From: a virus
Virus record (IMG/VR): IMGVR_UViG_3300036715_000668
Span: 1 to 29,610 of that record
Strand: one strand, 5' to 3'
DNA: 29,610 nt
Positions 1 to 29,610 of this stretch are shown piece after piece. The position numbers were made by a program, and so were the translations under genes. The notes beneath the pieces were generated by a model. That model searched no databases. It was given only the letters and a program-made list of their open reading frames with translations, and was not told where the DNA came from. The stretch's first letter is position 1; each line of letters begins with the position of its first letter.

Positions 1-83
1 TGCATTTCAAGTGTAATTTCTTTTACTGCGGATATACTCTGATTAAGTTTTGAGTTAGGATCTACCATGTAGAAGTATCTCAT
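1..83 (-). CDS. Hypothetical protein, 3' end outside window
   Basis: The first 27 codons of a minus-strand gene running off the left edge. The start is ATG at 83-81, preceded by a good SD (GGAGG with a short spacer). The visible N-terminus begins MRYFYMVDPNSKLNQSIS. It follows the 80-aa gene at 134-376 in the same direction, so it is probably the next cistron of the early operon. No family can be named from this fragment. Confidence 0.6.
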   Translation of the reverse strand, partial: MRYFYMVDPNSKLNQSISAVKEITLEM

Positions 84-133
84 TTTGTGCCTCCAAGTGT
101 AGAGCAGTTTTCTGTCATGCTCAGGACGGTTAA

Positions 134-376
134 CTACAGGATAATTACAGGCATCTTACGAAAGCCACCTTGAATCTTCTGAACGCCGTTCATTATAAAG
201 CCTTGAAGATTCTCAATGGTCATAAAATCAGCATCATAGCCAAACTGCTCGGCTATTTCTGGCTCAGTTTCATATATTTTTGCAATACGAGCTTTTTCCT
301 CACGGATGCGGATTGCACATTCTTTGATGTACTGCAGTCTTTCTTCTTTGTTAAGGATAATAGGTTTTGAAGCCAT
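134..376 (-). CDS. Small hypothetical early protein (80 aa)
   Basis: The start is set at ATG 376 (MASKPIILNKEERLQYIKEC), because a strong SD, GGAGG, lies six bases upstream; a longer in-frame extension has no ribosome site. The N-terminal half is a charged, probably helical segment rich in Lys, Glu and Arg. The family is not recognised. The SD lies in a small hairpin (ACACCT/AGGTGT, 380-394), so initiation could be sensitive to RNA folding. It ends with TAG. Neighbours are small early genes on the same strand. Confidence 0.7.
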   Translation of the reverse strand: MASKPIILNKEERLQYIKECAIRIREEKARIAKIYETEPEIAEQFGYDADFMTIENLQGFIMNGVQKIQGGFRKMPVIIL

Positions 377-464
377 GGTACACCTCCAAGGTGTGTAGTT
401 GTTGGTCATGGTTACTGTGATCGGTGTTATCCAATCTTCGACTCTTCTGACCTTGTGGTTAACG

Positions 465-752
465 TTACTTACAGATATATGTGACATCAAATATGTCATG
501 TATCATAGTCTGTAACCGCTTGTCTTCATCAGACATCTTAAAGATGTTGATTTTGGTTGGCGGAGTGGACCCAATCCTAAGATGTTTACGAATGAACTCC
601 TCATCACAAGCCATAAGTTCTATAGCTTTGATGGCATCCATGTAGCTGACTTTTTCAAATACATCAGCAGGTGTTGGTACTTCTCGGTCTATTGGATACT
701 CATAGACTCGGTTGTTACATATCGCGCTAAAGGTATCTATAATGCGTTTCAT
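465..752 (-). CDS. Hypothetical early protein (95 aa)
   Basis: ATG start at 752 with the SD TAGGAG overlapping the TAG stop of the preceding gene (762-1037), so the two are probably translationally coupled. The protein starts MKRIIDTFSAICNNRVYEYP and is mostly polar with a hydrophobic stretch near residues 38-48 (DAIKAIELMAC). No motif or family is recognised. The upstream TAG is in frame with this start, so readthrough would fuse the two products; the well-placed SD argues for separate products. Confidence 0.75.
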   Translation of the reverse strand: MKRIIDTFSAICNNRVYEYPIDREVPTPADVFEKVSYMDAIKAIELMACDEEFIRKHLRIGSTPPTKINIFKMSDEDKRLQTMIHDIFDVTYICK

Positions 753-761
753 ATTGTACTC

Positions 762-1037
762 CTAGCCTATGTAGAACTCTTCAACATTACAGCCAGCATC
801 AGCATCCCAAACCATACGGGATAAAATGCGTGTGCCAGGTTTACGCCCTGTCTCTTCGTGACGTCCTTTGTAGCCGCGCCCAGAATCAATCTTTGCTTCG
901 ATTGATTCGATGAATGCAGAGTAACCAGGATGGTGAGTCTCATAGCGGAGACTCACTTTTAGTCTAGCTGATTCAGGATGTTCAGCTTTTTGTTTAATCA
1001 TCCAACTAGCTTTGCTCTCGTTGTTTGGAACTTTCAT
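762..1037 (-). CDS. Hypothetical early protein (91 aa)
   Basis: The start is chosen at ATG 1037, which overlaps the TGA of the 51-aa gene upstream (ATGA) and has the SD GGGAGGTG at proper spacing; a GTG three codons earlier lies inside that SD. The protein begins MKVPNNESKASWMIKQKAEH and is basic and polar, with a Gly/Arg-rich stretch (SGRGYKGRHEETGRKPGTR) that might bind nucleic acid. No family is recognised. Confidence 0.75.
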   Translation of the reverse strand: MKVPNNESKASWMIKQKAEHPESARLKVSLRYETHHPGYSAFIESIEAKIDSGRGYKGRHEETGRKPGTRILSRMVWDADAGCNVEEFYIG

Positions 1038-1189
1038 ATTAGACACCTCCCTGGATTTACTGCCACAATAATGTGGTCAGGATACATATTTATTGCTTCC
1101 TGTTTAGCTTTAATACGATTTGCTGCTGGGAAACTGATATTGAATGGGTTAGATGTATGTGTAGCTTTGAGTGTTATACGATAATGCAT
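1034..1189 (-). CDS. Very small hypothetical protein (51 aa)
   Basis: A short open frame with the SD GGAGG five bases before ATG 1189, coding MHYRITLKATHTSNPFNISF and then a helix-like segment (AANRIKAKQEAINMYPDH), ending LI-TGA. The stop overlaps the next ATG in the ATGA configuration typical of coupled phage genes. The pattern of a short strand followed by 'A..IKAKQEAINMYPDHI' resembles small phage proteins that begin beta-strand then helix, but no family can be assigned. Confidence 0.7.
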   Translation of the reverse strand: MHYRITLKATHTSNPFNISFPAANRIKAKQEAINMYPDHIIVAVNPGRCLI

Positions 1190-1217
1190 TTGTTCCTCCA
1201 GTTAAGTTTAGGGTTGC

Positions 1218-1246
1218 GGCGTCGGACAAGGATTCTGTCCGACGCC
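1218..1246 (-). other. Intergenic 11-bp perfect hairpin
   Basis: GGCGTCGGACA and its exact reverse complement flank a 7-base loop, between the stop of the 46-aa gene (1256) and the start of the 51-aa gene (1189). No U-run follows on the minus strand, so a classical intrinsic terminator is unlikely. A role in RNA processing or stability fits better. Confidence 0.7.
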
Positions 1247-1255
1247 TAGGGAGAC

Positions 1256-1396
1256 TTATGCAGTGATTCCGAATTCCATTTCGGTTTTCATCAGCAAAAG
1301 TTGGTCTGCGTAGTATTGCCGTAGATTACGTGGCAGTACTGAGCATACGGTTACGATGTCAGAAGACATCGCTTTAATAAAGAATTTATATAGCAT
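1256..1396 (-). CDS. Very small hypothetical protein (46 aa)
   Basis: ATG at 1396 preceded by a near-perfect SD (AAAGGAGGTGAT, then AACA). It codes for MLYKFFIKAMSSDIVTVCSV and then a helix-like stretch (LPRNLRQYYADQLLLMKTEM), ending in TAA. It overlaps the 3' end of the deoxyribosyltransferase-like gene by 11 bp; the SD lies inside that gene's last codons, so its expression is tied to it. Family unknown. Confidence 0.7.
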   Translation of the reverse strand: MLYKFFIKAMSSDIVTVCSVLPRNLRQYYADQLLLMKTEMEFGITA

Positions 1397-1865
1397 TGTT
1401 ATCACCTCCTTTCAGGTTGATGTGAGAAATGTTACGGAATAGTTGACCACCACTGTTCTCTATGAAGAATAGTACCTGTAAGTTAATAGGTACATGAGGT
1501 AAGTCACCTACATCACGTAAGTCTGTGCGTAGGCCATAGACAGTCTTGCCCATACCTGCAGCATAGCCAAGCTCTGCTACTGTGCCACTATCCGGTTCAG
1601 TACCATCAAGCACTGCCAAGACGCACTGTGCACGGCTAATGTCTAGCCAGTTTTCATGACCTATTTTGAAGGCAAGCTTACTGAATGCTTCCTTCTGCTC
1701 TGCTACTGTAGTAAGAGCATGACATGCCTCAATGTCTTCGCTCCAGTTGATTGCCCATGGGTTGAGCACGCAGTGACCTGCACTGGTGAGTGTGGCAACT
1801 ATCTTAGCAAGATAGTTGATGTGTTCGGGCGAGAAGCCCAGGGGTGAAGCAAGATAAACTAACAT
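1386..1865 (-). CDS. Nucleoside 2-deoxyribosyltransferase-like protein
   Basis: A 159-aa protein with the signature of the nucleoside 2-deoxyribosyltransferase family: the N-terminal strand YLASPLGFS, a central Asp-containing segment (ENWLDISRAQCVLAVLDG, residues 71-88), and the hallmark EPDSGTVAELGYAAGMGK (90-107), whose Glu98 corresponds to the catalytic nucleophile. Family members exchange or hydrolyse the base of deoxynucleosides or nucleoside monophosphates. Start ATG 1865 has SD GGAGG; an upstream in-frame extension to 1910 would run into the ribozyme and is rejected. Hammerhead copy A lies just upstream. With the deaminase at 5408-5905 it suggests deoxynucleotide remodelling. The exact substrate cannot be read from the sequence. 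Confidence 0.85.
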   Translation of the reverse strand: MLVYLASPLGFSPEHINYLAKIVATLTSAGHCVLNPWAINWSEDIEACHALTTVAEQKEAFSKLAFKIGHENWLDISRAQCVLAVLDGTEPDSGTVAELGYAAGMGKTVYGLRTDLRDVGDLPHVPINLQVLFFIENSGGQLFRNISHINLKGGDNNAI

Positions 1866-1887
1866 ACATCCTCCTTTGATTGTTCTG

Positions 1888-1957
1888 TGACTGGCGTCAT
1901 CAGGCCACACGCATCACTGTGTGACGACGCACTATCTCACGACAGTGCGTTTCGCCG
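1888..1957 (-). ncRNA. Type II hammerhead ribozyme, copy A
   Basis: Reading the minus strand from 1956: GGC (stem II 5' strand), GAA, then stem III starting with the A-U pair, nine pairs and a final C-G closing a GUGA tetraloop, the GUC cleavage triplet (C at 1926), a 7-bp stem I (one G-U) with loop AGUGAUGC, then CUGAUGA (1903-1897), one unpaired C and GCC (1895-1893) closing stem II. Predicted cleavage is between 1926 and 1925. Loop bases UGAU can pair with GUCA at 1891-1888. It lies between the stop of the 71-aa gene and the SD of the deoxyribosyltransferase-like gene. The extra base after CUGAUGA departs from the textbook core. Confidence 0.85.
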
Positions 1958-1961
1958 GGTG

Positions 1962-2177
1962 TTACTTGTCGAGGCCGAGCTGGTGGACGGCTATCAAAAA
2001 GGTATCAGCTACACAGCCATAGCCACCGTGATCATTATAAAACTTCAGCTCACGTGCAGCGAAGGCCAGCGTATCCTGCCAGCGAGGCATAGTCTTAGGA
2101 TGCATAATACTAGCGTAAGTCTTATGCATCTGCTGGGCTATACACACTACGTTACTTCTTGCAATTGTTCTTTTCAT
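1962..2177 (-). CDS. Hypothetical early protein (71 aa)
   Basis: ATG at 2177 with SD GGAGG. The protein begins MKRTIARSNVVCIAQQMHKT and appears mostly helical, with a PRWQDTLAFAARELKFY segment like those of small phage proteins in which a conserved Trp precedes an amphipathic helix; no name is justified. It ends (TAA) about five bases before ribozyme A, so cleavage there would leave this message with a hairpin-capped 3' end. The SD is partly paired in a 5-bp stem (2180-2195). Confidence 0.75.
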   Translation of the reverse strand: MKRTIARSNVVCIAQQMHKTYASIMHPKTMPRWQDTLAFAARELKFYNDHGGYGCVADTFLIAVHQLGLDK

Positions 2178-2216
2178 TGTGCACCTCCAAGTGCATTTGT
2201 TAGTTGTTTAGTGGTA

Positions 2217-2265
2217 AATGACTGGCATCATTGAGGCTTATGGCATACCTCCCGCGCCTCTGATC
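2217..2265 (-). other. Vestigial hammerhead-like element
   Basis: The 3' flank shared by the three ribozymes (minus-strand AUGAUGCCAGUCAUU) recurs at 2231-2217, at the same position: downstream of one gene's stop (2274) and upstream of the next SD. The catalytic parts are lost: CUGAUGA reads CUCAAUGA and GGCGAAAC is replaced by GGCGCGGG. Only a 5-bp GAGGC/GCCTC hairpin remains. It appears to be a decayed fourth copy, unlikely to cleave. Confidence 0.5.
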
Positions 2266-2273
2266 CTCCTTTT

Positions 2274-2753
2274 CTAGTTGAGTTGGTCTTGCAGTGAATT
2301 TTTTACAAGAACAATCCGTGTTACTAACTCATGCTTCTTACGCTGAAATTTACCTTTGTAAGCTACCTGAGTTTTATCACTAAATATCACTTTGCTAGTT
2401 TGTGTTATTTCGTACACAAATAGTTCACAGTATGACAAACCAAATCTGTCAGTATCAGTAAGCCATTTCTTTATTGCTGGCATAAATTGTACAATACCAT
2501 GGTTTGTAAATGCAAATGTGTATTCACCATTTTTAAGTCTTGGACAAAATAAGCCTAATTTTATAAATAAACCACCAAGAAGGCTATTGTCATATCGAAG
2601 TCTTGGTATTACAAAGTCCTCATCTTTATATAGGACTTCTATCCTATAGACAGGTTCTCTTATTGGTAGTTGACGCTTAGGTAATGTCAGTCTAGTTAGT
2701 TTCTGTTGTTTCTTTACTGCTTCCATTTTTGGAAGTTCATGAGCTACTTGCAT
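2274..2753 (-). CDS. Hypothetical early protein (159 aa)
   Basis: ATG at 2753 with SD AAGGAG. The first 35 residues are basic and proline-containing (KKQQKLTRLTLPKRQLPIRE) and look flexible; the rest alternates short hydrophobic strands (VYRIEVLYKDEDFVIPRLRY, YTFAFTNHGIVQFM), suggesting a mostly beta fold, and the tail is again basic. No catalytic motif or known family is seen. It ends with TAG, followed at once by the vestigial hammerhead element. Confidence 0.75.
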   Translation of the reverse strand: MQVAHELPKMEAVKKQQKLTRLTLPKRQLPIREPVYRIEVLYKDEDFVIPRLRYDNSLLGGLFIKLGLFCPRLKNGEYTFAFTNHGIVQFMPAIKKWLTDTDRFGLSYCELFVYEITQTSKVIFSDKTQVAYKGKFQRKKHELVTRIVLVKNSLQDQLN

Positions 2754-2771
2754 AGATTCTCCTTATTATGT

Positions 2772-3065
2772 TTAGGTAGAAGGTAGGTCTTCTGCATAGT
2801 AATGTATGCATCCCTTATTAGCCAGTATAGTACATTTAGTTTTCTTTGTAGAGTTCTTCCTTTCATGCCATATCTCAAGGCTATTATATATGGCCATACT
2901 TGTGTCAGCGAATAAAAAGCATTTGCCGGTTGTTTTTTGCCAATATATGTTTACACTGGTGTTACATTCTGTGTAACCATATTGTTTTAATTCCTCGATA
3001 TCACCTCCATTCATTATGCAATAATTAATCGCTTGGATATAGCTGATCTTTACATGTGGTTTCAT
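2772..3065 (-). CDS. Hypothetical early protein (97 aa)
   Basis: ATG at 3065 with SD AAGGAG. The protein starts MKPHVKISYIQAINYCIMNG and contains 'IYWQKTTGKCFLFADTSMAIYNSLEIWHERK' split over residues 41-71, and four cysteines. It ends HYYAEDLPST. Its 3' end and the following leader are duplicated in decayed form at 3338-3390. No family is recognised. The preceding gene's TAG is in frame with this ATG, five codons upstream. Confidence 0.75.
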   Translation of the reverse strand: MKPHVKISYIQAINYCIMNGGDIEELKQYGYTECNTSVNIYWQKTTGKCFLFADTSMAIYNSLEIWHERKNSTKKTKCTILANKGCIHYYAEDLPST

Positions 3066-3077
3066 ATATACTCCTTT

Positions 3078-3230
3078 CTATATCAAGTTGTGTTGTTTAG
3101 CAATACTTATAAGCCTAGCTTCATATCGAGGTTTATAAGTATCAAGCATGTTGCTTTTTTGGACAACCCTTTTAATAGTAGCAAGACGATCAGGACTAAC
3201 CATTAGTAATTTAATAAATATAGCCTCCAT
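3078..3230 (-). CDS. Very small hypothetical protein (50 aa)
   Basis: ATG at 3230 with SD AAGGAGGTG. The protein is MEAIFIKLLMVSPDRLATIK followed by a basic helix-like stretch ending AKQHNLI. Its ATG overlaps the TAA of the 32-aa gene (TAATG), indicating coupling. The 3' half of the gene contains an inverted repeat (3103-3142: ten perfect pairs plus two after a mismatch), so the message may fold there. The family is unknown. Confidence 0.7.
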   Translation of the reverse strand: MEAIFIKLLMVSPDRLATIKRVVQKSNMLDTYKPRYEARLISIAKQHNLI

Positions 3231-3328
3231 TATAGTGCACCTCCTTTGTACATTCTTTTTTCTTTTTTATTGTTCTGAATAATCCTGTCAATTACTGCAC
3301 ATATGATGAAAATGGCCACTTCGTACAT
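3230..3328 (-). CDS. Tiny membrane-like protein (32 aa)
   Basis: ATG at 3328 with SD AAGGAG, coding MYEVAIFIICAVIDRIIQNN followed by a basic tail KKEKRMYKGGAL. A single hydrophobic helix (residues 4-18) with a Lys/Arg-rich C-terminus suggests a single-pass membrane peptide. Its stop overlaps the next start as TAATG, and its last codons carry the SD of that gene, which supports it being real despite its size. Confidence 0.6.
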   Translation of the reverse strand: MYEVAIFIICAVIDRIIQNNKKEKRMYKGGAL

Positions 3329-3337
3329 AGTATGTCT

Positions 3338-3390
3338 CCTTATTATGTTTAGATAGAATGTAGGTCCTCTGTATAGTGATGTATATAGAG
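3338..3390 (-). pseudogene. Duplicated 3'-end remnant of the 97-aa gene
   Basis: This stretch resembles 2762-2812, the end and downstream leader of the 97-aa gene. Translated in the matching frame it gives IHHYTEDLHSI-stop against IHYYAEDLPST-stop, and both copies run on into CATAATAAGGAG, the SD of the next gene. No plausible full-length frame lies upstream, so it looks like the tail of a deleted gene copy left by tandem duplication. Confidence 0.5.
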
Positions 3391-3406
3391 GACAGGCACT
3401 AGATTA

Positions 3407-3454
3407 TCATGCTATTACTCGTCCACAGATAGGACACCAGATAGTTATCTCTAT
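3407..3454 (-). CDS. Tiny CPxCG peptide with possible AUA start
   Basis: A very strong SD (AAAGGAGGTGAT) lies just 3' of ribozyme B but no ATG, GTG or TTG follows at usable distance. The frame after the SD reads ATA (3454), then EITIWCPICGRVIA and TGA. The CPICG knuckle is typical of zinc-binding peptides. Initiation would need AUA (or AUU three bases earlier). The same leader occurs at 3805-3867. This could be a real micro-gene or a decayed start; the evidence is the SD and the motif only. Confidence 0.35.
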   Translation of the reverse strand: MEITIWCPICGRVIA

Positions 3455-3503
3455 AATATCACCTCCTTTCTAGTTAGTTTTCTGAATGACTGGCATCATC
3501 AGG
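3441..3503 (-). repeat. 63-bp perfect direct repeat, copy 1
   Basis: Identical to 3805-3867. It covers the 3' strand of the hammerhead core (CUGAUGA, GCC, GUCA), the linker, the SD and the first codons of the downstream frame. The two ribozymes' variable stems lie outside it and have diverged with pairing preserved. Confidence 0.9.
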
Positions 3504-3556
3504 TATGTAGCATCACCTACATACGACGCTCTGTCTCACGACAGTGCGTTTCGCCA
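3487..3556 (-). ncRNA. Type II hammerhead ribozyme, copy B
   Basis: Minus strand from 3555: GGC, GAA, stem III of nine positions (one A-A mismatch) plus a C-G closing a GUGA tetraloop, the GUC triplet with C at 3525, a perfect 8-bp stem I with loop GUGAUG, CUGAUGA at 3502-3496, one unpaired U, then GCC (3494-3492). Predicted cleavage is between 3525 and 3524. UGAU in loop I can pair with GUCA at 3490-3487. The stems differ in sequence from copies A and C but still pair, which is strong evidence for a conserved RNA. It separates the 60-aa gene (stop 3561) from the tiny CPxCG frame. Confidence 0.88.
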
Positions 3557-3560
3557 TGTG

Positions 3561-3743
3561 CTAATAAATGTTATTAGCGGTGAGTTTGTGGTAAGCTTTT
3601 ATGCGAACAAGCTTTCCAAGTTTACGGCGACGTGCACCATTCCATTTGGAATGGCGACGTGCATCAGCAACACACCATTCTGGGCAACGTTGTGAAACGA
3701 TTGCATCACGGTGAATGCCGATAATGTTGGCAGACTTTGTCAT
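3561..3743 (-). CDS. Small basic hypothetical protein (60 aa)
   Basis: The start is set at ATG 3743 (MTKSANIIGIHRDAIVSQRC), preceded by SD AAGGAGGTGAT. The frame stays open upstream through an ATG at 3806 to a possible AUA start at 3818, so a longer form of 81-85 aa cannot be excluded. The middle is very basic (DARRHSKWNGARRRKLGK), suggesting nucleic-acid binding. Two Cys (RCPEWC) form a CxxxC. The family is unknown. It lies between ribozymes B and C, so its message would be trimmed at both ends. Confidence 0.65.
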   Translation of the reverse strand: MTKSANIIGIHRDAIVSQRCPEWCVADARRHSKWNGARRRKLGKLVRIKAYHKLTANNIY

Positions 3744-3776
3744 GTTAATCACCTCCTTCCTAGTTAGTTTACCATA

Positions 3777-3803
3777 CACGTATTTCAGTAGGACTGAAAC
3801 GTG
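3777..3803 (-). other. Hairpin between leader and 60-aa gene
   Basis: CACG and TTTCAGT pair with ACTGAAA and CGTG around a 3-base loop, with a 2-base bulge. It lies between two SD sites (near 3830 and 3755), within the possible N-terminal extension of the 60-aa protein, and might decide which start is used. Confidence 0.5.
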
Positions 3804-3804
3804 C

Positions 3805-3867
3805 ATAGTTATCTCTATAATATCACCTCCTTTCTAGTTAGTTTTCTGAATGACTGGCATCATCAGG
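3805..3867 (-). repeat. 63-bp perfect direct repeat, copy 2
   Basis: Identical to 3441-3503 and includes the 3' part of ribozyme C and the downstream SD. Here the frame after the SD continues through ATG 3806 into the 60-aa gene. Confidence 0.9.
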
Positions 3868-3910
3868 CTATAGGCGTCACCCTATAACGACGTCTCACGA
3901 CGTTTCGCCA
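3851..3910 (-). ncRNA. Type II hammerhead ribozyme, copy C
   Basis: The most compact copy. Minus strand from 3909: GGC, GAA, a stem III of only ACGU/ACGU plus C-G capped by GUGA, the GUC triplet with C at 3889, an 8-bp stem I (one G-U) with loop GUGACG, CUGAUGA at 3866-3860, one unpaired U, GCC (3858-3856). Predicted cleavage is between 3889 and 3888. UGAC of loop I is exactly complementary to GUCA at 3854-3851, a likely pseudoknot. It lies between the 62-aa gene (stop 3990) and the duplicated leader of the 60-aa gene. Confidence 0.88.
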
Positions 3911-3989
3911 CTGTATTAATTAGGCCGTTCTGTTCCCAGGTGGCTTAAGCCCGGCTAGCCTCCATAGCTAGCAGTTGTGCTAGTAGCTA

Positions 3990-4178
3990 TTACTGCTCCA
4001 GTGTGAAGACAACGCGGGATTCAGTGATATAACCACCGATACCGTCGTTCTCTTTCAAAAGAGCGGCTTTAGCTTCTTCGAGAGTGTCGAAGTCATACGT
4101 CCACTCGCCATCAACTTCATGGCTAATAGGACGTGCGCCTTCCATGTACTCATAGAAGAAAGCACGATATTTGAACAA
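3990..4178 (-). CDS. Small hypothetical protein (62 aa), TTG start
   Basis: No ATG fits; TTG at 4178 lies nine bases after an excellent SD (AAAGGAGGTGA) and opens MFKYRAFFYEYMEGARPISH. The rest (EVDGEWTYDFDTLEEAKAAL) has a strand-then-helix pattern with a 'DTLEEAKAAL' helix seen in many small phage proteins of unknown function. After its stop, 3914-3989 holds palindromic GC-rich patches (GGCTTAAGCC, repeated GCTAGC) before ribozyme C. Confidence 0.75.
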   Translation of the reverse strand: MFKYRAFFYEYMEGARPISHEVDGEWTYDFDTLEEAKAALLKENDGIGGYITESRVVFTLEQ

Positions 4179-4321
4179 GTAGAGTCACCTCCTTTCATGT
4201 TATAATCTTACGAGCAAGTAAGCAAGTAAGTACAGCATATTATATTGACATGCAAATAGCAAGTAGTGAGTTACTACTGCATGCGCCACTTGCACGAGTA
4301 TTTTGCCCGACGCTCATTACT

Positions 4322-4382
4322 ACCCATACCGTGTTGTATCAGTACACCTTCCCTACTTATACCATGTTGTATTAATACCTTC
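4322..4382 (-). repeat. Tandem imperfect repeat with T7-promoter-like layout
   Basis: In the 275-base gap 4200-4474 two units of 28-30 bases lie side by side. On the minus strand they read TAATAC-AACATGG-TATAAGTAGGG (from 4374) and TGATAC-AACACGG-TATGGGTAG (from 4341). TAATAC, seven bases, then TATA matches the spacing of T7-class RNA polymerase promoters, and both point toward the early genes to the left. No phage RNA polymerase gene is in the window, and operator sites are an equally fair reading. The same gap also holds a 9-bp hairpin (4389-4413). Confidence 0.4.
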
Positions 4383-4388
4383 ATATTC

Positions 4389-4413
4389 TTATCTAGCTGT
4401 TTATGCTAGATAA
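4389..4413 (-). other. 9-bp perfect hairpin in intergenic gap
   Basis: TTATCTAGC and GCTAGATAA flank a 7-base loop, 60 bases downstream (minus strand) of the 71-aa membrane protein gene and just upstream of the tandem repeat. No long U-run follows. Confidence 0.55.
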
Positions 4414-4474
4414 TATTGTACCTTATATTATTCTTATTTCTGCGTGTAAGATGCGCAGCCCCTAGATATATAGT

Positions 4475-4690
4475 CTAATTAAAGTCTTTGCCCCATATAG
4501 TTATGCTATGGCTAACAAAGCGTTTGTAGTAGTTACGTTCATCCCATAGACATATGATGGTCAGAACAAAGATGATTACTGCTATTACTGCTGACCACGC
4601 AGCGCAGAGTGGTTCATGTCTAAGTGTAGACACATATGACATGAGGACCGCGATATAACCAGTAATTATTGCATAAATTAAACGTTCCAT
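4475..4690 (-). CDS. Small two-helix membrane protein (71 aa)
   Basis: The start is ATG 4690 with SD AGGAGG; an upstream in-frame extension would read through the duplicated leader. Two hydrophobic segments are clear, about residues 4-20 (LIYAIITGYIAVLMSYV) and 31-49 (AWSAVIAVIIFVLTIICLW), followed by a polar tail. It is likely an inner-membrane protein. The family is not recognised. It shares a nearly identical 55-bp leader with the larger membrane protein gene upstream, so the two may be co-regulated or derived by local duplication. Confidence 0.75.
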   Translation of the reverse strand: MERLIYAIITGYIAVLMSYVSTLRHEPLCAAWSAVIAVIIFVLTIICLWDERNYYKRFVSHSITIWGKDFN

Positions 4691-4745
4691 TATATACCTC
4701 CTAGGTAAGTGTATGCGTGTGCATCCCCACACGCTGGGAAAGAGT
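4691..4745 (-). repeat. 55-bp duplicated leader, copy 1
   Basis: Differs from 5335-5389 at one base. On the minus strand it carries a 7-bp hairpin (GCGTGTG/CACACGC) followed about 15 bases later by SD TAGGAGG and the start codon of the 71-aa membrane protein. Identical leaders before two membrane-protein genes suggest a shared post-transcriptional signal. Confidence 0.9.
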
Positions 4746-4753
4746 AAAAACCG

Positions 4754-5332
4754 TTATGCTGCTTTCTCCATCTTAAAGAGGCCAACTCGTGTATACCCAA
4801 GGAGTCTACATGCACTATGGTATACAAAGATAGTAGCAAGGACACCAAGGATTGGAAGGTTGTTGAGGATTGCTACATAGGTGAAGATAAGGTCAGCAAT
4901 CAACCAACACCATGCCATGCCTGTGAAGCGAAACTTGCTCATCAGCCATGCACCATAGATGGCGATGATAGATGCTGCCCCTCCAACATATGTTGCAGTG
5001 AAGTGGAAGGAAGTAGCAACGCCTAAGAAGATCAGTAACCCAAGGAACCATGTAAGACATCCAGCAGTGAATGCCTTAGCATGCCGATGCTTCACATACA
5101 TTGGGATGGTGAACCATACAAGTCCTAGCTGAGCCGACACTAGGACAAGGTCACCAATGTGAAGACCTAGGGCTATAGTTGTTGCATTACCCATGAGAAA
5201 GACCATAGAGCCTGTCTCATACTGTGCCTCGTGCACTACACCGTGACGATCCTTGCGATTCACGAACATCAATGAACCTGTTGCTGCGAAAGCTGCTGCG
5301 ATGATTGATACGATAGTCAGTGTTGCGTTCAT
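4754..5332 (-). CDS. Multi-pass membrane protein (192 aa)
   Basis: ATG 5332 with SD AGGAGG. The N-terminal hydrophobic helix (LTIVSIIAAAFAATGSLMFV) is followed by about five more membrane segments (near residues 42-60, 62-78, 88-106, 113-129, 139-155 and 157-176). Small-residue-rich helices and short polar loops give it the look of a transporter-like inner-membrane protein; there is a faint resemblance to YgjV/PnuC-type proteins, not enough for a name. A nucleoside or cofactor transporter would suit the nucleotide enzymes nearby, but this is only inference. Confidence 0.8.
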   Translation of the reverse strand: MNATLTIVSIIAAAFAATGSLMFVNRKDRHGVVHEAQYETGSMVFLMGNATTIALGLHIGDLVLVSAQLGLVWFTIPMYVKHRHAKAFTAGCLTWFLGLLIFLGVATSFHFTATYVGGAASIIAIYGAWLMSKFRFTGMAWCWLIADLIFTYVAILNNLPILGVLATIFVYHSACRLLGYTRVGLFKMEKAA

Positions 5333-5334
5333 GG

Positions 5335-5389
5335 TATATACCTCCTAGGTAAGTGTGTGCGTGTGCATCCCCACACGCTGGGAAAGAGT
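5335..5389 (-). repeat. 55-bp duplicated leader, copy 2
   Basis: Pair of 4691-4745 (one mismatch) with the same 7-bp hairpin and SD, here leading the 192-aa membrane protein gene and following the deaminase-like gene. Confidence 0.9.
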
Positions 5390-5407
5390 TAATAGAAATT
5401 ATAGCTA

Positions 5408-5905
5408 TTACAGCATAGTATATGTACCAAGTGCAGGACGGCTGTTGTGTTCGACGAAGGTGTCACCCTCGCGTTCTATGTATACGCCAGAGTGGAGAGA
5501 TGATGCTACAGCCACACCAGCCTCAAGCATCGCTGCTGTGCATGTCTCACAGCAGTACACATGACCAACGATCAGCATCGTTGAGCCGGAGAGGTCGGTC
5601 TCACCGCTATAGAAGGCATTCCACATGGCGTTCCTCTCAGCGTGGAACTCCACGCCTTGACCGCAGATCGTGGCACAAGGCTCATAGGATGTCGTGCCCA
5701 TTGCGACACGAGGACATACCTCAATACCACCAACAGTCATCCAGTTGGCACCGTAGTAGATTTTACCATTGGTAGTGATCAGAGCGGCGTAAACCTTAGC
5801 CTTGATGCAAGGCAACCAACCGTCTGCCATCTCATAGCATGCTGCGATGATGTGGTTACGAACTGCTGCGACGAAAGCGATAATTGCGATGTTGTTAGCG
5901 TACAT
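5408..5905 (-). CDS. dCMP/cytidine deaminase-like zinc enzyme
   Basis: A 165-aa protein with the zinc deaminase signature: FHAERNA (His88, Glu90) supplies the first zinc ligand and the proton-shuttling Glu, and YCCETC (Cys119, Cys122) the other two ligands. The usual PCxxC reads CCxxC here, an oddity at the Pro. The family deaminates dCMP or (deoxy)cytidine to the uracil form, feeding dTTP synthesis. It is the rightmost minus-strand gene (SD AAGGAG, ATG 5905) and would be the first one transcribed from the divergent region. Length fits phage dCMP deaminases; a free-nucleoside deaminase is possible. Confidence 0.82.
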   Translation of the reverse strand: MYANNIAIIAFVAAVRNHIIAACYEMADGWLPCIKAKVYAALITTNGKIYYGANWMTVGGIEVCPRVAMGTTSYEPCATICGQGVEFHAERNAMWNAFYSGETDLSGSTMLIVGHVYCCETCTAAMLEAGVAVASSLHSGVYIEREGDTFVEHNSRPALGTYTML

Positions 5906-5933
5906 GGTAATCTCCTTTAAGAGGTGGTTTGTA

Positions 5934-6078
5934 TCAGAGCAAGCTCTGAGAGGTTCAAAAACATATCATTGACATGAATCTCGTCAATGATCAGACATCG
6001 TGAATCTAGATGTCTGAGGACCTATTTAAATGGTTTGCGTGAGGCCGCAAACCATTTAAACTCCGCCCTTCGGGCGGA
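5934..6078 (-). other. Cluster of five consecutive hairpins
   Basis: Perfect inverted repeats follow one another: 5934-5949 (7 bp), 5965-5991 (9 bp), 5991-6017 (9 bp), 6025-6060 (15 bp, TTTAAATGGTTTGCG and complement) and 6062-6078 (7 bp GC-rich). If transcription starts to the right, they form the 5' leader of the early operon. None is followed by a clear U-run on either strand. Confidence 0.75.
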
Positions 6079-6091
6079 ATAATAAAATTTA

Positions 6092-6145
6092 AAAAATATT
6101 CTAAAATACTTAACATACTACCCATTAAGTATTTTAAATATTTTT
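6092..6145. repeat. Long AT-rich inverted repeat
   Basis: An 11-bp perfect stem (AAAATACTTAA/TTAAGTATTTT, 6103-6113 and 6125-6135) is extended by an 8-bp outer stem (AAAAATAT/ATATTTTT) across a small internal loop. It could be a bidirectional terminator, a cruciform or a DNA-unwinding element; the neighbouring iterons favour the last, weakly. Confidence 0.6.
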
Positions 6146-6302
6146 CATTAAAATATAGAAGGCCCGTTTCAAAAATTTTCATATTTTACCTTTTTGGAAA
6201 TCCAATACATTGATAATCCGCTAGCGTTTGCGCTAAGTCTAAACCGGCCCACAGAATCCTTCGGAATTGCCAACCCCCACCCCCATAAGCCTAGTATACT
6301 AT

Positions 6303-6418
6303 AAGCAAACCTACAAAATCTCCACAAGCAAACCTACAAAATCTCCACAAGCAAACCTACAAAATCTCAATAAGTAAACCTACAAAATCTCCATAAGCAA
6401 GTCCATAGAATCATCCAG
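6303..6418. repeat. 23-bp iterons upstream of terS
   Basis: Four tandem units of AAGCAAACCTACAAAATCTC plus three bases at 6303-6325, 6326-6348, 6349-6371 and 6372-6394, differing by at most a few bases, then a degenerate fifth (6395-6418). The 23-base period is about two helical turns, as expected for sites bound by one protein on one DNA face. Candidate roles are pac/cos-type terminase binding or replication initiation. Confidence 0.85.
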
Positions 6419-6476
6419 AATTACCAGCCCTCCACCACAGAATCCCTAAAATAATCTACAATCTACTTAAAAATAT

Positions 6477-6515
6477 TTGGCCTTACCTATTTCCAAATAC
6501 GATATTATATAGCCC
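6477..6515 (+). promoter_or_regulatory. Possible promoter of a leaderless terS message
   Basis: TATTAT (6503-6508) ends seven bases before the terS ATG, and TTGGCC at 6477 is a poor -35 at 20-base spacing. No SD precedes the ATG, unlike almost every other gene here. A transcript starting at or next to the ATG would explain that. Confidence 0.25.
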
Positions 6516-7001
6516 ATGATTACACTTGAGACAGCACGCAAGATAATGAAAGCGATTGAGACCTATACTGGGCCTATGCAAGCAGATGTGCTCATAGCTA
6601 CAGTTGCCGAACAGACTCTAGAAACACCGGCCACTATCACAAAGGTTATCGAGTTCTTACAAGAGTGTCGTGGGGAATTAAAAATAGTAAGTCCTACACC
6701 AGCCCCAGCCCTACCAGACATAGATGATGCGCCACTGGACCTTATGAATGAACTTACGTATAATTATAAGATAGCAAAACGTATACTCCAACAAGGACTT
6801 GTACAAGACCAATCTACAGATCCTGAGGAAACACGTAAGTCGCTAAGGACGATCTCAACATTCATGGAGCAGGCGTTAAAGCTTCAAGAGCGTTTATACA
6901 ATACCCAACAGATGCAAAAGTTCCAAGAAGCAGTCCTCGATACCATAGCTACTGTTGACCCCGTCTATCGGGATGCTATAATTATGAGGATGCTAGAGTG
7001 A
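6516..7001 (+). CDS. terS: Terminase small subunit (putative)
   Basis: A 161-aa protein directly before the large terminase. Residues 1-55 (ARKIMKAIETYTGPMQADVL ...) look like a winged-helix DNA-binding domain; a proline-rich linker (SPTPAPALPDIDD) follows, then helical segments including a long amphipathic helix (SLRTISTFMEQALKLQERLY) of the sort that mediates oligomer formation. Small terminases bind the packaging site and hand DNA to the large subunit. The call rests on position, size and domain order. It has no SD. Its TGA overlaps the GTG start of terL (GTGA). Confidence 0.75.
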   Translation: MITLETARKIMKAIETYTGPMQADVLIATVAEQTLETPATITKVIEFLQECRGELKIVSPTPAPALPDIDDAPLDLMNELTYNYKIAKRILQQGLVQDQSTDPEETRKSLRTISTFMEQALKLQERLYNTQQMQKFQEAVLDTIATVDPVYRDAIIMRMLE

Positions 7002-8704
7002 TAAAAGATACTGAGTATGGTCTAGCATTTCAAGAAATACTTAGAATAAAGTACGGTGATAACTCACAGCAGTCTTACTCTGACTGGATATGTGAGAATA
7101 CCTTGCTTAAAGCTAAGAAATATTCATTTCGGGATCATGAATATCAATTCTCCCCGGTAGACGATCCTGCCCGTATATTGGTGATGGAGAAATGCGCTCA
7201 GATGGGTTTTACTGAGTGCTTCTTTAGATGGATGCTAGCATTCCTAGTTAAGCATCAAGGCTCACAGGGGATCTTCACTCAACCCACTGATAGAGACATG
7301 AGCACATTTGCCAAAAGCCGTGCTGATGTTATTATGGAAGAATGTCCAGTAGTTAAGAGGCTTGGCACAGGAGGGGTTGATAGTGTCCAACTTAAAAGAA
7401 TCGGTAGCTCCTTCCTCAACCTTAGAGGCACGTTCGGTTCCCGAGCTGCTATCTCTGTACCGTCAGACGCAAACAACTATGACGAGGTTAACTTCTCTAA
7501 TCCTCGGGTACTCAATCAATACAAGTCACGATTACAACACTCTGCTTATAAGTATGAAAGATACATTAGTACGCCTACAATTCCAAATTATGGAGTTAGT
7601 GAACTTTACAACCGATCGGATCGTAAGCGACTCTTTATCAAATGTAACCACTGTGGAGAACAACAAACCTTAGATTGGCCCACAAGTATATTTTTTAAAG
7701 AGCACTCTACTGGTAAAGTAATACCACATAATGATGAGTTTATTGAACTATATATTGAGAAAGAATATGAGTATCAACCATTCATTGGCTGTAAAAAATG
7801 CCATAGAGAGCTAGATAGAAGTTGGCAGTACCGTGAGTGGGTTGCAGAGTTCCCAGAGCGTAATAGAGACCCTGATAGTGGTATTAGTGGGTATCATATC
7901 AATCAACTTGACGCTACTTATATTAGTGCGCTAGAGATTGTTAGAGCTTCTGATAAACGGCTGGATGGCTATAAGAAGATAGAAGACTTCTATAACTTTG
8001 TATTGGCCCTGCCGTATGAAGGTGGTGACTCTGTAAAGATTACAGAAGCCTCTAAGCAGGTCGCTACTATTCCACTGGCGATGCCTGATTCTGGTTCTGG
8101 TTGTTATCTAGGTGTAGACTTAGGTTCTACCTGTCATATAGTTATTATTAAAGATATTTACTTACCAACAAAGATAGGGCCTACTCCGGTAGTTATTGCT
8201 GCATATAGAGTAAGCAAAGATGTGCTTGAGGAAAGACTACCTGAGTTCATTAAGAAGTATGGTTGCTTATTTGTTGTATCGGATGCTCAGCCTTATACAA
8301 TTACCGTTGAGAAAATTGCTAAGATGCATTTGAACCGTATGAGTGTATGCTTTTTCGGCGGTAAGAAATCTTATAGTCTTACAAGTGATTATATAAATGT
8401 GACAGCTAACCGTACCAATGCACTTGATGAGGTAACAGATAGTATACCTGTAGGTAATACTTTAGTTGCTTCTGGTATACCGGATTATGATATACTCTGG
8501 CAGCATATGAAGAATCTTGTTAAGGTTAAAGCTGAAGACGATGATGGTTCTGAGTACTATGAGTATGTTAAAGTAGGGGAGGATCACTATGGCTATGCTT
8601 TATGTTATGCTTTACTAGCTAGAAAAATATTCCTGGAGACTAGACCAAATGCTAAAGAGTGTAGTGCACCGGTAAACATTACAGGGACAGCGGTGTCTAT
8701 ATGA
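6998..8704 (+). CDS. terL: Terminase large subunit, lambda gpA-like
   Basis: A 568-aa packaging motor. The N-terminal ATPase has a deviant Walker A MEKCAQMGFTE (63-73, like the KSARxGxSK loop of lambda gpA) and a Walker B-type YDEVNF (161-166). A zinc-ribbon-like insert with CNHC (216-219) and CKKC (265-268) is typical of the gpA family. The nuclease domain shows GVDLG (372-376), VVSDAQ (426-431) and DHYGYALCY (529-537), which supply the acidic and His residues of an RNase H-like metal site. It cuts concatemers and drives DNA into the prohead. The start is GTG overlapping terS; the stop overlaps the next gene. Confidence 0.93.
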   Translation: MIKDTEYGLAFQEILRIKYGDNSQQSYSDWICENTLLKAKKYSFRDHEYQFSPVDDPARILVMEKCAQMGFTECFFRWMLAFLVKHQGSQGIFTQPTDRDMSTFAKSRADVIMEECPVVKRLGTGGVDSVQLKRIGSSFLNLRGTFGSRAAISVPSDANNYDEVNFSNPRVLNQYKSRLQHSAYKYERYISTPTIPNYGVSELYNRSDRKRLFIKCNHCGEQQTLDWPTSIFFKEHSTGKVIPHNDEFIELYIEKEYEYQPFIGCKKCHRELDRSWQYREWVAEFPERNRDPDSGISGYHINQLDATYISALEIVRASDKRLDGYKKIEDFYNFVLALPYEGGDSVKITEASKQVATIPLAMPDSGSGCYLGVDLGSTCHIVIIKDIYLPTKIGPTPVVIAAYRVSKDVLEERLPEFIKKYGCLFVVSDAQPYTITVEKIAKMHLNRMSVCFFGGKKSYSLTSDYINVTANRTNALDEVTDSIPVGNTLVASGIPDYDILWQHMKNLVKVKAEDDDGSEYYEYVKVGEDHYGYALCYALLARKIFLETRPNAKECSAPVNITGTAVSI

Positions 8705-9393
8705 GCATTAAAGTAACTCAATTTTCTATTAAGTCTGAAGTAGACTCCTTAGTAGTGCAGCTAAGCTTTGATATTACTGGCGCTACAGGTGAAGTAAGCT
8801 ATTCTATTTCTGAAGATCCAGCAAAGTTTATTTGGCAGTCATATAGGCCTATAGAATATAAGTTTAGTCTTAGGGGTATTCATACCTTATACTTAACTGT
8901 AAAAGATACAAATAGTATATCTGATACTATATCTGCCCAATGTCAACTAATAACTTCCTTAAATGGAAATGAAGTATTACAACAGCATATAGCTACACAG
9001 ACTATATCTGTAAATGCTTTAAAAACCTTTATACTAGATACTCCAGCCTTAGAGACTAGTATAATTACATCTGATTCTATGCTTATAATGACAGCCGCTA
9101 TACCACTTAGTGGCCATAGAGCTGTAGCACAAGTTAACGGTTTGGCAAACTATGGTGTAAATGTAATAGGTATAACTAGAGATGCATGTCTTGCAGGTAG
9201 TGAAGTTGTAGTACAGTTTAGGTCTACTATGGAAGAGCCTAGTTGGAATTGGGACATAGATCTTCCAATATATTCTACTAGTATGGGAGTTTTAACTCAA
9301 GTAGTACCTGATAGTGGTATACTACAAAGGGTAGCAATGCCTTTGTCTAAGTCTAAAATTCTAATAGATATTAAAGAACCAATCCAACTATAA
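8701..9393 (+). CDS. Putative virion surface/fibre-associated protein
   Basis: A 230-aa protein overlapping terL by ATGA. Residues 1-90 have the alternating pattern of an Ig/PKD-like beta domain (VVQLSFDITGATGEVSYSIS, FSLRGIHTLYLTVKD). The C-terminal half (residues 140-215: AQVNGLANYGVNVIGITRDA ...) resembles beta domains of phage decoration or collar proteins and the next gene's product. No enzyme motif is seen. A structural role is inferred from domain style and neighbours. Its place between terminase and portal is unusual. Confidence 0.5.
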   Translation: MSIKVTQFSIKSEVDSLVVQLSFDITGATGEVSYSISEDPAKFIWQSYRPIEYKFSLRGIHTLYLTVKDTNSISDTISAQCQLITSLNGNEVLQQHIATQTISVNALKTFILDTPALETSIITSDSMLIMTAAIPLSGHRAVAQVNGLANYGVNVIGITRDACLAGSEVVVQFRSTMEEPSWNWDIDLPIYSTSMGVLTQVVPDSGILQRVAMPLSKSKILIDIKEPIQL

Positions 9394-9402
9394 AGGAGAT
9401 AC

Positions 9403-9930
9403 ATGATGCCAGTGCAACGATTCTTATCAATTATAAATGGAATTAAGACGGCGATTACAGCAATTACAGCTAGTACAGGTGTGGCAGATGGAGGTAAAAT
9501 AGTAGCTACAGATCCTACTACAGGTAAGTTAGATATGTCTTTTATGCCCTCTGGTGTAGGTGCAGAAACAGACACTATAGTAGCTGATGTTGGTGGTTTA
9601 GCCGCTGGCGATATAGTTAATATCTATAGTAATGGTGGTACTCTTACTGCGCGTAAAGCTGATGCATCTACAGAAGGGAAACCTGCACACGGCTTTGTAA
9701 CTGCAGCTGTGATTGCTGGTAATAATGCTACTGTACATAGGCCTAACCAAACACTTACAGGCTTAACTGGGCTTACAGTTGGTAGTGAATACTACCTATC
9801 AGCTACAACAGCTGGTTTAATAACAACTACTATACCAACTGCTACTGGTAATGTAGTGCAATCTGTTGGTATAGCTATGTCAGCTACATCTTTAGCTTTT
9901 AATCCTTCGGAGGCAATAACCCTTGCTTAA
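9403..9930 (+). CDS. Putative tail fibre/decoration protein (175 aa)
   Basis: SD AAAGGAG precedes ATG 9403 (a second ATG follows directly). After a helix (SIINGIKTAITAITAS) and the segment TDPTTGKLDMSFMPSG, which is common at the start of fibre shafts, residues 60-175 form a small beta domain with the pattern VGSEYYLSATTAGLITT then GNVVQSVGIAMSATSLAFNP, widespread in phage fibre and collar proteins. It is likely exposed on the virion. The exact location (head or tail) cannot be told. Confidence 0.6.
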   Translation: MMPVQRFLSIINGIKTAITAITASTGVADGGKIVATDPTTGKLDMSFMPSGVGAETDTIVADVGGLAAGDIVNIYSNGGTLTARKADASTEGKPAHGFVTAAVIAGNNATVHRPNQTLTGLTGLTVGSEYYLSATTAGLITTTIPTATGNVVQSVGIAMSATSLAFNPSEAITLA

Positions 9931-10516
9931 GAAACCATTATGCGCATATGATGGTAAAATAAAAGAACTTCAAGCCAGTGACACTCTATATGGTCCTATA
10001 GATTTATCATCAGCTACTGAAGACTACTTACTTAAACCAGGGGAAATTGCCTTTATAGACTTTAGTAGTCAATTAACTGTATTCTTGCATATTACAACTG
10101 AAGAAGGCATATATGATATAGATATGGTAACTACTGATCAAGCGACAGCTAAAGATGGGTTTATCTTATATGCAAATAACACTTCTTATGACACAGCTTT
10201 TTTAGGTACCCTAGTATATACAGATTTCGTACCTGGTACAGGTAGTGCTAATTTAGCTAATTGGCACCAACAGGATGGTGGATTTTGGATATCTGGTGGG
10301 ACAGGTTACTTTACGTGTAGAGTAAGTACATATACAAAAATGAAATCTTTAGTTGGTGAAGGATTTATGACTAAAGTACTAAATAATGATACTAATAGGA
10401 GACAGACAAATCAGTCAGATTATTGGGATGATGCGTCAACTGCATATACATCATTAGGTAAGTTAGTATTTCCATCAGCTCAGTCTGGAAGAATAGTAGT
10501 TAAGAGGATCATTTGA
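9923..10516 (+). CDS. Putative virion surface protein (197 aa), TTG start
   Basis: TTG at 9923 lies nine bases after SD GGAGG, overlapping the previous gene; no in-frame ATG is near, and the same TTG-with-9-base-spacer layout occurs at 4178. The opening KKPLCAYDGKIKELQASDTL is like the attachment segments of phage fibre and receptor-binding proteins. The remainder is aromatic and beta-rich (FWISGGTGYFTCRVSTYTKM). It closes the first late transcription block: a terminator-like hairpin follows. Confidence 0.6.
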   Translation: MLKKPLCAYDGKIKELQASDTLYGPIDLSSATEDYLLKPGEIAFIDFSSQLTVFLHITTEEGIYDIDMVTTDQATAKDGFILYANNTSYDTAFLGTLVYTDFVPGTGSANLANWHQQDGGFWISGGTGYFTCRVSTYTKMKSLVGEGFMTKVLNNDTNRRQTNQSDYWDDASTAYTSLGKLVFPSAQSGRIVVKRII

Positions 10517-10564
10517 TCAACCACCTAAATATTCTGGTCATAAATAAATTAGCCTAGATTTAAT

Positions 10565-10610
10565 ACCTAATTACTTATAATATACAATAAATAATTAGGT
10601 TTTATTTTAT
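10565..10610 (+). terminator. Probable terminator after the 197-aa gene
   Basis: ACCTAATTA pairs with TAATTAGGT (9 bp), with further TTAT/ATAA pairing inside, followed directly by TTTATTTTAT. It lies in the 124-base gap before portal. The stem is AT-rich, so termination may be partial. Confidence 0.5.
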
Positions 10611-10640
10611 CCAAACTATGTATAGGTTAGAGGTAGTATA

Positions 10641-12152
10641 ATGAGTATATTAGGCTGGATAACTGGTAATTTTACTAAAAAATTAGTAGAGTCATCCTCA
10701 TCACAAAATAATAGTTCATATGACTCATACGATAATCTAGCCGTAGAAATCGGTAAAGTGTCTACTACGCGTATTGCACCTGAAACACAGCGTGTAGATC
10801 CTAATATGCCCATTCAACGTGATAACCGTGGTTTTCACCTACAGGGTGTTGAGCAATACCGGTACATGGATGCTGATACACTCTTAAAACAGTTATCAAA
10901 AATGGATCCAGATGTATCTGCTGGTATTTGGAATTTTTTACGACTTCTAGATTCTGGTTTTAAGGCAACAGCTTTAGATAAAAATCTTTTACCAGCGGAT
11001 AAACTTCAAACTAAACTAGACCAGATGTTATTCAGAATGTCAGGAAAAGCTGATTATAAAAATTGGGACGCCTTAAGATTAAGCATTACCCAGGTAGCCA
11101 ACCAAATGGCTAAGTATATTCTACTCCGAGGCGGCACAGGGCTGGAGGTAGTGCTTGGAAAAGATAAGCGATTATTTAAAATGGTGGTGGTTGACCCTAT
11201 TAATATTTATTTTAAGCAACCAGCTAAAGGTCAGTTTATACCTTATCAGAAAAATAATACTACTGGTGAAGAAATTTGCCTCGGAATACCAACGTTCTTT
11301 TGGGGAGTTCTAGACCCTGATGCAGATAGTCCTTTTGAAACACCACCATTCCTACCAGCTATACAAGCTGTATTATTTAACATATCAGTACTGCAAGATT
11401 TACAACGTATTGTAAAGCGTGTTGCATTTCCCCGTATTGCCATAAAAATAGTTGAGCAGACTTTGCGCAAGTATGCCCCAGCTCATATACAGTTTGATGA
11501 AACATTAATGGCTAACTGGATGAATGAACAGCGTAATTCAATTGGTGCATCACTTAAAAACTTAGCTCCAGAGGATGCAGCAGTATTTTTTGACTCTATA
11601 GAACTAGAGATGCTTGAGACAAAGAATAATGCTACAGTTGATTATGCACCATTAATTAAAGTAATTGACCAAAGAGTAATTACTGGTCTTAAATCACTGC
11701 CTACAATACTTGGCCGCCAGTTTGGTTCATCGCAAACTCTTGGTGGAGTAGAGTCTTTGATTTATGCTAAGTCTGTTAAGTGTGTACAAGATGTAGTTAT
11801 TTCTATACTTGAGCGTGCATTAACTTTATCAATGCAATTAGAGGGCATTAAAGGTTATGCACGTTGTAAATATGGTGAAGTGTCCTTAAGACCAGCACAT
11901 GAGCTAGAAACTTTTATGCAGCTAAAACAAACTAGGATATTTAAAAACTTAAGTTTAGGCTTTATCACAGATGCTCAGGCTGCAGAAGAGCTCACTGGTG
12001 ATCCAGGTTTACCGCCTACATTTAAACCTTTATCTGGAACTGGTTTTATGGATCCTAGGTCCAGTAGTATAGATGCAATGGCTGTACAGGCAGATAGGAA
12101 TCCTACAGGGTCTGAAGCGGCAGGCGGTGGGAGGAATACTAATGGCTATTGA
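10641..12152 (+). CDS. Portal protein
   Basis: 503 aa, the usual size of a portal. The region around residues 85-112 (DPDVSAGIWNFLRLLDSGFK) is the 'DP.V..A......L..G' pattern near the start of the portal core; alpha/beta wing and stem segments follow, with long helices (LQDLQRIVKRVAFPRIAIKI), the conserved-type segment LKSLPTILGRQFGSSQTLGG, and a Gly-rich tail. Twelve copies form the ring through which DNA enters and to which the tail joins. SD GAGG precedes ATG 10641. Its 3' end overlaps the next gene by 11 bp. Confidence 0.88.
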   Translation: MSILGWITGNFTKKLVESSSSQNNSSYDSYDNLAVEIGKVSTTRIAPETQRVDPNMPIQRDNRGFHLQGVEQYRYMDADTLLKQLSKMDPDVSAGIWNFLRLLDSGFKATALDKNLLPADKLQTKLDQMLFRMSGKADYKNWDALRLSITQVANQMAKYILLRGGTGLEVVLGKDKRLFKMVVVDPINIYFKQPAKGQFIPYQKNNTTGEEICLGIPTFFWGVLDPDADSPFETPPFLPAIQAVLFNISVLQDLQRIVKRVAFPRIAIKIVEQTLRKYAPAHIQFDETLMANWMNEQRNSIGASLKNLAPEDAAVFFDSIELEMLETKNNATVDYAPLIKVIDQRVITGLKSLPTILGRQFGSSQTLGGVESLIYAKSVKCVQDVVISILERALTLSMQLEGIKGYARCKYGEVSLRPAHELETFMQLKQTRIFKNLSLGFITDAQAAEELTGDPGLPPTFKPLSGTGFMDPRSSSIDAMAVQADRNPTGSEAAGGGRNTNGY

Positions 12153-12537
12153 AGAGATAGGAACAGGAGTTTATGATTTTGACATTAATGCTGGCGCAAC
12201 ATTTACCCGCTTTATAAATGTAAATTTACCAAAAACTAATCCAGATGATCCTACTGAAGCTCTTAAGCCATTCCCACTTATTGGTTATGTTGGTAGAGCA
12301 CAGCTTCGTAAAAATGCTGCTGCCACAGTGGCATTTAATTTTACTGTTACTATTCTAGCAGATGGTCTTATTAGTATGGTTATGACAGATGAAGAGACTG
12401 CAGTAATACCTTGTGGTAGACTAATAACTGATCTAAAAAGTAGATACCAATGGGCTCTTGAACTGGAAGCGCCTACTGGAGAGGTAATTAGGTTACTGGA
12501 AGGCGTAGTAAGAATCTCACCGGAGATTGTAAAATGA
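12142..12537 (+). CDS. Phage structural beta-domain protein (131 aa)
   Basis: Start at ATG 12142 (SD GGGAGG), which overlaps the portal stop; a longer in-frame start inside portal has no ribosome site. The pattern 'F.I.AGATF ... LIGYVGRAQLRKN ... ADGLISMVMTDEETA ... WALELEAPTGEVIRLLEGVV' belongs to a small beta domain found widely in phage fibre/baseplate regions. The N-terminal domain of the 284-aa protein (17899-18753) has the same layout, so the two are paralogous. A role in fibre attachment is inferred. Confidence 0.65.
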   Translation: MAIEEIGTGVYDFDINAGATFTRFINVNLPKTNPDDPTEALKPFPLIGYVGRAQLRKNAAATVAFNFTVTILADGLISMVMTDEETAVIPCGRLITDLKSRYQWALELEAPTGEVIRLLEGVVRISPEIVK

Positions 12538-12947
12538 TAACTCCGTCTACTATTGTAACTGCAGTAACAGTACCACCAGTGAATATGGTTGTACAAACAC
12601 CTGCCCCAGTACAGGTATTTGCAGCACCTACAATTGTATTTACTGGTGATCTACCACTAGAGTCTCCTAAACTTACTGGTATACCGGAAGCTCCTACAGC
12701 TGCACCTGGTACTGCAACAGGCCAGTTAGCTACAACTGAGTTTGTTGATAAAGCTACAAGGTTTATCTTTACACAGTTAACTCCTTCGCTTATATGGGAA
12801 GTAAATCATAATATGAATAAGTATCCTACCTACATAGCTATAGAGTCAGGTGGTGAGCAAGTAGTTGGTGATTTAGAGTATAAAGATTTAAATACACTTA
12901 TTTTAACTTTTTCAGCTGCAATTTCAGGTAAAATGTATTTAGTATAA
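12534..12947 (+). CDS. Short tail-fibre-like protein (137 aa)
   Basis: ATGA overlap with the preceding gene. The middle carries the fibre-shaft signature ESPKLTGIPEAPTAAPGTAT followed by GQLATTEFVDKA, common in trimeric tail fibres. The C-terminal 55 residues (IWEVNHNMNKYPTYIAIESG ... LTFSAAISGKMYLV) are a fibre-tip domain also present, diverged, at the end of the next protein. Probably a short trimeric fibre or collar appendage. Confidence 0.75.
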   Translation: MITPSTIVTAVTVPPVNMVVQTPAPVQVFAAPTIVFTGDLPLESPKLTGIPEAPTAAPGTATGQLATTEFVDKATRFIFTQLTPSLIWEVNHNMNKYPTYIAIESGGEQVVGDLEYKDLNTLILTFSAAISGKMYLV

Positions 12948-12959
12948 AAGGAGATTTTT

Positions 12960-14384
12960 ATGAAATACCTATCAAATATTGATCTAGTTAAGAATCAACT
13001 TTTAAATGCATCTGTGCATAATTCTGCAACTCCTCCAACTAATCCAGTAGAAGGCCAGATTTATTTTAATACAACATCTGGTGATAAACAGTTTTACTAC
13101 TTTAATGGTACTAACTGGATTAATCCTTCAGCTATTGACTTATCAAGTCTAGTTGCAAAATCATTGTATGATGCCTATACAATCCTCATGGCTACCGCAG
13201 ATAATAACCCTGTTCCTCTAACAGTTGGTGAGCAGACTGTTGTTGGTCGTGTAACAGGTGGTGCTATTGCAGCTATTGCTATCATTTCAGACCTCACAGC
13301 TGCAATTGCAAATAATGATTCTATCCCAAGTGCCAAAGAAGTTAAACGATATATTGAGACAAAACAGAATTTGCTTACCTTTGGTATTGCACAGACTAAT
13401 GCTGTGCTTGTAAGTGCAGCTGATGTAGCCGCTGGTGAGTATGCTAGGTTTACAAACACTGGTCTTGAGAGCCGTACTGCAGCAGAAGTACTTGCAGATA
13501 TAGGAGCACTTGCAGTATCTGCTATCGATACAGATAATACTCTAGCAGCTAATAGCGATACCAAAGTGGCCTCACAAAAAGCTATTAAAGCCTATACTGA
13601 TGCTCTTATTGCAACTGCTAATGCAGTTGTCTATAAAGGTATTATTGATTGTTCTAATAATCCAAACTTTCCAGCTGCTGATGCAGGTTGGTTATATATA
13701 GTAAGTGTTGCTGGTAAAATTGGTGGTGAGGCTGGACAGTCAGTTGAAGCTGGTGATATTATTATTTGTAACACGGATGCAACCCCATCAGGCTCAGATG
13801 CTACGCAAGGAACTAAGTGGAATGTTATTCAGAAAAATATTACAGGTGCCGTTACTGGTCCCGCTTCTTCTATAGATGGTAACATTGCCGTCTTTGATCA
13901 AACAACTGGTAAGCTTATTAAAGATGGTGGTGTTACAATAGCTTCTTTACAAAACCAGAACGCTAATCATACTGGTGATGTAATTGGTGCAACTACTTTA
14001 ACTATTGCTCTTAATGCTGTCACACTGGCTAAGATGGCTAAACTCCCAGCTAATACTATAATAGGTAATAACACAGCTGGAACTGCTGATCCAAAAGCTT
14101 TAACTGCTGCTGAAGTTCGTACAATGTTGAATGTGGCTGATGGTGCTACTAGCAATATTGGTACTGTTGTTAAAGTAGCAGCTAGTGTTGGAAATGATGA
14201 AGCTAAGGACTTTGCTGTAGTGCATAATCTTAATACACGAGATGTTGTTGTAGGAATTTTTGAAACTGCTTCACCTTGGGCAGCTGTTCAAGTTGATTAT
14301 GAATTAACAGATGTAAATACAGTTACATTACATTTTGCTAGTGCGCCTACCTCTAACCAATATAGAGTTGTAATAACAGCATAG
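12960..14384 (+). CDS. Tail-fibre-like structural protein (474 aa)
   Basis: SD AAAGGAG before ATG 12960. The N-terminus has the fibre motif PVEGQIYFNTTSGDKQFYYF (30-49). The shaft has Ala/Ile/Asn-rich helical and beta segments including 'DTDNTLAANSDTKVASQKAI' (197-216), a marker of phage fibre proteins, and the C-terminal domain (about 415-474) resembles the tip of the 137-aa protein before it. It probably trimerises. Receptor specificity cannot be judged. It ends with TAG, with TAA five codons on. Confidence 0.8.
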   Translation: MKYLSNIDLVKNQLLNASVHNSATPPTNPVEGQIYFNTTSGDKQFYYFNGTNWINPSAIDLSSLVAKSLYDAYTILMATADNNPVPLTVGEQTVVGRVTGGAIAAIAIISDLTAAIANNDSIPSAKEVKRYIETKQNLLTFGIAQTNAVLVSAADVAAGEYARFTNTGLESRTAAEVLADIGALAVSAIDTDNTLAANSDTKVASQKAIKAYTDALIATANAVVYKGIIDCSNNPNFPAADAGWLYIVSVAGKIGGEAGQSVEAGDIIICNTDATPSGSDATQGTKWNVIQKNITGAVTGPASSIDGNIAVFDQTTGKLIKDGGVTIASLQNQNANHTGDVIGATTLTIALNAVTLAKMAKLPANTIIGNNTAGTADPKALTAAEVRTMLNVADGATSNIGTVVKVAASVGNDEAKDFAVVHNLNTRDVVVGIFETASPWAAVQVDYELTDVNTVTLHFASAPTSNQYRVVITA

Positions 14385-14398
14385 TATAGGGGTGGATA

Positions 14399-16366
14399 AT
14401 GAAACATCTTAGTAAGGATATTTTTATACCTTCTACTGCAGACCAGGCCTCACTAAATGTGGTGCCTGGTTCTGCTGTATCTAATCCAGAATCAGGCGAT
14501 ATTTGGAATGAATCTGGTGCTTTAAAGTTTAGAACTCTTACTGACATTAAAACATTAGCAACTACAGACCAGCTTATTAGTTCTGCTTCTGCTATTGCTT
14601 ATACTCCAACAGCACCGATTACAAGTACAACAGTACAAGGAGCATTAGACCAAGTAGCTAATGCAGCACAAGCTGCCACAGCTTCTTGTGATGGCTATGC
14701 CACTGCTATACAAATAGCAAAACTTGATGGTATAGCAGCTGGGGCAGAGGTTAATGTCAATGCTGACTGGAATGCAGAAAGTGGTAGTGCACAGATACTA
14801 AATAAACCTTTAACATATGCTCCTTCAGCACATACAATAGCATCACATTCAGATTGGCCTGCGGCTGTAAGTATGACAGAGGTTGGTTATCTTGATGGTG
14901 TTACTTCAAGCATACAGACACAGGTAGATGGTAAAATGCCATTAGCAGGTACAACTGGGGCAGTGGCATTTGGGACAGTGACCACAACTGGCAATGTTGG
15001 AATAGGAACTGCAAGTCCAGCTTATCTGCTAACACAAAAATCTACTTCTGCCTTGGAGTCTGCGTCTTTGGGTGCTGAGTTGGCAGTCAACAATTGGACT
15101 ACGACTGGCTGGACAGGAAATTTTGCTTCTGGCTTTACTCATACTACTGGTAATACGACAGCTTTAACTAACACTCTTGCAGCGACGGTAAACAATCTTT
15201 ATCAAATTTCATATACTGTGACTAATAGAACTACTGGCAGTTTCGTTATTAGTTTTGGTGGGGTAACTGCCCCATCAGCTTATGCAACTGGTGCTTGGGG
15301 GCCTAAAGCCACTTCAACTGGCACTTTGTCAATCACTCCTACTTCTGATTTTAATGGTACAATTGTTATTAGTGTGAAACAAATAACAGGTATTTATTCT
15401 CCAACTTATGTTATATCTGATAGTACTGGAAACAATACGCTAGAAATTCATAGTTCCCTAGGTTTTTTGAATAACACTTTTATTGGAAAAAATGCAGGTA
15501 GGTATAACACAACAGGCAATAATAATTCAGCTCATGGAGTATCTACACTTCAAAGCAATACCACAGGTTATAGCAATACAGCTCAAGGTGTATCTACTCT
15601 TCAAAGCAACACAACAGGTTATAACAATTCAGCTCATGGAGTATCTGCACTTCAAAATAACACCACAGGTTATGGCAATTCAGCTCATGGAGTATATGCT
15701 CTTCAAAACAACACAACAGGCTATAACAATTCAGCTCATGGAGTATCTGCTCTTCAAAGCAATACTACAGGTAATAGTAATGCAGCTCATGGAGTATCTG
15801 CTCTTCAAAGCAACAATGTAGGTTATAGCAATGCAGCTCAAGGTTACGCAGCTCTTTATAACAATACTTCTGGCTATTGTAATGCAGCTCATGGTGCATA
15901 TGCTCTTTTTTCAAATACCACTGGTTATAACAATTTAGCTCAAGGTGTGTATGCTGGTCGCTATATCTCTGGCGGCAGTACTGCTAACCAAACCTCCAAT
16001 AACTCTATATACATTGGTTATAACTCAATGGCTTTAGCAAATGGAGATACCAATGAGATTGTTATTGGAGCTTCAGCAACAGGGAATGGTTCAAATTCTG
16101 TAACATTAGGTAATAATTCAATAACTAAGACTGTTTTGACCGGTAATGTACTCCTAGGTACGACGACAGATGACGGTTCTGGCGCTAAGTTACAGGTTAA
16201 TGGTGGAATACGTTCAACTGGTCAGTTAACACATGTGGCTCCAACATCATTAACACTTTCAGCAATTAGAGAATGTGGTTTGTGTTATGTAGATGATACA
16301 CATATAAAAATTTATATGAAAGGCGCTGATGGTACTGTCCGTTCCAGTACACTTACACTTGCTTAA
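14399..16366 (+). CDS. Large tail fibre/adhesin with YadA-head-like repeats
   Basis: 655 aa, start ATG 14399 after GGGGTGG. Shaft segments include KLDGIAAGAEVNVNADWNAE (109-128) and the 'ILNKP' marker of phage fibres; residues about 220-345 form a beta-sandwich-like domain (NWTTTGWTGNFASGFTHTTG ...) possibly binding sugar. Residues 370-522 are nine 17-residue repeats (NTTGYNNSAHGVSALQS type), like the left-handed beta-roll heads of trimeric autotransporter adhesins. After them come SIYIGYNSMALANGDTNEIV and a C-terminal domain ending SSTLTLA. Likely the main host-recognition fibre. Confidence 0.85.
   Translation: MKHLSKDIFIPSTADQASLNVVPGSAVSNPESGDIWNESGALKFRTLTDIKTLATTDQLISSASAIAYTPTAPITSTTVQGALDQVANAAQAATASCDGYATAIQIAKLDGIAAGAEVNVNADWNAESGSAQILNKPLTYAPSAHTIASHSDWPAAVSMTEVGYLDGVTSSIQTQVDGKMPLAGTTGAVAFGTVTTTGNVGIGTASPAYLLTQKSTSALESASLGAELAVNNWTTTGWTGNFASGFTHTTGNTTALTNTLAATVNNLYQISYTVTNRTTGSFVISFGGVTAPSAYATGAWGPKATSTGTLSITPTSDFNGTIVISVKQITGIYSPTYVISDSTGNNTLEIHSSLGFLNNTFIGKNAGRYNTTGNNNSAHGVSTLQSNTTGYSNTAQGVSTLQSNTTGYNNSAHGVSALQNNTTGYGNSAHGVYALQNNTTGYNNSAHGVSALQSNTTGNSNAAHGVSALQSNNVGYSNAAQGYAALYNNTSGYCNAAHGAYALFSNTTGYNNLAQGVYAGRYISGGSTANQTSNNSIYIGYNSMALANGDTNEIVIGASATGNGSNSVTLGNNSITKTVLTGNVLLGTTTDDGSGAKLQVNGGIRSTGQLTHVAPTSLTLSAIRECGLCYVDDTHIKIYMKGADGTVRSSTLTLA
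15506..15964 (+). repeat. Nine tandem 51-bp repeats in the fibre gene
   Basis: In-frame units of 51 bp encode NTTGxxNxAxGVxALQx. Units 3-6 are the most alike at the DNA level; units 7-9 have drifted. Near-identity in the centre suggests recent expansion by unequal recombination, so repeat number may vary between relatives. Confidence 0.9.
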
Positions 16367-16376
16367 AGGAGCAAAT

Positions 16377-16676
16377 ATGAGTACAGTAAACTACAGTGAA
16401 TCAACAATATCAGGTACAAGCTGGAAACGTATCAGTAGAATACAGATAGACAACCCAAGACCTCCTTTAATTCCTAGTATGATGATGGTAGAAGATGAAG
16501 TTGTCAATATAGGGGTGAAAGAAATTAGTACGCGAGTTGCTAATTTGTCTTGCCAATTTGACCCAGCAGATCCAGATGATTTGATGCTATATGATTTGCT
16601 AAATAAGAAGTATGTCAAGTTAAGAGAAGCACGTGATGCAGCAGTAATAACTGAGACAACTGAGGTGACAGTATGA
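16377..16676 (+). CDS. Hypothetical fibre-region protein (99 aa)
   Basis: Start at ATG 16377 with SD AAAGGAG; a longer frame inside the fibre gene is rejected. The protein starts MSTVNYSESTISGTSWKRIS and contains a proline-rich segment NPRPPLIPSMMMVEDEV, then a long polar helix near the end (LNKKYVKLREARDAA). Position right after the adhesin suggests a fibre accessory or chaperone, but this is inference. The next gene overlaps by ATGA. Confidence 0.65.
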   Translation: MSTVNYSESTISGTSWKRISRIQIDNPRPPLIPSMMMVEDEVVNIGVKEISTRVANLSCQFDPADPDDLMLYDLLNKKYVKLREARDAAVITETTEVTV

Positions 16677-16918
16677 TTAAGCTTTGGATTTATAATCAAC
16701 TTCTTGTAATGGATTGTGGTCTTAATGCATTATTTGGTGGGAGTCCTTTTGAAACATGCTCAAGTAGGCTGGGAAGGCATTACAACACATCAAGAGTTGC
16801 CAGAATAGTAGCTGATATTATTGACTGGTTGGCGTTCAAACTAGCTGGAGAGGTAAATCACTGTAAGAGTAATATTCTTGATTCATCACGATATGAAAAC
16901 AGGGAAATAATAAAATAA
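16673..16918 (+). CDS. Hypothetical phage protein (81 aa)
   Basis: ATGA-coupled to the previous gene. The sequence has the pattern 'ALFGGSPFETCSSRLGR ... IDWLAF ... NHC', which I associate with short proteins found near lysis genes of many phages of Gram-negative hosts; their function is unknown. Four Cys and one His (NHC) may bind metal. It stands upstream of the endolysin gene after a 145-base gap. Confidence 0.65.
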   Translation: MIKLWIYNQLLVMDCGLNALFGGSPFETCSSRLGRHYNTSRVARIVADIIDWLAFKLAGEVNHCKSNILDSSRYENREIIK

Positions 16919-17063
16919 TGCGAGTTATATCATAGTGTTTGAAACTGTGATGAATAGCACAGACTGGTATATAATCGCTTTCAATTAGCAGTATTAAAAA
17001 GAAACGCGTGAGTGCATTGCCCAGAAAAACAGCTACAAGAAGTGTATATAGTAGGCTATAACC

Positions 17064-17657
17064 ATGATAAGACTAGTATTCTATATACTGTTATTATTTA
17101 TACCAATCCAGGTAAAAGCAGCTAGTATTGATAAAGCACTAGTTGTTGTATTTGGTCATGAGGGTGGTCTACAGTGTGATCCTGACGACCCAGGCAACTG
17201 GACAGGGGGGAAAGTTGGGCATGGTAGACATGGCTGTACTAAATTTGGCATTGCTACTAACTCTTATCCTAATGTGAATATTAAGGCACTAACAATAACA
17301 CAAGCGAGGAATATCTATAAACGAGACTATTGGGACCCACTACACCTAACTGAGTTTGAAGGACAATGGATAGCAACTGAAACATTTGATACAGCAGTTA
17401 ACTGTGGAAAAACAACAGCCGCTAATATGCACTTGCGGTTAATTAATGCCTTTGGTCCGGCACACTACCTTTTAAATGGTAAGATAAACAGTGAGCAAGT
17501 AGAGTGGATAAATAAGTTTACTAGAAAGAAGATCAACCGTATTACCTATTATAAAGCTTTGAATGTTCTACAAGGAGAACGCTACTTGGTAATTATTGAA
17601 CATAAGCCAAAGATGATTAAATACGTTAATAGCTGGTATATGCGGGTGGGACAATGA
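17064..17657 (+). CDS. Endolysin, GH108 muramidase with signal peptide
   Basis: 197 aa. Residues 1-19 (MIRLVFYILLLFIPIQVKA) form a Sec signal peptide or signal anchor. The catalytic signature GHEGG (31-35, Glu33 as general acid) is followed by DPDDPGNWTGGKVG (39-52) and CTKFGIATNSYPN, all diagnostic of glycoside hydrolase family 108; the later part (ITQARNIYKRDYWDPL and the segment after TFDTAVNCG) matches the associated peptidoglycan-binding domain. It cleaves the glycan chain of peptidoglycan. Export through Sec would make lysis partly independent of a large-hole holin. It lies far from the spanins. Confidence 0.9.
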   Translation: MIRLVFYILLLFIPIQVKAASIDKALVVVFGHEGGLQCDPDDPGNWTGGKVGHGRHGCTKFGIATNSYPNVNIKALTITQARNIYKRDYWDPLHLTEFEGQWIATETFDTAVNCGKTTAANMHLRLINAFGPAHYLLNGKINSEQVEWINKFTRKKINRITYYKALNVLQGERYLVIIEHKPKMIKYVNSWYMRVGQ

Positions 17658-17898
17658 CAGCTGTAGTAGGTTTATGACAAAGGACTTAATGGAATATATT
17701 TCTTGAAACTATGTCTTTTCACTACTAAACCATATGAATGATATAATTGGAGGTTATTATGGACGGGTAAAGTGATTCATACTATTATTCACAACATATC
17801 AACCTTTTAATTTATTGGGTGGCGACTAGATTCCACATGTTATAAAATAGCGGTTAATAATTCGATTTTACTTATCCTAACTACATAAGGAGTTACAC

Positions 17899-18753
17899 AT
17901 GCAAACTAACACACAAGCTTTCAGTATCACAAAAGGTCTATCTTTTAGCGCTATCTTAGAGTATAAAGAAGATGGCAAACGAGTTTTTACTGATTACACA
18001 GGATATGAGTTTAAGGCCCAGTTCCGCGCGGCTAAAAGTCCGGTAGCTGACTTATTTGCAACTGTAGTGCCTGTGGCTGTTGGTCTTGGTCAACTTCGCA
18101 TATCTCTAACAGATGCCCAAACAGATTTATTTACTGGTACAACTATTTACTATGACATTCTGGCTAAGCCGCCAGTTGGGGTAGTAGAAAAGATTTATGA
18201 AGGTGTAGTTACTCTAATAACTCCAGTAAGTGTTACACAGTGGGAGAATATTCCTCCTGTGACAACTCCATCAATACTAACTGGTTCATTTAATACTGAC
18301 CAATCTCTTACTCTGACGGTTAATGAAGCTGGTGCTGTAATTTACTACACAACTGATGGTTCAGTGCCTACAGCTTCATCTACCAAGTATACAACCCCAA
18401 TTGCAATCACAACAACTACTACAGTCAAGTTCTTTGCTGTTGATACAGCTGGTAATGTTGAGGCAGTTCATACTGAAGTTTATACTATTGACAAGGTTGC
18501 ACCTGTTACTACTTGTAATCAGGCAGATAATGCTCATATCTCAACTACTGATAATATTACTTTAACCACTAATGAAACAGCCAAAACATACTATACAACT
18601 GATGGTTCAACACCTACTAAAAACTCTACATTGTATGCTGGTGCATTCCAGTTAGCTGCTGGTACATATACAATCAAGTTCTTCTCTGTTGATACTGCTG
18701 GCAATGTTGAAGCAGTAAAAACAGTATCTGGTATAGTCGTCTCACAGGGATGA
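17899..18753 (+). CDS. Virion protein with two chitobiase-type Ig-like domains
   Basis: 284 aa, SD AAGGAG. Residues 1-110 match the layout of the 131-aa protein at 12142-12537 (GYEFKAQFR ... LTDAQTD ... YEGVVTL). Then two tandem domains, about 125-200 and 205-284, each with the motif YYTTDGSxPTxxS and 'VKFFAVDTAGNVEAV', belonging to the chitobiase/beta-hexosaminidase C-terminal-like family of Ig folds that are common on phage virions and bind carbohydrate weakly. Likely displayed on the capsid or tail. A hairpin terminator-like element follows. Confidence 0.8.
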   Translation: MQTNTQAFSITKGLSFSAILEYKEDGKRVFTDYTGYEFKAQFRAAKSPVADLFATVVPVAVGLGQLRISLTDAQTDLFTGTTIYYDILAKPPVGVVEKIYEGVVTLITPVSVTQWENIPPVTTPSILTGSFNTDQSLTLTVNEAGAVIYYTTDGSVPTASSTKYTTPIAITTTTTVKFFAVDTAGNVEAVHTEVYTIDKVAPVTTCNQADNAHISTTDNITLTTNETAKTYYTTDGSTPTKNSTLYAGAFQLAAGTYTIKFFSVDTAGNVEAVKTVSGIVVSQG

Positions 18754-18773
18754 CATAGATAAGATTACTGAAG

Positions 18774-18823
18774 CCTGCCGCTTAGCCTGTAAAAAGTTTA
18801 AGCGGCAGGTTAAAGAATTTTTT
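18774..18823 (+). terminator. Terminator-like hairpin before the protease-scaffold gene
   Basis: A perfect 11-bp GC-rich stem (CCTGCCGCTTA at 18774-18784 with TAAGCGGCAGG at 18799-18809), a 14-base loop, and a six-T tract nine bases beyond the stem. The gap before the T-tract weakens the intrinsic-terminator reading. Confidence 0.5.
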
Positions 18824-18845
18824 GAAGACCTGGAGAGTCAATATT

Positions 18846-20141
18846 ATGAGGCCAACAGCACAGGAACTTGCTATAATAAACAGTAGATTGCCAGGAACAA
18901 CAATGAGCGAGAGCCAAGTTGAAGTACTGCCATTTCGACTGTTTGATAATCAACTAACAGACCGTTATACCATCATGTCCCAGGAGATGATGAAAAAAAT
19001 GGCACTAGATGCTAATAATGGTATGATTGCATTTAACTCTATGCATCAATCATCAAGTACTCTTCCAGTAGGGCGCTCTATTGCTGGTCAGATAGTTACA
19101 GATGGTACAAATAGTGAGTTACAGGTTAAACTCTATGCTGTTATACAGCGACCTGATGGTACCACAATGGAAGATGGTAAGGATATAGCTGATCGTTATA
19201 ATACGGGTGCTGTTTATGCATGTTCGGCTGGTGTTCAGGTTGGTTTCTATCAGTGTAGTATCTGTGGTAATGACATTCGTGACTGGCAAAACTGTGATCA
19301 CTTTCCTGGCGAAACCTATATTATAGACGAAAAGCCTGTAGTGGCTACGGCTTTAATGACTGGGCATGACATTCAGAATGGTATAGCTATGGACTGTGGA
19401 TGTTATGAATGTTCAGCAGTAACAGCTGGTGGTGTTCGTAATGCATCTGTTTTATCAGAGTCTTTTAGTCTATACTCAAAAGATCTAGATGTAAAAGAGT
19501 TTAAAAAGTCTCAGTTTGAAGGTAAAGAAATCGCTGAGCATATTACACTAATGCCATATACGGCAAAACCTAATAAGGAGGAAGTACCTATGGGAGATAT
19601 AGCCCAAGACAAAGAATTGCTATCTAAGAACTATGAACTAGTTGCTGAGAAAGCAAAAATCGAAGTAAAACTAGCAACACTTGAAGGGGAGTTTAACCTC
19701 CTGAAGACTACTTCTGAGGCAGTAGCAAAACAGCTAGAGACTACTCAAGCTGAATTTGCTCAGTCTAAAATAGACCTGGCAGGTGCGTTAGCATCTGTTG
19801 AGGAGTTTACAAAAAAGACTGCAGACCTAGAAGCAGCTGCAGAAGCTTTAAAAGTTGAGTATGAAGCAAAGATAGCTGATGCTGAAACTAAAGTAGCTAA
19901 TGCTGCCGCCTTTAAAGCTGCTTATATAGCTATTGTAGAAGCTGATGGCGTTAAGATTGCTCGTGAAGCCGACTATGCTTCTAAGTCTTTAGAAGAGCTT
20001 CAGGCTCTGCATACAGAGTACTTAGCAGAAATTGCTAAGCTTCCTTCTGGTCAACAGACAAGTATAGATGATGCTGGGACTCAAGTTGTATCTGGTGCTT
20101 ATGTAGGTATTCCTGAAGATCTATTCAAAACTGGCCGATAG
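18846..20141 (+). CDS. Putative prohead protease-scaffold protein
   Basis: 431 aa, start ATG 18846 (SD GGAG; a TTG eight codons earlier overlaps the T-tract and is not preferred). The N-terminal domain (1-230) has a layout like head maturation proteases: MAFNSMHQ-type region (IAFNSMHQSSSTLPVGRSIA) with a candidate catalytic His, a beta core, a CSICGNDIRDWQNCDHFPG zinc-like knuckle, and a candidate Ser region (SVLSESFSLYS). Residues 250-400 are a long charged coiled coil typical of scaffolds. Its position just before decoration and capsid genes fits. The catalytic assignment is tentative. Ends TAG, with TAA two codons on. Confidence 0.7.
   Translation: MRPTAQELAIINSRLPGTTMSESQVEVLPFRLFDNQLTDRYTIMSQEMMKKMALDANNGMIAFNSMHQSSSTLPVGRSIAGQIVTDGTNSELQVKLYAVIQRPDGTTMEDGKDIADRYNTGAVYACSAGVQVGFYQCSICGNDIRDWQNCDHFPGETYIIDEKPVVATALMTGHDIQNGIAMDCGCYECSAVTAGGVRNASVLSESFSLYSKDLDVKEFKKSQFEGKEIAEHITLMPYTAKPNKEEVPMGDIAQDKELLSKNYELVAEKAKIEVKLATLEGEFNLLKTTSEAVAKQLETTQAEFAQSKIDLAGALASVEEFTKKTADLEAAAEALKVEYEAKIADAETKVANAAAFKAAYIAIVEADGVKIAREADYASKSLEELQALHTEYLAEIAKLPSGQQTSIDDAGTQVVSGAYVGIPEDLFKTGR
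19590..20141 (+). CDS. Nested scaffold protein from an internal start
   Basis: Inside the protease-scaffold frame, ATG 19590 is preceded by a full SD (AAGGAGG, eight-base spacer) and opens MGDIAQDKELLSKNYELVAE in the same frame. The 183-aa product would be the coiled-coil scaffold alone, as with lambda Nu3 inside gene C. The scaffold fills the prohead during capsid assembly and is later removed by the protease. Strong SDs are otherwise uncommon within coding sequence here. Not proven. Confidence 0.6.
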   Translation: MGDIAQDKELLSKNYELVAEKAKIEVKLATLEGEFNLLKTTSEAVAKQLETTQAEFAQSKIDLAGALASVEEFTKKTADLEAAAEALKVEYEAKIADAETKVANAAAFKAAYIAIVEADGVKIAREADYASKSLEELQALHTEYLAEIAKLPSGQQTSIDDAGTQVVSGAYVGIPEDLFKTGR

Positions 20142-20173
20142 TGTAAATAAAAACTAATATGGAGGATTACAAA

Positions 20174-20605
20174 ATGTACATTAATCATCAGGGAATTGGA
20201 ACTGGCGGTGGGCTTCCTTTTTCATTAGCAGCTGGTCTTAGAACACCTGTTGCTCAGCAAGCAACATTTACAGCTTATAATAAACTGGCTACTCGTACAG
20301 CTGTACAGGGTCAAGTTGATCTTTGTGGAGCTGGTGAAATTGCAGTAGGTGTTTTTGTCGATTGTTCACCTAAAGGTGATACATGCACTGTTGAAACAGA
20401 AGGTTTTAACTGGGTTAAGTATACTGGTACAGCTCCTGCTGTTGGTGACCTTGTTACTCCTGCTGCTGGTGGCTTAGTAGCTCTAGTAGCTGCTGGTGCT
20501 GGCTCAGCTGCTGCTGTAACTCTTGGTGAACTTCGCGCAGGTGTTTGGCAGGTTGATCAAGTCAATACTGCTGATACAACTGTTCTAATTCAATTAGGCC
20601 ACTAA
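20174..20605 (+). CDS. Putative capsid decoration protein (143 aa)
   Basis: Start set at ATG 20174, eight bases after SD GGAGG (an upstream ATG overlaps that SD). The Gly/Ala-rich beta pattern (GEIAVGVFVDCSPKGDTCTV, VGDLVTPAAGGLVALVAAGA) is that of small capsid-stabilising proteins related to DUF2190. It lies directly before the major capsid gene, the usual place for the decoration protein, which binds the outside of the expanded head. Confidence 0.7.
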   Translation: MYINHQGIGTGGGLPFSLAAGLRTPVAQQATFTAYNKLATRTAVQGQVDLCGAGEIAVGVFVDCSPKGDTCTVETEGFNWVKYTGTAPAVGDLVTPAAGGLVALVAAGAGSAAAVTLGELRAGVWQVDQVNTADTTVLIQLGH

Positions 20606-20632
20606 AACTCACTATATAAGGAGATAAATCAG

Positions 20633-21853
20633 ATGAATCTTAATACAAAAATTAAAGCATTAACCCGTTATGCTAGTGCTGCTGAAGTACCAATGGGAAC
20701 TAAAGATGCAGGTCTTGATCACTACAAACGTGCTAGTGATTTAGGCATGACCCTGTGGCAGTACTTTGAACTGATTCAGCCGTCTAAGCCTGATGATAAC
20801 CTAACGGCTTTTGAGCGCCAGCTTCAACTATCTGGTATCATCACAAAGTCAGATGCTACTCGTGGTCTGTTTGCTTCTACTGGTGAGTACTTCTTTCAGT
20901 CAGATCGTCCAGGTTCTGCTATTCTGTTCCCTGCCCTGCTTCAGAAAACTGCTCTATGGGCTAAAATGAACCAGGTATGTGACATTAACAGAATTGTTTC
21001 TACTACACGTACTATCGCAGGTACGTCAAGCTACCAGTCACTTTTCATTGATGACTCTGCTATAGTTGGTGGAGCAAATGCTACAGCACATGGACGTCGT
21101 TTCCGTGTTGATCAACGCGGTCACTTCCCTTCAGTCAAAATTGGCTGGAGTGAAACAGCTTCTGCAGTTACTAAGCATGGTGTTAAGCTTGACTGGACTT
21201 ATGAGTTTGTTCGTCGTGCTTCTATAGAACTGATGACAACTGTTGTTGCCCGTATCATGTTGCAAGATCAGCAGGAACTATTTAATGAGGCTATTTCAGT
21301 AGCTATTAGTGGCGATGGTACTGCTGCAAGTCCTGCTGCAATGGTTAAAAAATTCCGTCATGCTGGTGTAGCAACCGCTAATGACATTGTTATTAGTGCT
21401 TCTTCTCCTGCTGGTAAGATTACTTATGAGGGCTACCTGAAATTCATTGGTGGCTTCAAGCCTTATAATATCAATGTTATTGTTGGTAATACTGCAACTT
21501 TAACAAAACTGATCCTTATGGATCGTCCTAATATGGATCCTGCTCAGATTATCACTACCCTGCTTACTCAGTCTTCTAGTCAGGGCAAGATTACTGCAGA
21601 CCAGTTTAATGGCCAGTTATTCCCTAATGTTACCTTCTACCCTTCAGAGGCAGTTGGTAATGACATTATAGTTGGTTTTGATACTCAGTTCGCAATGGAG
21701 CGCGTAATTGAGCTAGGTTCAGACATTCAGGAAATTTCTCGTGTAGTAGAGAACCAGACTGAGGCTATGGTTATCTCTATTGCTGATGGCGTTTCCAAGA
21801 TCTTCCCATCTGCTATTCAGGTACTTGATTTCTCTGCAGCTTCTCAAGGATAA
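20633..21853 (+). CDS. Major capsid protein, HK97-fold type
   Basis: 406 aa after SD AAGGAG, right after scaffold and decoration genes. Segments fit an HK97-fold capsid protein: the N-terminal arm (to about residue 80) with possible processing, the E-loop-like region GTSSYQSLFIDDSAIVGG, the spine-helix region FVRRASIELMTTVVARIMLQ, the P-domain and A-domain strands ending in 'EAMVISIADGVSKIFPSAIQ'. Family naming is by layout rather than an identified relative. A 16-bp hairpin follows at 21875. Codon use is somewhat richer in G and C than neighbouring genes, as often seen for highly expressed genes. Confidence 0.85.
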   Translation: MNLNTKIKALTRYASAAEVPMGTKDAGLDHYKRASDLGMTLWQYFELIQPSKPDDNLTAFERQLQLSGIITKSDATRGLFASTGEYFFQSDRPGSAILFPALLQKTALWAKMNQVCDINRIVSTTRTIAGTSSYQSLFIDDSAIVGGANATAHGRRFRVDQRGHFPSVKIGWSETASAVTKHGVKLDWTYEFVRRASIELMTTVVARIMLQDQQELFNEAISVAISGDGTAASPAAMVKKFRHAGVATANDIVISASSPAGKITYEGYLKFIGGFKPYNINVIVGNTATLTKLILMDRPNMDPAQIITTLLTQSSSQGKITADQFNGQLFPNVTFYPSEAVGNDIIVGFDTQFAMERVIELGSDIQEISRVVENQTEAMVISIADGVSKIFPSAIQVLDFSAASQG

Positions 21854-21874
21854 GATCAGTCATTTATGATCATA

Positions 21875-21916
21875 CCTACTGGCTAACTGGTAGTCTCTCT
21901 CCAGTTAGCCAGTAGG
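21875..21916 (+). terminator. 16-bp perfect hairpin after the capsid gene
   Basis: CCTACTGGCTAACTGG at 21875-21890 and its exact complement at 21901-21916 enclose a 10-base loop. Only 'ACCTT' follows, not a U-run, so it may act as an RNA-stabilising or processing element for capsid mRNA rather than as a pure terminator. Confidence 0.55.
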
Positions 21917-21936
21917 ACCTTAGCAAAGGAGTTCAG

Positions 21937-22539
21937 ATGAAACTCGGAGAAGTAAATGATTTAGGTTTAGGTAACTGTTACGAGTGTAAAGAGTGGAAGG
22001 AACTTCCCAGTTTACATCCGAAATTTAAGAAGAAACCAAGAAAGGAGCGGCCAAGAATTTGTGGGGCATGTTATGCTAAAGTCCAACGAGCTACTGAGCC
22101 GTTCTTTTTTGCAAAAAAGTCAATATCTTCACATAAGTCTACTTCTAAGGAAGGTGACTATAATATAAGGGACATAAAAGAGTTACATAAATGGCAGGCT
22201 TTTAAATGTGCTTACTGTGGTGAACCAATCCACTATAAGTTTACACTAGAACACATAGTTCCTAAGATTCAAGGTGGTAGAAATATACTAACAAATATAT
22301 TACTCATATGCCACGAGTGTAATTCTAGTAAACAAGATTTTGAACTAAAATACTGGTTAGAAGTAAAAAATTATAGCATTAAGCCTAAAATATTGCTTAA
22401 AATTAAAGGAGCATATCATGAGCATGGATACGAATTTGAAGCAGGATGTGAGCACTGTGAAGGAAACAGAAACAAAGCAATCTGTACCAGCAGCCCAGGC
22501 AGCCCCTATAAAGAGTGCATCAATAAAAGCAAAGTATAA
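21937..22539 (+). CDS. HNH homing-type endonuclease
   Basis: 200 aa. The HNH core is clear: CAYCG (91-95 region), the T-L-EHIVPKIQGGRN stretch with catalytic His, NILLICHECNSSK with the second CxxC, and a Trp after it. Residues 14-50 hold further CxxC pairs (CYEC, CGAC). HNH enzymes nick or cut DNA and are common mobile insertions in phages. The last 122 bases overlap the next gene in another frame, so the C-terminal 40 residues are encoded by captured sequence. A recent insertion between capsid and neighbouring gene is likely. SD AAAGGAG. Confidence 0.88.
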   Translation: MKLGEVNDLGLGNCYECKEWKELPSLHPKFKKKPRKERPRICGACYAKVQRATEPFFFAKKSISSHKSTSKEGDYNIRDIKELHKWQAFKCAYCGEPIHYKFTLEHIVPKIQGGRNILTNILLICHECNSSKQDFELKYWLEVKNYSIKPKILLKIKGAYHEHGYEFEAGCEHCEGNRNKAICTSSPGSPYKECINKSKV

Positions 22540-22711
22540 GTCAGAAGATTTCGGTGGTGTTCCTATAGTTAAACTTAAGCTTAAATTTGCTGGTACAATG
22601 CAGTATGATTCTCAGTACCATTTAAAGCTTGATTCTACTGAAGCTACTGAACTTCCGTTAACTCCATTCTTTGCCTCTAGAATTGGCCAAACAATAGATC
22701 TTTGTGCTTAA
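22418..22711 (+). CDS. Hypothetical late protein (97 aa)
   Basis: SD AAAGGAG precedes ATG 22418. The first 35 residues are polar, Ala/Lys/Ser-rich and probably disordered (KETETKQSVPAAQAAPIKSA); the remainder looks like a small beta domain (VPIVKLKLKFAGTMQYDSQY). No family is recognised. The gene begins inside the HNH reading frame; the good SD and coding pattern show it is the older resident and the endonuclease the intruder. Confidence 0.7.
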   Translation: MSMDTNLKQDVSTVKETETKQSVPAAQAAPIKSASIKAKYKSEDFGGVPIVKLKLKFAGTMQYDSQYHLKLDSTEATELPLTPFFASRIGQTIDLCA

Positions 22712-22723
22712 TAGGGATATACG

Positions 22724-23176
22724 ATGCCGCCTGATGACATTGATAAACGACTAAGAGAAGTAGAGAATAAAGTCTACTCTTTTGAACAAACTTTTGGTCG
22801 TATAGCTGATGACATACACGACATAAAAGAAAGTATTACTGAGTTTATTGAAGTTAAAAGTAAACTAAGTGGTATAGATATTTTGTTTAAGCGAGTAGAT
22901 GAACTGCGTAAAGATATACAAACAGTTGATAAAGCTGTTACACCAATGGTTAATGAAGTAAATGCCTGTGCTGTTGCAAAGGTTGACTTTACAACACAGT
23001 TTCTTGCAGTCACTACTAGATTAACCAAGCTTGAATTTGAGCATGAAAATTGCGCAAGACTAAAGGATGGAACTATAACTTTTTTATCTGGTAGATTTGG
23101 AAATATTTTTGACTGGATACTAAAAATAAGCTTAGGAGCCCTTTTAGTATATGTTGCAAAAAATGGTCTAAGGTGA
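22724..23176 (+). CDS. Coiled-coil protein with C-terminal membrane helix
   Basis: 150 aa. Residues 1-115 are heptad-rich and charged (DDIDKRLREVENKVYSFEQT, and FKRVDELRKDIQTVDKAVTP); the end (WILKISLGALLVYVAKNGLR) is a single membrane helix. This is the build of XhlA-like lysis accessory proteins, though longer. It stands at the head of the lysis cassette, so a holin-associated role is inferred, not shown. SD is weak (AGGGAT). Confidence 0.65.
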   Translation: MPPDDIDKRLREVENKVYSFEQTFGRIADDIHDIKESITEFIEVKSKLSGIDILFKRVDELRKDIQTVDKAVTPMVNEVNACAVAKVDFTTQFLAVTTRLTKLEFEHENCARLKDGTITFLSGRFGNIFDWILKISLGALLVYVAKNGLR

Positions 23177-23180
23177 TAGT

Positions 23181-23573
23181 ATAATTAGAGTTAGATAGTT
23201 AGTAACAACAAATGATGGTAAGCTGTCTAACTCTAAATTTTGGCCATTTATAGGCCGTAGTGTATCTATCTATGTAGTTATTAAGCTTACAAATAATGAT
23301 AAAGTGACTTGGGAGATATTCTTAGTATACCTGGGTACTGTAGGTGGTTTATCTCAGATAAGTAGGTAGCTGTCTTATAGATATGGAGTTAATGACAATG
23401 CAGGCACTCCTACAGAAAGTGATGCCAGTACTGTTGAAATTCAAAAATACGCATATTGTACATCTAGTAGGACAGCAACAAAAACAGTTACAAGTACAAG
23501 TACAAGTACAAGCACAAAGTTTTCAACAACTAAGTTTAAACCTACAGAGCCAATTGAAGAGTCAGGAGTCTAA
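23181..23573 (+). pseudogene. Holin-like frame interrupted by two TAG codons
   Basis: One frame runs from about 23181 to the TAA at 23571-23573, broken only by TAG at 23196 and 23367. It reads NDGKLSNSKFWPFIGRSVSI then WEIFLVYLGTVGGLSQISR, TAG, LSYRYGVNDNAGTPTESD and a Thr/Ser-rich tail. The 'DGKLS.SKFW ... LVYL..VGG ... K..YG' layout matches small phage holins, and it lies just before the spanins. No ATG, GTG or TTG begins it; ATA at 23181 follows GGTGAT at the same spacing as the AUA candidate at 3454. Either a decayed gene or one needing amber readthrough. Confidence 0.55.
23185..23236 (+). other. 14-bp stem spanning the start of the holin-like frame
   Basis: TTAGAGTTAGATAG pairs with CTGTCTAACTCTAA (one G-U) around a 24-base loop. 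The 3' arm is coding sequence (KLSNSK), and the 5' arm includes the first TAG. It could control translation of the frame, or mark transcript end. Confidence 0.5.
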
Positions 23574-23574
23574 T

Positions 23575-23949
23575 ATGGATCCTATTACATGGGCCACGGC
23601 ATTAGGAGTGCTACAAAAATACTGGTGGGTCCTGTTACTGATAGCTGTAGCTATCTATGTACAGATTCTGCGAACTGGTATAGAGTCAAGAGATAAGGTT
23701 ATTAATCAGCAAATAGAAACTATAACTTCTAAAAATGCTGAAATTAAAGACCTTAAAGCAAAAACTGAAGCACAGAATAAGGCTGTAGATGATATGGCCC
23801 AAAAAGGAAAGGAGCAGGCAGCAAGACTTGATACGGCTATAAAGCGTGTTAATGATATGAAGCCAGCTACACAGGTGATAATACGTGAGATATACACAGA
23901 TAAAACTAAAGATGCTAATCAGTTGTTGCTTAATGCTCTTAGTGACTAG
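23575..23949 (+). CDS. i-spanin (Rz-like)
   Basis: Start at ATG 23575 with SD CAGGAG; a longer frame upstream is the low-complexity shadow of the holin-like tail. 124 aa: one membrane helix (about 16-32, WWVLLLIAVAIYVQIL) then a long periplasmic coiled coil (GIESRDKVINQQIETITSKN ...). This is the build of the inner-membrane spanin subunit, which with the lipoprotein o-spanin fuses inner and outer membranes at lysis. The o-spanin gene begins inside its 3' end in another frame, the classic Rz/Rz1 arrangement. It ends with TAG. Confidence 0.85.
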   Translation: MDPITWATALGVLQKYWWVLLLIAVAIYVQILRTGIESRDKVINQQIETITSKNAEIKDLKAKTEAQNKAVDDMAQKGKEQAARLDTAIKRVNDMKPATQVIIREIYTDKTKDANQLLLNALSD

Positions 23950-24223
23950 CTGTTGTAAATGGTGTCCACCTATTGAAAAGACTGTTGAAGTAAAAATTCC
24001 AGTTCCTGTTTCTTGTCCAGCACCTCCAGTTTTTGAAAAGGTAGTAGATCCAGTTTTAAGTTTTACTGACTCAGTTACAATTGAACAGAAAATTAAAGAC
24101 TTAAGAGCTTCAAGAGTACTTTGGCGTGAAAGAGCAAAACAACAAGAAGTCCTTCTAGACTCTTATAGACAAAATGTAGCTAAAGAAAAATTATACTTTG
24201 GTAACTATTCGGGGTCTAAATAA
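23885..24223 (+). CDS. o-spanin (Rz1-like lipoprotein)
   Basis: 112 aa, overlapping the i-spanin gene by 65 bases in another frame. The start is probably GTG 23885 (AGGTGAT upstream), giving a basic n-region (MRYTQIKLK), hydrophobic core and the lipobox VTSC with Cys23; ATG 23912 would lack the basic residues. The mature part is Pro-rich (PPIEKTVEVKIPVPVSCPAP), as in Rz1 proteins, then helical. Lipid-anchored in the outer membrane, it pairs with the i-spanin. It is longer than lambda Rz1. Its TAA overlaps the next ATG. Confidence 0.8.
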   Translation: MRYTQIKLKMLISCCLMLLVTSCCKWCPPIEKTVEVKIPVPVSCPAPPVFEKVVDPVLSFTDSVTIEQKIKDLRASRVLWRERAKQQEVLLDSYRQNVAKEKLYFGNYSGSK

Positions 24224-24687
24224 TGTATCAATTATCCTTTGAAGCACCTATAGAATATTTAGACTCTGTCAGAGCACTTCTAGGTGTTACTGTGGATGAG
24301 TTATCTGATGATACTATAATGACTTTAGCCATAGTGGGCCAGGCTGAGCAAGACCTTTTGATGCTTGCACCAACAGCTGGTGATATTTTAGAAAACCAGT
24401 CTACTCCAGATAATATCATAAATAAAGTTATGATAGCTTTTGTTAACTTAATAGCTTTTTATGCCTACGGTTCTCTAAAAATTAGTTTACTACTATCTGA
24501 AACTGACAACAAGACAACTGCTACTAGATTTAAGGGCGCACTCTCTAGAGATCCAAATGAGTTTAAGGTTTCTGCCATAAAATTACTCATAAACATGGGT
24601 ATAGCAGTATCTACTGGTACACCAGACTTATTATCATTCTCAGTGCCACAAACAGATATAATTACTGGTGATATAAATGTTAGATAA
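24223..24687 (+). CDS. Putative head-tail connector/adaptor (154 aa)
   Basis: Starts in a TAATG overlap with the o-spanin. Mostly helical: YLDSVRALLGVTVDELSDDT, IMTLAIVGQAEQDLLMLAPT, VMIAFVNLIAFYAYGSLKIS. This is the style of gp6-like head-completion adaptors that bind beneath the portal. Position between capsid and tail genes fits. Assignment is by context and helical layout only. Confidence 0.55.
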   Translation: MYQLSFEAPIEYLDSVRALLGVTVDELSDDTIMTLAIVGQAEQDLLMLAPTAGDILENQSTPDNIINKVMIAFVNLIAFYAYGSLKISLLLSETDNKTTATRFKGALSRDPNEFKVSAIKLLINMGIAVSTGTPDLLSFSVPQTDIITGDINVR

Positions 24688-25258
24688 AGTCACTAAAAAA
24701 GCCTATCATACTTTAAAAGTACCAGATACCTTAGGTGTAATACATGATATTAAAGTTTTAAATTTTCTAGCATCTGGCACAAGAACTCATAAACTGGATA
24801 GACAGTGTATTGTTGATAAAGATTCAAGTCTAAAACCTGGTATGATGTTAGTGTTACCAGATGGTAAAATAATAATCGTGTCTCATAAACAAGCAGATAT
24901 TTATAAGACAGATATAATAAGGTATACTTTAGACTGTATAGAGTGTACACATTTAGTAGATATACGTAGAACAGAATTAGTGAAAAGTACTCAAGGTGGA
25001 CTAGCTGGTCAGATTGATTCTATAGTTTATCATGCAGTACCTGTAAAAGTAGCATTAACTGATTACATGAACAGTAAAATTATAGACAATAGTACACCAA
25101 AGTTTGTAATGTTTTATTCTTATCTGTTTGAACTACATATAGGTGATAGGATAACACTTAGTGATTCTACTTTTGAAGAGGCAAAAGTTAATAGTTTAGT
25201 TCATATAACTCCAGGTTTAATGGAGGTACACTTTGATAAGGACCCAAGATGGCTCTAA
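24677..25258 (+). CDS. Putative head-closure/neck protein (193 aa)
   Basis: Overlaps the previous gene by 11 bases. Mainly beta: a basic N-terminus, KPGMMLVLPDGKIIIVSHKQ, and the C-terminal stretch LFELHIGDRITLSDSTFEEA then ITPGLMEVHFDKDPRWL, similar in style to head-closure (stopper) proteins that describe 'what has been set up and where'. No definite homology is seen; the role is inferred from order (adaptor, stopper, terminator, tube). Confidence 0.5.
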   Translation: MLDKVTKKAYHTLKVPDTLGVIHDIKVLNFLASGTRTHKLDRQCIVDKDSSLKPGMMLVLPDGKIIIVSHKQADIYKTDIIRYTLDCIECTHLVDIRRTELVKSTQGGLAGQIDSIVYHAVPVKVALTDYMNSKIIDNSTPKFVMFYSYLFELHIGDRITLSDSTFEEAKVNSLVHITPGLMEVHFDKDPRWL

Positions 25259-25893
25259 ATATTAAGGGAAGAGTTAAAATAAAGATTAAAATTCCTTTAA
25301 AAGCTAGTAGTTCATCGAAAATTAATATAGGTGCTTTAACAGAAGAATATACAAATGCTTTAAACAAAGTTTTACACAAACAAGAGAATAGTATAGAAGA
25401 TAATCAGTTGTCTGTAATTCCTGAATTAGTTTTAGACAACTCTAAACCAGCAGTTGTTGAAAAGGCAGTTAAGTATAATATAGTTAGTAATATAAATAGA
25501 GAAGGTACCCTTTCTAGGCTAACGACTGAAGATGTAAAAGAACTAAATCTTTTAAGGCCTGCAGTTTTTTCAAATGGCTATTTATATATAGGATCTGTAC
25601 ATAGCACGTATTCTGATATATATTACTCAGAGCAAAATATAGACATAAAAAGACTAGTTAATGGTTTTGTAGATAAAGATAATAACTTTTTAACTAGAGA
25701 GCAGGCAGCAGAATGGCTAAGAAGATCTTCATACATCAGTTGGAAGGAACTTAAAAGTAAAAGCACCTTAGAAATTACTGACTATAGACAAGCTGTTGGT
25801 ATTGAAACTATGGATGGAAAGTGTTATGTTGAAATACAAAAACGACAGGATTTAGCTACGCAACTAAGGTTACCACAATGGGACGTAAAATAA
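25249..25893 (+). CDS. Hypothetical neck-region protein (214 aa)
   Basis: Overlaps the previous gene by 10 bases. It starts with a strongly basic strand (MALNIKGRVKIKIKIPLKAS); later it has SNGYLYIGSVHSTYSDIYYS and a segment FVDKDNNFLTREQAAEWLRR, which resembles short 'gate' motifs in phage hypothetical proteins where a helix follows FLTREEA. The function is unknown. The next small protein has a similar basic character, hinting at a split or duplicated module. Confidence 0.65.
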   Translation: MALNIKGRVKIKIKIPLKASSSSKINIGALTEEYTNALNKVLHKQENSIEDNQLSVIPELVLDNSKPAVVEKAVKYNIVSNINREGTLSRLTTEDVKELNLLRPAVFSNGYLYIGSVHSTYSDIYYSEQNIDIKRLVNGFVDKDNNFLTREQAAEWLRRSSYISWKELKSKSTLEITDYRQAVGIETMDGKCYVEIQKRQDLATQLRLPQWDVK

Positions 25894-26060
25894 TAATAAA
25901 ACCCAATACAGATATTACTATAGAAAACATTATTGAGAGTAATCAATTTAGTAGTAATATGTTTGGTAAAATACAGGCTATAAGACAAGAGTTTATAAAT
26001 AAACTTAAAAAGCCTAATAAAGTTAAAAGAAAAATTAGGCTAAAGGTTAATTTTAAATGA
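25878..26060 (+). CDS. Small basic protein (60 aa)
   Basis: Begins within the last codons of the 214-aa gene (AAGG eight bases before ATG 25878) and ends in an ATGA overlap with the next. It begins MGRKIIIKPNTDITIENIIE and ends very basic (KLKKPNKVKRKIRLKVNFK). Nucleic-acid or acidic-surface binding is plausible. The family is unknown. Tight overlaps at both ends support it being a gene. Confidence 0.6.
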   Translation: MGRKIIIKPNTDITIENIIESNQFSSNMFGKIQAIRQEFINKLKKPNKVKRKIRLKVNFK

Positions 26061-26518
26061 TAGATCCAGTATGTAGTATATCTAATATAATGCTTTCAGT
26101 TGAAAAATTGTGGTGGGATACTGTAGCAAAACCAAACAATGAACTACTTATTAGTAAGAATGACTATAACGCTAGAATTGAGGAACTTAAAATAGCTAAG
26201 TCAGCTATTATTTGGGATCTTGCTGATATGTCTAGAACCCATCATTGGTCTGCAAATTTATACATAGGTGCAACAACTTTTCAGGATTTTGGTAATAAAA
26301 AACTTTATAGATTAACTGATGAAATTAAATACATCATAGATACATATTTGTATATACCTGTATTTGATTATACTCAGGAAATACCAGAAGAATTTGAGAT
26401 TAATAAGCTTGTATTAGTAGGACCAGTAAAATGGTTACCGATAACTATAGAGCCTAATGAGTTTAAAACTAGTATTTTTGCAGTTACAGTTAAATATGCT
26501 CAAACAGGTTATCTATAG
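26057..26518 (+). CDS. Putative tail terminator/completion protein (153 aa)
   Basis: ATGA overlap with the preceding gene. Alpha/beta layout: an N-terminal helix (SISNIMLSVEKLWWDTVAKP), strands around IIWDLADMSRTHHWSANLYI, and a C-terminal strand pair (IFAVTVKYAQTGYL). The place immediately before the tail tube is where long-tailed phages usually encode the tail terminator, which caps the tube. This is a positional inference. It ends with TAG, overlapping the SD (TAGGAG) of the tube gene. Confidence 0.5.
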   Translation: MIDPVCSISNIMLSVEKLWWDTVAKPNNELLISKNDYNARIEELKIAKSAIIWDLADMSRTHHWSANLYIGATTFQDFGNKKLYRLTDEIKYIIDTYLYIPVFDYTQEIPEEFEINKLVLVGPVKWLPITIEPNEFKTSIFAVTVKYAQTGYL

Positions 26519-26526
26519 GAGACAGT

Positions 26527-27423
26527 ATGGCATTAGATGCTATAATGATTGGTATAATGAAATGCAATATTGGTGGGGTAGAAGCAGGTTCCGTTAAAAG
26601 CGCGTCTGTAACTATTAAACCTCAATATAAAGAGCATAAAACTGGTTACCCACAGATAAGTGACTTAAAAGCACTTTTAGTAGCAGAAGGCATTTGTAAG
26701 GTTGATTCTGAAGAATCTGCCATAGTTAGTGTAACTAAAACTATTGCTTCAAGTCTGTCATCTGGGACACCTGCAGAGATAAAATTTAAAGGTAATGCTC
26801 CTGGTCTTGGTGGTGTAGCTTGTAGTATATCTGGTACAGGTTTTGGTAGTGGTTCAGGCTTATTTGGTAAGATGGAAGATTTTGGTTATGCTTCAGCTGA
26901 AACTACTTGTATTGACTTAACTTTTACAGGTGCCAATGGTGCAGGTAATATAATAGGTATAGTACCATTTATTGTTCCTGTTGAGGCTTCACAAGCAATG
27001 ACAATAGATAGGGAATCTCTTATTTATGGTGCACCAACAGTTAATGGTAATCTGTGTCAGCAAGCACAGTTTAGTTGTTCAGCAAAGACTCGCTATGTAA
27101 TGATGCAGTTTGGAGCAGGAGCCACATTAGATGCGGCTATTATGGAAAATACTGACTTTTCTATTACAGCATCATTTATGTCTGGTGATGCAGCTTCTGG
27201 GGTACAAGCTAGTATGGTGCCAGGTAATGTTCCTACTAATATTGCTGTAGGAATGACTATTCCTACTGTTGGTGGTAGTTCAGTAGGTATTAATATGATT
27301 GGTATTTTAGAGGCAGATGTCTCATTTAGTCCTGGAAATGATTGGAATGGTATATCAGTAAAATATACTGCAATATTAGATGACCCTTCTAAAATAGGCA
27401 CCAATTGGGCAGGTATTAGTTAA
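26527..27423 (+). CDS. Tail tube protein paralogue 1
   Basis: 298 aa, SD AGGAGA. It shares with the next protein the N-terminal pattern IMxGIMK...IxG...GSxKSxSxTxKPQYKEHKxGxPQI and a C-terminal pattern ending SFxPGNDWNGxxVKxTAxL; in between, both have IMExxxF. Tail-tube proteins bear this type of beta-barrel with a long N-terminal insertion loop. One of the pair probably forms the tube; the other may be a minor tube or initiator variant. Two tube-like genes in tandem point to duplication. Confidence 0.75.
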   Translation: MALDAIMIGIMKCNIGGVEAGSVKSASVTIKPQYKEHKTGYPQISDLKALLVAEGICKVDSEESAIVSVTKTIASSLSSGTPAEIKFKGNAPGLGGVACSISGTGFGSGSGLFGKMEDFGYASAETTCIDLTFTGANGAGNIIGIVPFIVPVEASQAMTIDRESLIYGAPTVNGNLCQQAQFSCSAKTRYVMMQFGAGATLDAAIMENTDFSITASFMSGDAASGVQASMVPGNVPTNIAVGMTIPTVGGSSVGINMIGILEADVSFSPGNDWNGISVKYTAILDDPSKIGTNWAGIS

Positions 27424-27464
27424 AATAATAAATAAGTAGTTAACACACAAGGAGGTAGTACAAA

Positions 27465-28385
27465 ATGGCAACAGATCTAATGATTGGTATTATGAAGGCA
27501 AGTATTGATGGCAACTCTATTGGTTCAATGAAGAGTGGATCATTAACCCTTAAGCCTCAGTACAAAGAGCATAAGTCTGGTTTCCCACAGATTACAGACA
27601 TTAAAGTTCCTGAAGTAATAACAGGTACCTTTAAGTTTGATTGTGAAGAAATTGGTCTTATAAAGACAGTAGCTGGGCTTGGTGTAGCTGCACTAGGTGC
27701 AGGTGTTCCACATAATGTTAACGTAGCTGCTGAGGCACCTACCGCTCAGGGAGGCGCATTTCAAATGACAGGAAGTGGTTATGTTAAAGGTGTATCTGGT
27801 CAGGTTAATGCTGCAGACTTTGGTGTAATGTCTGTTGAAGTTGACTGTGTACCAATGGGTGGGGCTGGTGGAAGTGCTTTAATTACCTTTACAAACTTAA
27901 CTGGTCCTGGATCGACAACAATCGCTGCTCCTAGTTATACACATCAGGCTCTAACTACTGACTCTAATAATCTTTCTTTTGGTACTCCTACTGTTAATGG
28001 TAGCAACTGTAGGTCATTTAATTTCAATGCAACAGGAAACTTTAAGTATCATACTTCTGGTTTCCCTCCAGTTATTGACCTTGCAATTATGGAGTCAAAT
28101 GAGTTCACACTGTCATCTGAGTTTGAAGATCCATCAGCACCACTGTTGACAGATGCTTTAGCAGCTTTGACACCTGGTGTACAACCAGTAACTGGTAAAA
28201 CACTTACTGCAGTATATAAAATAATTGGTGGTACAGACGTTGTTGTTACACTGAAGAATGCAATGGTTGAACCTGATCTTTCATTTAATCCAGGCAATGA
28301 CTGGAATGGTGTAACAGTAAAAGCAACTGCATTATTACCCCATGGAACTTTGCCTTCTTCAGGTTGGGCCATGACAATTGCATAG
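27465..28385 (+). CDS. Tail tube protein paralogue 2 (likely major)
   Basis: 306 aa with the strongest SD of the pair (AAGGAGG). It keeps the IMKASIDGNSIGSMKSGSLT start and SFNPGNDWNGVTVKATALL near the end, as in paralogue 1. A long hairpin follows and the chaperone genes come next, the standard site of the major tail protein. Choice of this copy as the major one rests on SD strength, position and a slightly richer GC codon choice. It ends TAG with a TAA two codons later. Confidence 0.75.
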   Translation: MATDLMIGIMKASIDGNSIGSMKSGSLTLKPQYKEHKSGFPQITDIKVPEVITGTFKFDCEEIGLIKTVAGLGVAALGAGVPHNVNVAAEAPTAQGGAFQMTGSGYVKGVSGQVNAADFGVMSVEVDCVPMGGAGGSALITFTNLTGPGSTTIAAPSYTHQALTTDSNNLSFGTPTVNGSNCRSFNFNATGNFKYHTSGFPPVIDLAIMESNEFTLSSEFEDPSAPLLTDALAALTPGVQPVTGKTLTAVYKIIGGTDVVVTLKNAMVEPDLSFNPGNDWNGVTVKATALLPHGTLPSSGWAMTIA

Positions 28386-28426
28386 TTAATCTAAAGTGTT
28401 CCAAAGTCACGTAATTTCAACTAACT

Positions 28427-28488
28427 GGAATCAGCGTTATAGAGATAGGCCAAGTAGTTTATAAAGGCTATAATATAACGCTGATTCC
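28427..28488 (+). other. 15-bp perfect hairpin after the tail-tube genes
   Basis: GGAATCAGCGTTATA (28427-28441) pairs exactly with 28474-28488 around a 32-base loop that itself contains a short stem. No U-run follows. Together with the capsid-gene hairpin it suggests structured RNA ends behind the most abundant structural genes. Confidence 0.7.
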
Positions 28489-28514
28489 TAACTTAAGCAA
28501 AAGGAGTAAGCATA

Positions 28515-29090
28515 ATGGAAAAAATTGCACCAGGGAAGTTCGAAGTTCAACTATCTGGAGGGACTAGGACTGTTGTTATATCTTTTGGTATTCGCAGTGA
28601 GATACTTCGTATCATTACTAAGAAACAACTTGAGTATCGTAGTATTTCTTCTAAGAACATGCTACCTACAGAAATGCGAGCTAAATTAGCTGAAGCTGTA
28701 GAGGCATTAGAATCAGAACGTAACAAAGAAGATAAAAATGATACCAGAATTATAGAGCTTCAAGAAACTGTAAATAAACTTTATGAAGAGTCAATTAACA
28801 CTATAGACGCTAATAAAGATATAATAACAGAAAGATTAGCTCTAGGTATGATTGATCTTACAGATGATGCTATAGCTGATATCTTGGCTGTTGTTTTAAC
28901 TGAGCGAGATAAAGAAGGCAAAATAGTTAAACAAGTAACACGTGAAGAAATTTTACATGGTGCATCATTTGCTGAAGATAGTGATGAACTTCTTTCTTTA
29001 ATTGAAGTAGTCATGGAATATTTGACTGATGCACTAAAAAAAATCTCAGTGATAAGTCAGATGGTGACAAGTCTCGTGAAGCCAGATTAG
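28515..29090 (+). CDS. Tail assembly chaperone (gpG-like), unshifted product
   Basis: 191 aa, SD AAGGAG. Helical and acidic (DEDD-type stretches, NKLYEESINTIDANKDIITE), ending KKISVISQMVTSLVKPD-TAG. It lies between the tail tube and the tape measure, as do lambda G/GT. The 3' end contains a run of eight A (29036-29043) where ribosomes may slip -1 into the next frame. The chaperone coats the tape measure during tail assembly. Confidence 0.85.
   Translation: MEKIAPGKFEVQLSGGTRTVVISFGIRSEILRIITKKQLEYRSISSKNMLPTEMRAKLAEAVEALESERNKEDKNDTRIIELQETVNKLYEESINTIDANKDIITERLALGMIDLTDDAIADILAVVLTERDKEGKIVKQVTREEILHGASFAEDSDELLSLIEVVMEYLTDALKKISVISQMVTSLVKPD
29036..29042 (+). promoter_or_regulatory. -1 frameshift slippery site
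   Basis: A AAA AAA within an eight-A run, in phase with the upstream frame (GCA CTA AAA AAA). After slippage the next codon is AAT at 29042, which opens a 121-codon frame with no start or SD of its own nearby. Confidence 0.85.
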
Positions 29091-29407
29091 CCGCTATACG
29101 CAAAGAACGTGGTTTAGAAGAACCTAAAAAGAATGACTTAACTATTTATGATTTAATACAAGTTATGTGTGTTAGTAATCCCCAGGTAGAGTGGTTCACT
29201 ATCTGGGGTTATACACATGAAGAAATCCTTCATCGTTGGAGCATTTGGAAGAAATTTGACATAGTTACTCGTATTTTTGGATCAGGCGAAAAAGAAAAAG
29301 ACGAACCAAAGACTCCAGTAAATGATGAAGCCACATTTGCGGCTTTGGCTAATTTATTTGGGCCTAATTTTATGAATACACCTGCCCAGGAGACGAGCAA
29401 TGAGTAA
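29042..29407 (+). CDS. T-domain of the frameshifted tail chaperone (gpGT-like)
   Basis: The frame from 29042 reads NLSDKSDGDKSREARLAAIR and onward to YDLIQVMCVSNPQVEWFTIW, ending PAQETSNE. Joined to residues 1-176 of the chaperone it makes a 297-aa fusion, the gpGT equivalent. The only ATG near the front (29165) is deep inside and lacks an SD, so frameshifting is the natural way to translate it. The T part binds tape measure and tube protein. The next gene starts within its last codons. Confidence 0.85.
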   Translation, partial: NLSDKSDGDKSREARLAAIRKERGLEEPKKNDLTIYDLIQVMCVSNPQVEWFTIWGYTHEEILHRWSIWKKFDIVTRIFGSGEKEKDEPKTPVNDEATFAALANLFGPNFMNTPAQETSNE

Positions 29408-29610
29408 AGAAGATAAAGGTGCAGAACCGTTTAATCCTATTAAAAATATAGACAATATTACTCCCACCACAGCACAGTCTGACGTTTCCATAGTAGGTGA
29501 TGAACAAATAAGTGTAAGTCTAGATGGGCTGGTAGCTAGTCTAGGCTTGCAGCTTGATCCTAAGTCCTTGGATTCTATCCGTTCAGCTGTAATGGCATAT
29601 ACTGAACAAT
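29400..29610 (+). CDS. Start of the tape measure protein (partial)
   Basis: ATG 29400 with SD AGGAGA, overlapping the chaperone's end by 8 bases; 70 codons are visible before the window ends. It begins MSKEDKGAEPFNPIKNIDNI and shows a polar lead then a helix (LDSIRSAVMAYTEQ). Identity as tape measure rests on position directly after the frameshifted chaperone. Confidence 0.65.
   Translation, partial: MSKEDKGAEPFNPIKNIDNITPTTAQSDVSIVGDEQISVSLDGLVASLGLQLDPKSLDSIRSAVMAYTEQ

Follow-up and report, generated by a model that had tools for sequence, protein, structure and literature searches.

Three type II hammerhead ribozymes with a plausible message-cutting role in an early phage operon

Can the message of an early phage operon be divided into units by its own RNA? 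The question is raised by the minus strand of the window (the whole stretch of DNA analysed here, 29,610 nucleotides from an uncultured bacteriophage), where the first-pass annotation claimed three type II hammerhead ribozymes. All three are found where claimed and are referred to below as A, B and C:

1887..1956, minus strand: hammerhead A, type II (RF02276 41.8 bits; R2 53.2 bits, E 9.8e-14)
3486..3555, minus strand: hammerhead B, type II (RF02276 32.6 bits, E 1.1e-6; R2 63.1 bits, E 1.1e-16)
3850..3909, minus strand: hammerhead C, type II (R2 62.6 bits, E 1.5e-16; fold)

R2, a covariance model built from other phages only (out-of-clade), matches all three strongly. Scanning the minus strand with the Rfam model, which had been suggested as a check, gives a mixed outcome: A scores above the Rfam gathering cut-off of 37 bits, B falls below it and C is unreported. 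The weaker results for B and C can be attributed to loop I and the 3' tail, which read GUGAY/GUCAY in A, B and C against UGG/CCA in the Rfam consensus. A further difference from RF02276 is that one bulged base following CUGAUGA shifts stem II, whereas the core, the open stem II of 2-3 bp, the closed stems I and III, the NUH triplet and the loop I-tail pseudoknot are shared. Chance matches are ruled out by the out-of-clade model (E 1e-13 to 1e-16) together with the covariation described below.

Element A is composed of stem II (GGC/GCC), a stem III of 10 bp with a GUGA loop, the GUC triplet, a stem I of 7 bp and CUGAUGA-C-GCC. Stem III measures 9 bp plus one A.A mismatch in B and 5 bp in C, in both cases with a GUGA loop, and stem I is 8 bp long in each. 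The catalytic core GAAA / CUGAUGA / GUC (NUH triplet) is intact in all three elements, stem II is open and stems I and III are loop-closed. In addition, loop I (GUGAY) forms a 5-bp pseudoknot with the 3' tail (GUCAY), a feature absent from the earlier reading; such a pseudoknot is common, though not obligatory, in type II hammerheads. Exact matches to the core GGCGAAAC number three on the minus strand, and those to CTGATGANGCC number three in the window as a whole; all of them fall at A, B and C. Cuts are predicted between 1926 and 1925 in A, between 3525 and 3524 in B and between 3889 and 3888 in C; the sequence is consistent with the 5' ends at 1925, 3524 and 3888 that had been proposed. In sequence, all three conform to the canonical type II hammerhead and are predicted to be self-cleaving. 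One further match was considered:

2207..2261, minus strand: relic D (R1 10.5 bits, E 0.77; R2 11.1 bits, E 0.33)

Relic D keeps the AUGAUGCCAGUCAUU tail, its core reads UCAAUGA in place of CUGAUGA, and the stem III half is absent. Given the mutated core and the non-significant E-values (0.33-0.77), 2261-2207 is ruled out as a fourth active hammerhead; it is probably a degenerate, inactive fourth copy.

The argument that covariation reveals selected pairing is borne out by nine copies from five related phages (this window and four relatives). Base pairs are kept in 94.9% of cases, against 21-43% in slid controls, and 15 of the 22 pairs show two-sided changes. Stem I is compensatory throughout (8 of 8 pairs), and one pair of the loop I-tail pseudoknot shows a compensatory A-U/G-C exchange. 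Selection on the base pairing of A, B and C is thus supported. Over 64 elements the pseudoknot reaches at least 4 bp in 49, against 33.7 with swapped tails.

The same operon is present in relatives with a TerL identity of 67-81%, where it carries three, two, one and one hammerheads, some of them beside orthologous genes. Further type II copies are found in many unrelated phages. At least two hammerheads occur in 20 of the 33 hammerhead-bearing contigs, with nine in one contig; together with the clusters published in 2011 (PMC3088659), this overturns the earlier impression that it is unusual for a phage region to hold several hammerheads. Clusters were also found in the culturable bacteria Sphingomonas sp. 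NFR15 and Haloactinopolyspora alba DSM 45211, in regions that may be inducible prophages. No DNA-level relatives were found among GenBank phages. Vibrio phage SHOU24, Achromobacter phage JWF and Caulobacter phage Seuss, which show distant TerL or capsid similarity, were rejected as experimental stand-ins, being without a type II hammerhead.

The position of the elements relative to genes was then considered using the following features:

1386..1865, minus strand: nucleoside 2-deoxyribosyltransferase-like gene, the first one downstream of A (Pfam PF05014, E 1.6e-23)
1962..2177, minus strand: gene immediately preceding A, with a product of 71 aa, function unassigned, and its stop 5 nt ahead of A
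3230..3328, minus strand: small gene (MYEVA..) downstream of B
3561..3806, minus strand: gene lying between C and B, with a product of 81 aa (60 aa if started at an internal ATG)
6100..6190, minus strand: conserved leader block GAAAWTTTTTGAAACGGGCC..AAAATACTTAATG, operon head and candidate early promoter region (shared block in L025-L028)

The hammerheads occupy the gap between a stop codon and a ribosome site. Of 66 phage copies, 45 have a stop codon placed -1 to +5 nt ahead of the ribozyme, where 4% would be expected by chance; in 50, an SD and a start are found 12-50 nt downstream of the ribozyme, against a chance expectation of 12.5%. In the window, A and B do lie directly after a gene stop as claimed (5 nt each), but C does not (80 nt). 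The claimed placement ahead of the next SD has to be qualified for B and C: the reading frames after them are short or have a non-ATG start, with no plain SD-ATG. Both the distance of C from the upstream stop and these short or non-ATG genes count against cutting. A hammerhead also follows the orthologue of the 3561..3806 gene in L025, and one lies directly ahead of the orthologue of the small gene in L026.

The genes flanking A, B and C are co-oriented, with at least two hammerheads on their coding strand. No terminator-like sites were found on the minus strand from position 1 to 5900, and a promoter scan yielded promoter-like matches no commoner than in shuffles. The leader block is the operon head in L025-L028 as well.

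Given what is observed of their sequence, folding, covariation, placement and presence in relatives, we consider it likely that the three elements are true type II hammerheads in a leftward polycistronic phage message that is cut into shorter units; a role in cutting the early message is plausible. Cleavage, its timing and its effect on expression are what we infer. The elements would lie within a minus-strand polycistronic transcript and adopt an active fold of stem II (GGC/GCC), closed stems III and I and the loop I-tail pseudoknot. Cleavage after GUC would split the message, leaving the upstream unit with the stem III hairpin and a 2',3'-cyclic phosphate at its 3' end. The downstream unit would bear a 5'-OH and open with the stem I hairpin, a few tens of bases ahead of the next ribosome site. 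In the early region of T7, RNase III sites punctuate the polycistronic message and give units with hairpin ends; there a protein enzyme cuts, whereas in the present case self-cleavage of the RNA is predicted. By analogy with these sites, the cut may uncouple the expression and decay of neighbouring genes. Counting against cutting, 4 of 18 consensus-matching hammerheads were inactive according to Perreault et al. (PMC3088659).

It might also be argued that A, B and C are chiefly structured 5' leaders serving mRNA stability or translation, with cutting incidental, and that they are one of several interchangeable modules between stop and SD. At least eight other recurrent elements (E2-E9) share this niche in the phage group, of which E2 is present twice:

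5352..5390, minus strand: E2 copy 1, located between stop and SD; UUUCCCA-hairpin-GGGAUG, which may form an H-type pseudoknot
4708..4746, minus strand: E2 copy 2, upstream of the gene at 4475-4690

The gene at 4475-4690 is preceded by E2 in the window and by a hammerhead instead in its L027 orthologue, and L026 retains a half element consisting of stem III only, as a leader role would allow. A mere hairpin, however, has no need of the core, which is intact in all clade copies bar relics, and we regard this reading as unlikely. A bolder proposal is that in this phage group almost all gaps between genes of the early operon hold an interchangeable structured RNA module, the hammerheads being merely the recognisable ones, and that at least one of E2, E3 and E4 is an undescribed self-cleaving or processing RNA. 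These three elements share the stop-to-SD position, with one case of hammerhead replacement before an orthologous gene, and a 2017 review notes that searches beside such genes yielded new self-cleaving motifs (PMC6155905). An Rfam search of L027 (six E2 copies) for other leader elements gave no match up to E 1. We consider the proposal distinctly unlikely.

Two other readings concern the make-up of the elements themselves. Stem-by-stem comparison of relatives shows that the two halves of the ribozyme, divided by the cut, form a mosaic: stem I is 100% identical between L025-2 and L027 with stem III at 59%, and stem III is 100% identical between L026-3 and L028 with stem I at 59%. Carriage of the halves by cassettes, in which stem III would move with the gene upstream and stem I with the one downstream, is unsupported, since shared stems do not track orthologous neighbours. 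The hammerheads might nonetheless persist chiefly as joints for gene-cassette exchange, with cores at gene borders guiding recombination and RNA processing secondary. The two halves do assort independently (correlation of stem III and stem I similarity -0.13, 45 pairs), and half-elements are present in L026 and in the window. Yet the shared stems fail to follow the flanking orthologous genes, and recombination would not require stem I and the pseudoknot to change in a compensatory way; we regard this reading as quite improbable. A ribozyme switch in this phage group is, in our view, highly improbable; here pairing of CUGAUGA with the tail would give either an inactive fold in competition with cleavage or, once the cut is made, a rearranged 5' hairpin. 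Such a hairpin appears in the MFE folds of five elements with differing tails (A, B, C, L025-1 and L026-2), its pairing in B and C exceeds 30 of 30 tail shuffles, and L013 shows a joint change of the tail and the variable core base. Against this, UGA is common to the core and the pseudoknot tail, so part of the pairing comes free, and mean core-tail pairing over 64 elements is 3.2 against 2.9 in shuffles. As a general type II rule the switch is rejected on these 64 elements and is retained only as a clade-specific possibility. The MFE folds with CUGAUGA-tail pairing lack an active core, which counts against cutting; the tool cannot model the pseudoknot.

For message cutting, the preferred reading, precedents exist. 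Perreault et al. 2011 describe hammerhead clusters flanking prophage genes, three of which were tested, and propose message processing, as here; clusters cleaved in vitro and in E. coli (PMC3088659). The triple of Agrobacterium tumefaciens and the tandems of Clostridium scindens and Azorhizobium caulinodans likewise place several hammerheads between co-oriented phage genes, although the phage lineage and genes differ from those of the window phage. The same paper reports that in halovirus HF1/HF2 the 5' end of an early transcript lies at most 3 nt from the hammerhead cut site (PMC3088659). There too a hammerhead is found upstream of an early phage gene, but it is a single one with a variant core in an archaeal virus. 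The clustered phage arrangement has thus been known since 2011. The new details are the mix-and-match make-up and the neighbouring structured RNAs; mosaic halves and co-occurring non-hammerhead leader elements are undescribed in main-text passages of the 2011 paper.

The 2017 review still counted the role of phage hammerheads among the unsettled questions (PMC6155905). This phage group offers three handles on it: repeated hammerheads with intact cores, natural half-ribozymes, and a swap, between close relatives, of a hammerhead and another RNA element ahead of one and the same gene. Set side by side, they can indicate whether selection keeps cutting itself or only a structured leader. Finally, the 3' flank of about 60 nt is nearly identical between B and C, which points to a duplication.

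The three hammerhead ribozymes proposed in the first-pass annotation are present where it placed them, on the minus strand of the window:

1956-1887, minus strand, hammerhead A, intact hammerhead core
3555-3486, minus strand, hammerhead B, intact hammerhead core
3909-3850, minus strand, hammerhead C, intact hammerhead core

Its account of the stems, of the GUGA tetraloops and of the mismatched A.A in B is also correct, as is its placing of the predicted cut sites (5' ends at 1925, 3524 and 3888). It did not include the pseudoknot, a feature of the type II hammerhead family, in which 5 bp join loop I to the tail in each of A, B and C. The suggested check with the Rfam type II model scores A at 41.8 bits, above the cut-off, and B at 32.6 bits, below it. 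A covariance model made from 16 hammerheads of other phages, none from the window's own phage group, yields 53.2 bits for A, 63.1 for B and 62.6 for C. At the sequence level, the identity of all three as ribozymes is strongly supported.

Pairing, reported earlier for the three window copies, is conserved in related phages as well. A TerL search of IMG/VR brought up L021, a contig almost the same as the window, along with five relatives whose identity is 67-84%. L026 carries three hammerheads and L025 two, one of them truncated where the contig stops; L027 and L028 have a single one apiece. When the nine complete copies are aligned to the out-of-clade model, 94.9% of pair cells are kept, against 21-43% in slid controls, and two-sided changes occur in 15 of 22 pairs, including all eight of stem I, though fitting to the model structure somewhat favours pairing. 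The pseudoknot, which is not in the model, is 93% kept among these nine copies and shows an A-U to G-C exchange. Judging from gene order, some hammerhead positions are conserved too: B and L025-2 both sit 3' of orthologous genes, the gene 3' of L026-2 is orthologous to the one 3' of B, and the genes 3' of the L026-3 and L028 hammerheads are orthologues of each other.

The two sides of the cut do not travel together. Stem I is identical between L025-2 and L027, with stem III at 59%; the reverse is seen for L026-3 and L028 (stem III identical, stem I 59%). Likewise, A matches L025-1 at 95% in stem I and 56% in stem III, and matches B at 92% in stem III and 55% in stem I. Over the 45 pairs of ten elements the two identities correlate at -0.13. 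Stem III (5' of the cut) and stem I (3' of it) have, by these comparisons, separate histories, and the simplest reading for this sample of ten would be recombination inside the ribozyme near the cut site. A degenerate fourth copy at window 2261-2207 (minus strand) retains the 3' tail alone, its core being mutated. L026 holds a half-hammerhead at 4938-4870 (minus strand), where an SD comes directly after GGCGAAA, stem III and GUC, with both stem I and CUGAUGA missing. It also has a shorter relic, GACGAAACAGAGUGGCU, near 4617 (minus strand).

The survey of placement took in 66 type II hammerheads, drawn from this phage group and from many other phages. The distance from the end of a stop codon to the ribozyme is -1 to +5 nt in 45 of 66 (4% for random positions), and an SD with start codon lies 12-50 nt 3' of the core in 50 of 66 (random: 12.5%). 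The ribozyme therefore occupies the gap between stop codon and ribosome site, although a compact genome could by itself account for such tight spacing. The ~60 nt 3' of C (3850-3786) and B (3486-3422), minus strand, are near-identical (AGUCAUUCAGAAAACUAACUAGAAAGGAGGUGAUAUUAUAGAGAUAACUAU) and then diverge into different reading frames, with a possible AUU start.

Other recurrent structured elements also fill stop-to-SD gaps in this phage group:

Window 5390-5352 and 4746-4708, minus strand, E2
L027 7133, 6710, 6030, 5602, 2767 and 1993, minus strand, six E2 copies
Window 118 (minus strand), L022 7317, L026 5632 and 2342, L027 ~7725, L028 2679, E3
Window 452 (minus strand), L021 387, L027 8093 and 3798, E4
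Window 4461, L026 3737 and 213, E5
L021 728, L027 4835, E7
L026 1382 and 1178, L028 3542, E8
L028 3989 and 1235, E9

E2 consists of CUCUUUCCCA, a hairpin with a 7-bp stem and GGGAUG, located between stop and SD. Its stem covaries (four pairs changed on both sides), a possible UCCC/GGGA pseudoknot is invariant, and within IMG/VR the pattern is found only in this phage group. Window gene 4475-4690 is preceded by E2 and its L027 orthologue by a hammerhead. This exchange of hammerheads with undescribed leader elements, together with the mosaic halves, adds to the interest of the arrangement. Rfam gave no matches for E2, E3, E4 or the other leader elements. E3 is a hairpin whose loop, AYGACNNNAAACU, is conserved and whose stem of ~4-6 bp is variable. 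It usually lies a short way 5' of the SD; in L025 and L022 it immediately precedes a hammerhead. E4 comprises GGUCAGAA, a hairpin of variable sequence and AGUA..CAUGACC, closed by GGUCA/UGACC, 5' of the SD. E5, E7, E8 and E9 are intercistronic motifs recurring 5' of start codons of unrelated genes.

The window, a 29.6-kb IMG/VR virus contig, carries structural genes on its plus strand (terminase, portal, major head protein, endolysin) and small minus-strand genes in its first 6 kb, including nucleoside 2-deoxyribosyltransferase-like and dCMP-deaminase-like ones; this layout suggests that the minus-strand region is early. No DNA-level similarity was found among GenBank phages. Since the closest TerL proteins (~30% identity) are from Vibrio phages with 77-85 kb genomes, the window probably covers just a portion of a larger genome. 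The best-supported account would be one leftward message that cleaves itself between genes. A single transcript is consistent with a conserved block (GAAAWTTTTTGAAACGGGCC..AAAATACTTAATG, window 6190-6100, minus strand), a candidate early promoter or leader that five phages share at the start of the leftward operon, and with the lack of terminator-like sites on the minus strand at 1-5900; promoter-like matches were not above chance. Tandem repeats occur at window 6303-6400 (23-bp unit, 4.3 copies) and L027 9141-9397 (35-bp unit, 6.1 copies), unrelated in sequence but in the same divergent region between leftward operon and terminase genes.

When A, B, C and copies from two relatives are folded by a program without pseudoknots, the favoured structure has a hairpin between CUGAUGA and the tail. 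In B and C this pairing beats 30 of 30 tail shuffles, an effect not seen across the wider hammerhead set. The RNA may refold into this predicted hairpin after cleavage, the hairpin may be an inactive fold that competes with the active one, or it may be an artefact of the pseudoknot-blind program.

The view that several hammerheads in one phage region are uncommon is refuted. Pattern scans find type II hammerheads to be numerous in IMG/VR and GTDB genomes, and covariance models place two or more in 20 of 33 contigs, within the stretches examined. Perreault et al. 2011 describe clustered hammerheads flanking prophage genes, with cleavage in vitro for three clusters and in E. coli for one. They also point to a halovirus in which the 5' end of an early transcript lies no more than 3 nt from the cut site of a hammerhead (PMC3088659). 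A 2017 review likewise has hammerheads often near each other, flanking small genes and phage-linked, with no settled role (PMC6155905). Given these clusters and this literature, the window's arrangement, like those flanking prophage genes, is another case of a known kind. A message-processing role for A, B and C, plausible from sequence, matches the processing of long phage transcripts proposed in the 2011 paper (PMC3088659). Several hammerheads also occur in the cultured Sphingomonas sp. NFR15 and Haloactinopolyspora alba. The virus contig L015 (IMGVR_UViG_2974780860_000001) holds nine type II hammerheads at 3407-9020 (minus strand, ~5.6 kb), ~0.2-1.6 kb apart; in some of them the core reads CUGACGA or the stem II pairs are exchanged (GCC/GGC, GUC/GAC).
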